Assembly: GCF_000337495.1 (NCBI RefSeq) | Contig: NZ_AOIS01000045.1 | Coordinates: 65,164 to 129,163 of the forward strand | Direction: 5' to 3' | DNA from: Haloterrigena salina JCM 13891 | GTDB lineage: Archaea > Halobacteriota > Halobacteria > Halobacteriales > Natrialbaceae | Length of the DNA: 64,000 bases | Shown here: positions 1 through 64,000 of the stretch, one piece after another | Layout of the letters: each line of letters begins with the position of its first letter | Numbering within the stretch: position 1 is the stretch's first letter | Position numbers and translations under genes: made by a program | Notes under the pieces: model-generated | The model's database searches: none | What the model was told of the DNA's origin: nothing | The model's input: the letters and a program-made list of their open reading frames with translations, nothing else

Positions 1-2063
1 AGGGAGAGCGGGCGACGGCGTTTCCGGCGTCGATCGCCGTCGCGGCGACGTTCGACCCCGACCTCGCGCGCGAGAAGGGCGCGGCGATGGCCCGCGAAGC
101 GCGGGCGCTCGAGCAGGACGCGCTGCTCGCGCCCGGCGCGAACCTGATCCGGATCCCCCACTGCGGACGGAATTTCGAGTACTACTCGGAGGAGCCGCTG
201 CTGGCCGCCGAAACGACGGCGGGCGCAGTCGAGGGGATCCAGAACGAGGACGTCGTCGCGACGGTCAAACACTACGTCGCGAACAACCAGGAGACCGACC
301 GCGTCCGCGTCAGCAGCGAGGTCGACGAACGGACGCTCCGCGAACTGTATCTGCGACCGTTCCGGGCGGCCGTCGAGGCCGGTACCGGGTCCGTGATGAC
401 CGCCTACAACCGCGTCAACGGGACGTACATGAGCGACCACGACCGCCTCGTCGACGACGTGCTCAAGGGCGAGTGGGGGTTCGACGGCTACGTCGTCTCG
501 GACTGGTACGGCACCGAAAGCACCGTCGGCGCCGCGAACGCCGGCCTGGACCTCGAGATGCCCGGGGTCGCGATCGAGGGCGGGTTCGGCGGCGACGGCG
601 ACGACGGAGACGAGGAGGACGGCTCGTTCGACGGGGCCGACTTCGAGGGCGAGGCCGCCGAGATAATGGGCGGACTCCCCGACGGAACGAGGGGCGACCT
701 GTTCGGCGACCCGCTGGCCGACGCGATCGACGCCGGCGAGGTGCCGGCCGAGCGGCTGGACGATATGGTCCGGCGGATCCTCGGGCAACTCGAGCGGATC
801 GGCCGCCTCGAGAGTGCCGACAACGGTGATCGAGGTGCCGACGACGCTCGAAGTGACGGCGACGACGATGACGGGACCGGAGCCATCGATACGCCCGCCC
901 ACCGCGACCTCGCCGAGCGGATCGCCGCCCGGGGGACCGTCCTGTTCGAGAACGACGGCGTCCTCCCGCTCGAGGACGGGGCCGACGTCGCCGTCGTCGG
1001 CCCGAACGTCCACGAGGCGAAACTCGGGGGCGGCGGCTCCTCGGAGACGACGCCGTTCCGGTCGACGAGTCCGGCGGCCGGGATGGAGTCGCGAGCCGAC
1101 GGCGCGGTGACGGTCGCCCGCGGCTGCGAGCCGATTCCGGATCTCTCGCTGTTCGACGCGCTGCCGTTCGTCGACAGCGAGGTGCCCGACGAGCCGGAGG
1201 CGGACGCGGGAGTCGGCATCGACGCCGACGAGCCCGATATCGACGCCGCGGTCCGGGCCGCCGGCGACGCCGACGTCGCGGTCATCTTCGTCCGCGACCG
1301 GACGACCGAAGGGAAGGATCGCAACTCGCTGCGGTTGCCCGGCCGGCAGGACGAACTCATCGAGGCGGTCGCCGGCGCGGCCGCGAAGACGGTCGTCGTG
1401 GTGCAGTCGAGCGGCCCCGTCGAATTCCCGTGGCGCGAGGACGTCGACGCCGTCCTCGAGGCGTGGTACCCCGGACAGGCCGACGGCGCGGCGGTCGCGT
1501 CGGTGCTGTACGGCGACCGCGATCCGTCGGGGCGCCTGCCGGTTACGTTCGCCCCCGAAGGGACGTACCCGACGGCCGACGAGCGCCGGTACCCCGGAAT
1601 CGACGACGAAGCGCACTACGAGGAGGGACTGTTCGTCGGCTACCGTCACTTCGACCGCGACTCCGTCGACGCCGAGCCCACGTACCCGTTCGGCCACGGG
1701 CGCTCCTACGCCGACTTCGCCTACCGCGACGCGGCAGTCGTCGACGACCGGACGGTCCGCGTCACCGTCGAGAACGGCGCCGACCGGGACGGCCGCGAGG
1801 TGGTGCAGGCGTACGTCCGGCCCCCCGAATCGACCGCGGTCGAGCGGCCGACGCGAGAACTCGCCGGCTTCGAGTCGATCGCCGTCCCCGCCGGCGAGAC
1901 GCGGACGGTCGAAATCGACCTCGCCGACCGGGCGCTCGGTCGGTACGACGCGGCCGACGGCTGGGTGATCGATTCCGGAACCTACACCGTCGAACTGGCC
2001 CGCTCGGCGCGGGACGTGCGAAAAACGGTCGATCTCGAGTTCGAGGACGGCGCGACGCCGTAA
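1..2063 (+). CDS. Glycoside hydrolase family 3 beta-glucosidase/xylosidase, 5' partial
   Basis: Retaining beta-glycosidase that removes terminal sugars from beta-linked oligosaccharides. The reading frame is open from base 3, and the residues before the first internal Met (GERATAFPASIAVAATFDPD) already match the GH3 N-terminal barrel, so the true start lies upstream of the window. Visible motifs are KHYVANNQE and the nucleophile motif VVSDW, whose Asp codon is at 501-503. The alpha/beta sandwich domain follows, and a fibronectin-III-like C-terminal domain begins near REVVQAYVRPP. Two acidic low-complexity insertions (about 590-660 and 820-890) are unusual and look like halophilic linkers. No signal peptide can be judged. 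The sugar specificity is not resolvable. Confidence 0.93.
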   Translation, partial: GERATAFPASIAVAATFDPDLAREKGAAMAREARALEQDALLAPGANLIRIPHCGRNFEYYSEEPLLAAETTAGAVEGIQNEDVVATVKHYVANNQETDRVRVSSEVDERTLRELYLRPFRAAVEAGTGSVMTAYNRVNGTYMSDHDRLVDDVLKGEWGFDGYVVSDWYGTESTVGAANAGLDLEMPGVAIEGGFGGDGDDGDEEDGSFDGADFEGEAAEIMGGLPDGTRGDLFGDPLADAIDAGEVPAERLDDMVRRILGQLERIGRLESADNGDRGADDARSDGDDDDGTGAIDTPAHRDLAERIAARGTVLFENDGVLPLEDGADVAVVGPNVHEAKLGGGGSSETTPFRSTSPAAGMESRADGAVTVARGCEPIPDLSLFDALPFVDSEVPDEPEADAGVGIDADEPDIDAAVRAAGDADVAVIFVRDRTTEGKDRNSLRLPGRQDELIEAVAGAAAKTVVVVQSSGPVEFPWREDVDAVLEAWYPGQADGAAVASVLYGDRDPSGRLPVTFAPEGTYPTADERRYPGIDDEAHYEEGLFVGYRHFDRDSVDAEPTYPFGHGRSYADFAYRDAAVVDDRTVRVTVENGADRDGREVVQAYVRPPESTAVERPTRELAGFESIAVPAGETRTVEIDLADRALGRYDAADGWVIDSGTYTVELARSARDVRKTVDLEFEDGATP

Positions 2064-2102
2064 CGCGCGGTCCGCGGGAGCGACCGCGGATGCAACCGCG
2101 CT

Positions 2103-3260
2103 CTAGAGTTCGTTCAGCTTTCGGAGCAGCTGGCCGCGGTACTCCTCGTCGCTGGTGACGCCCTTGACCTCCAGGACGTTGCGCTCGAGTTTATCGATGG
2201 CGACGCGGAAGGCGTTCTCGGAGCCGTAGCCTTCGCCGGTGCCGGCGATCTGTCCCTTGTTGGTTCGCAGGCGGATCTGGCAGTGGACCAGCGGCGTCCC
2301 GCGGAGCTTCTCCTGGTGTTCCTTGAACCGGACGTGGGCGTGCTGGACCTGCATGTCCTGGTACTTGTCGACGACGTCCTCGATGTTCTCGACGATCCCC
2401 TCTCGAGTGATGGTGTCGAGCATCGAGATGTTGGTGATCTGGACGTCCATGCGCTGTTCCTCGGTGAACGTCAGCGCGCGCAGGACGTCGGTCTTGGTGA
2501 TGACGCCGATGACCATCCGGTCGTCGTCTTCGGGGGTGACGATCAGACCCGCGTAGTCCTTCTCGAGCATCGTCTCGACGGCCTCCTGGGCGGTGGTGTC
2601 GAGCGTCGTCGTCTCGACGGGACTGGCCATGATGTCGTAGACGGGAACGTCGAGCAGACGCTGGGTGTCGCCGACCCGGTCGCCGGTCGTCGTCGTGTGG
2701 TTTTCCCGGATGACGAAGTCGGCGATGTCGTGGGTCGTCACGACACCCGAGAGGTAGCCGTTCTCGTTGAGCACGGGCAGTCGGGAGATGCCGTGTTCGC
2801 GCAGCTGGTTGATCGCCCGCCCGATCCCGTCGTCCTCCTCGAGCGTGACCGGATCGGCGGTGTAGATGTCCTCGACCGTCAGCGTATCGAGGTTCTCGAG
2901 GACCGCCTCGAGGATGGCGTCGTCGGTGATGACGCCCCAGAGATCGTCGTTCTCGAAGACCGGGGCGACCTTCGCGTTGCTCTCGACGAGCACGCGGGCC
3001 GTCTCTCGGACGTCCTCGTTGCGGTCGACCTGCGGGGCCGGCGCGTTCCGACTGGGTTTCATGAGCGCCGCCACCTTGGCGTCGTCTTCGACGTGGGACT
3101 GGAGGACCTCGCGCTCGCTGATGACGCCCTCGTACTCCCCGTCGTCGGTGACGATGATCCCCTTGGGGTTGCCGTCCTCGAACATGGATCGGACTTTCCC
3201 CATTCGCGTCCCGACGTCGACTTCGATGAACTCCGTGGTGGCGATATCAGCGATATTCAT
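2103..3260 (-). CDS. Four-CBS-domain protein with hibernation-factor-like C-terminus
   Basis: Protein of 385 residues. Residues 1-275 hold four CBS repeats (two Bateman modules) that usually bind adenosine nucleotides; repeats such as ISRLPVLNENGYLSGVVTTH and GLIVTPEDDDRMVIGVITK are clear. The last ~100 residues (HVRFKEHQEKLRGT, then IRLRTNKGQIAGTGEGYGSE) resemble the S30AE/HPF ribosome-hibernation fold. CBS-linked proteins have been implicated in archaeal ribosome dimerisation or hibernation, so a nucleotide-sensing ribosome factor is my inference. I chose the ATG at 3260 because the longer upstream frame is antisense to the next gene and lacks CBS character. It may otherwise be a general CBS regulator. 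Confidence 0.85.
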   Translation of the reverse strand: MNIADIATTEFIEVDVGTRMGKVRSMFEDGNPKGIIVTDDGEYEGVISEREVLQSHVEDDAKVAALMKPSRNAPAPQVDRNEDVRETARVLVESNAKVAPVFENDDLWGVITDDAILEAVLENLDTLTVEDIYTADPVTLEEDDGIGRAINQLREHGISRLPVLNENGYLSGVVTTHDIADFVIRENHTTTTGDRVGDTQRLLDVPVYDIMASPVETTTLDTTAQEAVETMLEKDYAGLIVTPEDDDRMVIGVITKTDVLRALTFTEEQRMDVQITNISMLDTITREGIVENIEDVVDKYQDMQVQHAHVRFKEHQEKLRGTPLVHCQIRLRTNKGQIAGTGEGYGSENAFRVAIDKLERNVLEVKGVTSDEEYRGQLLRKLNEL

Positions 3261-3350
3261 CCTTCTGGGGGAGTATACTGCCGCCGGGCTTTTGAACATA
3301 CCGCACGTTTTAGCCGGGTGGGCGCAGGGGTGACCATTTTGAGGACTGGA

Positions 3351-3665
3351 ATGGCTATCTTCCGTATGGTGCCCGATATCAGCGTCTGCGGCCGGTACAC
3401 CTACCTCGCGACGGAACTGTTCTGGGGAGCCGTCGCCGCCGTCCTCCTCCGCCGGGCGAACGCGCTCCGGAAAGCCGGCGTCACGATCCTCGCGCTGTAC
3501 CCGATCGCGTACTGCTGGGACCGCTACACGCTCGCCGTCGGCGTTTTCGACATCAAGCTCCGAACCGGGATCGATATCGCCGGCATCCCGCTCGAGGAGC
3601 ACCTGTTCATGGCGGTCGTTCCCGGCCTCGTGATCGGGATCCACGAGACGATCTTCGGCGAGTGA
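3351..3665 (+). CDS. Lycopene cyclase domain-containing membrane protein
   Basis: Protein of 104 residues with about three membrane segments, corresponding to a single repeat of the CrtYc/CrtYd-CarR family. The family pattern WDxxxxxxGxF, then G-I-PLEExLF, is visible as WDRYTLAVGVF and GIPLEEHLFMAVVPG. Full heterodimeric or fused lycopene cyclases carry two such repeats, so a lone repeat either pairs with a partner elsewhere or has another role in C40/C50 carotenoid or retinal biology. ATG 3351 is preceded by a GAGG six bases upstream; ATG 3366 is an alternative. It is divergent from the CBS gene, with a 90 bp shared promoter region. Confidence 0.82.
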   Translation: MAIFRMVPDISVCGRYTYLATELFWGAVAAVLLRRANALRKAGVTILALYPIAYCWDRYTLAVGVFDIKLRTGIDIAGIPLEEHLFMAVVPGLVIGIHETIFGE

Positions 3666-3777
3666 CCGCGGGATACTCGATACCTGACGGTTACGCTTAC
3701 AGTCTCTCTTCCAGTAACGTATCAACGGCTGCAATCGAACGCGGAACACTTACCCTGCGATCTATTCGTTTCGAACG

Positions 3778-4545
3778 ATGTGTCCCCGGTCCCGGTCGAC
3801 CTCCGGATCCAATCGTGCTGATTCCGACGATAGGGCCGTTCTGCGGTCGCTGTTTCGCCTGCTCGTCGCCGTCGCCCTGATCGGCGTTCTCGCCTTCGGA
3901 ACCACCGTCCTCGCCCCGGGAATCCTCGAGAGCGTCGACACGGGCGATTTCGAGGGGCCCAGCGGCATCGGTAGCGAGGTGACGCCGAGTTCCGACCCGC
4001 CGCCGGCGGGCGAGCGCAACCCCGCCGTCACCGATCCCGACGACCCGGGGAACTCGAGCTACGAAACCGACGTCGAGACCGTCGGCTCGGCGACCGTCGA
4101 GGACTTCGTCCACGCCGAGGTCAACGACCGCCGGGCCGAACACGGCCTCGAGCCCCTAGAGTGGGACGGAACGATCGCCTCCGTCGGCCGCGCCCACAGC
4201 TACGACATGGCCCAGCGGGAGTACTTCGCCCATATCAATCCCGACGACGAGGCGCCGATGGATCGCTTTCGAGACGTCGATAACTACTGTCGGGGCTACG
4301 GCGAGAACATCGCCCTGACGTGGATCGACCGCCCGGTCGAGAATTCGGAGACGGGCGAGACCGTCCGCTACCGGACTGCAGAGGGGCTCGCCGAGGGACT
4401 GGTCAACCAGTGGATGAACTCCACCGACCACCGACGCGCGATCCTCGAGCAGGGGACGCCCGATTGGGATCGCGGCGGCGTCGGCGTCTACATCGCCGAC
4501 GACGGCGCGGTCTACGCGTCGCACAACTTCTGTCGCGAGCGGTGA
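3778..4545 (+). CDS. CAP-domain (SCP/PR-1-like) protein, membrane anchored
   Basis: Protein of 255 residues. An uncleaved-looking N-terminal hydrophobic segment (residues ~23-45, LFRLLVAVALIGVLAFGTTV) probably anchors it with the rest outside the cell. A Pro/Asp-rich linker leads to a CAP domain at residues ~105-252: HAEVNDRRAEHGLEPLEWD, HSYDMAQREYFAHINPD, the GENIA signature and an HRRAIL motif. CAP proteins of archaea and bacteria are extracellular and mostly functionally uncharacterised, with metal-, lipid- or protein-binding roles suggested. The gene stands alone between convergently and codirectionally placed neighbours. Confidence 0.88.
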   Translation: MCPRSRSTSGSNRADSDDRAVLRSLFRLLVAVALIGVLAFGTTVLAPGILESVDTGDFEGPSGIGSEVTPSSDPPPAGERNPAVTDPDDPGNSSYETDVETVGSATVEDFVHAEVNDRRAEHGLEPLEWDGTIASVGRAHSYDMAQREYFAHINPDDEAPMDRFRDVDNYCRGYGENIALTWIDRPVENSETGETVRYRTAEGLAEGLVNQWMNSTDHRRAILEQGTPDWDRGGVGVYIADDGAVYASHNFCRER

Positions 4546-4668
4546 CGCCGGGAGCGAGTCGCGATCGGAGCGCGCATACGAGCAGACCTCTCATCCGGCG
4601 AACCGAACAGCGATTCTGAAACTGCGGTGGACTGATAGTCATTTATCCGTGGCCGTTCTCGGTCCGGC

Positions 4669-5451
4669 ATGAACGCTCGAGAGACGCTCACTGCAGTCTA
4701 TCGAACGGCGAGCGACCGCGACGTTTCCTTTCTCGCGGCCGCCTTCGCGTACTACGCGTTCGTGTCGCTGATCCCGCTGGTGTTGCTCGCGCTCGTCGTC
4801 GGGTCGCTGCTCGGCGGCGAGGACGCCGCCCAGCGGTTGATCGTGGTCGCCGGCGACTTCCTCCCGGCGGCGGGCGAGGAGCTGGTCACCGACGCGTTGA
4901 CGACCGAATCCGGCCGCGCGCAGGCGACCGTCGTCGCGCTCGCCGTCTCGGCCTGGGGCGCGCTGAAGGTCTTTCGCGGGCTCAGCCTCGCCTTCGACAA
5001 GGTCTACGACGAGGTCGTCGACGAGTCGCTGGTCGACCAGCTCAGGGACGGCCTCGTCGTCATCGTCGCGGGCGCGGGCGCGATGGGACTGATGATCGTG
5101 ATCGGATGGGTCGTCGGCTTCGCGGCCGCAGTCCTCCCCTTCGCCGGCGTCCTGAGCTGGCTGACGCTACTGATCGGGCTCGTCCTCGTATTTCTACCGA
5201 TCTACTACGTGTTGCCGCCGATTTCCGTCGCGTTCGCCGACGTGCTCCCCGGCGCCGCCTTCGCCGCGGTCGGCTGGACGATCCTGCAGGCCGGTTTTCA
5301 GCTGTACGCATCCAACGCCGGCCAGTACCAGGCCTACGGCGCCGTCGGCGCCGTCCTGCTGTTCGTCACCTGGCTCTACTTCGCCGGCATGCTCATCCTC
5401 TTCGGCGCGGTGCTCAACGTAGTTCTCTCGGAGCCGCCGCTGGCCGAGTGA
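4669..5451 (+). CDS. YihY/BrkB-family inner membrane protein
   Basis: Protein of 260 residues with about six membrane segments, typical of the YihY/virulence factor BrkB family (once mislabelled ribonuclease BN). The N-terminal block SFLAAAFAYYAFVSLIPLVL and the C-terminal YASNAGQYQAYGAVGAVLLF-type region are characteristic. The transported substrate or activity of the family is not established. An AT-rich stretch (catttatcc, ~4639-4647) lies about 25 bases upstream of the ATG, as expected for a leaderless haloarchaeal transcript. The two Cys-free halves and normal length suggest an intact gene. Confidence 0.87.
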   Translation: MNARETLTAVYRTASDRDVSFLAAAFAYYAFVSLIPLVLLALVVGSLLGGEDAAQRLIVVAGDFLPAAGEELVTDALTTESGRAQATVVALAVSAWGALKVFRGLSLAFDKVYDEVVDESLVDQLRDGLVVIVAGAGAMGLMIVIGWVVGFAAAVLPFAGVLSWLTLLIGLVLVFLPIYYVLPPISVAFADVLPGAAFAAVGWTILQAGFQLYASNAGQYQAYGAVGAVLLFVTWLYFAGMLILFGAVLNVVLSEPPLAE

Positions 5452-5536
5452 CGACTCGGCCGCCGGCGCCGGACCTGGACGCCGAACCGACTGCAGGGGG
5501 GAAAGATTATGGTCTCGGCACGGCCAGACCTCCACA

Positions 5537-6514
5537 ATGAGTGACCAGTCTTCGAACCAGCCCTCCGCGGCCGATTCGGCCGCTGACTCGAGCGAGTCGG
5601 CCGACGACGCCGGTGCCTCGAGCGGAAGCCTCGAGCCGGGCGGCGGCCCGCAGCGGGTCGTCTCCGACCAGAGCGTCGACGATATCCTCGACTCGCTCGA
5701 CGCGACGAAATCCGGGTCGGCGAACGCGGACGCGGACGAGGACGCGACCGACGGGGACGAGCCGACGGGAGCGGGGAACGAATCCGAGTCGGACGACGCC
5801 GCGTCGGCGGCCGACGAACCGACGGCTGCATCGGCGCCGAGCGAACCGACCGATAGCACGACGGAAGCGGACGACGAAACGGCCGCGACAGAAGACCGGC
5901 CGACCGAGACGGACGGCGACGTCACGACCGCGTTCGACGAGGAAGAGATCCCGTCGACCGACGAGCGAGGAGCCGACGAAGTCGCCGTCGATTCCGCAGC
6001 GGAATCGGCGGACTCGGTGGACACGATCGAGTCGACCGAAACGGCTGCGTCCGCCGACGTGACCGACGCTGCGAGGACGCCGGACTCCGCGAGCACGACC
6101 GGGAGTAGCGCCGGCGAGTCGTCGATCGACTCCGCCGCGACATCGCTCGAGGATCTCTCGGACGACGCTGCGTCGCTCGAGGACGTCCCGGACGACGATG
6201 CCTCCCTCGAGGAACTGGCCGCCCGCATCGAGGATGGCGCCGTCACCGGGGCGGACGTCCGGGCCGCCGAAGCGGGCGAGGGACGCGAGTCCACGCCCGA
6301 CGTCGACGAGATCGAACTCTCGATGGACGACTTGGAAGAGACCCAGGCGGCGACGGCGTCCACGGGTGGAAGCAACAGTGCACCCGACGTTCCCGACGAC
6401 GCCGGTCCGCTCGCGGGGTCGGTCGGGGCCGACGAGGACTCGAGCGACGACGACGCGGACGGCGACGGCTCGCCGGGCTTGCTCGGTCGGATCAAACGGT
6501 TCTTTGGCGGCTAG
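5537..6514 (+). CDS. Acidic, disordered protein with conserved N-terminal motif and amphipathic C-terminus
   Basis: Function not recognised. Of its 325 residues almost all are Asp, Glu, Ser, Ala and Thr, predicting a long disordered chain. Two segments stand out: an N-terminal QRVVSDQSVDDILDSLDAT (about residues 38-56), and a C-terminal SPGLLGRIKRFFGG, a short basic/hydrophobic amphipathic helix suited to membrane or protein docking. Between them are helical acidic repeats built around LEDL/LEEL (SLEDLSDDAASLEDVPDD, then SLEELAARIEDGAV). It follows yihY by 85 bases in the same direction. A scaffold, or a tether that localises to the membrane, is inference only. Confidence 0.7.
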   Translation: MSDQSSNQPSAADSAADSSESADDAGASSGSLEPGGGPQRVVSDQSVDDILDSLDATKSGSANADADEDATDGDEPTGAGNESESDDAASAADEPTAASAPSEPTDSTTEADDETAATEDRPTETDGDVTTAFDEEEIPSTDERGADEVAVDSAAESADSVDTIESTETAASADVTDAARTPDSASTTGSSAGESSIDSAATSLEDLSDDAASLEDVPDDDASLEELAARIEDGAVTGADVRAAEAGEGRESTPDVDEIELSMDDLEETQAATASTGGSNSAPDVPDDAGPLAGSVGADEDSSDDDADGDGSPGLLGRIKRFFGG

Positions 6515-6624
6515 CCGTCGGGATCGCAGCGATCAATCGGTTCCGTTCTCCGAGTGTTCGAACCTCGCGTTCGCCGTTCTCGAGTCCCCCAGAGGTCGTT
6601 CGACCGCGCCACGCTCGAGTGGGC

Positions 6625-7533
6625 CTAGCTCACGAGCGTGATCAGCACGAACAGGGTCAGCATCGAGACCAGCGTCGTCGCGAAGACGTTCAGCGACGCG
6701 AACTCCTCGTCGCCGCCGAGTTCGGCCGCGAAGACGAACGTCGAGACGGCCGTCGGCGTTCCGAGCATGACGACCGCCGCGGTGAACGTCGCCGCGTCGA
6801 CGGCGAGTACCGAGAAGACGGCCCACGCGAGCGCGGGCATACAGACGATTTTCAGCCCGATGACGGCCCCGGTCGCGCCGAGATCGATCGATGGGAGATC
6901 CACCTCGAGCGACGCGCCGACACAGAGGAGGGCCAGCGGGAGGGCGACCGAACCGAGGAGGTCGAGGCCGGTCGCGGCCGGCCCGGGAAGCGTGATCCCC
7001 AGCGAGCCGACGGCGAGTCCGGCGATCAGCGACCCCAGGACGGGGTTTTTCGCCAGCCCCAACAGTTCGTCGCCGATCGCGGCGTCGGCCCCGTTGAGCA
7101 TCGAGAGGAGGAGGACCGACAGGGGCAACTGGGTCAGCGTGACGACGCCCAGAACGACGCTCGCGGTCGCGGTCACCTCGGCGTCGAACGTCGCCGCGAC
7201 CAGCGGCAGGCCGAGATAGCCGAGATTCGAGTGGTACGATTGGACGACCGCCACGCTCCGCCGGCCGATCGACCCGTGGTTGCAGTGAACGAGCCACGCC
7301 AGCCCGACCGTCGCGAACAACACGAACAGCAGGCCGCCCAGCAGCGTCAGCGAGAGCAACTCGCCGATCGCTCGGTCGTACGTCGAGACGAAGATCAGCG
7401 CCGGCAGGGCGACGTAGTAGGCGACCGCGTTCAACCGCGTCGTCCGTCGGGCGTCGAGCAGCCCCGTCGTTCGGAGCCCGGTTCCCAGCAGGAGCACGAC
7501 CAACAATCCCGACAACCGGACGAACAGCTCCAT
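6625..7533 (-). CDS. AEC-family transporter (auxin efflux carrier type)
   Basis: Protein of 302 residues made almost entirely of membrane segments (about ten), the size and hydropathy of the AEC family of secondary transporters. Recognisable family features are the N-terminal RLSGLLVVLLLGTGLRTTG helix, the central NPVLGSLIAGLAVG segment and the C-terminal MLGTPTAVSTFVFAAELGG helix. Family members export organic acids or auxin-like compounds in plants and malate or similar acids in bacteria; the substrate here is unknown. It is convergent with the acidic protein gene, with 110 bases between the two stops. Confidence 0.87.
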   Translation of the reverse strand: MELFVRLSGLLVVLLLGTGLRTTGLLDARRTTRLNAVAYYVALPALIFVSTYDRAIGELLSLTLLGGLLFVLFATVGLAWLVHCNHGSIGRRSVAVVQSYHSNLGYLGLPLVAATFDAEVTATASVVLGVVTLTQLPLSVLLLSMLNGADAAIGDELLGLAKNPVLGSLIAGLAVGSLGITLPGPAATGLDLLGSVALPLALLCVGASLEVDLPSIDLGATGAVIGLKIVCMPALAWAVFSVLAVDAATFTAAVVMLGTPTAVSTFVFAAELGGDEEFASLNVFATTLVSMLTLFVLITLVS

Positions 7534-7696
7534 ACGACCCTCGAGTCGATTCGGACTTTTCTACCGTTCGATCGGCGAGGTCTCTGTGTCTCGGTAGCAC
7601 CACTCGAGTGATTCGCCCGCGCTTCCGTCGTTTCGATCGGGAGTCCCCGCCGACTTTGACGCCCGAACTCGAATCGGCGGCCGGACGTCGATGCGG

Positions 7697-8725
7697 TTAC
7701 TCGTCCCAGTCGATCGCCTCCGTCCGTTCCGCGCGGCGGAGGATGAACGGGCCGAGCGAGCCGGTCCGCTTCGATATCGTCGCGATTCGAAGGACGTAGG
7801 TCGTCAGCAGGAAGAACGGAACGAGACTGATCGTCGCGCTGGCGCTTACGAGCCACACCAGATTATCGACGCCGACGGTGGTCCCCTGGACCAGTCCGGG
7901 GTCGAGATAGAGCACCGTCGCCGTCGCGGCGACGACGCCCGGGAGCCCCGAGTAGAGCATCGACCGCGTGAGGTGGACGAGTTCCCACTGGAAGTACAGC
8001 GACTTGAAGTGCTCGAGAGCCGGCCCGAACAGCCGTAGACTGTCAATCAACTCGTCGAACGCCGCCAGTTGATCGTCGTCGAGGCTGTCGCCGTGCTCGT
8101 CGCGCAGCCGACGGACCGCGTAGATCTTCCAGGAGTAGTTGTAGTTCAGTCCCGACCGGAGGACGCCGAACTCGCCGAACCGGGACGTCTCGAGTTGGGA
8201 CTCGATCTCCTCGGAGTTCCGGCAGACGTTCTCGACCAGTCGGTCGGTTCGCCGGCGAAGGACCTCGTCGTCGCCGTCGGCGACGGCCTCGCGAAGCGCT
8301 TCGGCGCGGTCGCTGCTGGTCCGTACGAGCGCCTGCAGGAACTGTGCGGGGTCGGGCGGGCCGACCGATCCGAACAGCTCCTCGACGTCGTGCCGGTAGG
8401 CCATCGCCTCGTTCATCCACGTGTGCTGGTCGCCGAGCCGCCCGAGCTCCTGGGAGAGCACGAGCTGGTTGATCGAGACGACGAGCGTCACGCCGGTGAG
8501 AACCGCGGCGATCAGCGCCTGAAACGTCGTATCGACGGGAGTGCCGCTCTCCATCGCCTCCCGGAGGGGAATCGATACCGCACCGAGAACGACGAACGTG
8601 GCGAAGGCGACGGCCGACAGCAGTCCCGCCAGCAACCAGCGGTTCGCATCGAGCAAGAACCAGTGTGCGACGGGGTTTTCACCGGTTCGCCCGCGAAGCG
8701 TATCCCTCGAGAACGGACCGTCCAT
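7697..8725 (-). CDS. Haloarchaeal four-helix membrane protein of unknown function
   Basis: Not assignable to a described function. The 342-residue protein has two N-terminal membrane segments (about residues 30-52 and 66-86), a long charged helical middle (about 90-255) and two C-terminal membrane segments (about 268-318) before a short basic tail. The topology, with a large cytoplasmic or external helical domain between hairpins, recalls small sensor or channel-like proteins, but no catalytic motif is visible. The ATG at 8725 was preferred over an upstream extension that is Arg-rich and out of character. It is in the same direction as its neighbours but well separated. Confidence 0.75.
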   Translation of the reverse strand: MDGPFSRDTLRGRTGENPVAHWFLLDANRWLLAGLLSAVAFATFVVLGAVSIPLREAMESGTPVDTTFQALIAAVLTGVTLVVSINQLVLSQELGRLGDQHTWMNEAMAYRHDVEELFGSVGPPDPAQFLQALVRTSSDRAEALREAVADGDDEVLRRRTDRLVENVCRNSEEIESQLETSRFGEFGVLRSGLNYNYSWKIYAVRRLRDEHGDSLDDDQLAAFDELIDSLRLFGPALEHFKSLYFQWELVHLTRSMLYSGLPGVVAATATVLYLDPGLVQGTTVGVDNLVWLVSASATISLVPFFLLTTYVLRIATISKRTGSLGPFILRRAERTEAIDWDE

Positions 8726-8841
8726 ACGGTTCGTTCGGTCGCGGGACGAAAAGCGGTTGCACCTGCATCCGTCCGGGGCCGAGGGCCGGATTCGCGGGCG
8801 AGTGAAACGGCGAACTGCCGTCGAAAATTCGTAGCGGACCC

Positions 8842-9381
8842 CTAGGCTCCGGCGTCGTCGCCGGGATCCGACAACTGCGGATCGGCTCGCAGTCCTCGGA
8901 ACGCGAGCGCGGCGCCCGCCACGAACACGATCGTCGCGAGGTAGATCGGTCCGAGGTGGGTCAGCCAGTCGTGCGCGAAGAGGTCCATGTAGTGCATCGG
9001 GAGCGCGAGCGCCAGGCCGGTCACGGCGGCGACGACCGCCGTCGCCCACGCCCACAGCAGGCCGGCGCGAACGCCGTACCACGCCAGCGCCGCGACGGCG
9101 ATCCCGGTCGCGATGATGAACGCCGCGGTCGCGACGTGGAGGTGGTTGATGTAGTGCATGATCGCCGGATCGATCGCGTTCAGTTCCGCCGGCGTGATGC
9201 CGTTGAGGGTCGCGACGCCGAGCTCGAAGCCGGTGCCGAAGAACGTCCTGGCGAGGAACACGACCCCGTAGCCGACGAACGCGACGCCGGCGAGCGCCAT
9301 CAGGAGCGCTCCGGTCCGCACGCCGCGTCCGAGTTCGTAATCGGTCTCGTGGTGGTCGACAGTCGCTTGGTCTGTGCTCAT
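8842..9381 (-). CDS. Four-TM haloarchaeal membrane protein, His-rich
   Basis: Unrecognised 179-residue protein with four clear membrane helices starting near residue 24 and a short acidic tail. Histidines cluster at predicted helix ends: MHYINHLHVA (about residues 94-103) and LPMHYMDLFAHDWLTHLG (about 131-148). Paired His in such a small four-helix membrane protein could ligate heme or metal, but this is inference. It lies 37 bases upstream of a DUF1059 gene on the same strand, with the DUF1059 gene transcribed first, so the two may form a unit. It could equally be a structural membrane protein. Confidence 0.72.
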   Translation of the reverse strand: MSTDQATVDHHETDYELGRGVRTGALLMALAGVAFVGYGVVFLARTFFGTGFELGVATLNGITPAELNAIDPAIMHYINHLHVATAAFIIATGIAVAALAWYGVRAGLLWAWATAVVAAVTGLALALPMHYMDLFAHDWLTHLGPIYLATIVFVAGAALAFRGLRADPQLSDPGDDAGA

Positions 9382-9418
9382 AGGTAGATCGGGTCGTCGT
9401 GGATCGTTTCGCGTCGGT

Positions 9419-9631
9419 TCAAACCTCGACTTCGGTCACGTGCTGTTCGTCGATCTCTTCGAGGGAGTACTCCGTGCCGTGCCGTTCGCTGACGTGGTCG
9501 CGCGTGATCTCGAGCAATCGGTCCCGGTCGTCCACCTCCGTCCGCATGCGGAAGACGCAGCCCGACACTTCGGTATCGCACGCTACTTCCAGGCCCGTCA
9601 GTCTCTCGTCGCTCTGGCGTGTGTCTGCCAT
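9419..9631 (-). CDS. DUF1059 small protein
   Basis: Protein of 70 residues matching the DUF1059 pattern of an N-terminal Cys pair followed by a helical half: VACDTEVSGCVFRMR (the Cys are seven residues apart), then LLEITRDHVSERHGTEYS. The biochemical role of DUF1059 is unknown; conserved Cys and His suggest metal binding. ATG 9631 gives the normal family length; the longer frame to 9664 adds a basic non-family leader. It is transcribed just ahead of the four-TM protein gene and downstream of a pair of perfect hairpins. Confidence 0.82.
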   Translation of the reverse strand: MADTRQSDERLTGLEVACDTEVSGCVFRMRTEVDDRDRLLEITRDHVSERHGTEYSLEEIDEQHVTEVEV

Positions 9632-9712
9632 GGTTTGGTTTCGCCTCCTCGAAAGAGCGTACACTGCGTAGACCTATGGAGGCATCTAGCGGGTTTCGGG
9701 CAACGGATGACA

Positions 9713-9757
9713 GCCGTGCAGACGATGCACGGCAGTCGCCGGCTGCAAGCCGGCGAC
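9713..9757. promoter_or_regulatory. Two tandem perfect hairpins between regulator and DUF1059 genes
   Basis: Two adjacent perfect inverted repeats: GCCGTGCA (9713-9720), five-base loop, TGCACGGC (9726-9733), then GTCGCCGGCT (9735-9744), three-base loop, AGCCGGCGAC (9748-9757). They lie after the stop of the winged-helix regulator and 82 bases before the DUF1059 start on the same strand. They could act in transcript 3'-end formation or stability, or be a protein site. They are not followed by a T-rich run on the minus strand, so an archaeal terminator is not proven. Confidence 0.5.
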
Positions 9758-9812
9758 CCGGCCGCTCCTCGCACCATCGCGGCTGGACGCTCACTGCGAC
9801 GGCGGGGCCGAA

Positions 9813-10619
9813 CTATCCGACCGCCGGCTCGAGCGCGAGCGGCCGGGCGTCGCGTCGGTAGGACGCGAACGTCGATTCCGCCCAGTCGCGCGCCTCCGGC
9901 GCGTCGCTGTCGATCAACAGTCGAACCATCCCGCTGTCCGGATCGTAGCCGCTGACGGCGATCCGATCGTCGAAGAGACTGACGCCGTACGGCGGCACGT
10001 CGTCGTGGACGCTGACCGAGAGGTTGCCGCTCTCGAGGGCGGCCGAACAGTGCTCCCGGTAGTTCGAGAGGATGTATTCGGCGACCGCCGGCGGATCGAT
10101 GATCTCCGCTTCCATGCCGTCGACGATCGACCGCCGAAGCTCGTCCTTGCAGGGCTCGAGCAGGGCGACGTCGGTGCCGACGAACCGGAACCGGTTCGTC
10201 CGCTCGAGCAGCGCCGCGAATCGGTTCACCGGCCGGTACGGGGCGTCGGGCTCGGCGACCGTCACGATCGCACGGCTGGCCATCTCGACGGTGAACCCGC
10301 TCTCTTCCGGGAGAAACTGCCAGCTGTCGCGGAGCGCCCGCTCGATCTCGAGTCGGGCGAGCAGCTCCCGCAGTCCGGCCGCGACGAACGCGCCCAACTG
10401 CGTCGCTTCGTACCGGTCCCCGTCCCGTCTGATCCAGTTGCGTTCGTCGAACGCGCGCAGCGTCCGTCCGATCGTCGACGCCGACGCTCCCGTCTTCGTC
10501 CGGAGCTCGGCTCGACTCGTCGGCCGCTCGGCCAGCGCCTCGAGCACGGCGACGCGGTGTTCCGACCGCGCGAGGAACTCGATCTCCTCGAGCGGCTCGG
10601 AAGTGGTACTATGTGTCAT
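9813..10619 (-). CDS. Winged-helix transcriptional regulator with FilR1-like C-terminal domain
   Basis: Protein of 268 residues. Residues ~10-75 form a winged helix-turn-helix (LARSEHRVAVLEALAERPTS, then the ASASTIGRTLRAFDERNW recognition region). The C-terminal ~150 residues (RFRFVGTDVALLEPCKDELR, DDVPPYGVSLFDDRIAVSGY) match the ligand-sensing domain seen in methanogen FilR1-type and many haloarchaeal regulators, which are very numerous paralogues. The effector and target genes are unknown. ATG 10619 was chosen because the N-terminal extension lacks HTH-family character. It probably regulates itself or the genes downstream. Confidence 0.85.
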   Translation of the reverse strand: MTHSTTSEPLEEIEFLARSEHRVAVLEALAERPTSRAELRTKTGASASTIGRTLRAFDERNWIRRDGDRYEATQLGAFVAAGLRELLARLEIERALRDSWQFLPEESGFTVEMASRAIVTVAEPDAPYRPVNRFAALLERTNRFRFVGTDVALLEPCKDELRRSIVDGMEAEIIDPPAVAEYILSNYREHCSAALESGNLSVSVHDDVPPYGVSLFDDRIAVSGYDPDSGMVRLLIDSDAPEARDWAESTFASYRRDARPLALEPAVG

Positions 10620-10927
10620 GGGCAACGTACGCACGCTGGAGGTATAGCTGTTCCAGTAGGGCGTCCTTACGGCATCTCCGAACGGGTTCCCGAGCGGTCG
10701 TGGTCCCGCACTGCGATCGCTCTTTGCGCTCGAGTAGCGGACTGGACAGTACTGGCGCGGTCGAAGAGCGTGTTTGCTCGAGTTACCAAGAAGCGGAGGG
10801 AAGATTTGAACTGCCGGCCCCTCCACAGTCGGTGTCGGTGGCTGGGAACAACTGGAATAGCTCGCGCGCGTTTCAAAAATCGAAATTTGGTTTCAATGAA
10901 CAAGTTGGGAAAGAATAAATCAAAAAT
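10620..10927. other. Intergenic stretch with a tRNA 3'-end fragment and sharp composition change
   Basis: No gene is convincing here. The first ~180 bases have typical high G+C; base composition turns AT-rich from about 10860. At 10802-10819 there is an 18-base exact copy of part of the tRNA-Val gene located at 11812-11886. Confidence 0.6.
10802..10819 (-). repeat. 18-bp copy of tRNA-Val T-arm segment (candidate attachment-site remnant)
   Basis: The sequence agatttgaactgccggcc is identical to 11823-11840 inside the tRNA-Val(GAC) gene and lies in the same orientation. Surrounding bases keep weaker similarity (cctcc on the 3' side) but no acceptor stem can be completed, so this is not a functional tRNA. 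Duplicated tRNA 3' ends are the hallmark of tRNA-targeted integrases. Confidence 0.65.
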
Positions 10928-11434
10928 ATGATATATATGTGGACGGGAAAAGAAATTATGCCACTCAAAAACTATCTTGGAGACAATGAAGAACTTCTCC
11001 TCTCTTGGGGAGGAAAGCCAGATGAAGACGACGAATTTTTCTCTACATCTGGCACAAACTTGGAGTTTGGTGCAACTGATAAAAGATTGATTTTTTATGA
11101 TGATAATGGGTCTTTCAAAGATATAGAATATACTCATATTAGCTCGATCGAAGCAGAAACAGACAAAGAAGTTAAAGATATAAGCGATTTTGATGATAAC
11201 GGCTTGCTGTTAGGTGGACTTGGCGCCATAGTTTCTGTAGTAGGTGTTCTCATAGAAATTATGCCAATTCTTCTAATTGGTATTGTCCTAATCATGATAG
11301 TTATGTTTCTGAATTTGGAAGATGTACAGAAGGTAAAAATCATTACGGGTGATGAAATGCCATCAAGAGTTAATTTCAAAACTACTGAGAACATCTCTGG
11401 AGATCTGAGTAAAATAATTCGAGATAACAGTTGA
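10928..11434 (+). CDS. AT-rich PH-like domain protein with two membrane helices
   Basis: Protein of 168 residues (158 if the ATG at 10958 is used). The first ~80 residues (NEELLLSWGGKPDED, then GATDKRLIFYDDNGSFKDIE) resemble bacterial/archaeal PH-like (bPH2, YokE/SHOCT-associated) domains that face the membrane. A membrane hairpin follows (about residues 97-130, GLGAIVSVVGVLIE and MPILLIGIVLIMIVMFL), with a short soluble tail. Base composition is far more AT-rich than the flanking genes and Lys/Ile are frequent, indicating recent acquisition. It sits between tRNA-Val-derived repeats, consistent with cargo or remnant of an integrated element. Function unknown. Confidence 0.75.
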   Translation: MIYMWTGKEIMPLKNYLGDNEELLLSWGGKPDEDDEFFSTSGTNLEFGATDKRLIFYDDNGSFKDIEYTHISSIEAETDKEVKDISDFDDNGLLLGGLGAIVSVVGVLIEIMPILLIGIVLIMIVMFLNLEDVQKVKIITGDEMPSRVNFKTTENISGDLSKIIRDNS

Positions 11435-11811
11435 AGTACAACAGTTCTCGCTTCTTGTCGATCTTCGTTTATCCGAAACATTATATTCTCAAAGGACTAT
11501 ATTGAAACCAAATACAAATCATCGTGTATCGGGAACCGCCCTTGCAAATGGCAATGAATTGAGAGCGAAATACCCCGCTCTCAGCAAAGAAATACTGTGG
11601 AAAAGTTCCCCGTCGTGCGATTCACACGACCGGAAGGAGTGTAGTGGGTTGGGGCAGATTTGAACTACGCCGAGACGTGCTCGCTCACTCGCGTTCGCTG
11701 CGCGCGACTCGTCTAGTTCAAATCTCCCGTAACAATTTCTACGGAACGAACGACTCGCGTCGCGTGGTGGTATCGCCACGCTCCGCTCGTCGGTTGTTGT
11801 TCCGTCAGAAA
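11435..11811. other. Gene-free stretch containing a second tRNA-Val 3'-end copy
   Basis: No credible gene was found. The segment holds the 22-base tRNA-derived repeat at 11645-11666 and, at 11715-11725, an inverted 11-base copy (agttcaaatct) of part of it, so the intervening DNA could fold into a stem. Confidence 0.6.
11645..11666 (-). repeat. 22-bp direct repeat of the tRNA-Val 3' end (candidate att site)
   Basis: Bases 11645-11666 are identical to 11812-11833, the acceptor-stem 3' strand plus T-arm start of tRNA-Val, in direct orientation. The similarity stops abruptly inside the T arm. This is what an attL/attR half-site left by a tRNA-integrating element looks like; no integrase gene remains in the window. 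Confidence 0.7.
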
Positions 11812-11886
11812 TGGGTTGGGGCAGATTTGAACTGCCGGCCTCCTCCATGTCAAGGAGGTGTCATAACCAGACTAGACCACCAACCC
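11812..11886 (-). tRNA. tRNA-Val (anticodon GAC)
   Basis: The reverse complement folds into a complete cloverleaf: acceptor GGGTTGG/CCAACCC, anticodon stem CCTCC/GGAGG with loop TTGACAT, and T arm GGCAG-TTCAAAT-CTGCC. The anticodon GAC reads Val GUC codons. The length is 75 bases including discriminator A; CCA is not encoded. Partial copies of its 3' end lie downstream at 11645-11666 and 10802-10819. Confidence 0.93.
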
Positions 11887-12011
11887 GCCTGGTTTCGCTT
11901 GTGTGGCGTCCGTCGCCACCTCGCCTGCACTCAATCGTTGCCGGCCACCATAATTGAAGGTTTCGAATCGGACGCCGTACGCGACACCACCGCACGATGA
12001 CCTCCGACACG

Positions 12012-12057
12012 CTTAAGTCGATGTACTCATTTGGACATTACAAGACAACTACGTACA
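12012..12057 (+). promoter_or_regulatory. trp operon promoter with TGTAC/GTACA inverted repeat
   Basis: A TATA-like cttaag (12012-12017) lies about 55 bases before the trpD ATG. Just downstream, TGTAC (12022-12026) and GTACA (12053-12057) form an inverted repeat of half-sites. In Methanothermobacter the trp repressor TrpY recognises TGTACA boxes; a comparable operator here is inference. The predicted start site falls between the half-sites. Confidence 0.4.
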
Positions 12058-12069
12058 TTGGTGTTCACT

Positions 12070-13086
12070 ATGCAGGAGTACGTCGAACGGGTGACCGAAG
12101 GCGAGGATCTCACACAGGAAGACGCTCGAGCGGCCTCGACGGCCGTCTTCGAGGGCGCGACGGAGGCGCAGATCGGCGCGCTGCTGGCGGCGCTGCGAGC
12201 GAAAGGCGAGACGGAAGCCGAAATCGCCGGCTTCGCCGAAGGGATGCGAAACGCGGCCAGGACGATCACGCCGGACCGCGAGCCGCTGGTCGACACCTGC
12301 GGGACGGGCGGGGACGACTACGATACGATCAACGTCTCGACGACCAGCGCGATCGTCGCCGCCGGCGCCGGCGTCCCGGTCGCCAAACACGGCAACTACT
12401 CCGTCTCGTCGTCGTCGGGCAGCGCGGATGTCTTAGAGGAAGTTGGGGTCGACGTCGAAGCCGAACCCCCCGCGGTCGAGGAAGCGATCGAACGCGACGG
12501 CATCGGCTTCATGCTCGCGCCGGTGTTCCACCCCGCGATGAAGGCCGTCATCGGCCCGCGCAAGGAACTCGGCATGCGGACGATCTTCAACGTTCTCGGC
12601 CCGCTGACGAACCCCGCCGGCGCGAACGCGCAGGTCGTCGGCGTCTACGATCCCAACCTCGTGCCCGTCCTCGCGGACGCCCTCTCGCGGATGGACGTCG
12701 AGCGCGCGCTGGTCGTCCACGGCGCGGGCACCGACGAGATCGCCGTCCACGGCGAGACCGTCGCCGCCGAAGTGACGGGCGCAGACGTCGAGGAGTACAC
12801 CCTCGAGCCCGCCGACCTCGGCCTCGAAGAACACGACATCGAAGACATCTCGGGCGGCTCGCCGGAGGAAAACGCCACCGACATGCGCGGTATCGTCGAG
12901 GGGACGGTTACGGGCGCGAAACGGGACGTCATCCTCGCGAACGCCGGCGCGGCGATCTACGTCGCCGGCGAGGCCGACTCGCTCGAGGCCGGCGCCGACG
13001 CCGCCCGCGAGGCGATCGAGTCCGGCGACGCCGCGACGAAACTCGATCACCTCCGGGGCGAAGTGGCCGAACCCGGTGGACGATGA
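12070..13086 (+). CDS. trpD: Anthranilate phosphoribosyltransferase
   Basis: Transfers phosphoribose from PRPP to anthranilate, the second step from chorismate to tryptophan. The 338-residue protein shows the PRPP-binding motif DTCGTGGDDYDTINVSTTS, then VAKHGNYSVSSSSGSADVLEE, and the C-terminal ILANAGAAIYVAGEA typical of TrpD. The ATG at 12070 gives the family-length N-terminus (MQEYVERVTEGEDLT); an upstream in-frame ATG at 12031 would start close to or before the expected transcription start. First gene of a tightly packed trpDFEG operon: its TGA overlaps the trpF ATG by two bases (ATGA). Confidence 0.96.
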   Translation: MQEYVERVTEGEDLTQEDARAASTAVFEGATEAQIGALLAALRAKGETEAEIAGFAEGMRNAARTITPDREPLVDTCGTGGDDYDTINVSTTSAIVAAGAGVPVAKHGNYSVSSSSGSADVLEEVGVDVEAEPPAVEEAIERDGIGFMLAPVFHPAMKAVIGPRKELGMRTIFNVLGPLTNPAGANAQVVGVYDPNLVPVLADALSRMDVERALVVHGAGTDEIAVHGETVAAEVTGADVEEYTLEPADLGLEEHDIEDISGGSPEENATDMRGIVEGTVTGAKRDVILANAGAAIYVAGEADSLEAGADAAREAIESGDAATKLDHLRGEVAEPGGR

Positions 13087-13733
13087 CGCGGGTGAAGATC
13101 TGCGGGCTGACCAACGAGGACGACCTCGAGACGGCCGTCGCGGCCGGCGCCGACGCCCTCGGGATCATCTGCGACGTCGCCGTCGACACCCCGCGGGAGG
13201 TCGCGGTCGAGCGCGCCCGCGAACTCGTCGACGCCGCGCCGCCGTTCGTGACGACCGTCCTCGTGACGATGCCGTCCGGCCCCGAGCGCGCGATCGAACT
13301 GGCCGACGAGATCGAACCCGACGCGATCCAGTTCCACGGGAGCATTCGACTTGGCGATCTGGCGTACCTGCGCGCGAACGTCGACGCGAAACTCCTGCTC
13401 GCCGTCGATGCCGACGACGCGGTCCGGGCCGAGACCTACGACGACCTGGTCGACGGCCTGCTCGTCGACACGCCGGCCGCGGACGGCGGCGGCGGCACCG
13501 GCGAGACCCACGACTGGGACCAGACGCGGGTGGCGACCGCGGACCTCGAGTCGCCGCTGATCCTCGCGGGCGGACTCACGCCCGACAACGTCGCGGACGC
13601 CGTTCGAACGGTCGAGCCGTTCGCGGTCGACGTCGCCAGCGGCGTCGAGGCCGAGGGCGGCGTCAAGGATCCGACGGCCGTGCGATCGTTCGTCGACCGA
13701 GCCAAGAACGCTCAACGGACGGCGGAGCCGTGA
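13083..13733 (+). CDS. trpF: Phosphoribosylanthranilate isomerase
   Basis: Catalyses the Amadori rearrangement of phosphoribosylanthranilate to CdRP in tryptophan synthesis. The 216-residue TIM barrel has the catalytic Cys in MTRVKICGLTNEDD, the general-acid Asp in DGLLVDTPA, and phosphate-binding loops LILAGGLTPDNV and VDVASGVEAEGGVKD. The usual QLHG motif reads QFHGS. An insertion rich in Gly/Asp (ADGGGGTGETHDWDQ) is partly the family's mobile loop. It overlaps trpD by four bases and is followed eight bases later by trpE, so translation is probably coupled. Confidence 0.95.
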   Translation: MTRVKICGLTNEDDLETAVAAGADALGIICDVAVDTPREVAVERARELVDAAPPFVTTVLVTMPSGPERAIELADEIEPDAIQFHGSIRLGDLAYLRANVDAKLLLAVDADDAVRAETYDDLVDGLLVDTPAADGGGGTGETHDWDQTRVATADLESPLILAGGLTPDNVADAVRTVEPFAVDVASGVEAEGGVKDPTAVRSFVDRAKNAQRTAEP

Positions 13734-13740
13734 TCCACCC

Positions 13741-15399
13741 ATGAGTGACTCCGACACCGAACCCGACGTCTCGCCGACGCTCGACGTCGACCGCGAGACG
13801 TTCCGCGAGCACGCGGGCGAAGACGAGGACCGACCGGTCGTCGTCCGCGCCGTCGCGACCCTCGACGTGGAGACGACGCCCCTCGAGGCCTACGCCGCCC
13901 TCACCGGCCGCTCGGCCTCGAGCGACCGGGAGCGATCGCCGTACGCCTTCCTGCTCGAGAGCGCCGAAAAGACGGCCTCGAGCGATCCGGACGGCGCCTT
14001 CCGGCCGAGTTCGGCGGACGCGGACCGCCACGCGCGCTACTCTTACGTCGGCTACGACCCCGACGCCGTCGTCACGGTCGATCCCGAAGAGACGACGGTC
14101 GAGCGACTCACGGACGACGCGCCGCGGGATTTGATCGAGACCGATCCCGAGGGCGACACCGTCGACGCGCTCCGGGCGGCGATGCCGGACGTCCGCTTCG
14201 CGAACCCGCCCGAACACGACCGCCAGCACCTGACCGGCGGGCTGGTCGGCTTTCTGGCCTACGACGCCGTCTACGACCTCTGGCTCGAGGAGGTCGGCCG
14301 CGAGCGCCCCGAGTCGCGGTTCCCGGACGCGCAGTTCGTCCTGACGACGAAGACGCTCGCGTTCGACGAGCGCGACGGGACGGTCTCGCTGGACTGCACG
14401 CCGATCATCGAGGCCGACGACGACCCCGACGCGGTCTACGACGCCATCCTCGAGGAGGCCGAGGCCGTCGCGGAAACGCTGCGGGCCGCGTCGGCGCCGG
14501 AGACCGGCGGATTCGCCCGGGAGGACGAGGTCGTCGGGCCGAAAGCCGAGTACGAAGAGAGCGTCCGCCGGGCCAAGGAACACGTCCTCGACGGCGACAT
14601 CTACCAGGGCGTCGTCTCGCGAACCCGCGAACTGTACGGCGACGTCGATCCCCTCGGCTTCTACGAGGCGATGCGCGAGGTCAACCCCTCGCCGTACATG
14701 TACCTCCTCGAGCACGACGACCTGACCGTCGTCGGCGCGAGCCCCGAGACGCTGGTCTCCGTGCGCGGGCGCGAGGTCATGTCGAATCCGATCGCCGGCA
14801 CCTGTGACCGGGGCTCGAGTCCCGTCGAGGACCGCCGGCTGGCCGGCGAGATGCTGGCCGACGAGAAGGAGCGGGCCGAGCACACGATGCTGGTCGATCT
14901 GGCGCGAAACGACGTGCGCCGCGTCTCGGAAGCGGGCTCGGTCCGCGTCGACGAATTCATGAACGTGCTCAAGTACAGCCACGTCCAGCACATCGAGTCG
15001 ACGGTGACGGGCGACCTCGCGAGCGACGCGGATGCCTTCGACGCGACGCGGGCATCCTTCCCCGCCGGCACCCTCTCGGGCGCGCCGAAGATCCGGGCGA
15101 TGGAGATCATCGACGACCTTGAGGCCGAGCCGCGAGGCCTGTACGGCGGCGGCGTCGGCTACTACTCGTGGTGTGGCGACGCGGACTTCGCGATCGTGAT
15201 CCGGACCGCCACCGTAGAGGACGAAGGAGACCGGGATCGGATCACCGTCCGCGCCGGCGCCGGTCTGGTCGCCGACAGCGATCCGACCGCCGAGTACGAG
15301 GAGACCGAGAAGAAGATGGGCGGCGTCCTCGCCGCCCTCGAGGCGATCGAGAACGACGCACCCGACGAACTCGAGTCCTCGCCGGAGGTGAGCCGATGA
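13741..15399 (+). CDS. trpE: Anthranilate synthase component I
   Basis: Chorismate-converting subunit that uses ammonia from TrpG to make anthranilate. The 552 residues include an N-terminal family domain and a C-terminal chorismate-binding domain with VVGASPETLVSVRGREVMSN, IAGTCDRG, LVDLARNDVRRVSEAGSV, FPAGTLSGAPKIRAMEIID and GVGYYSWCGDADFAIVIRT. The IAGT motif is followed by CDRG rather than the common RPRG. The N-terminal half contains an acidic insertion around residues 55-95. TGA overlaps the trpG ATG (ATGA). Feedback sensitivity to tryptophan cannot be judged. Confidence 0.95.
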   Translation: MSDSDTEPDVSPTLDVDRETFREHAGEDEDRPVVVRAVATLDVETTPLEAYAALTGRSASSDRERSPYAFLLESAEKTASSDPDGAFRPSSADADRHARYSYVGYDPDAVVTVDPEETTVERLTDDAPRDLIETDPEGDTVDALRAAMPDVRFANPPEHDRQHLTGGLVGFLAYDAVYDLWLEEVGRERPESRFPDAQFVLTTKTLAFDERDGTVSLDCTPIIEADDDPDAVYDAILEEAEAVAETLRAASAPETGGFAREDEVVGPKAEYEESVRRAKEHVLDGDIYQGVVSRTRELYGDVDPLGFYEAMREVNPSPYMYLLEHDDLTVVGASPETLVSVRGREVMSNPIAGTCDRGSSPVEDRRLAGEMLADEKERAEHTMLVDLARNDVRRVSEAGSVRVDEFMNVLKYSHVQHIESTVTGDLASDADAFDATRASFPAGTLSGAPKIRAMEIIDDLEAEPRGLYGGGVGYYSWCGDADFAIVIRTATVEDEGDRDRITVRAGAGLVADSDPTAEYEETEKKMGGVLAALEAIENDAPDELESSPEVSR

Positions 15400-16061
15400 G
15401 TACGACGGGCGACGAGCGGTCCGCCGACGCGGCCGAAACCGAGAGGTCGGACGCGGGCGGCGAGGCGGAGCCGCTGACGGTGCTGTTCGTCGACAACTAC
15501 GACTCCTTTACGTACAACTTAGTCGAGTACGTCAGCCAACACGAGGGCACCGAAACCGCGGTGCTGAAGAACACCGCCTCGCTCGCGGACGTTCGCGCGG
15601 TCGACCCGGACGCGATCATCGTCAGTCCGGGGCCGGGCCACCCGAAGAACGACCGCGACGTCGGCGTCACGATGGACGTGCTCCGAGAGGTGAGTCCCGA
15701 GGTGCCGACGCTGGGAGTCTGTCTCGGCCTCGAGGCGGCCGTCTACGAGTACGGCGGGACCGTCGGCCGGGCGCCGGCGCCGATCCACGGCAAGGCCTCC
15801 GCCGTCGATCACGACGGCGAGGGAGTCTTCGCGGGCCTCGAGCAGGGCCTTCGCGCCGGCCGGTACCACTCGCTGATCGCGACCGAGGTGCCCGACTGCT
15901 TCGACGTGACGGCGACGGCGGAACACGACGGCGAGACGCTCGTGATGGGAATTCGCCACCGCGAGCACCCTATCGAGGCCGTCCAGTTCCACCCCGAGAG
16001 CGTGCTCACGGCGGTCGGCCACGACGTGATCGAGAACTTCCTCGAGTCGATCGACGGCTGA
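15396..16061 (+). CDS. trpG: Anthranilate synthase component II, glutamine amidotransferase
   Basis: Hydrolyses glutamine and channels ammonia to TrpE. The 221-residue class-I amidotransferase has the VDNYDSFTYNLVEYV start, the IIVSPGPGHPKN oxyanion region, the nucleophile Cys in LGVCLGLEAAVYEYGG and the His-Glu pair in VQFHPESVLT. The residues after the nucleophile are GLE instead of the usual GHQ; the catalytic triad itself is present, so activity is expected. A 25-residue acidic N-terminal extension precedes the domain. Last gene of the trpDFEG set; a different trpCBA locus must exist elsewhere. Confidence 0.94.
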   Translation: MSTTGDERSADAAETERSDAGGEAEPLTVLFVDNYDSFTYNLVEYVSQHEGTETAVLKNTASLADVRAVDPDAIIVSPGPGHPKNDRDVGVTMDVLREVSPEVPTLGVCLGLEAAVYEYGGTVGRAPAPIHGKASAVDHDGEGVFAGLEQGLRAGRYHSLIATEVPDCFDVTATAEHDGETLVMGIRHREHPIEAVQFHPESVLTAVGHDVIENFLESIDG

Positions 16062-16226
16062 GCCGTCTCCTCGAGCGGGCCGTAGCGGAGTGTCGGTGTA
16101 CCGAGTTCGAACCCGAGAGAACGATGGACATCTCGAGACCACGCAGCGTCGAGACAGAAACTGACAATGTACCGGCTGAAACCCGTCGCTTCGACGCGAT
16201 ACCTACGGACCGGGTCCAATACCGAG

Positions 16227-16415
16227 TTAGAAGAACGGCAGGAACGACAGGTCAGTGACGCCGGCCGTGTAGAGGCCGGCGAGGACGATAGCGGAGACGA
16301 TACCGACGCGGATCGCCAGTTTGATCGCGATTTTGATTGCGACGACGGCGACCGCCAGCGCGGCCAGGCCCGCCAGCACGAGCAGAACGGTCGACGAGGT
16401 CAATGGTTCGACCAT
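16227..16415 (-). CDS. Small hydrophobic protein, two membrane helices
   Basis: Protein of 62 residues made of two hydrophobic helices (residues ~8-28 and ~33-53) with a Lys/Arg pair between them and an aromatic C-terminus (LSFLPFF). Such short membrane proteins are common in haloarchaea and unassigned. ATG 16415 starts immediately before the first helix. Convergent with trpG at 165 bases; the region between shows no other gene. Confidence 0.65.
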   Translation of the reverse strand: MVEPLTSSTVLLVLAGLAALAVAVVAIKIAIKLAIRVGIVSAIVLAGLYTAGVTDLSFLPFF

Positions 16416-16418
16416 GGG

Positions 16419-16695
16419 AGATCCTGCGTATTGCAGGGACGTAATCTTTCTGGATAGAATGAACGAATCGATCACGTGACTCTTCGAAGCGCGGAGAGGT
16501 CGGTTTGGAGCCGAAAACCACACGACAGCGCGATGAATATACCCGCTGAAGATTACTTTCAGGACGCTCTGAAAATCGTTAAGACCGTCGGCGTTGTAGG
16601 TGTTGATAGCCACGGTTACGGCCGTCTCGAGTAGCCGTGATCGAACCCGAAACGATAGGATACGAAAGGAACCCAGAGACATCTATCCAACTGAA
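16419..16695. other. Intergenic region upstream of nrdJ
   Basis: No convincing gene. A 33-codon plus-strand frame (16533-16634) starts with ATG and has unbiased, less halophilic composition; without a promoter or recognisable motif I do not call it a gene. The operator and promoter of nrdJ begin at 16696. Confidence 0.5.
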
Positions 16696-16725
16696 GTTGT
16701 CCTAATACAAGAAAAGTAGGACAAC
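16696..16725. promoter_or_regulatory. Perfect 9-bp inverted repeat upstream of the nrdJ TATA box
   Basis: GTTGTCCTA (16696-16704) and TAGGACAAC (16717-16725) are perfect complements separated by 12 AT-rich bases. The repeat ends nine bases before the TATA-like gttttaa of nrdJ, the place where archaeal activators or repressors bind. The motif is not a bacterial NrdR box. Regulator unknown. Confidence 0.6.
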
Positions 16726-16733
16726 AACACCAC

Positions 16734-16740
16734 GTTTTAA
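16734..16740 (+). promoter_or_regulatory. TATA box of the nrdJ leader transcript
   Basis: The sequence gttttaa lies about 27 bases before a predicted start near 16763, giving an untranslated or leader-ORF-bearing 5' end of some 85 bases, long for a haloarchaeon. It directly follows the palindromic operator. Confidence 0.5.
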
Positions 16741-16773
16741 GATGGACCGATGTCTACCGAACCTTCGTCACGA

Positions 16774-16851
16774 ATGATGCGAGCCAGCACTCGGACCCAC
16801 GCTAGAATCGCCACCCTGCGGCGGGGGAACTACGAGGTGACCCGCGCATGA
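16774..16851 (+). CDS. Leader ORF overlapping the nrdJ start codon (ATGA)
   Basis: A 25-codon frame (ATG 16774, stop TGA 16849-16851) ends inside the nrdJ start as ATGA. An in-frame ATG at 16750 would extend it to 33 codons, but probably precedes the transcription start. The peptide is basic (six Arg in the 25-codon form), opposite to the acidic proteome, and the GAGGTGA that serves nrdJ as ribosome-binding site lies inside it. Such an arrangement allows translational coupling. Whether the peptide matters or only the act of translation is unknown; conservation would decide. Confidence 0.45.
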   Translation: MMRASTRTHARIATLRRGNYEVTRA

Positions 16852-19800
16852 GCGAATCGGAGCTCTCCGCGGAGGATCTGACCCTCCCGATCAAGCGCAC
16901 CGACGGCGACACGCTCGAGGAGCGCCTGACCGGCAACGCCTACCACAACATTCTGCCCGCGCGATACCTGCGCAAGGACGCCGACGGCGAACTCATCGAG
17001 GATCAGGAGGATCTCTTCGACCGCGTCGGCAAGAACATCGCCCTCGCCGAGGCCGTCTTCGAAGCGCGCAAGCGCGACGCCGAGATTACGGTCACGCCCG
17101 ACCAGCTCAAGCCCGACCACCCGCGGCGCGACGAACTCGCCGAGGAAGTGTTCGGCGCGGGCACTACCGCCGAGGACGACGACGAGACGGCGCTCTCTAT
17201 CTACAACGTCAACAAGTTCGCCTACGACACCGTCGTCCCCGAACTCCCCGACGAGATCCGCACCCACGTCGAGGACGTCGCCGAGGAGTTCCAGGGCATG
17301 ATGGAGAATCTCGACTTCATGCCGAACTCGCCGACCCTGATGAACGCGGGCGACGAGCTCCAGCAGCTCTCTGCGTGTTTCGTCGACTCTCCCGACGACG
17401 ACATCGACGACATCCACCAGACCGCCAAGGAGGCCGCGCAGGTCTTCCAGAGCGGCGGCGGCATGGGCTATGCCTTCTGGCAGCTTCGCCCCTACGGCGA
17501 CGCGGTCGGCTCGACCGGCGGCATCGCCAGCGGCCCGATCACGTTCATGCGCACGTACGACCAGATGTGCGAGACGATCGCCCAGGGCGGCGCCCGACGG
17601 GGCGCCCAGATGGGCGTCATGCGCGTCTCCCACCCGGACGTCATCCAGTTCATCCACGCCAAGAACAAGGACGTCTCGCTGGCCGAGACGCTGCGTCTGA
17701 ACGACCCCGACGACTTCACGCACAACTCCTTCCAGGAGGCACTCGACGAGGCCCGCGAACTCATCGACGACGAGGGCAAGGTCCCCAAACACCTCCGGAA
17801 CGCCGTCGAGGGCCACCTCTCGAACTTCAACATCTCCGTCGGTATCACCGACGACTTCATGGAGGCCCTGCAGGACGGCGAGGAGTTCACGTTCACCAAC
17901 CCCCGTACGGGCGAGCCCCACATCGCGACGGAAGAGACGAAAGAGCTCTACGACATGTTCGGTCTCGGCGACTACGTCGAGGTCGGCGAGGCGCTGTCGA
18001 TCCCGGCCGAGGAACTCTGGGACGACATCGTCGAGGGCGCCCACGAGAACGGCGAACCCGGCGTCATCTACCTCGAGCGGGTCAACAAACAGCACTCCTT
18101 CGACGTCGAGAAACACCCCGACCACCGCATCCTCGCGACGAACCCCTGCGGCGAGCAGCCCTTAGAGGAGTACGAGGCCTGTAACCTCGGGCACATCAAC
18201 CTCTCGACGCTCGCAGACCTCGAGGCGCCCGACTGGCGCGTCTGGTACGACGAGCACGGCGACGAGTACGACTCGCTGGAAGACGCCGTCGACGCCTTCC
18301 TCGAGGAGGCGATCGACTTCGAGGAGTTCGACCGCCGCATCGAGATGGGCACGCGGTTCCTCGAGAACGTCGTCACGATGAGCGACTTCCCGGTCGAGAA
18401 GATCGAGCAGAAGGTCCGGGAGATGCGCAAGATCGGCCTGGGCATCATGGGGCTGGCACAGCTGTACATCCAGCTCGGCATGGAGTACGGCAGCGAGACC
18501 TCCAACGAGGTCGCGCGCCAGCTGATGCGCCACATCAACCACGGGTCGAAGTGGGCGTCCCACGAGCTCGCCGAGGAGCGCGGCAGCTTCGACGAGTGGG
18601 ACAACTCCAAGTACGCGAACCCGACCGAGTACCGCGAGTGGTTCGAGAAGCAGACCGGTCTCGACGCCGACGAGTGGGAAGACGGCTTCTCCATCCGGAA
18701 CCACAACACGACGACCATCGCGCCGACGGGCACGACCTCGATGGTCGGCAACACCACCGGCGGCTGTGAACCGATCTACAACGTCGCCTACTACAAGAAC
18801 GTCTCCGACGACGTCCAGGGCGACGAGATGCTGGTCGAGTTCGACGACTACTTCCTCCGCGTGCTGGAGGACAACGACATCGACGTCGACGCCGTCAAGG
18901 AGGAGGCCCAAGAGCAGATGGCGACCAACCAGTTCAACGGCGTCGAGGGCCTCTCGACGGTGCCCGACGCCATCGGCGAACTGTTCGTCACGACCGGCGA
19001 CCTCTCGGCGAAAGAGCACGCCGGCGTGCAGGTCGCCTGTCAGCAGGGCGTCGACTCCGCCATCTCGAAGACCGTCAACGCGCCCAACGACTCCACGCTC
19101 GAGGACGCCAAGGACGTCTTCGAGTACATCTACGAGCACGGCGGCAAGGGCGTCACCTACTACCGCGACGGCACCCGCAGCAAGCAGGTGCTGACGACCC
19201 GCGCGAAGAACGCCGACTTCGCCGACGAGACCGAGGCCGCCGAGGCCCTCGCCGAGCAGATCGAGGAGATCTTCGGCGGCTTCGAGGCGTTCCTCGAGAA
19301 CGAGGACGTCCAGGACGTCCTCGAGACGGACGTCGAGCCGCTGGCCGGCGACGCGGACGACGCCGAGCCCGTGCAGATCGACTTCACCGAGAAGCGCGAG
19401 CGCCCCGACGCCCTGCAGGGCGTCAGCCAGCGCATCGACACCGGCTACGGGAAGGTCTACGTGACGATCAACGAGGATCCCGAGACCGGCCAGCCCTTCG
19501 AACTGTTCGCCAACATCGGCCACTCGGGCGGGTTCACCAACTCCTTCACCGAGGCGCTGGCGAAGGTCATCTCGACCTCGCTGCGCTCGGGCGTCGACCC
19601 CGAAGAGATCGTTGACGAACTCTGTGGCACCCGCTCGCCGAAGGTCGCCTGGGACAAGGGCGAGCAGATCCAGTCCATCCCGGACGCCATCGGCACCGCG
19701 ATGCGTCGCTACCTCGAGGACGAGATCGACAAGCCGTACCCGACGCAGGCGACGCTCGAGGAGTCCGCCGACGCGGACGCCATCGAGTACGACGGGCCGA

Positions 19801-19976
19801 AGACCGACGGCGGCGCGGCGGCCGCTCAGGGCGGCGCCGGGGACGCCGAAGACGACGCGACACAGGACCTCATCGAGGCCGGCGAGTCGCCCGAGTGTCC
19901 CGACTGCGGCTCGATGTCGCTGTACTTCTCCGAAGGCTGCAAGACCTGCGAGTCCTGTGGCTGGAGCGAGTGCTGA
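16848..19976 (+). CDS. nrdJ: Adenosylcobalamin-dependent (class II) ribonucleotide reductase
   Basis: Reduces ribonucleotides to deoxyribonucleotides using a 5'-deoxyadenosyl/thiyl radical, so it needs B12 and no oxygen-dependent partner. The 1042-residue protein has MPNSPTLMNAGDELQQLSAC (first redox Cys near residue 177), GGGMGYAFWQLRP, the NPCGEQPLEEYEACNLGHIN active-site triad near residue 434, and the APTGTTSMVGNTTGGCEP phosphate loop. A C-terminal zinc-ribbon-like tail (CPDCG, CKTCESCGWSEC) probably carries the thioredoxin-accessible Cys. No intein interrupts it, although haloarchaeal RNR genes often carry one. A GAGGTGA nine bases upstream supports the ATG. Confidence 0.96.
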   Translation: MSESELSAEDLTLPIKRTDGDTLEERLTGNAYHNILPARYLRKDADGELIEDQEDLFDRVGKNIALAEAVFEARKRDAEITVTPDQLKPDHPRRDELAEEVFGAGTTAEDDDETALSIYNVNKFAYDTVVPELPDEIRTHVEDVAEEFQGMMENLDFMPNSPTLMNAGDELQQLSACFVDSPDDDIDDIHQTAKEAAQVFQSGGGMGYAFWQLRPYGDAVGSTGGIASGPITFMRTYDQMCETIAQGGARRGAQMGVMRVSHPDVIQFIHAKNKDVSLAETLRLNDPDDFTHNSFQEALDEARELIDDEGKVPKHLRNAVEGHLSNFNISVGITDDFMEALQDGEEFTFTNPRTGEPHIATEETKELYDMFGLGDYVEVGEALSIPAEELWDDIVEGAHENGEPGVIYLERVNKQHSFDVEKHPDHRILATNPCGEQPLEEYEACNLGHINLSTLADLEAPDWRVWYDEHGDEYDSLEDAVDAFLEEAIDFEEFDRRIEMGTRFLENVVTMSDFPVEKIEQKVREMRKIGLGIMGLAQLYIQLGMEYGSETSNEVARQLMRHINHGSKWASHELAEERGSFDEWDNSKYANPTEYREWFEKQTGLDADEWEDGFSIRNHNTTTIAPTGTTSMVGNTTGGCEPIYNVAYYKNVSDDVQGDEMLVEFDDYFLRVLEDNDIDVDAVKEEAQEQMATNQFNGVEGLSTVPDAIGELFVTTGDLSAKEHAGVQVACQQGVDSAISKTVNAPNDSTLEDAKDVFEYIYEHGGKGVTYYRDGTRSKQVLTTRAKNADFADETEAAEALAEQIEEIFGGFEAFLENEDVQDVLETDVEPLAGDADDAEPVQIDFTEKRERPDALQGVSQRIDTGYGKVYVTINEDPETGQPFELFANIGHSGGFTNSFTEALAKVISTSLRSGVDPEEIVDELCGTRSPKVAWDKGEQIQSIPDAIGTAMRRYLEDEIDKPYPTQATLEESADADAIEYDGPKTDGGAAAAQGGAGDAEDDATQDLIEAGESPECPDCGSMSLYFSEGCKTCESCGWSEC

Positions 19977-20061
19977 TCCAGTCTAACGGCTGAAATCAGC
20001 CGAATCGTTTCGAACCGTCTTTCTTGTCGACGCGTTTCGTTTTCCACCGTTTTCGAAGCGA

Positions 20062-20315
20062 TCAGGCGACGGACCGATCCGGCTCAGGGACGGTCGTCGT
20101 CCGGTACCACGGCAGGCCGACGGCGGTCTCCGCCAGCACCAGTCCGCCCGCGACGGCACAGGCGAGCAGGAACCTCTGCCGGGCCGCACGCGCCACTGAT
20201 CGTCGGGCGCGTCCGCCACCGCCGGCAGCGTGAGGATCGGCAGGACGGCAACGGTGGAGCCGAGCGCACACGCGTGCAGCCACCGATCCGATATGCCGGC
20301 GATACTCGAGCGCAC
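20062..20315 (-). pseudogene. Frameshifted two-TM membrane protein gene
   Basis: Two overlapping minus-strand frames complement each other. The first encodes SDRWLHACALGSTVAVLPIL plus LTLPAVADAPDDQWR; the second continues with ARQRFLLACAVAGGLVLAE and ends TVPEPDRSVA. Joining them near 20185-20195 by a one-base shift gives one sensible two-helix membrane protein, whereas each alone degenerates into Arg/Pro-rich translation. Either the gene is broken or the sequence has an indel here. The start is uncertain (a GTG at 20315 is the only one seen). Function unknown. Confidence 0.55.
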
Positions 20316-20413
20316 CCACAGAAAGGGGCGACTCCGATCGCGATCGATCCCCGACGGCGGCGTCGCTCGAGCGGACCGCCAGGACTTAGCGCCGGCCGAT
20401 CGATGGGATCCGT

Positions 20414-20605
20414 ATGGCAGCCGACAGCGACGAACCCGACGCCGGGACCGCGGCCGAGACCGACGCGGACGGCGGCGGAGCGACCGCCCGGTCGAACGGC
20501 CCGACCTGTCCGCACTGCGACGGCGAACTGTTCAAACGCCACTGCAAGTACGTCTGCCCGCAACACGGCGTCATCTTCGACTGTGCGGATACGTTCTGGA
20601 CCTGA
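20414..20605 (+). CDS. Small CPxCG-type zinc-finger protein
   Basis: Protein of 63 residues: an acidic, Ala/Gly-rich N-terminal half, then a compact zinc-finger half with TCPHCDGELFKRHCKYVCPQ and HGVIFDCADTFW. The CxxC and following Cys/His residues form a probable one- or two-zinc ribbon. Haloarchaea encode many such zinc mini-proteins; characterised cases in Haloferax affect growth, motility or biofilm, but this one's role cannot be deduced. It stands alone upstream of a response regulator gene. Confidence 0.8.
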   Translation: MAADSDEPDAGTAAETDADGGGATARSNGPTCPHCDGELFKRHCKYVCPQHGVIFDCADTFWT

Positions 20606-20740
20606 GCCGGGTCGCCGGTGCGGGAGCGACGGCCTGATCCTCCCGTGAGCGCGGGACGTCCGGTTCGGCGCCCGACTCGAGGCGTGAGTCGCCCGGAACT
20701 GCTACAAGACGACGCGCTGTGGTCTCGGACAACGATCCGT

Positions 20741-21268
20741 ATGTCTACGTCTACGAAACCGACGATTCTCGTCGTCGAGGACGAGCGCGAACTGGCCGAT
20801 CTCTATGCGACATGGGTGAGCGAGGATTACGAGGTTCGCACCGCCTACGACGGCCACTCGGCGCTCGAGGCGATGAGCGGGACGGTCGACGTCGTCCTGC
20901 TCGACCGACACATGCCCGATCTGACCGGCGACGAGGTGCTCAACCGAATCCGGGCCGCGGGCCACGACTGCTGGGTGATCATGGTCACGGCGGTCGACCC
21001 CGGACTCGATATCGTCGAGCTCGATATCGACGACTACGTCACCAAACCCGTCTCTCGCGCGCAGCTGACGCGGATTATCGAGAACCTCCGGGCCCAGTCC
21101 CGGTACGGCGGCGATGGCCGGCGCGAGCTCGCCGCCCTGTCGAACAAGATGGAGACCCTCGAGGACGAACACGGGCCGGACGAGCTAGCAGAGACCGACG
21201 CCTATCAACAGTTGGAAGCGGACCTAAAAGACATGAGCGAGTCGCTGGTCGACGACGGCGACCGCTGA
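20741..21268 (+). CDS. HalX-domain response regulator
   Basis: Protein of 175 residues. Residues 8-125 form a canonical receiver: acidic pair VVEDERE, phospho-acceptor in DVVLLDRHMPDLTG, and the conserved Lys in DDYVTKPVS. The C-terminal ~50 residues form the haloarchaea-specific HalX helix (RRELAALSNKMETLEDEH, then DAYQQLEADLKDMSESL), whose function is unknown but often follows receivers. The ATG at 20741 removes a non-family basic leader. No kinase is adjacent; the hybrid kinase at 32-34 kb may or may not be its partner. Confidence 0.9.
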   Translation: MSTSTKPTILVVEDERELADLYATWVSEDYEVRTAYDGHSALEAMSGTVDVVLLDRHMPDLTGDEVLNRIRAAGHDCWVIMVTAVDPGLDIVELDIDDYVTKPVSRAQLTRIIENLRAQSRYGGDGRRELAALSNKMETLEDEHGPDELAETDAYQQLEADLKDMSESLVDDGDR

Positions 21269-21271
21269 TCG

Positions 21272-22024
21272 TTACCTGTCCGTCGGTCGGCCGGTCGTTC
21301 GGCTTTGGTCTCCTCGACCCCGAACGAGTCTATACGCCGGCGCGGCCAGCAGGGCGATCGCAGCCGCCAAACAGGCGAGCGTGAGCGCCGCTCCGAGGTC
21401 GCCGACCCCGCCGGTCCTGACCGTCGCCGCCGACGCGCCGACGACGACAGCGGCGATCGTCCAGGGGAGTTCGCCGATCGCCGTCCCGATCACGAGGTGG
21501 CGGAGTCGCACCTCACTGACCGCCGCCGCACAGGTCGCCACGTCCGACGGGATCGGCGCCAGCCGCGAGGCGACGACGCCGCGGACCGGGCCGGCCGTCT
21601 CGTAGTACCGCCCGACGGCGGTTCCGGCTCGCTCGAGGAGCGATCCGAACGGGCCGGGAGCCGATGCAGAGATTGATGCAGGCTGAACGCCGGTATCGTC
21701 GTCGGGCGAGCCGACGGCGATCCAGCGGACGGCGAGGAAGACGGGGACGACCGTCACCACGACGCCGAGCAGCGCCACCGGAACGCCGACCGCGACGCCG
21801 TAGCCGTAGCCGACGACGGCGGCCAGCGGCGTCGTCGGCAAGGCCAGCAGCGGTCGCCCGAGGTAGAGACCGGTCACGACGAGACCGAACAGGAGCGGAT
21901 CGGCCGACACCGGTTCGACGGTCGCGAGCAGCACCGACGGCGAGACAAGCGCGACCGTACAGAGGATCGCACCGATCGCGACCGCGGCGGCGACCGCGCG
22001 CGTTCGCACCGAGGGGGACGACAT
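21272..22024 (-). CDS. TVP38/TMEM64 (DedA-superfamily) membrane protein
   Basis: Protein of 250 residues with about six membrane helices. The VTT-domain hallmarks are present: LYLGRPLLALPTTPLAAVVG with a re-entrant Pro-rich loop, and SRLAPIPSDVATCAAAVSEV followed by IGTAIGELPWTIAAVVVG. Family members act in lipid scrambling, membrane biogenesis or small-molecule transport. It is convergent with the HalX regulator, with only three bases between the stops. ATG 22024 chosen since the upstream extension lacks hydrophobic or family features. Confidence 0.85.
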   Translation of the reverse strand: MSSPSVRTRAVAAAVAIGAILCTVALVSPSVLLATVEPVSADPLLFGLVVTGLYLGRPLLALPTTPLAAVVGYGYGVAVGVPVALLGVVVTVVPVFLAVRWIAVGSPDDDTGVQPASISASAPGPFGSLLERAGTAVGRYYETAGPVRGVVASRLAPIPSDVATCAAAVSEVRLRHLVIGTAIGELPWTIAAVVVGASAATVRTGGVGDLGAALTLACLAAAIALLAAPAYRLVRGRGDQSRTTGRPTDR

Positions 22025-22116
22025 CGATCGAAGTTTCCCACCGAGCGTTGAAACTTTTGTGTCTCTGGACGGTCGGGACAGAACGTTTATTCGGTCGGAG
22101 AGACCACCACTCACCG

Positions 22117-22515
22117 ATGGATCGGGAGGACCGTCGGGTCGAGACGGGAGCCGACGCCAGCGACGACCGCGTCGAACGCGGGCTGGCGTTGCTCGAGCGA
22201 CTCGAGCACGAATCGCTCGCGCTGGCCGACGTCGTCGACCGGATCGAGATGGTGACCAGCGACCCCGCGGTGACGCGGACGATCCTCGACGAGGCGGAAC
22301 TGCGGGGAATCATCGAGCGCGACGACGGCATCGTCCGCCCGAAGAGCCGCCAGTACGTCAGCTTCGATCAGGACGTGATCACGAAGGAAGGGGAGTTCTC
22401 CTGTCAGCGCTGCGGGTCGGGGCTGTCGACCGGTTACTTCATCGACCTCGACGCCGGCGAACTGGGGCCGTTCGGCTCGTCGTGTATTCGGAAGGTGACG
22501 GGACGGGACGGGTGA
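22117..22515 (+). CDS. DUF5830 family protein with winged-helix-like and zinc-knuckle parts
   Basis: Protein of 132 residues that I place in the haloarchaeal DUF5830 family. Residues ~20-75 look like a winged helix (RVERGLALLERLEHESLALA, then TRTILDEAELRGIIERDDG). The second half has FSCQRCGSGLSTGYFIDLDA and a later lone Cys in FGSSCIRKVTG, probably a metal-binding knuckle. DNA-binding is plausible but unproven. It is divergent from the TVP38-type gene; a TATA-like tttattc stands about 25 bases before the ATG, consistent with a leaderless message. Confidence 0.75.
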   Translation: MDREDRRVETGADASDDRVERGLALLERLEHESLALADVVDRIEMVTSDPAVTRTILDEAELRGIIERDDGIVRPKSRQYVSFDQDVITKEGEFSCQRCGSGLSTGYFIDLDAGELGPFGSSCIRKVTGRDG

Positions 22516-22519
22516 GGCC

Positions 22520-23716
22520 TCAGCGACCCTGCCGGAGTTCGGCGATCAACTGTTCGATCGTCTCCTGTTGTCGTTCGATGAGTTCGGACTGTTCCTCCAC
22601 GGCCGCCTCGAGCGTGTCGATCCGTTCGGCGAGTTCGGCCGGATCGTAGTCGGCGTTCTCGGCGGCCGCGGCGGACGTTGCGGACGCGGACTCGGCCGCC
22701 GCGTCGGCGACGAACCCGCTGTCGTCCCGCGTCGATACGGACTCCGGTTCGTCGTCGGTCGGTGCGTCGGACGCACCGTCGAAGGCCGTCTCGACGTCGT
22801 CGGTCGGAGCGTCTGCTTGGGTCGCGGCGGCGCGCGCCGACTGCTGGGCGGACTGCTGTTGCGTGCGCTGTGACTGCTGCGGTTCGCCGGCGGCCGCGAG
22901 CGGATCGGTCGACTGGGACTGAGACTGGGACTGGGGCTGGGAGTCGTCCGAGTCGCCCGCCGTCTCGGTCGCCGCGACCGCCTCTCGGTCCTCCGGTTCG
23001 GGCGGGTTGGCATCGAGCGGATCGACGCCGTCGCCGAAGTCGACCGCGCCGCCGTTCCGGCCGCCGCCGTCCTCGCCGACGCCGACCGTCTCGTTGAATT
23101 CCGCGAGCGACGTCACGCCGTGGTACTCGAAGAGGGCCCGTTTGAGGCGCTCGCGCAGATCGTTCGCCTCCTCGTTGGGCGCTTTGATCCGCTCCGGGCG
23201 GCCGGCGACCGTGAGCACGATCTGGGTGGCGACGCTCCCGTCTTCGAACGCGAGCTTCGTCACGTCGTCGAAGTGGTAGCCCTCGTAGTCGCCGTCCCAG
23301 ACCGCCCCGCCGATGTGTTTGACCAGACGGTCGCTGGTGATGATCAGCGTCAGTTCGCTGAAGCGGTAGGTCTTGACGACCGTCTCGCCGGGATCGGTGA
23401 TCCCGTTGCCGTTCAACACGCCGGCCAGCACCGGATGCAAGACCGCATCGGTCTTGTCCGAGGGGACGGTGAACTCCTTGGTTCCTTCGAGAGGGTACTC
23501 GAGGGTGAACTTCGTCTTGCGCCGGCCCTCGGAGAGGGTCAGCCGGTCGGCCTCGTGGGGGTATTCTTCGACCGATTCGTCGCTCAAGATGCCGTCGGAT
23601 CGGTAGACGAGGGAACTCGAGGACGTGATGAAGAGTTCGTCTTCGCCGCCCAGAGAGACTCGAGCCGCGATTTCGTCGCCGTTGAGAGTAGATTGGACGA
23701 TTTCCGGAACGCTCAT
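22520..23716 (-). CDS. Haloarchaeal protein with PH-like repeats and C-terminal coiled coil
   Basis: Protein of 398 residues, function unknown. Residues ~1-185 contain two beta-rich modules resembling bacterial PH-like domains (ELFITSSSSLVYRSDGILS and LTLIITSDRLVKHIGGAVWD). A Gln/Ser/Asp-rich disordered region (~205-340, including a QSQSQSQS run) follows, and a C-terminal coiled coil (RIDTLEAAVEEQSELIERQQ onward) ends the protein. The layout suggests a structural or scaffolding protein. It is convergent with the DUF5830 gene, with a four-base gap. Confidence 0.72.
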   Translation of the reverse strand: MSVPEIVQSTLNGDEIAARVSLGGEDELFITSSSSLVYRSDGILSDESVEEYPHEADRLTLSEGRRKTKFTLEYPLEGTKEFTVPSDKTDAVLHPVLAGVLNGNGITDPGETVVKTYRFSELTLIITSDRLVKHIGGAVWDGDYEGYHFDDVTKLAFEDGSVATQIVLTVAGRPERIKAPNEEANDLRERLKRALFEYHGVTSLAEFNETVGVGEDGGGRNGGAVDFGDGVDPLDANPPEPEDREAVAATETAGDSDDSQPQSQSQSQSTDPLAAAGEPQQSQRTQQQSAQQSARAAATQADAPTDDVETAFDGASDAPTDDEPESVSTRDDSGFVADAAAESASATSAAAAENADYDPAELAERIDTLEAAVEEQSELIERQQETIEQLIAELRQGR

Positions 23717-23819
23717 GCGCGGGTAGTTGGGAAGGGCATGTGATAAATCCGTGGGTCGGCGTTACAGGGCAGGCGGGAATGAGAAGGTTAAAGAAACACA
23801 GCGCACAATCGAAGAGTGA

Positions 23820-23971
23820 GCCCGGGTGGCTTAGCTGGACATAGCGCCGCACTCATAGGGTTCAGAGATTCGGTGCGGTACGCCTTGGAAGCCTCCGTGT
23901 CCCCCACGAGGACCGCCGAGCCTCGGACCTGGGACATGCGGAGATCGAGGGTTCGGAGCCCTCCCCGGGCA
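23820..23971 (+). tRNA. Elongator tRNA-Met (CAT) with a 78-base intron
   Basis: Acceptor GCCCGGG (23820-23826) pairs with CCCGGGC ending at 23970, discriminator A. The anticodon stem CCGCA (23847-23851) pairs with TGCGG (23937-23941) across an intron of about 78 bases (23858-23935) inserted at the canonical position after anticodon CAT plus one base. The T arm is GAGGG-TTCGGAG-CCCTC. Haloarchaeal tRNA-Met genes are known to carry an intron removed by the splicing endonuclease at a bulge-helix-bulge. A TATA-like ggttaaaga lies ~33 bases upstream. Confidence 0.94.
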
Positions 23972-24160
23972 CTGGCTTTCTACGCGACGTTACGAACGGA
24001 GCGAGTGGCGTCTGTGGCGAACGCGAGGCAGGAGTGACTCGCTTCGCTCGTCTCTCCGCGGATCGGAGCCCTGGTTTTCCACACACTCGAGTCGAGAAAC
24101 CGGAACGAACCGTCAATTCGGCCCGCATCACCAGCTTTATCCGACATACCATAGCGGCGT

Positions 24161-24439
24161 ATGGGGACGGGGGTCTCATCGAAACCGAGTCACAGCATCG
24201 TCACGCAGATCGCCGAAATCGAGGACGTCGATCCGACTGACCTCGAGCCGCCGCTTCACGCCGTCGTCGATCTCGATGCGCTCGAGCGGTTGATCGACTC
24301 GAGCAGGGCGGCGCTCTCGATTTCCTTCCCGTATCGGGGCCATCGCGTTCGCATCGACGGCTCCGGAGCCGTCGAGATTACGGCAGCGAACCACACCGAC
24401 CCGAGCGGCGAGTCGTCGGAGGAGTCACACGGCGACTGA
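24161..24439 (+). CDS. HalOD1 output-domain protein
   Basis: Protein of 92 residues containing a HalOD1 domain: VTQIAEIEDVDPTDLEPPLH, then AVVDLDALERLIDSSR and the beta pair ISFPYRGHRVRIDGSG. HalOD1 is a haloarchaeal output domain often found alone or joined to signal-transduction modules; its molecular action is unknown. A second HalOD1 gene faces it convergently from 24950. Possible alternate starts lie within the first few codons. Confidence 0.85.
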   Translation: MGTGVSSKPSHSIVTQIAEIEDVDPTDLEPPLHAVVDLDALERLIDSSRAALSISFPYRGHRVRIDGSGAVEITAANHTDPSGESSEESHGD

Positions 24440-24650
24440 GTAGTCTCTGTCGCCGACCCGACGGACGGGAGAGTAGCGGTCGTGTGATCGAGACGGTCTC
24501 GTTCTGCGTCGAGAGAGCGACAGCAACCGGAATCCGCCCTCGAGGGGAGGGCCGCGGCTATCGACTCGAACGGAGTAGCGATGCAACCGGTCGATAGGCG
24601 CTGTCGAGGTCGCGGATAAAGAGGCGGAAAACGCGTCAGCAGGTGTCGAT

Positions 24651-24950
24651 TTACGCCGCTTCGACGCGGATCTCACCGCCGGCGGTGACGGTGACGAGAT
24701 AGTCGAGGTACTCGAAGGAGACGGACCCCCCTGATCGAACCCCGTCCGTACGTGGTTCGAACAGTCGCTCGAGTGCGTCGGTGTTGATCGTGTAGTGAAG
24801 CGGTTCGAGTTCCGTTACCGATTCGTTGCCGAACGTCGCGACCGCGTTGACGATAGCGACGCTCAGTGGTTCGTCATCGAGTCGATCGTACTGCGAAACG
24901 TACTCTGCGTCCGCTTGCGCGGACGGTGATCGTGTAGTCATCTCAGTCAT
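24651..24950 (-). CDS. HalOD1 output-domain protein
   Basis: Protein of 99 residues (95 if the ATG at 24938 is used). HalOD1 features are SVAIVNAVATFGNESVTELE, the core helix LHYTINTDALERLFEP and the strand region VSFEYLDYLVTVTAGGEI. It is convergent with the other HalOD1 gene across 211 bases and divergent, in effect downstream, from the Bat-type regulator on the same strand. Direct functional linkage to that regulator is a guess based on proximity. Confidence 0.84.
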   Translation of the reverse strand: MTEMTTRSPSAQADAEYVSQYDRLDDEPLSVAIVNAVATFGNESVTELEPLHYTINTDALERLFEPRTDGVRSGGSVSFEYLDYLVTVTAGGEIRVEAA

Positions 24951-25063
24951 TGATTACGCGCACCCCCAGTGCGGTCTGTGGGAAGACAGCCGTTCTTCAC
25001 CGGTCGTCGTAAAGAATCTGATCGTTATCTGTATAACCGGCCGAACGTGAGTGGGTTATATAG

Positions 25064-28000
25064 TTAACCATCCAGTGAGCGGCCGTCGAACAGCGCGGTG
25101 AAGAGCTTCCGCTCGGTGGCTCGGACGTGTTTCTGGAAGGCAGGGGAGGAGATTCCCAGCGAGTCGGCGATCGATTCTCCCGTCGTTTCCCGCGGCCACT
25201 CGAAGAAGCCGCCGTGGTAGGCCGTCTGGACGACCTCGCGTTGTCTGTCGGTCAGTTGCTCGAGCAACGCGTTGCGGGCGGCGGCGTCGATCGTCGACCG
25301 CGCCCGCGTCGCGCCCTCGCGGCGGGCGACGAGCGAGACCGCGAATTCGCGGCGGTTGAGTTGCGACAGCACGTTCCTGACCTCGACCGTCTCCGGAACC
25401 TCGACGACCGCTCGCGTCCCGGTATCGTCGGCGACGAGCGACCGCAGCGTCCCGCCGTGGGCGTCGACGGCGGCGCCGAGAAACGGATCCGCGTACTGGA
25501 GTTGCAACAGCGTCTCCCCGTCGGTGTCGGCGATCACGGACGCGTCGTCGATTCCCTCCAGTTCGGCGACGGCGGCCGGATCGACGCCGTCCGTCTCGTC
25601 GACGACCGCGAACACCGTCGGCGTCCCGTCGTCGAGGATCGCCCCGCCCTCGAACTCGACTCGCGCGTCCAGTCGGTCGGCGAGGCGACCCAGCGGATTC
25701 GGCCCCTCGAGGGCGAGTTCGAGTTCGACCGCGGGAACGCTCTCGCCGTCCAGCGGGGTCTTTCGTTTGACGGCGTCGATCGAGTAGCCGACGGTTTCGC
25801 CGAGTTCGGCGAGCATGGATCGGAGCGGCTCGTCGAACGCGTCCCGATCGTCGCTGTACAGCGTCAGGACGCCGTAGAGGAAGTCGTCGTAGACGAGCGG
25901 CACGGCGTATACCGATTGGAAGCTCCGGGAGAGGGCGTCGCCGCGCCAGGTCCCCTCGCGGATCGAGTCGGCGACGTTCTCGACGAACACCGGCGACCGC
26001 GTCCGCGCCGTTCGACCCGCCGGTTCGGCGGCGGAGTCGTCGACGGTCGTCACCGAAACCGCGTCGAGATACCCGCGCTCGTGGCCCGCCCGTCGGCGGG
26101 GCAACAGCTGATTCCCGCCCGGGTCCGGCTCGCCGATCCAGGCGAACGAACAGCACTCGAGGTCGGCGAGGCGCTCGCAGATCCCGCGTTCGATCTCGGC
26201 GCGGGAGTCGGCCATCAGGAGCAACTGTTCGAGGTCCTGACGAACCCGACCGGCCGCGTTGAGCCGCTCGAGGTGTTCGTTCTGGCGCTTGAGCTCCCAC
26301 TCGTGGCCGTGGAGCCGGCGCGTTCGAGTGATGCGGTCGAGCGCCGCTTCGGCCGTCCTGGCGAACAGTTTGGCGAGTTCGAACGTCTCCTCGTCGTAGC
26401 GCCCCGGTTCGGAATCGAGAGCGACGAGGACGCCGTGTTCGCCGATCGGGACGTAGAGACCGCTGCGAGCGTCCGTGGTCGGGTCGAACACCTGCGGAGC
26501 GTCCCTGACGTCGTCGAACCGGGCCGGCCTGTCGTCGACGAACGCCCGCCAGGCGAGGCTCTCGCCAGGACGGAGTCGCGGGGGCGATCCGACCGTCGAC
26601 TCGAGGCTCGGCGAGTAGGCCGTCGGCACGAGTTCGTTTTCCCGGTCGTCGAACCGGTAGACGACGGTCTCGAGATCGAGAACGTCGTTCGCGACGTCGA
26701 CCACGTACTCGCAGGCGGCCTGCTCAGATTCGACGGTCAGCAGATGGCTCGTCGCCTCGTGGAGGGCGTTCAACGCCGTCTGATACTGGGCGCGTTCGGT
26801 GACGTCGGCGGCGATACCGATCACGCGGTCGACCGCGTCGTCCTCGACGATCGGCCGACACCACTGTTCGAAGACCCGGCCGTCGAGTTCGATCGAAGAG
26901 TGGGTCGACACGCCATCGAGAGCCGCCCTGAAGTCGGCGCGGATCGCGGGCTTGTCGTCGAAGACGTCGAACGCCGACTCGCCGACGATGTCGTCGGCGA
27001 CCGCCTCGCTGCGCTCGAGGGCGCGCCCTTCCGCCAGCGCGATCGTCCCGTCAGCCTCGAGCTCGAAGAGAACGACGGGGACATTCCGGATGATCGTCTC
27101 CAGCTGTTCCGTCCGGTCCTGCAGTTTCCGTTCGCGCTCGACCCGATCGGTCACGTCCTGGAAGTACACCGAGAGTCCGGACGGCGACGGGTAGAGGCGG
27201 ACGTCGTACCAGCGCTCGGCCGGTTCGTAGTAGTGTTCGATCGACGCAGGCTCTTGGGTTTCCATCGCCTCGGCCGCGGCCGTCCGGAACGGCGTCTCCC
27301 GGAGCTCCGGGAACAGCTCGAGGATCGGATGGCCGATCACCGTGGCGGGATCGACGCCGAGGAGGGTCCCCGCACGGTCGTTGACATACGTGAACCGCAG
27401 CTCCGAATCGAGCGCGTAGAACGCGTCGCTGACCCGTTCGAGCGAGCGCTCGAGTTCGCGTTCGACCTGGTGGACGGCCGTCACGTCGCGGATCGACGCG
27501 ACGATCCCGTCGATCTCGGCGTCCGACTCGCCGCCGGCGCGGTCCTCGGCGGCCAGCCGATTCGTGAGTACGGCCTCGTGGACGTACCAGGCGTCGTCGG
27601 CGTGCTGACAGCGGTACTCGACGGTCGTCGTCGTCCCCGGCTCGCTCACACAGAGGTCGTCGAACGCGGTCCGAATCGACGCGACGTCGTCCGGGTGAAC
27701 GAGGTCCAGATAGTGGGTTCCGACGAGCGTCTCGGGTCCGTAGCCGGCGATCCCCTCGGCCGACGGCCCGACGGCCGAGATCGTGCCGTCGTCGTCGACG
27801 ACGAGCACCGCGTCCGAGGTGTGCTCGAGCAGCGCACGGAACCGCGTCTCCTGACGCGCGGTCGTGCGACGGACGGCGTCGAACTCGGCGGTTCGGCACA
27901 GCCGGTTGGCGAGCAGCGACGACCGCTCGGCCGCGGCTTCGGGGATCACGTCCGTCGCCCCGTCGGCGCGGAGCCGATCGATCGACTCGTCCGCGGACGA

Positions 28001-28249
28001 GTCGAGCGCGTAGACGACCGGACACTCCCCGTCGACGCGCTCGAGGACCGTCGGGTCGTCGGTGAGCAGGCAGTCCGTCTCGTCGAGGGCAGCGTCCTCG
28101 AGTTCGGTCGCCGGATCGAGCGGCCCGCGAATCGCGATTTCGTCGTCGTCCGCGTCGATCCCCGCCGTCGCCCGTTGCAACCACGTCGACGTCCCGACCG
28201 CGAGGACTCGTACCGGGGTCGATTCGGGAACCTCGAGGCCGCGATGCAT
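25064..28249 (-). CDS. Multi-PAS/GAF bacterio-opsin-activator-type HTH regulator
   Basis: Large 1061-residue sensor-regulator. In order: a receiver-like N-terminus (~1-120) lacking a clear phospho-acceptor, three PAS domains (FRALLEHTSDAVLVVDDDGT, LERVSDAFYALDSELRFTYV, TIIRNVPVVLFELEADGTIA), two GAF domains (HEATSHLLTVESEQAACEYV and the later LERLNAAGRVRQDLEQLLLM), a Bat domain and a C-terminal HTH_10 (LTDRQREVVQTAYHGGFFEW, ESIADSLGISSPAFQKHV). It resembles Halobacterium Bat, which senses oxygen or light for bop activation. The target and stimulus here are unknown. No kinase domain is present. Confidence 0.9.
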   Translation of the reverse strand: MHRGLEVPESTPVRVLAVGTSTWLQRATAGIDADDDEIAIRGPLDPATELEDAALDETDCLLTDDPTVLERVDGECPVVYALDSSADESIDRLRADGATDVIPEAAAERSSLLANRLCRTAEFDAVRRTTARQETRFRALLEHTSDAVLVVDDDGTISAVGPSAEGIAGYGPETLVGTHYLDLVHPDDVASIRTAFDDLCVSEPGTTTTVEYRCQHADDAWYVHEAVLTNRLAAEDRAGGESDAEIDGIVASIRDVTAVHQVERELERSLERVSDAFYALDSELRFTYVNDRAGTLLGVDPATVIGHPILELFPELRETPFRTAAAEAMETQEPASIEHYYEPAERWYDVRLYPSPSGLSVYFQDVTDRVERERKLQDRTEQLETIIRNVPVVLFELEADGTIALAEGRALERSEAVADDIVGESAFDVFDDKPAIRADFRAALDGVSTHSSIELDGRVFEQWCRPIVEDDAVDRVIGIAADVTERAQYQTALNALHEATSHLLTVESEQAACEYVVDVANDVLDLETVVYRFDDRENELVPTAYSPSLESTVGSPPRLRPGESLAWRAFVDDRPARFDDVRDAPQVFDPTTDARSGLYVPIGEHGVLVALDSEPGRYDEETFELAKLFARTAEAALDRITRTRRLHGHEWELKRQNEHLERLNAAGRVRQDLEQLLLMADSRAEIERGICERLADLECCSFAWIGEPDPGGNQLLPRRRAGHERGYLDAVSVTTVDDSAAEPAGRTARTRSPVFVENVADSIREGTWRGDALSRSFQSVYAVPLVYDDFLYGVLTLYSDDRDAFDEPLRSMLAELGETVGYSIDAVKRKTPLDGESVPAVELELALEGPNPLGRLADRLDARVEFEGGAILDDGTPTVFAVVDETDGVDPAAVAELEGIDDASVIADTDGETLLQLQYADPFLGAAVDAHGGTLRSLVADDTGTRAVVEVPETVEVRNVLSQLNRREFAVSLVARREGATRARSTIDAAARNALLEQLTDRQREVVQTAYHGGFFEWPRETTGESIADSLGISSPAFQKHVRATERKLFTALFDGRSLDG

Positions 28250-28318
28250 AGCTATCGATGGGAGCGGCGCGAATAAAAACTCGTGGGGCGGACAGGTCCG
28301 GCCGACGAACGCCGACGG

Positions 28319-28648
28319 TCAGGACGGGAGCGGACAGAGGCTGGCCGTGAACACGACGCGCTCGTTGGTCTCGTTTCGCGCGCCGTGGACGGCGCCGCGC
28401 TCGTGGTGGACGACGCCCGGCGCGTCGACCGTCTCGCTCTCGCCGTCCTGCACGACCGTGACCGTCCCCTCGAGGACGTGGAAGACGTTCGTACTCTCCG
28501 GGTGGTCGTGGGCCTCGAGTTCGGCGTCCGGGCCGAGCGCGAACGCCTTGACGAGCACGTCGTCGCTGACGATCAGTTCCGCCGTTTCGACCTCGCCGTC
28601 GGCCGGCTCGAGCGCGTCGACCGCATTGGGGTATTCGTCGAGCGTCAT
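28319..28648 (-). CDS. Small cupin-domain protein
   Basis: Protein of 109 residues forming a single conserved cupin barrel. The first metal motif is present as EAHDHPESTNVFHVLEGTVT and the second region as APGVVHHERGAVHGARNETN. Stand-alone cupins bind a metal and act as small enzymes or ligand-responsive proteins; the substrate is unknown. ATG 28648 gives a normal length. It is transcribed toward, and 69 bases before, the Bat-type regulator gene on the same strand, so a transcriptional link is possible. Confidence 0.87.
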   Translation of the reverse strand: MTLDEYPNAVDALEPADGEVETAELIVSDDVLVKAFALGPDAELEAHDHPESTNVFHVLEGTVTVVQDGESETVDAPGVVHHERGAVHGARNETNERVVFTASLCPLPS

Positions 28649-28726
28649 ACCCGGCGATTCGACGCAGCGTCCCAAATGTCCATCGACGCGGTAAACCCAA
28701 CCAGATAGACGAGCCTGCCGAGGCTG

Positions 28727-29842
28727 TCACTCGAGGGTCAGCGGTGCGTGTTCGGCGCGGTACCCGTGTACAGCGTTCGCGTCCGCAGCGGCCTCGTCGG
28801 TGGACCTATCGTCCGTCCCCTCGTCGGCATCCTCGAGCGTGTCGACGGCCGCGACCTCCCGGAGCTGGAGGTTTCGCTCCATCTTCGTGACGACCGGCGT
28901 CTCGTAGTTCGCGGCCCGGTACTCGAAGGACTTCCCCTCCTCGCGGCGGCGAGTGACGAACTCCCGGTGGCGCTCGAGTCGCCGTCGCCCGACCGACCGC
29001 GAGAGCGCCGGCACCTCGTCGAGGCGGTCGTCGAACACCTCGAGGAACGACGACTCGAGTTCCGAGCCGACGGAGTTGCGACCGGCGCACATCGCCGCGA
29101 GCGTGGTCGTGCCGGTCCCCCAGAAGGGGTCGAGGACGGTGTCGCCGTAGGCGGAGTACATGCAGATCAGCCGGTAGGGGATCTCGAGAGGGTAGGCCGC
29201 CGACCGGTTGCGGAGGTCGTCGTGATCGTCCGAAAGCGCCTGCAGTTCGCCGCGAACGTCGGTCCAGACGTCGGTGAACCAGCGGTTGCGCTCCTCCCAG
29301 AAGTAGGCGGCCTCGTAGCGCCGGTCGGCACCGGGTTCGAACGACCGGCTCTCGCCGCCCTTGCGGAAGACCAGCACGTACTCGTGTTCGAGGGTCACGT
29401 AGGCGTTAGGCGGGATCATCCCGCTGCCCATGAACTTCGCGGCGCTGTTGGCCGGCTTGCGCCAGAGGACGTCCGGCAGCGGATCGAACCCCCGCGACTC
29501 GAAGGCCTCGAGGACCCGCGCGTGGTTGGCGTAGACCCGGAAGCTGTCGTCGACCGACCGGGTCGCGTCGCCGACGTTGATACAGGCGATGCCGCCGTCG
29601 ACCAGCACGCGCTCGAGTTCGTCCCAGACGCGGTCGAGCTGGGCGTGCATCGCGTCGAAGGCGCGGCGGCCGTCGCCGACCTCGAGCGCGTCGCCGATAG
29701 CCGGATCGAGGCGGGTAAAGAGGTCGTCCCACATCTCGATCATGGGATAGGGCGGAGAGGTGACGACGAGTTCGACGGAGTCGTCGTCGATCGCGGCGAG
29801 GTCCCGGGAGTCACCGACGAAGACGCGGTGGGTCGTCTCCAT
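28727..29842 (-). CDS. Orphan DNA methyltransferase, SPPY type (probable CTAG m4C enzyme)
   Basis: Protein of 371 residues. Catalytic motif IV is TSPPYPMIEMW near residue 29, and the SAM-binding motif I, DPFWGTGTTTLAAMCAGRNS, comes later (~225-245), the order of the beta class; SPPY points to N4-cytosine methylation. Length and context, with no restriction endonuclease beside it, fit the orphan haloarchaeal CTAG methylase Zim (HVO_0794 in Haloferax), which I propose without proof. The C-terminal ~70 residues are acidic and variable. ATG 29842 starts right at the fold. Confidence 0.85.
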   Translation of the reverse strand: METTHRVFVGDSRDLAAIDDDSVELVVTSPPYPMIEMWDDLFTRLDPAIGDALEVGDGRRAFDAMHAQLDRVWDELERVLVDGGIACINVGDATRSVDDSFRVYANHARVLEAFESRGFDPLPDVLWRKPANSAAKFMGSGMIPPNAYVTLEHEYVLVFRKGGESRSFEPGADRRYEAAYFWEERNRWFTDVWTDVRGELQALSDDHDDLRNRSAAYPLEIPYRLICMYSAYGDTVLDPFWGTGTTTLAAMCAGRNSVGSELESSFLEVFDDRLDEVPALSRSVGRRRLERHREFVTRRREEGKSFEYRAANYETPVVTKMERNLQLREVAAVDTLEDADEGTDDRSTDEAAADANAVHGYRAEHAPLTLE

Positions 29843-29940
29843 TGCCTTGACCTGTCGGCGTCGCCCCCTTAGCTTCTTCGTCAGACGGCGCCGCCGATGA
29901 AAATCGAACGCGTCGGTCGGCGACGGGAAAAACAGCCGGC

Positions 29941-30519
29941 TTACTCCTCTTGTTCCTCGTCCGCGTCTTCGGACTCCGTCTCGGCTTCGACCGGCTCCTC
30001 CTCCTCTTCCTCGTCCTCACCGCCCACGATATCGTCGCCCGTCGCGGGTTCGAACTCCTCGATCGGCTCCCACTCCTCTTCCTCGCCGCCGGAGAGGCGG
30101 CGGCGAAGCACGGCGACGGCGGCGATCGCGCCGACGGTGATCAGGAGCTGCACCAGCCGACTCGAGCCGCCCTCCGATTCGGGTTCGTCCGCCGTCTCAG
30201 AGGTCATCTCGGTGATCGGCTCCTCCTCGTCGCCGCCCGTTTCCATGACGTCCTCGATGATCTCCGGTTCCTCGATGTCCTCGAGGGACGTTTCCTCGAG
30301 TTCTGGGGACTGGCGACCCACGAGGAAACCGAGTGCCGCGCCGGCGCCGAAGAGGGCGCCCGCCAGCGGCAGACCGGAACCGCCTCCGGAGTCCGCTCCG
30401 CCGGCCTCGTCGACGGCTTCGACGATCGAGTCGCGCAGCGGGGACTTCATGCCCAATCCGACGGCTTCCTTGACGATAGTCTCGGACAACATCTTCTCCT
30501 GTTGCTCGCTTTCGGCCAT
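29941..30519 (-). CDS. Acidic two-TM membrane protein of unknown function
   Basis: Protein of 192 residues. An N-terminal helical segment (EKMLSETIVKEAVGLGMKSP) leads to a Gly/Ala membrane segment (~50-70, LPLAGALFGAGAALGFLVG), a very acidic loop, a second membrane helix (~120-138, VQLLITVGAIAAVAVL) with RRR at its end, and a Glu-run tail. The tail probably lies in the cytoplasm by the positive-inside rule. No function is recognised. ATG 30519 was chosen over an upstream Met because the extension lacks similarity to the rest. Confidence 0.72.
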   Translation of the reverse strand: MAESEQQEKMLSETIVKEAVGLGMKSPLRDSIVEAVDEAGGADSGGGSGLPLAGALFGAGAALGFLVGRQSPELEETSLEDIEEPEIIEDVMETGGDEEEPITEMTSETADEPESEGGSSRLVQLLITVGAIAAVAVLRRRLSGGEEEEWEPIEEFEPATGDDIVGGEDEEEEEEPVEAETESEDADEEQEE

Positions 30520-30974
30520 AATCGCTCCCGACCACATCCCCGTAAATAGTTCTGTCCACCGTTTCCAGTGAACGAATCGGTTCCTGACCAGTTATGGCGC
30601 GGCTACCGATCGACGAACGTCGTCGTAACTGCTCCCTACGTTCGGGCCTCGCGGCTCGAGCGGCGGAGCGTTCGTTGACCGCGATCGATACCGCGTTTTC
30701 GACCGACGGCGTAGCGGTCTCGAACCCGATGGTTCGTCGGATGGCTTCGGTTCCGGAACGCTATCGCCGTCCCTTCCGGCCCGTACCTGTTCGCCGATTG
30801 TCCCGTCTCCGCCTCGGTGTCGGTTCGTTCGCGGACTCGTTCGCGAAACCGGTTCGAGAAACGGACTATTAGCGCCCTATATATTCGGCTCGGACGAACG
30901 CGTCGTTACGAATGCATTACTATGTGATATAATGACTTCCATAACGAAAGGGCTCGCCTGTGACGAAGAGTGGT
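30520..30974. other. Intergenic region without a supported gene
   Basis: A 92-codon plus-strand frame at 30594-30872 is Arg-rich and basic, unlike real haloarchaeal proteins, and is not called. A TATA-like ctatatattc near 30873-30882 is the only clear signal, but it is about 95 bases before the next start. Confidence 0.5.
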
Positions 30975-31625
30975 ATGAGTGTCATCCGACAGCCCGGCGT
31001 CCTCGGTCGAACGACCCGACGCCGCGTCGTCGGGGTGACCGCGGCGCTCTCGACGGCCGCCGTCGAAGCGGTCGCCGTCGGACTCTGGTTTACGCTCGTC
31101 GTCGGGTCGCCGAGCGCGTCGACCGCACTCGCCGCGCTCGGAATCCTGTTCTGCGGCTCGCTGCTCCGAGCGAGCGTGTTCGGGGCGACCGTCAGCGACA
31201 TCGGCGACGTCCTCTGTCCCCAGCGGCTCGGCGTCGCCCTCCTGTTGACTGGGAGCTGGATCGTCTGGCTGCTCGCGGCCCAGGGGATCGGCGGCGTCGG
31301 GGGAATCGCCGTCGCGACCGTCTTACACGCCAGCCTCCTCATCGGGCAGTTCGTCCTCGAGCGACGCGCCTTCTGCTTTCAATCCTCGTCCCTGACGACG
31401 CGTGCACCGATCGTGCCCGGCCTGTTGCTGGCCGTCGGCGCGGCGGCGCTGCTGGCGTCGGCCTGGTTTACCGACTGGGCGGTCGCCACGCCCCCGCTGT
31501 CGCTCGAGGCGACGACGATCGTCCTCCGAGTCAATGCGGTGCAGGTCGGCGTCGTCGTCTTCGGCCTCATGGCCTTCCTCGCCCACCAGCGGCGGTTCGA
31601 ACGGCTTCTCGAGCCCTGCCCCTGA
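30975..31625 (+). CDS. Six-helix membrane protein of unknown function
   Basis: Protein of 216 residues, mostly hydrophobic, with about six membrane helices and a basic N-terminus (TTRRRV before the first helix). No catalytic motif or transporter signature is recognised. An ATG 15 bases upstream (30960) is in frame and could be used. It is convergent with the FMN reductase gene, with adjacent stops. Most similar in style to unannotated haloarchaeal integral proteins. Confidence 0.72.
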   Translation: MSVIRQPGVLGRTTRRRVVGVTAALSTAAVEAVAVGLWFTLVVGSPSASTALAALGILFCGSLLRASVFGATVSDIGDVLCPQRLGVALLLTGSWIVWLLAAQGIGGVGGIAVATVLHASLLIGQFVLERRAFCFQSSSLTTRAPIVPGLLLAVGAAALLASAWFTDWAVATPPLSLEATTIVLRVNAVQVGVVVFGLMAFLAHQRRFERLLEPCP

Positions 31626-32213
31626 TCACTTCCCCTCGGCGCCGACGTTCTGGTCGCTCTGGAACGAGTCCGGATCCGGCTCGATCGTGGCGTACTGGAC
31701 CGCGCGCCGACCGAGCGTCGCGACGCGCTCCTCGAGTTTCTCGTCGGCGAACGCGCCGTCCTCGATCGCCGAGTGGGAGTTCGGGACGGCCGCCTCGTGG
31801 GGGATCACCCACGCGTTCAGCGCCCGGCAGACCGACCGCATGTGCTCGAGGGCGGTGACGGGGAAGGCGCCGCCGGAGACCGCCAGCAGTCCGACGGTCT
31901 TGCCCCGAAACTCGTCGAACCCGCAGTAGTCGATCGCGGTCTTCAGCGGCGAGGAAAAGGAGCCGTGGTACATCGGCGAGCCGAGGACGATCGCGTCCGC
32001 CTCGCGGAGGCGGGCCGCCAGTTCCTCGGCGTCGCCCGCGTCCTCCCGATCGCGATCCGCGTCGAACGTCGGCAACTCGAACTCGCGCAGGTCGAGCAGT
32101 TCGGTCGTCGCGCCGCCGCGCTCGGCGGCCTCGAGGACGCGCTCGAGGGCGGCGCGGGTCGTACTCGCCTCGCGGAGACTGCCACAGACTGCGGCGACGT
32201 GAACGTCGGCCAT
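31626..32213 (-). CDS. NADPH-dependent FMN reductase-like flavoprotein
   Basis: Flavodoxin-fold protein of 195 residues. The phosphate-binding start AAVCGSLREASTTRAALERV, the GSPMYHGSFSSPLKTAIDYC flavin loop and the LLAVSGGAFPVTALEHMRSV segment are typical of the NADPH-dependent FMN reductase/azoreductase family (ArsH/ChrR-like). It would bind FMN and reduce quinones, chromate-like oxidants or FMN itself using NAD(P)H; the physiological substrate is unknown. ATG 32213 directly precedes the first beta strand. Monocistronic by context. Confidence 0.9.
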   Translation of the reverse strand: MADVHVAAVCGSLREASTTRAALERVLEAAERGGATTELLDLREFELPTFDADRDREDAGDAEELAARLREADAIVLGSPMYHGSFSSPLKTAIDYCGFDEFRGKTVGLLAVSGGAFPVTALEHMRSVCRALNAWVIPHEAAVPNSHSAIEDGAFADEKLEERVATLGRRAVQYATIEPDPDSFQSDQNVGAEGK

Positions 32214-32344
32214 GTCGGTTCGTCGGCCCCGAGGCACATATAAGCGGCCCAACCGGTGATGCGGGCGGCGTTCGGAACGACGAGAATTCTGCAGTCGCAG
32301 TAGGAGAAGCCGCCGTCTCGGCTCGAGCGCCGTCGTCGAGTCCG

Positions 32345-34630
32345 TTAGGCGTCGTCGACCGCCGGGAGCACCACCGAGAACGTCGCCCCTTCGCCGGGGG
32401 TCGAATCGACGCGGATCTCGCCGTCGTGGCGCTCGACGATGCGCTGGCAGAGCGCGAGGCCGATCCCGGTCCCGTCGTACTCCCCGCGGCTGTGAAGACG
32501 TTCGAACACCTCGAAGATGCGCTCCTGATCCTCGGGATCGATCCCCAGTCCCTCGTCGCTGATCGAGACGATCCAGCGGCCGGACCCTCGAGCGGCGCTC
32601 GCGGCGTCTGCCGACTCCCGTTCAGCCGAGACGTGAACCCGCGGCGGCTCGTCGCCGCTGTACTCGATCGCGTTCGACAACAGATTCTGGAACACCTGCC
32701 GCAACTGGCTGCTGTCCCCCCGGACCCGGGGCAACGAGTCGACGGTCACCTCGGCGTCGGACTCGGCGATCGGAAGTCGGAGGTCCTCCCGAACGTCCGC
32801 GATGACGGCGTCGAGGTCGACCGCCGCCAGCGGCTCGCCGCGGGTCTCGACGCGGGAGTAGGTCAGCAGGGCGTCGATCATCTCGCGCATGCGGTCGGCG
32901 CCGTCGATCGCGTACGCGAGGAACTCCTCGCCGTCCTCGTCGAACGCGTCAGCGTATCTGCGCTCGATCAGCTGCAGGTAGCTCGAGACCATTCGCAGCG
33001 GCTCCTGCAGGTCGTGGCTGGCGGCGTAGGCGAACTGCTCTAACCGCTCGTTGGACTCCTCGAGCCGGTCGATCGTCTCCTCGAGGCGGCGCTGGTACTC
33101 CTTGCGCTCGGTGATGTCCTGGGCCATCGTCATGCCCGCGAAGACGTCGCCGCGCTCGTCGGTGATCGGCACCGCGTGGAGGATCCACTCCCGACCAGCG
33201 TAGGAGAGTTCGACCGATCGCTCCTCGCCCTCGAGCGTCCCCAGAACGGCGGGCACGAGGCCGTCGGCGGTCGCGGCGGGCCAGACGTCGTAGAAGTTCG
33301 CCCCCTCGAGATCGGCGGGTTCGACGGGGATATCGTCGAAGCCCCGGCCGGCCGCCAGCGTGTACTCGAGGTCGTGGTCGAACAGCGTCACGATGCCGTT
33401 CGGGAAGTACTCCGCGAGCGTCCGGTAGCGCTGTTCGGACTCGCGGAGTTGGCGCTCTCGCCGCCGGCGCTCGGTGACGTCGCGGGCCATCGAGAGGACG
33501 TAGCCGCGATCGAGTTCGACGTAGGTCGCGTTGACTTCGACGGGGAACGTCGCGCCGTCGCGGCGCCTGTGGACGCCGTCGAACGTCGTTTGCCCGTCCG
33601 CCCGGAGGTCGTCGACGAACGATCGCCAGTCGTCTCGGCCGGTGAATTCCGCTTCGAAATCGATCACCGATCGGTCGAGCAGTTCTTCGCGGGAGTAACC
33701 GAGCTCGCGACAGGCCGTATCGTTGACGTCGAGGGGTGTCCCGGTCTCCGGATCGAAGACGAAGACGCTGTCCGTCGAGTGATCGAGCAGCGTTCGGAAC
33801 AGCTCGAGGTCGCGTTTGCGCTCCTTGCGCTCGCTGATGTCCCGGACGACGCAGACCAGTCCGCCATCCTCGATCTCGGTCAGCGAGTGCTGTTCGGGAA
33901 ACGTCGTCCCGTCGGCGCGCAGGCCGGTCGTCTGCCCTCGCCAGTGACCCTCCTCGTGGACCTCCGGGAGGATCTCCTCGTGGACCTGATCGGTCTCGTC
34001 GGCCGGATAGAGGATCTCCCAGTGTCGGCCGAGCATCTCCTCGCGATCGTAGCCGTAGTTGTCGGCGTACACCTGATTGACGTAGGTGAACTTCCCGTTC
34101 TCGTCGAGGAGACTGATTCCCTCCTGGGCGGTCTCGAGCGCGGCGTAGGTCCGTCTGGCGTCCAGTTCGGACCGATACTGATCCACGGCCGCCTCGATCC
34201 GGTCGGATACGTCGACCGCGTTCTCCGTCCCGTCGCCGCGCGGGACGTAGTCGGTGATCCCCGCCGAGATTGCGCGACTAGCCAGCGCTTCGCTTCCCGC
34301 CCCGGTCAGCATGAGCACCGGGAATTTGGGGTCACGGTCCCGAATCGATCGCAGGAGGTCCAGCCCGGTCGTCTCGCCGAGGTCGGCCTCGGTGACGACG
34401 CAGTCGACCGCCGCGAGCGACTCGAGGACGGCCGCACTCGACTCGACGGTTCGAACGGTCAGCTCGGTATCGCCCTCGCAGTCCCGAAGCTCCGCGGGGA
34501 TTCCCCGCTCGGCGCCGTCGAAGCCGACGCAGCAGACGCGGATCGTCGCCGTCTGGCGGCTGCGGATGGACGTCGATTCGAGGCGGTCGGAGACGGTTCC
34601 GTCCGGTCCGGAGGGCGGTTGACTGGTCAT
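32345..34630 (-). CDS. Receiver-PAS-PAS-PAS histidine kinase
   Basis: Hybrid kinase of 761 residues. Residues ~28-150 form a receiver (IRVCCVGFDGAERGI, CVVTEADLGETTGLDLLRSI) in which Glu stands where the phospho-acceptor Asp is expected. PAS domains follow at about 165-280, 285-400 and 410-520. The HisKA motif is FAYAASHDLQEPLRMVSSYL, and the HATPase has NLLSNAIEYSG, SDEGLGIDPEDQERIFEVF and DGTGIGLALCQRIVE. No membrane segment is seen, so it is soluble. The partner regulator is not adjacent. The mutated receiver may be constitutively active-like or purely structural. Confidence 0.9.
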   Translation of the reverse strand: MTSQPPSGPDGTVSDRLESTSIRSRQTATIRVCCVGFDGAERGIPAELRDCEGDTELTVRTVESSAAVLESLAAVDCVVTEADLGETTGLDLLRSIRDRDPKFPVLMLTGAGSEALASRAISAGITDYVPRGDGTENAVDVSDRIEAAVDQYRSELDARRTYAALETAQEGISLLDENGKFTYVNQVYADNYGYDREEMLGRHWEILYPADETDQVHEEILPEVHEEGHWRGQTTGLRADGTTFPEQHSLTEIEDGGLVCVVRDISERKERKRDLELFRTLLDHSTDSVFVFDPETGTPLDVNDTACRELGYSREELLDRSVIDFEAEFTGRDDWRSFVDDLRADGQTTFDGVHRRRDGATFPVEVNATYVELDRGYVLSMARDVTERRRRERQLRESEQRYRTLAEYFPNGIVTLFDHDLEYTLAAGRGFDDIPVEPADLEGANFYDVWPAATADGLVPAVLGTLEGEERSVELSYAGREWILHAVPITDERGDVFAGMTMAQDITERKEYQRRLEETIDRLEESNERLEQFAYAASHDLQEPLRMVSSYLQLIERRYADAFDEDGEEFLAYAIDGADRMREMIDALLTYSRVETRGEPLAAVDLDAVIADVREDLRLPIAESDAEVTVDSLPRVRGDSSQLRQVFQNLLSNAIEYSGDEPPRVHVSAERESADAASAARGSGRWIVSISDEGLGIDPEDQERIFEVFERLHSRGEYDGTGIGLALCQRIVERHDGEIRVDSTPGEGATFSVVLPAVDDA

Positions 34631-34741
34631 GTGAAATGTGGGGAGAGAGCGGTCGCACGAGCGGTACCGACTGACTGCACGTAATTGCTCGAAGTGACGA
34701 AACCAAATAACGGTTCTGGGACCGCGTCTCGACGTGGGCCG

Positions 34742-35707
34742 CTACCGGCGGAGTCGAGCCACGAGCCCTCCGTTTTCGCCCTCCTCGAGGTCGACCAGCC
34801 CGTCGGACTCGAGGTCGGTCAGCAGCCCCGTGAGCCACTCGCGCCCGTACTTGCCGTCGGGGGCGTAATCGACGCGGATGCGGTGACCCAGGGTGTCCAA
34901 CTCGAGTTCGTCGTACTCCCGTAGCGTCCCGATCACGCGGCCGCGGAACTGGCGGCGGCTTCCCTCGAAGGAGGGCTGAGTTGGGACGTCCGGCGCGGTG
35001 AAGTCGCCGCTGGCGTAGGCGTCACACCACTCGCGCCAGGGGCAGCCGACCTCGTCGCACTTCGGCGTCTGGGTGCAGGCGACGCCGCCCAGTTCCATGA
35101 TCGCGTTGTTCCAGACTCGCGACTCGCCGTCGGGCATGAGTTCGCTCGCGGCCGTCTCGAACGCCGTGTCGTCATCGGGGATCGAAAACGCCCGGTAGGC
35201 GACCCGCTTGACGTTCGTGTCGACGACCGCGTCGCCGTTGTTGAAGGCGAAACTCGCCACGGCGTTGGCGGTGTAGGGGCCGACGCCCATCAGTTCCTGC
35301 AGTTCGTCGGGCGTTTCAGGGAAGTCGCCGCCGTACTCCGACTCCACCTGCCCGGCCGCCTCGTGGAGGTACTTCGCCCGGTTGTTGTAGCCGAGGCTGT
35401 GATCCGTCCAGAAGCCGACGACGTCCGCTCGATCCGCGGCGGCGAGGTCGGCCGTCGTCGGCCAGCGCTCGAGGAACTCCTCCCAGGCCTCGACCACTCG
35501 ATCGAGTTGGGTCTGCTGGCTCATCACCTCGCTGACGAGGATCTCGTAGGGATCGTCGGTCCGCCGCCACGGGAACTCGCGGTGGTCGTCCTCGTACCAC
35601 GCGATCAGGGCCTCGCGGACGGCCTCGAGGTCGTCGGGGAGCGACCAGTCCCCGTCGCCCGCACCCGAACCCGAACCGGCGTCGGCATCGTCGTCGCTCT
35701 CACTCAT
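34742..35707 (-). CDS. mutY: A/G-specific adenine DNA glycosylase
   Basis: Removes adenine mispaired with 8-oxoguanine. The 321-residue protein has REFPWRRTDDPYEILVSEVM with the catalytic Glu before SQQTQ, the helix-hairpin-helix LMGVGPYTANAVASFAFNNG and catalytic Asp in AVVDTNVKRVAYR. The Fe-S cysteines read CTQTPKCDEVGCPWREWC, spacing 5-4-5 rather than the usual 6-2-5. The MutT-like C-terminal domain of bacterial MutY is short here. An acidic N-terminal extension of ~20 residues precedes the fold. ATG 35707 is supported by its family-length start. Confidence 0.93.
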   Translation of the reverse strand: MSESDDDADAGSGSGAGDGDWSLPDDLEAVREALIAWYEDDHREFPWRRTDDPYEILVSEVMSQQTQLDRVVEAWEEFLERWPTTADLAAADRADVVGFWTDHSLGYNNRAKYLHEAAGQVESEYGGDFPETPDELQELMGVGPYTANAVASFAFNNGDAVVDTNVKRVAYRAFSIPDDDTAFETAASELMPDGESRVWNNAIMELGGVACTQTPKCDEVGCPWREWCDAYASGDFTAPDVPTQPSFEGSRRQFRGRVIGTLREYDELELDTLGHRIRVDYAPDGKYGREWLTGLLTDLESDGLVDLEEGENGGLVARLRR

Positions 35708-36221
35708 CGGTCGATCTAGCGACCCGCCGGTCTTACTGGTGGCGGTTCGGGATCGATTCCAGCGGTACTTCGATCGCCGGATCCGTCTCGCTCCGACCGA
35801 TGATTCCACGTGCGGTGGCGCGCGCTGACGGAGCGCCTGAGTAGAGCGAGGTGCGAGCTATGCGAGCACCTCGGAAAGTGAACGGCGAACGAAGTGAGCC
35901 GTGAGCACTGCAAAGGCGTGCCGGTGACTGCGTGCGAGGTCTTCGCGAGGTGTACGAGCGAATGGCTTGGAAGACGCGGAGCGTCTTCCAGTGGATGAGT
36001 GAGCGACCAACGGGAGCGATCGAATCGGCTGGGGCGGATCGTGGGACTCCCCGTTGCCACGATAGCAGCGCGTTCGACATCGACCTCACGAGTGGTCTCG
36101 TTCCAGTTATCGTCTGTTTGAGACGGAACCCGAACGCAGTGACTCGAGTACGGTCGGTTGTGTTAGCACACGATGAGTCGACCACGAAAGCCCTATCCCG
36201 TCGGCTCGAGTCCCCTCCCGT
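35708..36221. other. Hairpin-rich intergenic region with a dispersed repeat
   Basis: No gene is called; frames on both strands are basic and repeat-like. The region contains perfect or near-perfect stems, for example CGAGGTGC...GCACCTCG (35849-35875) and GGAAGACGC...GCGTCTTCC (35969-35989), and a segment related to another intergenic site at 52.3 kb. Confidence 0.6.
35994..36070. repeat. Dispersed intergenic repeat, copy A
   Basis: Shares a common frame of matches with 52251-52319: gatgagygagcga, then agcgaatcgg, tggggcgga/tggggagga, ctcccc/attcccc, ttgccasg and agyagcg. The identity is imperfect, with small indels, so this is an older repeat family, not a recent insertion. It ends in a GC stem; no coding function is apparent. 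Confidence 0.45.
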
Positions 36222-36545
36222 ATGAGCCTCGACGATCTCAACGACGACGTGACGGACGCCTACAGCGCGCTGGACGAGGACCTCACCGTCTCGCTCGATC
36301 GGGAAACGCGAAACGAACTCGCCTTGCTCGAGACCGCCCTCGAGCCCGAAGAGACGGACGAACTCGTCCGGCGGGCGATTCACATGCTCTTCCAGTCGAC
36401 GATCGATACCGGAAAGCTGGACTTCCAGCTGCGAACGGCCTACGACGTCACCTACGACGAGTACCTCTCGGGGATGACCTTCGAGGAGATGACCGGCGCG
36501 GATCAGTATCCGTCGATGGACGACGAGCGGCGCTATCAATTCTAA
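36222..36545 (+). CDS. Conserved haloarchaeal protein of unknown function, 107 aa
   Basis: Soluble acidic helical protein. An N-terminal SLDDLNDDVTDAYSALDED segment leads to ELALLETALEPEETDELVRR with long helices, and then a Tyr-rich end (TAYDVTYDEYLSGMTFEEMT). No domain is recognised. The mixture of Val/Ile/Leu and aromatic residues with acidic surface looks like a real folded halophilic protein. Convergent with the receiver gene downstream; ATG 36222 gives the best start by composition. Confidence 0.75.
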   Translation: MSLDDLNDDVTDAYSALDEDLTVSLDRETRNELALLETALEPEETDELVRRAIHMLFQSTIDTGKLDFQLRTAYDVTYDEYLSGMTFEEMTGADQYPSMDDERRYQF

Positions 36546-36617
36546 CGTCCAGTTGAATCGCGCAACTGACGCGGTACGCTGCGATTCGAAAGTAGTCGCT
36601 CTGCGGAACTGACTCCC

Positions 36618-37085
36618 TCAGAGCCGATCGATCCGGTTGGGGAGCCGCGCGGTCGCGATCCAGAACTCGGCGACTCGCGCCATCGTCTCGGCGAGCGCCG
36701 CGGGTTCGGACGGCGTCGGCAGGACGGCGTTAGCGCCCCGGTTGTAGGCATCAGTGACGACGTCGTCCTCGGGCTCGTCGACGGTCGCGACGACCGGAAT
36801 TCGGGCGAGCGTCGTTTGCTCGGCCATTCGCTCGAGCACCGCGAGTCCGTCCGGGCCCGGGGCCGGAAGCCCCAGGCGGAGCACGACGAGACAGGGAGCC
36901 GGCGCGTCGGCGTGGTCGTCGCGCCCCTCGAGAAACGCCAGCGCCTCGTCGCCGTCCGAGACCACGTGCATGGTCGTCGTCGCCCCCGTGTCCGAAAACC
37001 CGTCTCTCGTGTGGCGAGCACGCTCCTCGGACGGCTCGACGAGTAACACGTCGGCCGGTTCCGCTGATTCGCTTCGGTCGATCAT
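36618..37085 (-). CDS. Pseudo-receiver (response-regulator fold lacking the phospho-Asp)
   Basis: Protein of 155 residues with the receiver fold of the small stand-alone regulators common in haloarchaea (similar to Rcp1 type): DVLLVEPSEERARHTRDGF, then HVVSDGDEALAFLEGRDDH and LGLPAPGPDGLAVLERM. Three catalytic positions are altered: the acidic pair is EP, the phospho-acceptor position in CLVVLRLGLP is Arg, and the conserved Lys before Pro is Thr (VLPTPSEPAAL). It cannot be phosphorylated in the standard way and probably acts by protein contacts. Neighbouring kinase not seen. Confidence 0.82.
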   Translation of the reverse strand: MIDRSESAEPADVLLVEPSEERARHTRDGFSDTGATTTMHVVSDGDEALAFLEGRDDHADAPAPCLVVLRLGLPAPGPDGLAVLERMAEQTTLARIPVVATVDEPEDDVVTDAYNRGANAVLPTPSEPAALAETMARVAEFWIATARLPNRIDRL

Positions 37086-37323
37086 CGAGTCCTGCCACCT
37101 CGGTCCCGTCGCCCGTCTCGGCGCTCGTCTCGGCGCTCGCTCTCGACCGTCGGCGAGACCGGGCGCTCGAGGCCGGTAGCCCGGTCTCGAGAGCGCTCGT
37201 CAGTCTGGGGTGGGACAGTCATGCTACAGTCGATCGATGGCCGCTGCTCGGAACCGCGTCCGTCTCGGTTCGAGTCCGGTCGACGCTCGACGGCGACGGT
37301 CGGACTCGAGTCGCGGGTCACCG

Positions 37324-39228
37324 TTAGTCGTCGATCGGCGCCGCGCTCGAGAGCGCTTCGTCGATCTCCGCGTCCTCCATCTTCTCGACCAAGGCGTCGA
37401 TGACGTCCTCGCGTTTGCCCTTGACGAACTTGATCGAGCCGACGACGAGGTGGCCGCCGCCGGAGACGCCGCCGCCGGGGACCTCCTCCTCGAGTTCCGA
37501 GACCATGTTCGGAATGTCCAGTCGCACGCCGTCGCTCCGGAGGACGGCGAAGTCCGGCCCGTAGCCGACCGTGATCACGGGATCGCCGGTCTCCTCGATC
37601 TTCCGGTCGTGGATCTCGCCGGTCGTTTTGCCCGGCGCGGGGTAGGTAAAACGGTGGGCGTAGTTCTCGACGTCGATGCGGTAGAGGTGGGCACCGTTGT
37701 CCAGGTCCTCGTGCTCTAAGTGGGGCATCGCCGCGTCGAGTTGCTCGTCGACCTCCTCGCGGGCCCGGTCGGCGAAGAACTCGACGAGTTCGCGGTGGCG
37801 GTCCTCGTCGGCCGAATCGATCTGGAGCAGGTCCTGAATCAGTTGGTCGCCTGAATTGTAGCGCAGCCAGAAGGCGGCGTAGTCGAGCGCCTCGCTTACG
37901 TCCTGCAGGCGGTCCTCGTCGTAGCCCTCCTCGGCGGCCAGCTCGAGGTAGTCGGTCATCGCGTCGGCCTTCGAGCGGTCCGAGAGGCCCGCGACGGCGG
38001 GGACGTGGCGGAGTTCGTCGCCGAGGTCAGGGTAGATCATCCGCGCGAGTTCGACGCACAGCATCCCCGTCGTGATCCGGTAGTCCTCGTCGTGGAGGTA
38101 GGGGTTGACGTGGGCGTCGAGTAGATCCTCGACGGCGTCGGGATCAGGGTGGTGGTGGTCGACGACCGCGATCGGGATGTCGTAGTGGGCCAGCGTCTCG
38201 TAGGCCGGGACGTCCTCGGCCGTCGAGCCGTTGTCCAGCATGAGCAGGAGCGGGAGCTGCTGGCCGTGTTTCTCGCAGTCCTCGAGGGCGAAGTTCAGGT
38301 CCCGCGTGGCGTCTTCCATCTCGTAGAACGGCGCCTTGGCGGGCAGGCGCTTGATGAGGTGGCGCGGGGCGTTCTCGTCCTCGTGGACGTCCGCGATGAA
38401 TCGCTCGAGGGCGATCTGGACGGGGACGGCGGCGCACATGCCGTCGCCGTCGGCGTGGTGGCGCACCCGGATGGGCCGTCCCTCGAGGACGGTCCGACGC
38501 AGCAGCTTCGCGACCTCCCGCAGGTTCGGGCGCAGTTTCTCGAAGGCGGGCCAGTCGATCAGCGGCTCGACGTCGTGGGGTTCGGCGCGCTCTTCGAGGG
38601 CGTCCTCGAGGCGGTCGCGGGCCTCGTCGGCGTCCTCGTCCTCGAGTTTCGAGAGACCGTCGACCTCGATCTGGATCGAACCCTCGCGGCGCTCGGGCGT
38701 GCCGGTCACGCGGACGACGTCGCCGACCTCGGTGGCGGGGTAGGCGCGGACGCCGGCCTCCTCGAAGGCGGCACAGGGGACGACGCCGTACTCGTCGGCG
38801 ACGTGGAAGATCGTCGGGCCGGCGGTCTGTTTGACCTGGACGACCTTCCCCTCGAGGTGGATCTGGTCGCCGATATTCGCCTTGAGCCGGTCGGTGCCGG
38901 TCAGGGCGTAGTCGTGGCCGACGTTCTCGAGGGTGTACTCCTCGATGTCGACCGGCTCGAAGGCCATGTCGCCGTTGTCTCGGACGCTCTCGAGTTCGAC
39001 GACGAGCTCGTCGCCGACGGCGAAGGTGCCCTCGAGGACCGATTCGTGGACGAGCCCGGAGACGGACTCGGAGAGATCGACGAAGACACCGTAATCGACG
39101 ATACCGTTGATTTCTGCGAGATACGGTCGGTTTCGCTCTACATCTTCTGCCGTACACTCGGCAGCGAGATCGTAGACGACGGAATCCCCGTCATCTGCGC
39201 CGGGTTCCCCGGCGGACTCACGTGTCAT
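37324..39228 (-). CDS. DHH-family phosphoesterase, archaeal RecJ-like, with S1 domain
   Basis: Protein of 634 residues. An S1 RNA-binding domain (~28-95, INGIVDYGVFVDLSESVSGL), an OB-fold (~100-190) and the DHH phosphoesterase core: RHHADGDGMCAAV, MLDNGSTAEDVPA, AVVDHHHPDPDAV, and a C-terminal DHHA1-like GGGVSGGGHLVVGSIKF. Archaeal relatives are RecJ/GAN-like single-strand exonucleases linked to replication and repair; the S1 domain also allows an RNA role. ATG 39228 trims an in-frame basic leader. Not clearly in an operon. Confidence 0.9.
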   Translation of the reverse strand: MTRESAGEPGADDGDSVVYDLAAECTAEDVERNRPYLAEINGIVDYGVFVDLSESVSGLVHESVLEGTFAVGDELVVELESVRDNGDMAFEPVDIEEYTLENVGHDYALTGTDRLKANIGDQIHLEGKVVQVKQTAGPTIFHVADEYGVVPCAAFEEAGVRAYPATEVGDVVRVTGTPERREGSIQIEVDGLSKLEDEDADEARDRLEDALEERAEPHDVEPLIDWPAFEKLRPNLREVAKLLRRTVLEGRPIRVRHHADGDGMCAAVPVQIALERFIADVHEDENAPRHLIKRLPAKAPFYEMEDATRDLNFALEDCEKHGQQLPLLLMLDNGSTAEDVPAYETLAHYDIPIAVVDHHHPDPDAVEDLLDAHVNPYLHDEDYRITTGMLCVELARMIYPDLGDELRHVPAVAGLSDRSKADAMTDYLELAAEEGYDEDRLQDVSEALDYAAFWLRYNSGDQLIQDLLQIDSADEDRHRELVEFFADRAREEVDEQLDAAMPHLEHEDLDNGAHLYRIDVENYAHRFTYPAPGKTTGEIHDRKIEETGDPVITVGYGPDFAVLRSDGVRLDIPNMVSELEEEVPGGGVSGGGHLVVGSIKFVKGKREDVIDALVEKMEDAEIDEALSSAAPIDD

Positions 39229-39421
39229 CTTGAACCGTAGTTTGGGCCGGTCGCGTATAACCCTTGTCAAGAAGGGAGACGACGGCTCGAGAACATCTTC
39301 GACGACGGCGTCGACGGCGAACTGACTGCGTGACTGTCACGTCTGGACATCGGTGACCCGCACGTCCATCGAAAACGGCCCGTCGGGGCCGAAGAGCAGC
39401 GCCGGAGTCCGATCGGTACCG

Positions 39422-41674
39422 CTACTCGCCCTGCGCGTCGACGGTCGCGACGGCCGCGAGGTTCACGATGTCGCTGACCTCGTCGTCCCGTTGGAGGACG
39501 TGGACCGGGCGATCCATCCCGACCAGCATCGGCCCGATCGCCTCGGCGCCGCCCAGCCGCTGGAGCAGCTTGTAGCAGACGTTGCCCGCCTCGAGGTTGG
39601 GGAGGACGAGCACGTTCGCGGGCTCGTCGAGCTCGGCGAACTCGTAGTTGTCCTCGAGCAGTTCCTCGACGACGGCGGTGTCGGCCTGCATCTCCCCGTC
39701 GACGGGGAAGTCGACGTCGGGATCCGCTCGGAGCCGCTGGGCCGCTCGTCGGGGTTTGCGGGTGCCCTCGTTGTCGACGCTACCGAAGTCCGAGTACGAC
39801 AGGAGGGCGGCGCGGGGCTCGACGTTGAACCGCCGCGCGAGGTCGGCCGTGTGGCGCGTGATCTCGGCTAACACGTCCTCGTCGGGGTCCTGGTTGACCG
39901 TCGCGTCGGCGAGGAAGACGACGCGGTTCTTGAACGTCAGCATGTAGACGCCCGCGGCGTAGTCGGTGTCGGGCGCCGTGCCGACCACCTGCAGCGGCGG
40001 CCGCAGCGCCGAGGGATAGTGGTTCGTCAGCCCGGTGAGCATCGCGTCGGCGTCGCCTTGGTCGACCATCACCGACGCGAAGTAGTCGCTGTCCCGGATC
40101 CGTTCTCGCGCCTCGGTCCTCGTCACGCCCTTGCGCCGGCGGCGCTCGTAGAGCGCCTCGGCGTACTCCTCGTAGTCGCCGGTCGACGGATCGACGATCT
40201 CGGGGTCGAACTCGAGGTTGAGATCGGCGACGGTGGCCCGGATCTCTTCGGCGTCGCCGATCAGCACCGGCCGCGCGAGGTCGCGGTCCTCGAGCTGGGC
40301 CGCCGCCCGGATGATCTTCTCGTTGGTCCCTTCGGCCAGTGCGAGCCGCTTCGGGTCGGTCTTGGCCTTGTTGAACACGGTCCGCATCATCTCGCGGGAC
40401 TTGCCCAGCCGCGCCTCGAGGTCCTCGACGTAGGTCTCGAGGTCGAGGTCGGTGCGGGCGGCGCCGCTCTCGACGGCGGCGCGGGCGACGGCGGGCGCGA
40501 CCTCGAAGAGCACGCGCGGATCGAGGGGCTTCGGGATGATGTACTCGGGGCCGAACTGCAGCGGCTGGTCGCCGTAGGCCTTGCGGACGGCGTCTGGAAC
40601 GTCGGTCCGCGCGAGGTCGGCGATGGCCTCCGCGGCGGCGACCTTCATCTCCTCGTTGATCTCGCTGGCCCGGACGTCGAGCGCGCCGCGGAAGATGAAG
40701 GGAAACCCGAGGACGTTGTTGACCTGATTCGGGTAGTCTGAGCGGCCGGTCGCCATGATGACCGTGTCGTCCCGGGCGTTCTTGGCCGTCTCGTAGTCGA
40801 TCTCCGGGTCGGGGTTGGCCATCGCGAAGATGATCGGATCCGCGGCCATCGAGCGCACCATCTCGGCGTCGACGATCCCGCCGACGGAGAGGCCGACGAA
40901 GACGTCCGCGTCGACGATCGCGTCGGCGACGTCGCCCGGGGGCACGTCGCGAGCGAACTCGCGGCTGTAGGGGTCGAGGTCGCCGGACTCGGCCCGCTCG
41001 GTCGTCAGGATGCCGTCGATGTCGACCATGGTGATGTTCTCCTTCGGGACGCCCAGCGAGACGAAAAACCGGGCGGTCGCGATGGCCGCCGCACCGGCGC
41101 CGGAGAACGTGACCGAGAGTTCTTCCATGTCCTTATCGGCGATGTCGACGGCGTTGAGCAGCGCCGCGCCGGAGATGATCGCGGTGCCGTGCTGGTCGTC
41201 GTGAAAGACCGGGACGTCCATCCGCTCGCGCAGTCGCTCCTCGATCGTGAAGCAGGCGGGCGCGGCGATGTCCTCGATGTTGACGCCGCCGAAGGTCGGT
41301 TCCATCGCCGCGACCGACTCGACGAAGGCGTCGACGTTGTCGTGATCGAGTTCGATGTCGAAGACGTCGATGTCGGCGAAGCGCTTGAACAGCACGCCCT
41401 TCCCCTCCATGACGGGTTTCGACGCTTGGGCGCCGATATCGCCCAGTCCGAGCACCGCCGAGCCGTTCGAGACGACGCCGACGAGGTTCCCTTTGGCCGT
41501 GTACTGGTAGGCGTCGTCTTCGTGATCGGCGATCTCGCGACACGGCGCGGCGACCCCGGGCGAGTACGCCAGCGAGAGGTCGCGCTGGGTGGTCGTCGAC
41601 TTCGTCGTGCGGATCTCGATCTTGCCGGGGGGCTCTTCGCGGTGGTACTCGAGCGAATCGTCGTCTAGTGACAT
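39422..41674 (-). CDS. NADP-dependent malic enzyme fused to phosphotransacetylase-like domain
   Basis: Oxidative decarboxylation of malate to pyruvate with NADPH formation. The N-terminal ~420 residues form the malic enzyme ([60 protein letters not shown] and [14 protein letters not shown]). From ~430 onward is a phosphotransacetylase-like domain ([20 protein letters not shown] and [20 protein letters not shown]), usually regulatory (acetyl-CoA binding) in MaeB-type enzymes. At 750 residues it matches the bacterial fused form. ATG 41674 was chosen; the longer frame crosses the AT-rich promoter. A TATA-like tatatatt lies ~50 bases upstream. Confidence 0.93.
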
Positions 41675-41880
41675 AAATGCGAATACGGAGAGCCGCCGGA
41701 AAAACAGTATGCTAGTAGGGATAGATAATATATACACACCTAGTTGACGATCGACAGATATCACGGACGATCGGGACGGACGATCGGCGAAGCCGCAGCC
41801 GCCGGCCCGACGCTCACCGCGGAGCCGTCGCCGAAACGACCATCGGAACGTTTAGCAACCGCAAGCACGCAGGTCGTGTC
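41675..41880. promoter_or_regulatory. Shared promoter region of malic enzyme and JAMM protease genes
   Basis: Divergent 206-base region. The minus-strand TATA-like tgtatatatta (about 41727-41737) serves the malic enzyme. Three CTAG sites (41665-41668, 41712-41715, 41740-41743) fall within 79 bases, a notable density for a tetranucleotide that is otherwise rarely seen in this window. Confidence 0.5.
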
Positions 41881-42375
41881 ATGGGGCTGTTCGACGCGCT
41901 GTTTCGCTCGAGTTCGATCCTCGGCATCGCCGAGGAGACCCTCGAGTTCGCCCTCGAATCCTCCGAAGCCGCCCATCCCGACGAGTACATGGGATTCCTC
42001 CGGGGAACCGAGGCGGAGCGACTCGGGATCGACCGGGACGGACTCGTCATCACGGACGTTCTCGTGATTCCCGGCACCGAGTCGAACAGCGTCAGCGCGA
42101 CCGTCAAGACGAGCCAGATCCCGAACGACGTGAAGGCGCTGGGCAGCGTTCACTCGCACCCGAACGGCGTGATCAGCCCGAGCGACGCGGATCTGGAGAC
42201 GTTCGGTCGGGGCAGCGTCCACGTCATCATCGGCGCGCCGTATCGGCGCTCGGACTGGCAGGCCTTCGATTCGGGGGGCGAGCCGACCCAGCTGAACGTG
42301 ATCGACGTGGAACTGCCCGAAACCGAGGACTTCTTCGATTTCACGCAGGCGGATATCGACGACGAACTTCGATAG
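41881..42375 (+). CDS. JAMM/MPN+ metalloprotease (desampylase family)
   Basis: Zinc protease fold of 164 residues. The zinc site GSVHSHPNGVISPSDADLETF gives the HxH-x(n)-S-x-x-D signature, and the partner Glu lies in HPDEYMGFLRG. Haloferax has two such enzymes: HvJAMM1 removes the ubiquitin-like SAMP proteins, while HvJAMM2 is less studied. Proximity to the FAD synthase gene favours the second group, which is only a guess. Substrates here are probably SAMP conjugates or a related peptide bond. Confidence 0.9.
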   Translation: MGLFDALFRSSSILGIAEETLEFALESSEAAHPDEYMGFLRGTEAERLGIDRDGLVITDVLVIPGTESNSVSATVKTSQIPNDVKALGSVHSHPNGVISPSDADLETFGRGSVHVIIGAPYRRSDWQAFDSGGEPTQLNVIDVELPETEDFFDFTQADIDDELR

Positions 42376-42486
42376 TATGATGCTCGAGACGACTCCCGGT
42401 CCGATCCGCGGACCGACTGCGAACCCGAGACGACGAACCGATCGACCGACGACCGAGGGAGCCGCGACGGGGCTTCGGGGGGCGCG

Positions 42487-42918
42487 ATGACGCGGACGGT
42501 CGTCGCCCAGGGGACCTTCGACATCCTCCACCCCGGACACGTCCACTACCTCGAGGAAGCCGCGGCGATGGGCGACAAACTGCTCGTCATCGTCGCCCGG
42601 AAGTCGAACGTCGACCACAAGAAGAAGCCGATCTGTCCGGCGGCGCAGCGCCGGGACGTCGTCGCCGCCCTCGAGGCCGTCGATGACGCGATCGTCGGCC
42701 ACGAGGAGGACATCTTCGCGCCCATCGAGGAGATCGACCCCGACGTGATCGCGCTGGGCCACGACCAGCACCACGACGACGACGCGATCGAGGCCGAACT
42801 CGAGCGCCGCGGAATCGACTGCACCGTCGAGCGCGCGAGCGCCCGCGACCCCGAACGCGAAGACGAGATCCTCTCGACGCGGCTGATCATCGATCGGATC
42901 CTCGAGCGCCGCGGCTGA
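42487..42918 (+). CDS. ribL: FAD synthase
   Basis: Archaeal nucleotidyltransferase that adenylates FMN to FAD. The 143-residue protein has the HxGH motif in [20 protein letters not shown], the basic loop [20 protein letters not shown], the Asp/Gly-rich [13 protein letters not shown], and a C-terminal [12 protein letters not shown] in place of the ISTTKI of related transferases. Length matches RibL and GCT-like enzymes; glycerol-3-phosphate cytidylyltransferase is the main alternative. It follows the JAMM gene by 111 bases, possibly in one transcript. Confidence 0.88.
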
Positions 42919-42941
42919 GGGCCGAACCGCGGGCGCTCCCG

Positions 42942-43097
42942 TCAGTTTTCCAGGATAACCGGCGGGGGGAGCCGCATCGAATCGATCGTGTGGCCGGTCT
43001 CGACGAAGTGTTCGATGGCCTGCTCCGAGACCTCCGCCTCGGTCGTGGCCCCGGCGGTGCTGGCCTGCCAATCACACTCCAGACAGTACTTATACAT
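42942..43097 (-). CDS. 51-aa zinc-finger-like mini-protein
   Basis: Found by reading the minus strand: ATG at 43097, stop TGA at 42942-42944. The protein starts MYKYCLECDWQASTAGATTE and includes IEHFVETGHTIDSMRLPPP. The CxxC near residue 5 and two His at residues 30 and 36 (H-x5-H) make a C2H2-like zinc finger. Amino acid composition is ordinary and acidic, unlike shadow frames. Its promoter side faces ilvD; it converges on ribL with 23 bases between stops. Function unknown. Confidence 0.7.
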   Translation of the reverse strand: MYKYCLECDWQASTAGATTEAEVSEQAIEHFVETGHTIDSMRLPPPVILEN

Positions 43098-43343
43098 TCG
43101 TGGCTCTGTCAGTCACTCTGTGACAGCGGCGGGAAAGGTTCGTGCAGGAAATCGAAGGGCGCGAGCGTGTGCAGGGCCGAGAACGCCAGTGTTAGCATTC
43201 AGATGTTGTGTGCAAGTAAGTGAATCAGAACCGGTTTTCGGCAGTTCTGACAGTTTCGTTTACTGTCGGTATCGGTCGCGACGGTCGTCAATCGGGCCGC
43301 CACCGATCGCCCGAAGGTGTTCGCTACGAGCGTGATAGTGGCC

Positions 43344-43355
43344 GATACCGGTATC
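43344..43355. promoter_or_regulatory. 12-bp perfect palindrome before the ilvD TATA box
   Basis: gataccggtatc reads the same on both strands and ends eight bases before the ilvD TATA element. A related cggtatcgg occurs about 80 bases upstream. The position fits a regulator of branched-chain amino acid synthesis, for example an Lrp/AsnC-family protein, which is inference. Confidence 0.45.
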
Positions 43356-43360
43356 CGAGG

Positions 43361-43370
43361 ACTTTAAGCG
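43361..43370 (+). promoter_or_regulatory. TATA box of ilvD (leaderless transcript)
   Basis: actttaagcg is a typical haloarchaeal TATA element; its centre lies about 27 bases before the ilvD ATG at 43392, so transcription should begin at or next to the start codon. Confidence 0.6.
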
Positions 43371-43391
43371 CCGAGGTAGCAATCTCCCGGT

Positions 43392-45128
43392 ATGAGCCAA
43401 CAGCCCGAGCAGCGGTCGCCCGCGGAGGGCAAACCGGACGACCTGCCGAGCAACGAGGTCACGGAAGGGGTCGAACGCGCGCCCCACCGTGCGATGTTCC
43501 GCGCGATGGGATACGACGACGAGGACTTCGACTCGCCGATGATCGGCGTCGCGAACCCGGCCGCGGACATCACGCCCTGTAACGTCCACCTAGACGACGT
43601 CGCGGGGTCGGCCTACGACGCCGTCGACGAGGCCGGCGGGATGCCCATCGAGTTCGGGACGATCACCATCTCCGACGCCATCTCGATGGGAACCGAGGGG
43701 ATGAAGGCCTCCCTCATCTCCCGAGAGGTCATCGCCGACTCCGTCGAACTCGTCGCCTTCGGCGAGCGCATGGACGGGCTGGTCACCATCGGCGGCTGCG
43801 ACAAGAACATGCCCGGCATGATGATGGCCGCCATCCGAACTGATCTGCCCAGCGTCTTCCTCTACGGCGGGTCGATCATGCCCGGCGAACACGAGGGCCG
43901 CGAGATCACGGTCCAGAACCTCTTCGAGGGCGTCGGCGCCGTCGCCGACGGCGAGATGTCCCGGGAGGAACTCGACGAGATGGAGCGCAACGCCTGCCCC
44001 GGCGCCGGCTCCTGCGGCGGGATGTTCACCGCCAACACGATGGCATCGATCTCCGAGACCATCGGCTTCGCGCCGCTGGGGTCGTCCTCACCGCTCGCCG
44101 AGGACGAGGACCGCTACGAGGTCGCCCGCGAGAGCGGCGAGCTCGCCGTCGAGGCCGTCGAGGAGCGACGCAAGCCCTCGGACTTCCTCACCAAGGAATC
44201 CTTCGAGAACGCCATCGCGCTCCAGGTCGCCGTCGGCGGTTCGACCAACGCCGTCCTCCACCTGCTGGCGATGGCCGCCGAAGCCGGCGTCGACCTCGAC
44301 ATCGAGGAGTTCAACGAGATCAGCGCCCGAACGCCCAAGATCGCCGACCTCCAGCCCGGCGGCGAGCGCGTCATGAAGGACCTCCACGAGGTCGGCGGCG
44401 TCCCCGTCGTCCTCCGCGAACTGCTCGAGGCGGACCTGCTCCACGGCGACGCGCTGACGGTCACCGGCGAGACGATCGCCGAGGGGCTCGAGCGCATCGA
44501 TCCGCCGGCCATCGAGGACCTCGACGCGGACTTCCTCAACACCGTCGACGAACCGATCCACGAGCGCGGCGCGATCCGCATCCTGACGGGCAACCTCGCG
44601 CCCGACGGCGCCGTCATCAAGATCACCGGCGAGGACCACCTCCACCACGAGGGTCCCGTCCGGATCTTCGAGGAGGAGGAGAACGCGATGGAGTACGTTC
44701 AGGAAGGACACGTCGAGACCGGCGACGTCATCGGGATCCGCAACGAGGGCCCCCAGGGCGGCCCCGGTATGCGCGAGATGCTCGGCGTCACGAGCGCGGT
44801 CGCCGGCCAGGGCCACGCCGAGGACGTCGCGCTCTTTACCGACGGTCGGTTCTCCGGCGCCACTCGCGGCTTTTCCATCGGTCACGTCGCGCCGGAGGCC
44901 GCCGCCGGCGGCCCCATCGCGGCCCTCGAGGACGGCGACACGATCACCATCGACATCGACGACCACGAGCTCTCCGTGGACCTCACCGACGAGGAACTCG
45001 AGGCGCGACTCGAGGAACGCGACGAGCCAGAACCCAACTACACGACGGGCGTGCTGGCGAAGTACGGCCAGATGTTCGGTTCGGCGGCCAACGGTGCGGT
45101 GACGAACCCCGGTGCGAAGGACGAGTAA
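43392..45128 (+). CDS. ilvD: Dihydroxy-acid dehydratase
   Basis: Fe-S dehydratase that makes the 2-keto acids of valine and isoleucine synthesis. The 578-residue protein shows [76 protein letters not shown] and [19 protein letters not shown], which include the Fe-S cysteines. Length is standard. The gene is monocistronic with a clear TATA element and palindrome upstream. The acidic last ~40 residues are a halophilic extension. There is no doubt about the family; the EDD/gluconate dehydratase alternative is less likely because of the IlvD-specific motifs. Confidence 0.96.
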
Positions 45129-45319
45129 TCGAGTACCGCGTTTTCCGCACCGAACATCGGTTTCGCTCGGAATCCCTGTTTTCGTCGACGACTGCGTTCT
45201 TCGGTGACCGATAGCGTAACGTAACTCGAGTGAGCGACGAGGCGGCCAGTTCGTGGTCCGAGCCCTTCCCCGAAGTAGTGTCGAACACAGCCGACGTTTC
45301 GTCTATAATCTCCGTCGTT

Positions 45320-45360
45320 ATGGAAAAATATTAGTACGTTATGTCGTACTTGCTTTCCAT
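45320..45360. promoter_or_regulatory. Nested palindromic operator over the DUF2178-type/XRE promoter
   Basis: Outer arms ATGGAAA (45320-45326) and TTTCCAT (45354-45360), and inner arms AGTACG (45333-45338) and CGTACT (45345-45350), are both perfect complements. They enclose the AT-rich TATA element aaaaatatta and run up to the ATG at 45361. Binding there would block transcription start. The XRE protein encoded next is the obvious candidate autoregulator. Confidence 0.6.
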
Positions 45361-45750
45361 ATGATGTCAAAGATAGAACGATATCTGGCGCACGCAGTCG
45401 GACTGGCCGGACTAATCGTCGGAATATTCGGGGCCAGCGAGGCCAACGCGTCGCTTGCACTGGGCGGCGGGATCGTCGGCGCGGCGGCCCTCGGATGGCA
45501 TCAACATGGAAGTGCCAATCGCGAGAACGACGAACGGCAGATGGCGATTCACTATCGCGCCGGCTACGTTTCCTTCTGGGCGCTGTACTGGTTCCTGTTT
45601 ATCTTCGCGATAGCTGGTATCGACGTGACCGAGAGCGGCGATATGAGCTACGCGCTTCCGACGTGGGGGTATCAGGTCGTGCTGACGTCCTGGATACTCG
45701 GGACCGTCTCGATGGCGGTAACGAGGCTGTGGTACAAACGACAGTTCTGA
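45361..45750 (+). CDS. DUF2178-type membrane protein
   Basis: Protein of 129 residues with four membrane helices (two N-terminal, two C-terminal) and a polar linker GSANRENDERQMAIHYRAGY. The ENDERQ..I...A pattern between helices is typical of DUF2178 proteins that are encoded next to small XRE regulators in many bacteria and archaea. Function unknown. ATG 45361 (a second ATG follows immediately) lies directly after the operator. It precedes an XRE gene by six bases, forming a two-gene unit. Confidence 0.8.
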   Translation: MMSKIERYLAHAVGLAGLIVGIFGASEANASLALGGGIVGAAALGWHQHGSANRENDERQMAIHYRAGYVSFWALYWFLFIFAIAGIDVTESGDMSYALPTWGYQVVLTSWILGTVSMAVTRLWYKRQF

Positions 45751-45756
45751 GGACCC

Positions 45757-45963
45757 ATGGAAAATAATCTCAAGGTCTGGCGGGCGAAGGCCGACGTCAC
45801 GCAGGCCGAACTCGCCGAGGAGGTGGACGTCTCCCGACAGACGATCAACGCCATCGAGCGCGGCCGGTACGATCCGAGCCTCGAGTTGGCCTTCGAACTG
45901 GCCCGCTACTTCGACTGCCGAATCGAGGACATCTTCACGTACGACCCCGCAGACGGCGACTGA
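45757..45963 (+). CDS. XRE-family transcriptional regulator
   Basis: Protein of 68 residues, almost entirely a Cro/C1-type helix-turn-helix (KADVTQAELAEEVDVSRQTI with the recognition helix SRQTINAIERGRYDPS), followed by LAFELARYFDCRIEDIFTY. This is the YgzD/YozG-like subgroup normally encoded with a small membrane protein. It probably represses its own operon by binding the nested palindrome upstream of the partner gene; this is inference. It is translationally close to its partner, with six bases between stop and start. Confidence 0.9.
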   Translation: MENNLKVWRAKADVTQAELAEEVDVSRQTINAIERGRYDPSLELAFELARYFDCRIEDIFTYDPADGD

Positions 45964-45993
45964 CGGCCGATTCAGTTCCGAACCCGACGATCC

Positions 45994-46656
45994 TCAGCTC
46001 TCGGACTCCTCGAGCCAGCCTTCCGCCTCCGCGAGCGCCTCTTGGGTGTCGATCCCCTCGAACGTCCGCTCCGAGACGCCTTCGAGGGCCTCCTCGCCGA
46101 CTTCCGCGACGTCGATGCGCTCGAGGGCGGCGACGATCCGCTTGTCCTCGGAGTCGAGGGTCTCCGCGCAGGCCTGGGCCATCGCGTCGGCCCGGTAGAC
46201 CGCCTGGGTCGTCTGGTACCAGCCGTCCTCGAGGCGGACCACGGCCCCGTCGCGACCGCGGGCGCGCTCGCGGAGCGCCTCGAGCAACGCGGGATCGACG
46301 AAGGGCATGTCGCAGGCGACGACGGCCGCGTACTCGCGGTCGACGGCCTCGAGGCCGACCTGAATACCCGCGAGCGGCCCCCTGTCCGGGACGGGGTCGG
46401 TCGCGTACCGGGGCTCGAGGTCGCTGCCCGCGAGCGCGTCTTGAATCGCCTCGAGCTGATCGTCGCGGCAGTTGACTACGAGGTCGTCGGTCACGGTCTC
46501 GAGTCGGTCGACGACCCAGCGGATCATGGGCGTTCCCGCGAGGTCGGCGACGGCCTTGTCCGACTCGCCGAAGCGCGTGGAGTAGCCGCCGGCGAGGACG
46601 ACGCCGCCGAGCGAGCGTTCGCTGGTCACGGTCGGCGATAGGACCAGCGATCCCAT
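45994..46656 (-). CDS. mobA: Molybdenum cofactor guanylyltransferase
   Basis: Adds GMP to the molybdenum cofactor, giving the bis-MGD form of DMSO-reductase-family enzymes. The 220-residue nucleotidyltransferase has GGVVLAGGYSTRFGESDKA, the DPVPDRGPLAGIQVGLEAVD region and VVACDMPFVDPALLEALRE. The first ten residues before the GGVVLAGG motif are non-conserved, so a slightly later start is possible. Next to it is a YqeC-like molybdenum-hydroxylase accessory gene, strengthening the cofactor assignment. Other cofactor nucleotidyltransferases are possible but less likely. Confidence 0.88.
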   Translation of the reverse strand: MGSLVLSPTVTSERSLGGVVLAGGYSTRFGESDKAVADLAGTPMIRWVVDRLETVTDDLVVNCRDDQLEAIQDALAGSDLEPRYATDPVPDRGPLAGIQVGLEAVDREYAAVVACDMPFVDPALLEALRERARGRDGAVVRLEDGWYQTTQAVYRADAMAQACAETLDSEDKRIVAALERIDVAEVGEEALEGVSERTFEGIDTQEALAEAEGWLEESES

Positions 46657-46715
46657 AAACTACGCCCTCATTCCGTCGCAGCTGGGGACTCGAGGACGGG
46701 GCGGGATCGGCGGCG

Positions 46716-47510
46716 TCACTCGAGGACGTCGACCAACGGCTCGTCGGCGATCATGCTCGTCAGGACGACACGCGGGATTCGACCGTGTGCGGCCTCGCTG
46801 GCGTCCGCGCTCCGCTCGAGAATCCGCGTCGCGATCTCGCGGGCGACCGCGCGGTCGTCGGCGTCGTCGACCATGTTGAGAACCGGCACGTACGTCGCGT
46901 CCGGCGGCACGTCCTTCAGCCCGCCGTCGGGGCTGGTGAGGATCGTCGCGACGTCGTCCGGACGGATGATCTCCCCGATCTCACGGCCGGTGACCGCGGC
47001 GACGCGTTCCGGCCGGTGGACGGCCCCCTCGTCGAGGGGTCGGCCGACCGCGTCGACGCTGGCGATCGCGAGCACCGTCTCCGCGGCCGCGGGCAGTTGG
47101 GGCTCGCGCTCGTTCGGCGCCTTCAGCAGCCGCGTTCGCGCCCCGTCGGCCTTGACGAGGACGTGATCGACGCTCGAGGACGCCGCGATCCGATCGACGA
47201 CGTCCGTGTCGTACCCCAGGTAGCGATCGTCTCGCTCCTGTTCCGGGACCAGGCCCAGCGGCCACTCGAGGTCGTCCGCGGCGCCGTCGGGCTCGTCGGC
47301 GTCGGCCCGCTCGAGCAGCGAAATGGGGTCCTCAGTGACTCGCACCGCGGCGACCTGCCGGTCGAAGATCGGAATGCGGACGGTCGCCGTCACGACGGCG
47401 CGCTCGAGGTGACCGGCGAGTTCGTACAGCGTCGATTTCTTGCCCCCGGCGCCGACGACGCAGGTGAGCGAAGCGTCGGCCGCGAGGGCGTCGACGAGAT
47501 CCGAATCCAT
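46716..47510 (-). CDS. yqeC: Putative selenium/molybdenum cofactor protein YqeC-like
   Basis: P-loop protein of 264 residues. The N-terminal TCVVGAGGKKSTLYELAGHL is a Walker A-like nucleotide-binding loop; LVKADGARTRLLKAPNEREP and VTGREIGEIIRPDDVATILT are YqeC hallmarks. YqeC proteins are associated with selenium-dependent molybdenum hydroxylases and possibly cofactor loading. Here it lies 60 bases upstream of mobA on the same strand, supporting a molybdenum role. ATG 47510 was chosen because the larger frame upstream is out of frame with the real glycosyltransferase gene. Confidence 0.8.
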   Translation of the reverse strand: MDSDLVDALAADASLTCVVGAGGKKSTLYELAGHLERAVVTATVRIPIFDRQVAAVRVTEDPISLLERADADEPDGAADDLEWPLGLVPEQERDDRYLGYDTDVVDRIAASSSVDHVLVKADGARTRLLKAPNEREPQLPAAAETVLAIASVDAVGRPLDEGAVHRPERVAAVTGREIGEIIRPDDVATILTSPDGGLKDVPPDATYVPVLNMVDDADDRAVAREIATRILERSADASEAAHGRIPRVVLTSMIADEPLVDVLE

Positions 47511-47557
47511 AGCCGTCGATACGACGACCGACGAGAAAGAGCCGGCGGTCGGCCCCG

Positions 47558-48262
47558 CTACGAGAAGTGGTCTCGCGTCGGGGACCGGTTCGGCAGCGCG
47601 TACTCGAGGTAGCCGACGAGGTACGCCAGCAGGAGCGGGAGATACCCCTCCCGCTCGTGGCGTCGAACCGACGTCCGAACCGGGCAGTCGGGGTCGTAGA
47701 CGACGGATCCCGCCTCGCACAATCGCAGGGAAAGGTCGGTATCCTCGAGGAAGGAAAGCGACTCGTCGAAGCCGTCGATCTCCTCGAACGCCGACCGGCG
47801 CACGCTGCAGTTCGGCCCCGGCTGCTGGACGAAGCCGACGGGCCAGCTGGCCCGGTACCACCAGTCCGAGAGGAGTCGGAATCGGAAGCGGTGGGCCAAC
47901 CCGCCGGCGAGCGGCCGGAGCGGGCCGCCGACGCCGACGACTGCCGTCGTCGCGTAGTGGCGCCAGTGGCGTCGCACCCACGTCGGCGGGACGACCGTGT
48001 CGGCGTCGGTAAACAGCAAGACGTCGCCGGTCGCGGCCGCTGCGCCCCGGTTGCGTGCCGCGCCGGGACCGTCGCAGCGGTCGTCGGCGAGCACGCGGTC
48101 GACCGCCCCGTGTTCGCGAGCGACCCTGCGGGTCGCCGTTCCGCTGGCGACGACGATTACCTCGAGTCGCCCGTCGAACGACTGCCGGGCGAGGGACGCC
48201 AGCGTGCGCTCGAGGCGCTCCCCTTCCTCGCGGGCGGGGACGACGACCGAGGCGGTGTCCAT
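47558..48262 (-). CDS. Family 2 glycosyltransferase
   Basis: Protein of 234 residues: GT-A fold with ASVVVPAREEGERLERTLAS, the DxD-type GDVLLFTDADTVVPPTWVRR, and FDESLSFLEDTDLSLRLCEA. It transfers a sugar from a nucleotide donor; sugar and acceptor are unknown. A C-terminal hydrophobic stretch (LPLLLAYLVGYLEYALP) may touch the membrane, as for enzymes acting on lipid carriers. Located upstream of yqeC in the same orientation, but the functional link is weak. Confidence 0.88.
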   Translation of the reverse strand: MDTASVVVPAREEGERLERTLASLARQSFDGRLEVIVVASGTATRRVAREHGAVDRVLADDRCDGPGAARNRGAAAATGDVLLFTDADTVVPPTWVRRHWRHYATTAVVGVGGPLRPLAGGLAHRFRFRLLSDWWYRASWPVGFVQQPGPNCSVRRSAFEEIDGFDESLSFLEDTDLSLRLCEAGSVVYDPDCPVRTSVRRHEREGYLPLLLAYLVGYLEYALPNRSPTRDHFS

Positions 48263-48432
48263 GCGTAGCGACTGTCGACGCGATCGATATAACAGTGCTC
48301 TTTACTCGTGATATGAAGTGAGAGTGAGTCTCCAGATTCGATAACTACGTCTGCGAACGTACCGGAAATGCGTTTGCCACTCGGCAGGCTGTAGTCGTTA
48401 ACTTGAACTGTTAGCCGGCGTTCTACTCGATA

Positions 48433-49041
48433 ATGGCTGATGAGCTCTCTTTCCTGCTCGAATGGTTCGAGCTGAAAGATGAACTCCGTACAGGATGGGT
48501 TCTCCGGAATATCGATTCACCGGAGTCCGTCGCGGCACACACATGGGGAACGGCGATACTTTGTCTGCTGTACGCCGAGCGAGAAGATGTTGATCGCCAG
48601 AAGGCAATGACGATGGCATTGGTCCACGACCTCGGCGAAGCTCGCACAGGTGACATCGCCACCCGTGCGGAAGATGGTCGTCAGACCGTTACCACCTCTG
48701 AGAAGGAAGCAGCCGAACGGAGCGCAGTAACCGATCTCGTTGCGCCCTTCGATAACAGTGACCTGCTGTTGCTGTGGGAGGAGTACGAAGCCCGTGACAC
48801 ACCGACTGCACAATTTGTCAAGGACATGGACCTGGTTGACAACTGTCTTCAGGCGCTCAAATACGAACGCCAGAACCGGTACGACGATACCAAAACGAAC
48901 GACCACTTCTCCGAGTTCGAGAATCTAGACGAGTTTTTCGCTACGGCCGCACCACGCTTCCACACGGAGCTCGGGGAGGAGTTATTCAAGCAAATCAAAA
49001 CGGAATACGAGCGAGAAATCGGAAGACCCTGTCAACTCTGA
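48433..49041 (+). CDS. HD-domain phosphohydrolase (HDDC2/YfbR-like)
   Basis: Protein of 202 residues with the HD metal-binding pattern: ESVAAHTWGTAILCLLYA (first His), MALVHDLGEARTGDIATR (HD pair) and VKDMDLVDNCLQALK (last Asp). It resembles 5'-deoxynucleotidases of the YfbR/HDDC2 type that remove phosphate from dNMPs; the actual substrate is unproven. Codon usage and base composition are less GC-biased than in neighbours, and the gene begins the lower-G+C patch that continues to about 51.1 kb. Confidence 0.88.
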   Translation: MADELSFLLEWFELKDELRTGWVLRNIDSPESVAAHTWGTAILCLLYAEREDVDRQKAMTMALVHDLGEARTGDIATRAEDGRQTVTTSEKEAAERSAVTDLVAPFDNSDLLLLWEEYEARDTPTAQFVKDMDLVDNCLQALKYERQNRYDDTKTNDHFSEFENLDEFFATAAPRFHTELGEELFKQIKTEYEREIGRPCQL

Positions 49042-49149
49042 ATGTCTCTCCACCCTAATGGCCAATCAGGTCGGTGTACGCTCTGAACGTAACGATAGCC
49101 TCGCTCTGCCGATCAGCGAAAGCTAACCAGCTTACATCGGGCTGCATAC

Positions 49150-49368
49150 TTATCGAAAATCGCGTAGGCGTAGATACACTCCACTGAAAAGGAAAATTGT
49201 TGCCACCAGCAATAGACCACCGCTCAGCACGTCTCTAAGGACTCCGGAAACTCCGGGATTTTCAACAATGCCAAAGGTGCCTTGAAACACTACCGACTGA
49301 ATTACCAAAGCTAGTCCTCCAATCGATATCAACAGTCGTGAATTCTCCACCTTCCGATCGGTACTCAT
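49150..49368 (-). CDS. Small membrane protein, two helices
   Basis: Protein of 72 residues with a charged N-terminus, helix one (~12-30, LLISIGGLALVIQSVVFQG) and helix two (~44-64, VLSGGLLLVATIFLFSGVYL), ending LRDFR. Composition is AT-rich compared with flanking core genes. No function recognised. Convergent with the HD protein gene. The ATG at 49368 is followed by a normal-looking leader, so the start is reasonable. Confidence 0.65.
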   Translation of the reverse strand: MSTDRKVENSRLLISIGGLALVIQSVVFQGTFGIVENPGVSGVLRDVLSGGLLLVATIFLFSGVYLRLRDFR

Positions 49369-49421
49369 ACCTCTAAAATAGAGGGTGAGATGGTAAAATT
49401 TTGTAGTGTCACTCCGTTCGG

Positions 49422-49651
49422 TTAGCCCCCATACTTGTCGTGGGTCTCTTGTATGGTTAAAGAGAGAAATTCCGTTACGCTCTCCTGTGACTCCAGTTCT
49501 GCAGTACCTCGCGGGTCGAACTCGACAGACGCTTCTAAGTCAGGATCGACGGTATCGTACCTTTTCGAATTCGTCGACCCTCGCTTCGATCAGATCAGAG
49601 TCCTCGAGTCTACGCAATTTGTTAAGTATGAGTGCCTATTGATTGGATCAT
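49422..49651 (-). pseudogene. Decayed small gene with two frameshifts
   Basis: On the minus strand three frames each hold part of a plausible acidic protein: ATG at 49651 gives MIQSIGTH before a stop, a second frame gives ILNKLRRLEDSDLIEARVDE before stopping, and a third gives DPDLEASVEFDPRGTAELES onwards to TAA at 49422-49424 (ending THDKYGG). Joining them needs two single-base shifts; each frame alone is short. The residue content of the joined ~75-residue product is typical of haloarchaeal helical proteins, so this is a degraded or wrongly sequenced gene. No family recognised. Confidence 0.45.
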
Positions 49652-49726
49652 TCAATCAGGATAGTCTGCAACAAAACGGGGCCGCTATATACCGGAATTA
49701 TTGCTTCCGACAGCGGATGATACAGT

Positions 49727-50320
49727 ATGTTCCCTGAGCGCATCGAGACAGACCGACTCACCTTCGAACGAATTTCGCACGACGCTGTCGATGTATTCGC
49801 TCTTCACGAACTCTACTCCGATGGAGACGAGACGGAGAGAATGTTCGAGTATTGGGATTCGTCGCCCCATGAGACGGTGAAAGAGACATATGATTACGTA
49901 GACGAAGCTGAGGAATTATGGGACGATGTCGAGGGTGCGAAATACGTGATTCGACCGGATGAGGGGGAAGACGGGGCAGGCGTCATCGCTGGAACGACAG
50001 GACTGTATCCACATTGGGAAAAACGGTCCGCCAATCTTGGTATCCTTCTTGACGAGCAATTTTGGGGGCGCGGATATTCCGCTGAGCGAGCTGATGCCTT
50101 CCTCTCCGTGGCATTTGACCGTCTTGATCTTGAACTCGTCGTTGCCGCCCATATCGACGGGAACAAGAAGTCACGACGGGCAATCAACAAGTACGTCGAA
50201 CGGTACGATGGCCAATACGAGGGACTTCTGCGGAATTGGCTTCCGCTGGACGATACTGTTGCGGACGTGCATAGATATACGATTTCACGAGAGGAATACT
50301 TCGAGGCGACCGAACGTTAG
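49727..50320 (+). CDS. GNAT-family N-acetyltransferase (RimJ/RimL type)
   Basis: Protein of 197 residues: IETDRLTFERISHDAVDVFA at the N-terminus, GVIAGTTGLYPHWEKRSANL and the acetyl-CoA loop LDEQFWGRGYSAERADAFLS, then VVAAHIDGNKKSRRAINKYV. This is the RimJ/RimL group that acetylates N-terminal amines or small molecules; the substrate is unknown. A tRNA- or toxin-associated role cannot be excluded. Base composition is lower in G+C than core genes, in keeping with the accessory patch. No operon partner. Confidence 0.9.
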   Translation: MFPERIETDRLTFERISHDAVDVFALHELYSDGDETERMFEYWDSSPHETVKETYDYVDEAEELWDDVEGAKYVIRPDEGEDGAGVIAGTTGLYPHWEKRSANLGILLDEQFWGRGYSAERADAFLSVAFDRLDLELVVAAHIDGNKKSRRAINKYVERYDGQYEGLLRNWLPLDDTVADVHRYTISREEYFEATER

Positions 50321-50459
50321 GTAGCACACCTGTATATAACACTCGCCGCGGTCAACATAATCGGTACGCGGGCCATTCTATGACACCCTCTTGTTTTCTT
50401 TTCCCAGTGACAGAGTAACTTCACCAGCCGTTGGTTTTATTCACAAAGGAAGCTCCGAA

Positions 50460-50588
50460 TTATGGGTGTTGGGGACTCGTGTATGATACACCCTGTGAAT
50501 GGATTATTCGAAGATGAAGTGTGAGTTCTTCTCTATGAGGGGCCACGAATTCACAGATCGGGCAGGTGTACTCTTGTTGATTGGGCAT
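50460..50588 (-). CDS. C2H2 zinc-finger mini-protein
   Basis: The core of 42 residues has YTCPICEFVAPHREELTLHL followed by RIIHSQ, a classical C2H2 zinc finger (CxxC...H-x4-H). In-frame upstream ATGs at 50657, 50660 and 50666 would extend it to 65-68 residues; the finger lies at the C-terminus in every case. Such mini-proteins are common in haloarchaea, with nucleic-acid or protein binding proposed. It lies in the low-G+C patch. Confidence 0.7.
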   Translation of the reverse strand: MPNQQEYTCPICEFVAPHREELTLHLRIIHSQGVSYTSPQHP

Positions 50589-50788
50589 CCTTACTTCGGA
50601 TGCTTCTGAACTCAGTAGTAGTCCAGAATTCGTGGTTTCACCGGAATACTGGGACATCATTCTCATACTTGGAGCTTAGTAATATGTCTGCTTCTAGGAG
50701 GATTGTGTATTGGTCTATATCAGTACTGAACGGTATAGCCCATAGATCGTGTCATACGAATTGAACGGTCGATAGAAGGAAAGTTTGG

Positions 50789-50962
50789 CTAGCAGTAGTA
50801 GACCCAGAAGGAATGTTCGTTCGAACACTCGATTTCCGTGTGCTCGCCGAACGCGGCGACATACGGGCTAACTTTCAGCTCCACGTCCTGTTCTGGGACT
50901 GGAACGCTACTGTTCTCCCCGCATTTCGGACACGCGACTTCCCGAGTTTCTTGGATTTGCAT
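50789..50962 (-). CDS. 57-aa zinc-ribbon mini-protein
   Basis: Read on the minus strand: ATG at 50962, stop TAG at 50789-50791. The peptide starts MQIQETREVACPKCGENSSV and ends ECSNEHSFWVYYC, with VELKVSPYVAAFGEHTEIE between. CPKCG and the later Cys/Cys (ECSNEH...YYC) give a probable zinc ribbon. Aromatic and Val-rich strands suggest a compact beta fold. It sits 200 bases upstream of the C2H2 mini-protein gene on the same strand. Function unknown. Confidence 0.7.
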   Translation of the reverse strand: MQIQETREVACPKCGENSSVPVPEQDVELKVSPYVAAFGEHTEIECSNEHSFWVYYC

Positions 50963-51174
50963 CAGCACTGATCGTGGACTCTACGTCACGAGTGGTAATG
51001 AATGACACCCGTCTTTATTTGATAGACTCACGGGCACTATATTCCCTGTACTGAGCGCCACATTCACCAGAGACATTGAAGAATTAATCAGTTTACTGTC
51101 TGTCAATACCGTCTGCGACGACAGTCGTTGCCAGCGTCGAAACCCCCTTCCCGGGGGCCTTCCTACGGCCGGGC

Positions 51175-52161
51175 ATGACGACCGCGACGGTCAGCGCGGG
51201 AGCACGACTCCACGTCGGCTTCCAGAACCTCTCGCTCGCTCGCAGACGACTCTACGGCGGGATCGGCGTCGGACTCGAGGAGCCCCGCGTGACGGTCACC
51301 GCCGAACCCGCGTCCGGCGTCGAGAGCGACGATCCGCTGGGCCGGGAATACGCCGCCCGCGCCGTCGAGGCTCTCGACGTTCCGGGGATCGCGGTCACGA
51401 TCGAGGAGCGGCTTCCCCGCCACGTCGGCCTCGGAAGCGGGACCCAGCTGGCCCTCTCGGTCCTCACCGCGACGGCGCGGGCCCACGGCCTCGAGCCTCG
51501 AGTCCGGCCCCTCGCGCCGGCGATGGGCCGGGGCGGGCGCAGCGGCGTCGGCGTCGCGACCTTCGAGGACGGCGGCTTCGTCGTCGACGCCGGCCATCCG
51601 ACCAACCGCTTTACCACCGAGCCGCCGGCGGAAGGTGACTGGACGGTGCCCCCGGTCGTCGCCCGCCACGACCTCCCCGAGGATTGGCGCTTCCTCGTCG
51701 CGGTTCCCGACGCCGACCCCGGCCGCAGCGGCGACGACGAGGACGCGAGCATGCGCGCCGTCGTCGAGCGCGCCGACCCCGCCGTCGCGGACGAGATCGC
51801 CGGCGTCGTCACCCGCAAACTGCTGCCCGCCGCCGCGGAAGGGCGCCTCGAGGCCTTCGGCGAGGCGGTCGCCGAGATCGGCCGCAAGAACGGCGCCTGG
51901 TACGCCGACGCGCAGGGCGGCGTCTTCCGCCCGCCCGCCGGGACGCTCGTGGAGGCCCTCGAGGACTGCCCGGTGCTGTCGGGCATCGGCCAGTCGTCGT
52001 GGGGCCCCGTCGTCTACGGCGTGACCGACCGAAGCCATGCTGCCGAGGCCGAGTCGGCGGCCCGCGATTCCCTTGCGGACAACGGGCTCGAGGGACGCGT
52101 TATTCTATCGAAGCCGGCAGCGGAAGGCGCTCGAGTGCTGTCCGATGGCGAGCGATCGTAG
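51175..52161 (+). CDS. Beta-RFAP synthase-like GHMP-superfamily protein
   Basis: Protein of 328 residues. The GHMP-type nucleotide or phosphate loop is LPRHVGLGSGTQLALSVLTA, and the start TTATVSAGARLHVGFQNLSL and RGGRSGVGVATFEDGGFVVD match the beta-ribofuranosylaminobenzene 5'-phosphate synthase family, which joins p-aminobenzoate to PRPP in methanopterin synthesis. Haloarchaea are not known to use methanopterin, so the physiological reaction here (folate-type or unrelated) is open. ATG 51175 starts right at the fold; it is probably monocistronic. Confidence 0.85.
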   Translation: MTTATVSAGARLHVGFQNLSLARRRLYGGIGVGLEEPRVTVTAEPASGVESDDPLGREYAARAVEALDVPGIAVTIEERLPRHVGLGSGTQLALSVLTATARAHGLEPRVRPLAPAMGRGGRSGVGVATFEDGGFVVDAGHPTNRFTTEPPAEGDWTVPPVVARHDLPEDWRFLVAVPDADPGRSGDDEDASMRAVVERADPAVADEIAGVVTRKLLPAAAEGRLEAFGEAVAEIGRKNGAWYADAQGGVFRPPAGTLVEALEDCPVLSGIGQSSWGPVVYGVTDRSHAAEAESAARDSLADNGLEGRVILSKPAAEGARVLSDGERS

Positions 52162-52250
52162 CCGCGACCCGCGCGAGCGAGTATGCAGCGGCGCGCGATG
52201 TCGATCGTATCCGAGCAGTGGCGAGGATCGATCGACGATATCGCGCGAGG

Positions 52251-52319
52251 GATGAGCGAACACAGTGAGCGAATCGGGTGGGGAGGACGTGGCAATTCCC
52301 CTTGCCAGCGTCAGTAGCG
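52251..52319. repeat. Dispersed intergenic repeat, copy B
   Basis: Related to 35994-36070 by a shared order of short matches (gatgagcga, gcgaatcgg, tggggagga, attcccc, ttgccag, agtagcg). It lies in the 266-base gap after the beta-RFAP-like gene, which otherwise shows no gene. The copies differ by small indels, so similarity is suggestive rather than strong. Confidence 0.45.
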
Positions 52320-52427
52320 TAGCCGTCGTGATCGACCGTGTAATCCGGTCCAAACCGTGATCGACGCCTCTTAGAAGTCGCTCGGATCGCCATAATACGT
52401 AAACGGGCACGCTTCGACTGGCGCGAT

Positions 52428-53264
52428 ATGAAACGACTTCCTCTCGGAATCTCGAGGCTCGACCGGATGATCGGCGGGGGCGCACCCGCCGGCAGCGTCG
52501 TGTTGCTCGCGGGCGAAGCCGGGGCCGGAGCGCGGGAGTTCGCCTACACGAGCGCGGTGTTGAACGGCCTCGCGGATTCGGCGCCCGGCGAGTTCGATCG
52601 CTACTATGGCGACCTCGAGTCGGGGACCGAACTCCCCGGCGCGGTCCACTACATCTCGTTTACGGACGAACGGGCGGCGATCGTCGACGAGATGGGACTG
52701 GTGATGGACGCCGACCTCGTCGACGCGGGGATGGACGCCGTCTCCGTCGTCGAACTCGCGGAGCCGTACTTCCAGCTGACGCCGGTGCCGACGGACTGGT
52801 ACGCCGAGCGCGCGACCGACATCACCGAACTCGGCAACCGGACCGATCGCAGCGACGTCCTCGAGGCGCTTGGCGAGTACCTGACCGAGCACGCGGCGGG
52901 GAGCCTCGTCGTCGTCGACTCCGTGACCGACCTCGTCGCGACGGCCGACGACCGGCTGGCCTGGGCCGATCTGACCGTCCTGTTGAAGGGGCTCAAACGC
53001 GCCGCCCACCGCTGGGGCGGCGTCATCCTGCTGCTGGTCAACGCGGAGGCCCTCGAACCGACGGAGCTGGGGCGCCTGAAGGAGGCCACCGACGGGACCC
53101 TGCTGTTCGAGTGGGAGAGCGGCGGCTCCGAGCGCGCGCGAACCCTCGTCGTCGAACAGTTCCGCGGGGTCCTCTCGCGACTCGAGGACGAGGACATCGT
53201 CCGGTTCGAGACGGCGATCAACGACAGCGGATTCGACATCAGTAACGTTCGAAAAATCCGCTAA
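52428..53264 (+). CDS. RAD55/KaiC-like (HTR-like) protein with altered P-loop
   Basis: RecA-fold protein of 278 residues (haloarchaeal HTR-like group). Family features are LGISRLDRMIGGGAPAGSVV, FTDERAAIVDEMGLVMDADL and the Walker B-like SLVVVDSVTDLVATADDRLAW. The Walker A is LLAGEAGAGAREFAY: Ala and Arg stand where GK(S/T) should be, so ATP binding in the standard way is doubtful. Adjacent genes for a CopG-like coiled-coil protein, a Cys-rich protein and TFS suggest a chromatin or transcription context. Function unknown. Confidence 0.82.
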   Translation: MKRLPLGISRLDRMIGGGAPAGSVVLLAGEAGAGAREFAYTSAVLNGLADSAPGEFDRYYGDLESGTELPGAVHYISFTDERAAIVDEMGLVMDADLVDAGMDAVSVVELAEPYFQLTPVPTDWYAERATDITELGNRTDRSDVLEALGEYLTEHAAGSLVVVDSVTDLVATADDRLAWADLTVLLKGLKRAAHRWGGVILLLVNAEALEPTELGRLKEATDGTLLFEWESGGSERARTLVVEQFRGVLSRLEDEDIVRFETAINDSGFDISNVRKIR

Positions 53265-53344
53265 CAGGCCCTCTACCGCGCGTATCGAACGGTGAGTCCG
53301 AACCAACCCTTAAGCCCGCTTCGACCGAACCGTAGATCGAACAA

Positions 53345-54262
53345 ATGTCGAGCGAAGACGACGGCGGTATCTCGTTCGCCCCGCCCGGCGAGGTCGACGA
53401 CTGGCTCGCCCGAGAGGCCAGCCGGCGCGGCGAGAGCCGCGACGACGTCTGCCGTCGTCTGGTTACGGCGGCCCACGCCGTCGCGACCGACGACGACATC
53501 GAGCCGAGCGATCTCGACGACCTCACTGCCGTCCAGGCCCGGATCGACGCCCAGCGCGACGAGTTTATGGAATTACTCGAGGACGTCCGGAGTCGCGTCG
53601 TCCAGGTCAAACGCGAGACCGACGCCAAGGCGCCCGCCGACCACGACCACGCCAACTACGTCGGCGAGGACGAGTTCGCAGCCGTCCGGGAGGAACTCGA
53701 GACCCTCGAGGCGACCGTCGACGACGGCTTCGAGAACTTCGAGACCGTCCTCGAGTCCCTCGTCGACGAGACGGCGGCGCTCGACGATCGGACGACCGCG
53801 CTGGCCGACGCCGTGCTGGACCTCCGCGACCGCCGAGACGCCGTCGCCGAACGGGAGCGCCGCCGGGCGGCGGCCGATCGGCTCAAACGCGCGGCCAACC
53901 GGCTCGGAATTCGCACCGCCGTCTGCGACGCCTGCGACGCCGCGGTCGACCTCGCGCTGTTGACCGAGCCGGCCTGTCCCCACTGCTCGACGGTGATCAC
54001 GGACGTCGCCGAGAAGACCTCGTTCTTCGGTTCCCACACGCTCGTGACCGGCGAGCCGCCGGCGCTCGATGGACGGGTCGACGACGCGCCGTCGTCACCG
54101 GCGTCGGCGGAACCGACCTTCGACGCGCTCGAGGCGGACCCGGCGGACCGCGACCGAACCGAACGGGACGGTGCGGACCGCGAAGCCGAGGGAAACGAAC
54201 GGGCTGACGACTCGAGCGCGTCGTCGACCCTCGACTTCGATTCGGAGGAGACGATCCGATGA
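53345..54262 (+). CDS. CopG-like N-terminus, coiled coil and zinc-knuckle protein
   Basis: Protein of 305 residues. The N-terminal SFAPPGEVDDWLAREASRRG, then SRDDVCRRLVTAAHAV resembles a ribbon-helix-helix DNA-binding unit. A long helical coiled coil follows (~65-190), then a zinc knuckle with TAVCDACDAAVDLALLTE and PACPHCSTVITDVAEKTSFF, and an acidic tail. A DNA-associated structural protein is plausible. Its stop overlaps the next start (ATGA), so the two proteins are probably translated together. Starts 81 bases after the RAD55-like gene. Confidence 0.75.
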   Translation: MSSEDDGGISFAPPGEVDDWLAREASRRGESRDDVCRRLVTAAHAVATDDDIEPSDLDDLTAVQARIDAQRDEFMELLEDVRSRVVQVKRETDAKAPADHDHANYVGEDEFAAVREELETLEATVDDGFENFETVLESLVDETAALDDRTTALADAVLDLRDRRDAVAERERRRAAADRLKRAANRLGIRTAVCDACDAAVDLALLTEPACPHCSTVITDVAEKTSFFGSHTLVTGEPPALDGRVDDAPSSPASAEPTFDALEADPADRDRTERDGADREAEGNERADDSSASSTLDFDSEETIR

Positions 54263-54738
54263 CCGAGGATGCGCCGTCGGACGGGGCGCTCGAGTCCGAC
54301 CGGTCGATCGAACTCGAGCCGGACGCCGCGGACGGTTCGACCCCGTCGGAAGCCGACGGTATCGACCGAACCGGCCCCCTTAGCGATCTAGCTGCGGCGG
54401 TCGACGAGCGACGGGACGCGGCCGGAGACGACGACGCCGAGATCGACTTCGACGAACTGTTCGACCGCGAGGACGCCACGGCTCTCGACCGCGACCGACT
54501 CTGGGAGCGCCTCGAGAACGACGACGCGCCGGGGGCGCCCCCTCGCGACGAGGAGCGAACGATCCGCGAGATCGAGACGGACGGCTACTGCCACCGGTGC
54601 GAACACTTCGCGTCGCCGCCGACCGTCGCGTGTACCCGCGAGGGAACCGACATCCTCGAGATGCCCGTGCTGGGTCGGTTCCGGGTCGCCGACTGTCCGG
54701 TCGTCTTGGAGGACAAAGCGCTCGAGGGCCGCGAGTAA
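54259..54738 (+). CDS. Acidic protein with Cys-rich C-terminal domain
   Basis: Protein of 159 residues. The N-terminal ~75 residues are acidic and disordered; the rest contains ERTIREIETDGYCHRCEHFA and TVACTREGTDILEMP, ending VADCPVVLEDKAL, with four Cys (CxxC, C, C) likely binding zinc. The family is not recognised. Its ATG overlaps the previous stop by four bases, suggesting that it forms a complex with the CopG-like protein. TFS follows 56 bases later in the same orientation. Confidence 0.75.
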   Translation: MTEDAPSDGALESDRSIELEPDAADGSTPSEADGIDRTGPLSDLAAAVDERRDAAGDDDAEIDFDELFDREDATALDRDRLWERLENDDAPGAPPRDEERTIREIETDGYCHRCEHFASPPTVACTREGTDILEMPVLGRFRVADCPVVLEDKALEGRE

Positions 54739-54794
54739 TCGCCCGCGGGCCCGCGAGAGATGCACTTTTCCTGCTCGATCCGCTACACCCGGTT

Positions 54795-55124
54795 ATGCAG
54801 TTCTGCGACGATTGCGGCTCGATGATGAAAGCTCAGGGCGATCGCATGGTCTGTACGAACGACGACTGCGGCGCCGCGAGCGAACGCGACCGCGAGCAGG
54901 AGGACGCGTTCGTCACGACCGAGTCCCAGACCGACGACGACGTGATCGAGTCCGACGAGAACGCCAACTTCGAGGGGAAGCCGAAGGCGACGGACGTGAT
55001 CTGCGACGAGTGTGAGAATCAGGAGGCGTGGTACACCCTCAAACAGACCGCCTCGGCCGACGAACCGCCGACGCGCTTTTTCAAGTGTACCGAGTGCGGC
55101 CACCGCTGGCGCGGCTACAACTGA
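54795..55124 (+). CDS. tfs: Transcription factor S (TFIIS-like)
   Basis: Archaeal transcript-cleavage factor that reactivates backtracked RNA polymerase. The 109-residue protein has an N-terminal zinc ribbon (MQFCDDCGSMMKAQGDRMVC, then CGAASERD) and a C-terminal TFIIS ribbon (ICDECENQEAWYTLKQTASA, then FKCTECGHRWRGYN). The cleavage loop near the C-terminus carries DE in ADEPPTRFFKCTECG, as needed for activity. The gene's 3' end overlaps the convergent DUF5518 gene by ten bases. Haloarchaea may have more than one TFS paralogue. Confidence 0.94.
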   Translation: MQFCDDCGSMMKAQGDRMVCTNDDCGAASERDREQEDAFVTTESQTDDDVIESDENANFEGKPKATDVICDECENQEAWYTLKQTASADEPPTRFFKCTECGHRWRGYN

Positions 55125-55528
55125 GTCCGCGATCGGTTGGATTCGCTCTCGAGGACGGTCCCGATCACCGCGCCGACGATACTCAGGACGAGGGTGTACG
55201 CCGCGATTCCAAGCAGGAAGAGGACGATCACGGCCCCGAAGCCGCCGGGTCCCAGAATCCCGAGAAACCAGAGCGCGACCAGTCCGAACAGCAGTTTCGG
55301 GACGAGCATGACGAGCCCCGCAAGCGCGCCGACCCGCAGTCCCTCGTCGGTCCCGCCGCCCTCGAGGTAGCCGGCGACCGCTCCGCCGAGAACGGTCGAG
55401 CCCGGGAGGAACGACAGCACGATCCCGACGCCGCCGCCGAACATGGCGTTGACGATCCGGTTCGAATCCGAGCTCGCGTCCGAGTCCGTCCCGTAGGAGT
55501 CGATCGGCGGCGGCGTGTCGGAGTCCAT
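55115..55528 (-). CDS. DUF5518 membrane protein
   Basis: Protein of 137 residues with an acidic N-terminus and three to four Gly/Ala-rich membrane segments (VNAMFGGGVGIVLSFLPGST, YLEGGGTDEGLRVGALAGLV, LGGAVAGYLEGGG motif). The pattern FLPGSTVLGGAVAGYLEGG is typical of haloarchaeal DUF5518. Function unknown. It converges on TFS with a ten-base overlap of coding sequence, so both stop codons lie within the partner gene. ATG 55528 was chosen over a longer frame with an Arg-rich leader. Confidence 0.82.
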   Translation of the reverse strand: MDSDTPPPIDSYGTDSDASSDSNRIVNAMFGGGVGIVLSFLPGSTVLGGAVAGYLEGGGTDEGLRVGALAGLVMLVPKLLFGLVALWFLGILGPGGFGAVIVLFLLGIAAYTLVLSIVGAVIGTVLESESNRSRTQL

Positions 55529-55768
55529 ACCGCGCGATACTGTTGCCGAGGCAAAAAGTGTTCGCCGACGATACGACCGCGCGGGATCGAGCTCGGACCC
55601 GCGGTCGCGCCGCTCGACGACTCCGTCGGACCGCCCGCCGGTGCGGATTTCGCCCCGCGAATCGACGCGGGAGTAATCTCCAACTGGAGATGACGGTTTC
55701 TCCACAAGAACCGTTTATCAGCGCAATGTCACCTCATAACTAATCCGGAATGGGGGCAGGTGGCCGCC

Positions 55769-56521
55769 ATGGATCGCAGACAGATCCTCAAGGCGGCCGG
55801 CGTAACGTCGACGATTCCCCTCGCGTCCGGGCTCGGCGCGGCGCGCAGTGGCGAGCACAAGCGGGGCAACGGTCGAGATCGCGGACAGGCGCGACGGGAG
55901 TGTGCCCAATCGCAGTGTATTCACCCGGTGCTCGGCTACTCGGGTCTCGAGGGCGAGGAACGGGTGCCGTCGCCGCTCCAGCCCGAGTACGAGGTCGATC
56001 TGATCACGCGACCGCCGGAGGAGGGAGGGGGACGGCCGCTACCGGAGTTCTTCTTCCAACCGACCGGCCTCGCCGTCGAGCCCGGCGACGTGGTCCGCTT
56101 CAACCTGGAGACGCCCGACCACACCGTCACCGCGTATCATCCGCAGCTCGGCCGGCAACGCCGCGTTCCCGAAGGGGTCCCGGCGTTCTCGTCACCGGTC
56201 CTGGGCACGGGGACGTTCTGGCTCTACCGCTTCGATAAGCCTGGCGTCTACGACGTCCTGTGTGCGCCCCACGAGATCTTCGGGATGGTCGCGCGGATCG
56301 TCGTCGGCGACCCGCCGGCCGAACCGGCGTTCGGTCCGTCGGGACCGGTCGAGATGAACGGCGAGGAAGTCGAGCTTCGACCGCCGGCGCTCACCGCGGG
56401 ACTGGTGTACGAGGATCCGCTATTGGAGCCGTCGACGATCGTGCAGCGAGGGAGCGTCAGTTGGGACGAGCTCGCAGCGGAGAGCAAAGAGGTATTGGTC
56501 GAGTTCCCCGAAGAAGAGTAG
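55769..56521 (+). CDS. Secreted blue-copper (cupredoxin/halocyanin-like) protein
   Basis: Protein of 250 residues. The N-terminal MDRRQILKAAGVTSTIPLAS is a Tat-like signal with an RR pair. The cupredoxin domain has a first ligand region EPGDVVRFNLETPDHTVTAY (His) and the C-terminal Cys-His-Met set in YDVLCAPHEIFGMVARIVVG, the type I copper pattern. It shuttles electrons outside the membrane. The ATG at 55769 follows an in-frame GTG at 55760. It lies beside a multi-[4Fe-4S] protein and a HiPIP-like protein, suggesting that they share redox partners. Confidence 0.87.
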   Translation: MDRRQILKAAGVTSTIPLASGLGAARSGEHKRGNGRDRGQARRECAQSQCIHPVLGYSGLEGEERVPSPLQPEYEVDLITRPPEEGGGRPLPEFFFQPTGLAVEPGDVVRFNLETPDHTVTAYHPQLGRQRRVPEGVPAFSSPVLGTGTFWLYRFDKPGVYDVLCAPHEIFGMVARIVVGDPPAEPAFGPSGPVEMNGEEVELRPPALTAGLVYEDPLLEPSTIVQRGSVSWDELAAESKEVLVEFPEEE

Positions 56522-56613
56522 TCGACTCGAGGCGCGATACCGGGCCGGTATCGCGCCGTCCCGCCACGGCTCGTCCCGTCTATTTCACCGCTCGAGCGCG
56601 CTTCGAGCGCCGG

Positions 56614-57951
56614 TCAGTCGGGCAGCTCGAGTCCGACGGTCCCCTGGTCGAGGACGTCCTTTCGGTTGTCCACGTGGCCGACCTCGTCGTAGTCGATCGG
56701 CCCGTCGACCTGGTGGGCATCGGCGCTCGGCTCGTCCCCGATATAGACGATGTTCGGTTCGGTCCCGATATCCTCGAGGAGCCGGAACGTCGACTCGGCG
56801 GTGCCGGCCTCGGCTCGAACGAGCGTTCGCGCCTCTTGTTCGGTCAGTCCGTCGTCGCCGTCCCCGGCCGGATCGGTCTCGCCGGTGAGGACGGCGATCG
56901 CTTCCTGCAACTCGTCCTCGGACGGGTTCCGCGCTCGCACGCGAGCCAGTTCGGGATCCTCGAGGTACCGTCGCGTGTCGCTTTCAGGGTCGTTCATGTC
57001 GCCGAACTGGATCGCCTCGGGCGGACAGGCGTCCTCGCAGGCGGTCCGACCGACGAACTCCTCGCCCTTGGTGCCGTCTTGGCGGGTCGCACAGAACGTA
57101 CACTTCTCCATGACGCCCCGCGGCGCGCGGCTCCCGACCGGGCGCCCGCGGGCGTCGTAGACGTGATCGTCCTCGAGTTCGTCCGCCGAGACGCCCGGAT
57201 CGTCCCACTGGAAGTAGTTGACGCCGTAGGGACAGGCGACCTGACAGTACCGACAACCGATGCAGACGTCGTAGTCGGTCAGTACGAGGCCGTCGCTGTC
57301 CCGCGTGTGCCGAGCGGTCGTCGGACAGACCTTCTCGCAGGGCGCGTCCGTGCAGTGTTGGCAGGGTCGAATGAGCCGGTTGTGGCCGTCGGACGCGCTG
57401 TCCTCGTAGTCGAGGACGTACATCCAGTTGGCCCCCCGCTCCCAGTTGTGTTCCTCGGCGCAGGCGACGACGCAGGAGAGACAGCCGTCGCACTGCTCGA
57501 GATCGAGCACCATCCCCCACTGCGTCCCCTCGTCGTCACCCTCGGGTGCCTCCGCCTCGGTCGCCGACGGCGCCGGATCGTCGTCCGCCGTCGCGGCCCA
57601 CGCACTGAGTCCGACGGCTCCCGCCCCGGCGCCGACCTTGCGCATCACGCTGCGACGCGATTCCTCGTCGACGCCGAACGGCGAATCCGTCCCCGCGTCG
57701 CGCCCGTCGTCCGGCCGCTCAAGCGGTCGGTCGTCCTCGCCGAACTCCGCGACCACGGCCTCGTGGTACCGGTCGTAGAACTCGGCTTCCGAGAGCTTTC
57801 CCGCCGTGACTCGCCGGGCGTCCCGCGCCATCTCGAGCCCGAGCTCCGCGTCGTGGTCGGCGTCCTCGAGCATCCGTTCGAGTTCCGTCCGTCGGTCACC
57901 CTCGGGCCATCGGCTCGGCCCGTCGTCGGTTGCGTTCTCGTTGTCACCCAT
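56614..57951 (-). CDS. Tat-type iron-sulfur protein (DmsB/NrfC-like, four [4Fe-4S] clusters)
   Basis: Protein of 445 residues. After a ~95-residue acidic helical N-terminal domain comes a Tat-like motif ESRRSVMRKVGAGAGAVGLS and then the ferredoxin part: EQCDGCLSCVVACAEEHNWE, IRPCQHCTDAPCEKVCPTTA, YDVCIGCRYCQVACPYGVNY and EKCTFCATRQDGTKGEEFVG with ACEDACPPEAIQFGD. Sixteen cluster Cys are in place, as in electron-transfer subunits of molybdopterin oxidoreductases. No molybdopterin or membrane-anchor subunit lies beside it. ATG 57951 (MGDNENATDD) is preferred; 57960 is possible. Confidence 0.9.
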   Translation of the reverse strand: MGDNENATDDGPSRWPEGDRRTELERMLEDADHDAELGLEMARDARRVTAGKLSEAEFYDRYHEAVVAEFGEDDRPLERPDDGRDAGTDSPFGVDEESRRSVMRKVGAGAGAVGLSAWAATADDDPAPSATEAEAPEGDDEGTQWGMVLDLEQCDGCLSCVVACAEEHNWERGANWMYVLDYEDSASDGHNRLIRPCQHCTDAPCEKVCPTTARHTRDSDGLVLTDYDVCIGCRYCQVACPYGVNYFQWDDPGVSADELEDDHVYDARGRPVGSRAPRGVMEKCTFCATRQDGTKGEEFVGRTACEDACPPEAIQFGDMNDPESDTRRYLEDPELARVRARNPSEDELQEAIAVLTGETDPAGDGDDGLTEQEARTLVRAEAGTAESTFRLLEDIGTEPNIVYIGDEPSADAHQVDGPIDYDEVGHVDNRKDVLDQGTVGLELPD

Positions 57952-58220
57952 CGTAGCCACCCACCGTTGTGTGGTTCCTGATCGCGTTTCGTGCTAGCTA
58001 ACACCACGAATACGGCTTGGGATGGAATAACGGACGCCCTTGTACTCGCCGGGGCGTCGAGACGGGGCGACGATTTGTTCGGGGAGGGGACGGTATCGCA
58101 CGGGTTTCGGGTCCGTCTCGAGCGCGGTGTCGGACTCGAAGGGTCGGAACCGCCCGGCGCGACGGAATGTCCGAATCGCCGTACACCGAACTTTTGACGT
58201 GGTAACACATAGCAAATAGT
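57952..58220. promoter_or_regulatory. Divergent promoter region of the iron-sulfur and HiPIP-like genes
   Basis: 269 bases without a supported gene. A TATA-like acttttga (~58189-58196) suits a leaderless HiPIP-like transcript starting at the ATG. A second AT-rich stretch upstream of 57951 on the minus strand is less clear. No perfect operator palindrome was found. Confidence 0.4.
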
Positions 58221-58646
58221 ATGGCAGACGGGGAATCAGGGGAGTCGCGGCGCCGGGTGCTTCGGGCCACGGGATGTGGATCGGCGATCGTGCTCGCCGG
58301 GTGCGTGTCCGTGGGCGAAGACACCAGTCAGGCGGGCGGCGAACCGGCGCGCGACCGACCGGCCGACTGGTGTTTCGACCGGTTGGACGATACCGTCCCG
58401 GACGTGGAGGCGAACGCGGTGAGTATCGACGGGGTCGAGCGGAAGCCGGAGGGCGAGTTAGCATCGAAGGAGGAAGCCAGCTACCAGTGCGGGCCCGCGG
58501 ACGGGGACCACTGTGGCACCTGTACGTACTACATCGACGACCGTGACGGCGACGCAGTCGGGGCGTGTACCGAAGTTGCAGGCGAGGTCCGGTCGGCGGA
58601 CTGGTGTGCGCTCTGGGCGCCGCGGGAGGAGCTCCAGGACGAGTAA
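58221..58646 (+). CDS. HiPIP-like high-potential iron-sulfur lipoprotein
   Basis: Protein of 141 residues. The N-terminus SRRRVLRATGCGSAIVLAGC is a Tat signal ending in a lipobox Cys, so the protein should be anchored by lipid outside the cell. The last ~50 residues give the HiPIP cysteine spacing: CGTCTYYIDDRDGD, then GACTEVAGEV and ADWCALWAP, a CxxC...C...C set for one [4Fe-4S]. An additional upstream Cys (YQCGPADGDHCGTC) may belong to a disulfide. HiPIPs carry electrons to terminal acceptors in purple bacteria. Adjacent to a multi-cluster protein and a cupredoxin. Confidence 0.78.
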   Translation: MADGESGESRRRVLRATGCGSAIVLAGCVSVGEDTSQAGGEPARDRPADWCFDRLDDTVPDVEANAVSIDGVERKPEGELASKEEASYQCGPADGDHCGTCTYYIDDRDGDAVGACTEVAGEVRSADWCALWAPREELQDE

Positions 58647-58737
58647 CCGCGATCGGCGCCCGCGTGTCGCCGACCGGACGACGGACGAGCGCGGACACAA
58701 CGTTCACAACGATTCGCGCGAACCCCCCAGTAGACGA

Positions 58738-60081
58738 ATGTCCGAGGGGCCGCGGCTGCCGGGCGTCGAGGCGGACGAGGACGAGGAGGACCGCATCGTC
58801 TGTCACGTCGACGCCGACTGCTTCTACGCCTCCTGCGAGCGACTGCGCGAGCCCGAACTGCAGGGCGAACCCGTCGTCGTCGGCATGGGCTACGAACCCG
58901 GCGAGACCGTCGGCGCCGTCGCCACCGCCAGCTACGAGGCCCGCGAGTTCGGCGTCGAGAGCGCCCAGGCCATCTCGACGGCCCTCGAGAACCTGCCCAG
59001 ACGCGCCGCCTTGGATCCGGACGCCGCGGACCACGACCCCGATCTCACCCGCGAGGAGACCGGCTTCTACCGCCCCGTCGACATGGACTACTACGAGTCG
59101 GTCGCGAGCGAGGTCCGCGAGATCCTCCACGACTGCGCCGACGTCGTCCGGGAGGTGAGCATCGACGAGGCCTATCTCGACGTGACCGAGCGCACCGCCT
59201 GGGAGGTCGCCGACGGCTTCGCTCGCCACGTCAAGGACCGTATCCGCCGGGAGGTCGGCGTCACCGTCAGCGTCGGCGCCGCGCCGACGATGAGCGCGGC
59301 CAAGATCGCCAGCGACTTCGACAAGCCCGACGGCCTCACGGTCGTCCGCCCCGGAGAGGTGCGGGAATTCCTGGCCCCGCTCGAGGTCGACCTGCTCCAC
59401 GGCGTCGGCCCCGTCACGGCCCGCGAGTTACGGGCGATGGGCCTCGAAACCGCGGCCGACGTCGCCGCCGCCGATCCGGAGCCGCTGGTCGAGGCCTTCG
59501 GCGAGCGCGGTCGGGAGCTGTACGACCGCGCCCGCGGCGACGACGACCGTCGGGTCGAGCCGAAGGGCGAACCCAAGAGCTTCTCGCGCGAATCGGCCTT
59601 CGCCGACCCCGTCTCGGAACCCGAGCCGAAGTACGAGCAGATCGAGACGCTCGCGTCGGCGGTCGCCGACCGCGCCCGGCGCGAGGGGGCGCTGTACCGT
59701 ACCGTCGGCGTCAAAGCCGTCCTGCCGCCGTACGACGTCAACACGCGTGCGAAATCCCTCTCCGGGCCAGTCGACGACCCCGACCTCGTCGAACGCATCG
59801 CTCGCGACCTCTTCGCCGAGTTCGAAACCGACCCCGTCCGCAAGGTCGGCGTCCGGGTCGCCAACCTCGAGTTCGCGGCCGCCGATCAGGCCAGCCTCGA
59901 CGGCTGGGAGCGACGCGCCGACGAGCAGCGCACCGACGGCGGCGGGGCGACCGACGACGACTCGAGCGACGGCGCTGAATCGACGCCCGACTCGAACGAC
60001 GGCGACGAACCGGCGTCGCCGGACGCCTCTCGAGACCTCGAAGACGGGCAGTCCTCGCTGACTGATTTCGCGAATCGGTGA
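58738..60081 (+). CDS. dinB: DNA polymerase IV (Y-family)
   Basis: Translesion polymerase of 447 residues. Active-site motifs are VCHVDADCFYASCERLREPE and EVSIDEAYLDVTE; KIASDFDKPDGLTVVRPGEV and LHGVGPVTARELRAMGLETA (helix-hairpin-helix) follow. The C-terminus ends QSSLTDFANR, a PCNA-interacting PIP box (Q-x-x-L-x-x-F). An acidic disordered linker of ~50 residues precedes it. ATG 58738 is preceded by an upstream frame overlapping the HiPIP-like gene, which is not in the family. It has its own promoter region, so a shared transcript is uncertain. Confidence 0.95.
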   Translation: MSEGPRLPGVEADEDEEDRIVCHVDADCFYASCERLREPELQGEPVVVGMGYEPGETVGAVATASYEAREFGVESAQAISTALENLPRRAALDPDAADHDPDLTREETGFYRPVDMDYYESVASEVREILHDCADVVREVSIDEAYLDVTERTAWEVADGFARHVKDRIRREVGVTVSVGAAPTMSAAKIASDFDKPDGLTVVRPGEVREFLAPLEVDLLHGVGPVTARELRAMGLETAADVAAADPEPLVEAFGERGRELYDRARGDDDRRVEPKGEPKSFSRESAFADPVSEPEPKYEQIETLASAVADRARREGALYRTVGVKAVLPPYDVNTRAKSLSGPVDDPDLVERIARDLFAEFETDPVRKVGVRVANLEFAAADQASLDGWERRADEQRTDGGGATDDDSSDGAESTPDSNDGDEPASPDASRDLEDGQSSLTDFANR

Positions 60082-60167
60082 ACGTCTCCAGTCCAGACAG
60101 GTCACCGCAGCCGAAATAATCAATTAGGTGGAGCGACGAGAGATACCATCCTGCACCGAACGACACG

Positions 60168-60177
60168 ATAATTATAT
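60168..60177 (+). promoter_or_regulatory. TATA box of the J-domain gene
   Basis: ataattatat is a strong AT-rich element standing about 52 bases before the ATG at 60225, giving a short untranslated leader of about 25 bases. Confidence 0.55.
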
Positions 60178-60224
60178 GCCGAGCCGACAACTCACACCAG
60201 ATAACACGATCCCGTGACTCTCAC

Positions 60225-61496
60225 ATGACTGAGGATTTCTACGACCTTCTCGACGTTCCTGACGACGCCTCCCAGGACGAGATCAAGACCGCCTACCGCG
60301 AGCAGGTGCGCGTCTACCACCCCGACCACAACGACGACGACCGGGCTCGAGCGCAGTTCACGGCGGTCAAGAAAGCCTACGACATCCTCGGGGATCCGGT
60401 CGAGCGCCAAGCCTACGACCGCCTCGGTCACAAGGACTACGTCGCGAAACGAACCAGCGGCCTCCCCTCGGCGGACGTCTGGCGGTCGAGCGACTCGGAC
60501 GACGAGGCGTCGGACGTCGAGGAGGAACCGCAGCGAGCGACGGCGACCGCGGGTGCGGGCGCGTCGGCGGCCGGAACGAGCGGGTCGACGACGAACTCGC
60601 GCTCGAGCGCCGGCTCGAGTTCGGGCACCGCCTCGAGCGCGTCGACCGCGAGCGCGGGCGCGACGTCGAGTTCGAGCACCGCGGGAACGAGCGGGACGAC
60701 CGGAACCGGTTCGACCGGGACGAGATCGGCGGGCCGAACGACGACGGGAACGACGGAGTCCACGGGAACGTCCGCATCGAACGCCGACGCGAGCGCGGAG
60801 TCCGAACCCGGCGGGGTCGGCGACAACGCCGTCGTCCGCTGGTGGCGCCGCCAGAACTTCTCGTTGCCGTTGATCTGGCTGTCGGTCTTCGTCTACCTCT
60901 CCGGGCTCGGCCACTTCGCGTCCGCCAACCGGTCGGCCCTCGAGGCCCTGCGAGCCGAACTGGCCGCCGCCGGCACCGATCCCGACGCCCTCGCGACGAC
61001 GCTCTCGAGCGGGCGCTACGGGATCGACTCGAGCGTCGCGTATCTGACGGCGTTCGAACTCGTCGCACCGCCGCTCGCGGAGCCGCTGTGGTACGCCGCG
61101 CTGGCCGGCGCGGTCGGCCTGACGCTCTTGGCGCTGCTCGGCGTGCGCGCCTATCGAGACGGCGACACCTGGGGGCCGGTATCGATCGACGAGACGATCG
61201 TGGTCGCGCTCGCGGTCACCGCGACGACCGTCCCCGTCGGCGGGCCGCTGCTGGCCGGCGCGGTGCTCATGCCGATACTGTTCGCCGTGATCGTCCGCCA
61301 CACCCGGCGCGGTCCCGGCTGGAAACCGTCGTACCTGTACGTCGTTCCCGTGCTCGCCCCGCTGGTCGGCGTCGGGCTCGCGGCCGCGGACGCAGCGACG
61401 CTAGGGAGCGATCTCGTGGCGCTCGTCGTCCTGCCGATCGTCGGCGGCCTGGGGCTGCCGCTGCGGGCGACGATCCGGAAGCACTTCGGCTGGTGA
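60225..61496 (+). CDS. Membrane-anchored J-domain protein with Ser/Thr/Gly-repeat linker
   Basis: Protein of 423 residues. Residues 1-70 form a J domain (EDFYDLLDVPDDASQDEIKT, with the HPD motif in VYHPDHNDD) that would stimulate DnaK. A long Ser/Thr/Ala/Gly low-complexity linker (~105-195) leads to four or more membrane helices (~205-423). The J domain therefore faces the cytoplasm from a membrane anchor, suggesting a role in delivering client proteins to DnaK at the membrane; this is inference. Not the canonical DnaJ, since the zinc domain is absent. The linker may vary in length. Confidence 0.88.
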   Translation: MTEDFYDLLDVPDDASQDEIKTAYREQVRVYHPDHNDDDRARAQFTAVKKAYDILGDPVERQAYDRLGHKDYVAKRTSGLPSADVWRSSDSDDEASDVEEEPQRATATAGAGASAAGTSGSTTNSRSSAGSSSGTASSASTASAGATSSSSTAGTSGTTGTGSTGTRSAGRTTTGTTESTGTSASNADASAESEPGGVGDNAVVRWWRRQNFSLPLIWLSVFVYLSGLGHFASANRSALEALRAELAAAGTDPDALATTLSSGRYGIDSSVAYLTAFELVAPPLAEPLWYAALAGAVGLTLLALLGVRAYRDGDTWGPVSIDETIVVALAVTATTVPVGGPLLAGAVLMPILFAVIVRHTRRGPGWKPSYLYVVPVLAPLVGVGLAAADAATLGSDLVALVVLPIVGGLGLPLRATIRKHFGW

Positions 61497-61602
61497 CTCG
61501 AGCGGTCGATCCGTTCGCTCGAGTACCGACGTGCGAACCGTTCCGTTCCTCGGTCGGTATCCACCGAATCCGCTCTTGTTCGAGCCTGCGAACGGGCTCC
61601 GG

Positions 61603-61803
61603 TCACCGATCCGTTCGGAGAGCGTCGAACCCGTCGCCGTACGTGAGGAGATACGAGATCGCTGGTGCGAGTAGCAACAGCGGAACGGCGTACAGAAGCA
61701 TCGTGAACGGGTCCGGCGGCGAAAGCAATCCTGCGATCAGGACCGCGAACAGACACAGTGACAGCGTCGTCTGGAGAAATCGAACGAGAACGAGCGCTCC
61801 CAT
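61603..61803 (-). CDS. 66-aa membrane protein, two helices
   Basis: Small hydrophobic protein: helix one ~8-26 (RFLQTTLSLCLFAVLIAGLL), a Pro-rich turn PPDPFTML, then helix two ~35-53 (LLYAVPLLLLAPAISYLL) and a charged tail DGFDALRTDR. Composition is ordinary for haloarchaeal membrane mini-proteins; function unknown. Convergent with the J-domain gene at about 106 bases. Starts at an ATG 66 codons from the stop with no nearby alternative. Confidence 0.65.
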   Translation of the reverse strand: MGALVLVRFLQTTLSLCLFAVLIAGLLSPPDPFTMLLYAVPLLLLAPAISYLLTYGDGFDALRTDR

Positions 61804-61903
61804 ACGCCCACTGGTGTAACTGGAATGATATTTGTTACGATCCGCGCTCGCGCAGTCCGGATCGGACGTCTCTCAGAATCCGCGACCGATGAACGAACCG
61901 TCC

Positions 61904-62536
61904 TCAGCCGACCAGCGTCGCGACGCCTTTCGTCTGGCGATAATCGCGTCCCAGGATCGCCTCGAGTCGCGCGACGATCGCTTCGTCGTCGGTGTCTTCC
62001 CACTCGGTCGGCTCTCGAACCGGGACGATCAGGAAGCCCCTGCCGCGGATCTCGGTGGCGTGGAGGGCGGCCATATCGAGGTCGAGTCGGTGCCGTTGCG
62101 TGGTGTATTCCCGGAGGACGTGATCGGTCACCCGCTCACCGACCGGTAGCAGGATGTGGGCGTTGATCGCCCGGAGTTCGGCGTCGAAGAACCGCTCGAG
62201 GTCGGCGTAGGATTCGTCGCTCGGCGTCTCTCCGGGCGGCAGACAGCACATGTGGATGTAGCTGCAATAGAGGTTCTCGAGGTCGGGGCGGTCGAACGGG
62301 CCGCCGGCGAAGTCGACCGCGCGAGCGACCTCCTGAATCCCGACGCCGGACTCGGTTTCGGTGAACGGCACGCCGGTCGACCGCCCGCCGTGGACGCCGG
62401 GGTGGTCGCCGATCAGGTGGAAGTCGGCGTTGGCGTCGCCGTAGCCGAAGACGGCGGTCCGCTCGTCGGGCCCGGTCCGATCGAACGGCGGTCGTAGTCC
62501 GAACGGGTTGCTCGTCCGCTCTGTGACGTTCTTCAC
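61904..62536 (-). CDS. Uracil-DNA glycosylase family protein
   Basis: Protein of 210 residues of the UDG superfamily (closest in style to family 4/5). The catalytic-loop region is AVFGYGDANADFHLIGDHPG with GVHGGRSTGVPFTETESGVG, and the second motif ILLPVGERVTDHVLREYTTQ. Also YCSYIHMCCLPPGETPS contains Cys pairs, possibly for an Fe-S cluster as in family 4 enzymes, although the spacing is unusual. It would remove uracil formed by cytosine deamination. It may be a structural homologue without glycosylase activity. Confidence 0.82.
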   Translation of the reverse strand: MKNVTERTSNPFGLRPPFDRTGPDERTAVFGYGDANADFHLIGDHPGVHGGRSTGVPFTETESGVGIQEVARAVDFAGGPFDRPDLENLYCSYIHMCCLPPGETPSDESYADLERFFDAELRAINAHILLPVGERVTDHVLREYTTQRHRLDLDMAALHATEIRGRGFLIVPVREPTEWEDTDDEAIVARLEAILGRDYRQTKGVATLVG

Positions 62537-62639
62537 GCCTATCGAAAGCTCATCGAGCGGCTTAACCGCCCCGGTTACTCGCAGGCGATGCCGCAGGCTC
62601 GATCTCGAGAGCGTCCCTCGCGGCGCGAGCGCATCGAAT

Positions 62640-63956
62640 CTATCCCCGCGGAATGTAGTAGACGACCACCTCGGCGCGGTGGGCGTCGACGAGCGGCCCG
62701 GTCGGCAGGTGAAACGCCGACTCGGCGCGGACGCTCCCTCGGGATTCGATTTCGTCGCTGATCCGTGGCGGCTCGGTGCCGACCGGATAGCCGACCCGAA
62801 CGACGACGCGTTCCGGCTGGCGGAGCGGGACCGGATCGGTGTACTCGACCGTGACGTCGATGAGCGTGAGTTCGGCGTATTCGGGCGAATCGAGCACGGC
62901 CGCCACGTCCTCGTTGACGTTCCCCTCGTAGACCCCGGTTCGGTAGGTGTCGTAGGTCACGGCGCCGAGAAATCCCGAAAGGACGACGATCGTAACTGCG
63001 AGTGCGACGGCGCGTTTTCTCGTGGCGACGCGGGCTTCGTCCTGTTGGAACCAGCTGTCCGGCCGATACCCCTTGTACCGGAGCACAGCGAGACTGGTGA
63101 TGTTGATCGTGAAGATGTTGACGAGGACGAGGACGCCTGCAGCAAGCGCGACCTCCGGAAGCCCCCACGCGAGACCGATGCCGACGACACCCAGTGGCGG
63201 AACGAGCGCTGCAGCGATCATGACGCCGACGAGGGCGGCTGACGTGCCGGCGGTGAGCGTCCACGCCCCCGCGACGCCGGCGCCGGCCGCGATGACGAGC
63301 GAGAGCATATCGGGGGTGAGACGCCCCTGAATCTCCGAGATTTCGAAGACGTCGAGCATCGGCGAGACGAGTCCGGTCGTCCGAGCGACGAACGCGAAGG
63401 CGGCGGCAGTGACGACGCCGACGCCGAGTCCGAGCACCTGAAGCTTGATCCCGCGCCGGAACAGCGCGCGGTCGTTGATGACCGTGCCGACGCTCGCGCC
63501 GAGCGCGGGACCGATCAGCGGTGCGATCACCATCGATCCGACGACGACCGACGGCGAATCGAGTAGCAGACCGGCGGTCGCGACGAGCACGCTCATAATC
63601 GTCATGACGAGGTACGTGCTGAACCGAGGGGTGAGGTCCTTCGCTTGGGACTGCAGCTCCTCGCGAGAGATCCGGGCGGTGTCCTGGGCGTATCGCTGTT
63701 CGAGTTCGTCGTACCGTTCGGAGACGACGGTTTCCGCCTCGACGATCACGGTGTAGGAATCCTCGTCGAGTCCCGCGTCCCGCAGTTCGTCGAGGACGGA
63801 TTCGACCGCGGGCGCGGGTAACGGGAACGTGATGACGACCGAGGGGTCGTCGCGGCTCTGCTCCTCGACGAGAGTGAAATCGAGACCTTCGTTCTCGAGC
63901 GTCTCTTCGACGGTTTCGCGCTGTTGCTTCGGAATAAGTACTTCCACGAGCCGCAT
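62640..63956 (-). CDS. DUF389 (TIGR00341-type) membrane protein
   Basis: Protein of 438 residues. The N-terminal ~100-residue cytoplasmic domain (MRLVEVLIPKQQRETVEETL) precedes a DUF389 core of about eight helices: TPRFSTYLVMTIMSVLVATA, VVGSMVIAPLIGPALGASVG and IAAALVPPLGVVGIGLAWGL. A C-terminal soluble domain (~345-438) with beta strands follows (AELTLIDVTVEYTDPVPLRQ). Function of the family is unknown; transport or envelope roles have been suggested. ATG 63956 gives the family-length start. Confidence 0.9.
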   Translation of the reverse strand: MRLVEVLIPKQQRETVEETLENEGLDFTLVEEQSRDDPSVVITFPLPAPAVESVLDELRDAGLDEDSYTVIVEAETVVSERYDELEQRYAQDTARISREELQSQAKDLTPRFSTYLVMTIMSVLVATAGLLLDSPSVVVGSMVIAPLIGPALGASVGTVINDRALFRRGIKLQVLGLGVGVVTAAAFAFVARTTGLVSPMLDVFEISEIQGRLTPDMLSLVIAAGAGVAGAWTLTAGTSAALVGVMIAAALVPPLGVVGIGLAWGLPEVALAAGVLVLVNIFTINITSLAVLRYKGYRPDSWFQQDEARVATRKRAVALAVTIVVLSGFLGAVTYDTYRTGVYEGNVNEDVAAVLDSPEYAELTLIDVTVEYTDPVPLRQPERVVVRVGYPVGTEPPRISDEIESRGSVRAESAFHLPTGPLVDAHRAEVVVYYIPRG

Positions 63957-64000
63957 GGGGTCACGTCCATCATACCGTGGATAAACGTTCGTCCTCCGAC

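Follow-up and report, generated by a model that had tools for sequence, protein, structure and literature searches.

Which electron pathway do three exported redox carriers serve when they are encoded side by side in a stretch of DNA that holds no NrfD-type quinone subunit? The question is raised by a locus in a 64,000-nucleotide stretch (hereafter the window) of a haloarchaeal genome of 4.84 Mb (G000), at which a cupredoxin, a multi-[4Fe-4S] Tat protein (hereafter FeS) and a HiPIP-like lipoprotein are found together. The first-pass annotation read these as exported carriers, and open reading frames, Pfam matches, Tat signals and conserved cysteines bear this out, with all three frames at the coordinates that it gave.

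Sequence features of the three carriers

The cupredoxin (250 aa; 55769..56521, + strand) is a type I copper protein with a Tat signal, and matches Pfam Copper-bind (PF00127) at 29.6 bits (cut-off 21.2), while pseudoazurin and plastocyanin models match it below cut-off only. Its copper domain, at about 56048-56305 (+), carries the motif C-x2-H-x4-M (CAPHEIFGM), and the protein is 40-43% identical to cupredoxins within NrfD/oxidase clusters of relatives. A DUF5518 membrane protein (window 55115-55528, − strand) adjoins the cupredoxin gene and travels with it, not with FeS and HiPIP.

FeS (448 aa; 56614..57960, −) is an ActB/DsrO-like protein with four [4Fe-4S] motifs, matched by several Fer4 families in Pfam. 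Its 16 cluster-ligand cysteines (residues 157-312; 57025..57492, −) are all invariant in five relatives (alignment A2), which indicates four [4Fe-4S] clusters. The Tat signal is internal, at residues 101-120 (SRRSVMRKVGAGAGAVGLSA; 57601..57660, −); it matches TIGR01409 at 17.9 bits (cut-off 16.7), and its twin arginine is likewise invariant in the five relatives. As first described, a domain does precede this signal (residues 25-81; 57718..57888, −), yet it is not unusual: it is Ferredoxin_N (PF16947; 93.7 bits, cut-off 25; 7e-27), which occurs in 168 of 341 Halobacteria genomes. In other families, PF16947 also stands by itself, in frames of some 80-135 codons (e.g. G220:C8:1082476-1082664 and G165:C6:135725-135913), and is therefore a separable module; a search of open-licence papers found no literature on it. 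The extended-Tat-domain model, which is associated with ActB, is absent among the NCBIfam matches of the FeS N-terminal region.

The HiPIP (141 aa; 58221..58646, +) is a Tat-lipoprotein that matches PF01355 at 26.1 bits (cut-off 22). Within its twin-arginine and lipobox segment (residues 10-28, RRRVLRATGCGSAIVLAGC; 58248..58304, +), R10, R11, G27 and C28 are invariant in aligned relatives, as are the cluster cysteines C98, C101, C116 and C129 (58512..58607, +) in alignments A1 and A3, and two further cysteines are conserved besides the cluster set. AlphaFold models of HiPIP and FeS (pLDDT 40 and 37), built on shallow alignments, were too poor to use. The 260 bp between the divergent FeS and HiPIP genes (57961..58220) are probably a shared control region, judging from a divergent order and spacing that are kept in several genera.

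HiPIPs were initially considered uncommon in archaea, which overstates the case, as they occur in 74 of 341 haloarchaeal genomes and in 28 of 81 genera. Some take other forms. At L059 and L060 (G056, G100) and at L142-L152, separate matches within one frame suggest lipoproteins of 240-280 aa with two tandem HiPIP-type cysteine sets. At L127:9539-10345 (G006) and L128:9775-10614 (G009), a fusion of HiPIP with a NosL domain lies divergent from a nosD-nosL/ABC operon, and these fusions suggest that HiPIP acts in nitrous-oxide respiration too.

The FeS-HiPIP pair and the FeS-NrfD module

The FeS family is present in 97 of the 101 genomes of the window's family, and the HiPIP subfamily in 17 of the 101. 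Where the HiPIP subfamily occurs, FeS lies within 0.6 kb of it in 15 of 17 genomes (gaps of 191-569 bp), in a number of genera and with the two genes either divergent or co-directional, so that their closeness is not a matter of chance. Natronorubrum bangense also carries the pair. The cupredoxin adjoins it only in G000, G085, G049 and G028, four genomes of the window's genus; at the matching chromosomal position, G062, G046 and G024 have the cupredoxin but neither FeS nor HiPIP, and G043 has the pair but no cupredoxin. Because of these separate occurrences, we treat FeS and HiPIP as one unit and the cupredoxin as a neighbour of uncertain membership. A strict three-gene system is thus ruled out, and the co-occurrence proposed for the three genes holds for the pair but extends to the cupredoxin in a single genus only. 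In the FeS tree, HiPIP-linked genes are scattered over three or four positions: one in the window's clade, others in Halovivax and in Halostagnicola, and G078 on a long branch.

In these lineages the pair has informative neighbours. In three Halostagnicola-type genomes (e.g. G067), HiPIP, FeS, NrfD and a small protein, c20, form one operon. In Halovivax (e.g. G038), the pair lies between a ribosomal/SecY operon and a COX2 / COX1-COX3 heme-copper oxidase, and the HiPIP at the Halovivax-type locus of G070 is a fusion with a cupredoxin-like domain, whose Pfam copper match of 19-21 bits is just below cut-off. In the third genus, represented by G078, a stretch of about 9 kb holds COX1, COX2 (CuA), a lipoprotein cupredoxin, HiPIP, NBP35, NrfD and FeS. 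The gene cluster beside the Halovivax locus had also been considered as complex I, which HMMs ruled out by identifying the ribosomal/SecY operon. In G049, a CtaA/COX15-like heme A synthase (L098:422-1207) lies about 7.5 kb from the pair; it also occurs in genomes that lack the pair.

In most genomes, FeS belongs to an operon of FeS, NrfD, c20 (with two membrane helices predicted by inspection) and the Fe-S carrier NBP35; in the loci that were fetched, FeS and NrfD are seen side by side. In many Natrialbaceae, this module clusters with heme o synthase, copper nitrite reductase (NirK), SCO1, CuA oxidase subunits and a cupredoxin about 40% identical to that of the window, and in several lineages a halocyanin directly adjoins FeS. 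A cupredoxin, oxidase or NirK gene is nearby at 15 of 23 module loci (cupredoxin at 13, oxidase at 8, NirK at 9). The first-pass description of the locus as an orphan is therefore apt for the window but not for the system, as relatives place the same proteins beside NrfD and heme-copper oxidases. Its idea of an extracytoplasmic electron wire is both supported and extended by these neighbours.

The genome of the window has a complete FeS-NrfD-NBP35 module of its own on contig C51, with no oxidase or cupredoxin close by. It also has an orphan NrfD on contig C30 (L230, G000:C30:18000-31000), near a NirK-like gene, that belongs to a clade conserved in many Natrialbaceae and is a possible partner of orphan FeS proteins. 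A third FeS paralogue (L116, G000:C37:125500-145000, and relatives) is conserved in many genera, where it is flanked by leuA-like and PEP carboxylase genes and has no NrfD or HiPIP beside it.

In profile searches against the PDB, the FeS profile matches the ActB chain 6f0k_B best (2.4e-33), and also 6lod_B, 6btm_B and 8k9e_B; the NrfD profile matches ActC chains only (1.8e-28); and nearly all matches of the HiPIP profile are HiPIPs, the best being 3h31_A (E 1e-8), which we take to be the HiPIP of Rhodothermus marinus. The quinol site of ActC has been described as a His (HMGRP), an Asp (WDV) and a third charged residue, Asp253 (PMC5928083). The His and the Asp align with invariant residues of haloarchaeal NrfDs, but at Asp253 the alignment shows no conservation.

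A candidate menaquinol-oxidising pathway in genomes that lack bc1

Complex III is missing from about one in three haloarchaea, above all from Natrialbales, and their electron path has been called 'unresolved' (PMC8305020); a gap between menaquinone and one-electron carriers in bc1-less haloarchaea has likewise been stated (PMC3403918). The genome of the window is such a case: no bc1-type cytochrome b (PF13631) was found in it by a search in which the Haloferax volcanii control was positive, and it encodes seven COX1-type genes and three COX2 with a complete CuA motif. Among 341 Halobacteria genomes, with module NrfD counted at E < 1e-100, 31 have both bc1 and NrfD, 227 bc1 only, 81 NrfD only, and 2 (G105 and G171) neither. 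NrfD is thus present in 81 of 83 bc1-less genomes versus 31 of 258 with bc1 (Fisher 1e-49, genomes treated as independent). Outside the window's family, the corresponding counts are 22, 216, 13 and 2, or NrfD in 13 of 15 bc1-less genomes versus 22 of 238 with bc1 (6e-11, genomes again treated as independent). Bc1-less genomes with the module come from at least four families; the counts are not phylogenetically independent, and many of the bc1 losses are common by descent. One of these genomes is, we presume, that of Natronomonas pharaonis. That species has been reported to lack bc1 (PMC3403918).

Gene content, conservation, gene neighbourhoods, homology to ActB, ActC and HiPIP, and a distribution complementary to that of bc1 were all observed, and on balance they lead us to favour, with some reservation, a reading in which the locus encodes the extracytoplasmic half of a respiratory pathway for menaquinol oxidation, one that resembles alternative complex III (ACIII) but is heme-free, and whose core module replaces bc1. 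Menaquinol would be oxidised by the ActC-like NrfD in the membrane, and the electrons would then be taken by the four-cluster, ActB-like FeS, the two proteins presumably forming a physical complex that may couple electron flow to proton translocation or energy conservation. A lipid-anchored HiPIP, working with or alternating with a cupredoxin or halocyanin, would pass single electrons on to CuA-type cytochrome oxidases and copper nitrite reductase. The FeS of the window may be a second copy dedicated to HiPIP, with its NrfD partner supplied by either the C51 module or the C30 orphan. In about a quarter of the sampled Halobacteria, the core module would stand in for the absent cytochrome bc1.

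We give an even chance to the stronger statement that the FeS-NrfD module is the missing complex III of bc1-less haloarchaea, that is, a heme-free, essentially two-subunit menaquinol:halocyanin/HiPIP oxidoreductase of which the window has the HiPIP-dedicated version, with HiPIP-based respiration in archaea. Among open-licence papers, no earlier proposal of FeS-NrfD as a complex III equivalent was found. The proposal names a specific and widely conserved module for the complex III gap noted above (PMC8305020, PMC3403918), and because the module's homology, neighbours and complementary distribution all fit, the question becomes testable by gene deletion. If true, a very small heme-free complex III equivalent would exist, and HiPIP would enter archaeal respiration.

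Some observations weigh against the proposed pathway: no NrfD adjoins the FeS gene of the window, FeS paralogues lie far from both NrfD and HiPIP in several genera, the module of the window's genome has neither an oxidase nor a cupredoxin next to it, two bc1-less genomes have no NrfD, and ActC Asp253 is not kept. In addition, one paper infers direct use of quinol oxidases by some bc1-less natronoarchaea, which it describes as having neither complex III nor its alternative homologues (PMC6176080). Extended to all bc1-less haloarchaea, this would mean that no complex III is needed, that oxidases take menaquinol electrons directly, and that the module and HiPIP work in some other redox process, e.g. 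sulfur or nitrite metabolism, which would agree with the presence of NirK near several modules and near the orphan NrfD of the window's own genome. We think this unlikely: a complete CuA motif in three COX2 of that genome implies a one-electron donor, CuA oxidases and cupredoxins accompany the modules, and the near-perfect complementarity with bc1 would go unexplained. Rather unlikely, too, is that the FeS copy of the window has left the quinone pathway and acts with HiPIP and the cupredoxin as a local redox buffer, sensor or stress protein. While FeS paralogues often stand as orphans with no NrfD, and HiPIP has its two extra conserved cysteines, FeS retains all 16 ligand cysteines, and the HiPIP-linked FeS of Halostagnicola shares an operon with NrfD.

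Electrons could also run the other way, from an outside donor such as iron or a sulfur compound through HiPIP and FeS into the quinone pool via NrfD, as in Qrc. FeS matches QrcC and DsrO models, and HiPIP weakly matches the iron-oxidase Iro model, but the Iro match is far below cut-off, no donor-oxidising enzyme recurs near the relatives' loci in the fetched neighbourhoods, and the recurrent neighbours, oxidases and NirK, are electron consumers, so reverse flow seems quite improbable to us. Least credible is the first-pass suggestion that the carriers serve a distant molybdoenzyme, to which we attach very little probability. The genome does have molybdoenzyme operons, and FeS and molybdoenzyme beta subunits share a broad superfamily; these operons, however, have their own, distant FeS subunits (30-42% identical), and gene maps of the fetched neighbourhoods showed no recognised molybdoenzyme beside the window locus or its relatives.

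Likeness to known systems

The proposed menaquinol-oxidising module can be set beside several known systems. QrcCD and DsrOP share with it an FeS-NrfD pair in which FeS has a Tat signal and the four-cluster pattern, and DsrO and DsrP rank first among the NCBIfam models, at scores below the equivalog cut-offs; the haloarchaeal module differs in having no visible sulfate-reduction partners and in a distribution that tracks the absence of bc1. Bacterial HiPIPs (PF01355) have the same four cluster cysteines, Tat export and soluble-type domain, whereas the haloarchaeal HiPIP adds a lipobox anchor, two extra conserved cysteines, coupling to FeS-NrfD and, in one case, fusion to a cupredoxin. Tat-lipoprotein copper carriers of the halocyanin family (TIGR03102) stand beside the module in several lineages; the window cupredoxin, by contrast, scores 20.2 bits against a cut-off of 93.8 for that model and has no lipobox by inspection.

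A further close likeness is to ACIII (ActABCDEF of Rhodothermus marinus, 6f0k, and relatives), with FeS resembling the FeS part of ActB and NrfD resembling ActC. ACIII, too, is found mainly in organisms without bc1, has its genes near oxygen reductases, and has HiPIP as a known electron acceptor (PMC5928083). Nevertheless, the haloarchaeal module is not a member of ACIII: Pfam finds no molybdopterin (MopB) domain in the window FeS, gene maps of the module loci reveal no recognised c-type heme subunits (ActA, ActE) in the operon, and no ActF, the second NrfD-like subunit, was found there. For ActD, the two predicted helices of c20 make it a candidate only, and the orphan NrfD lies elsewhere in the genome. 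The haloarchaeal module is further set apart by being archaeal, by the NBP35 gene in its operon, and by its copper carriers besides HiPIP.
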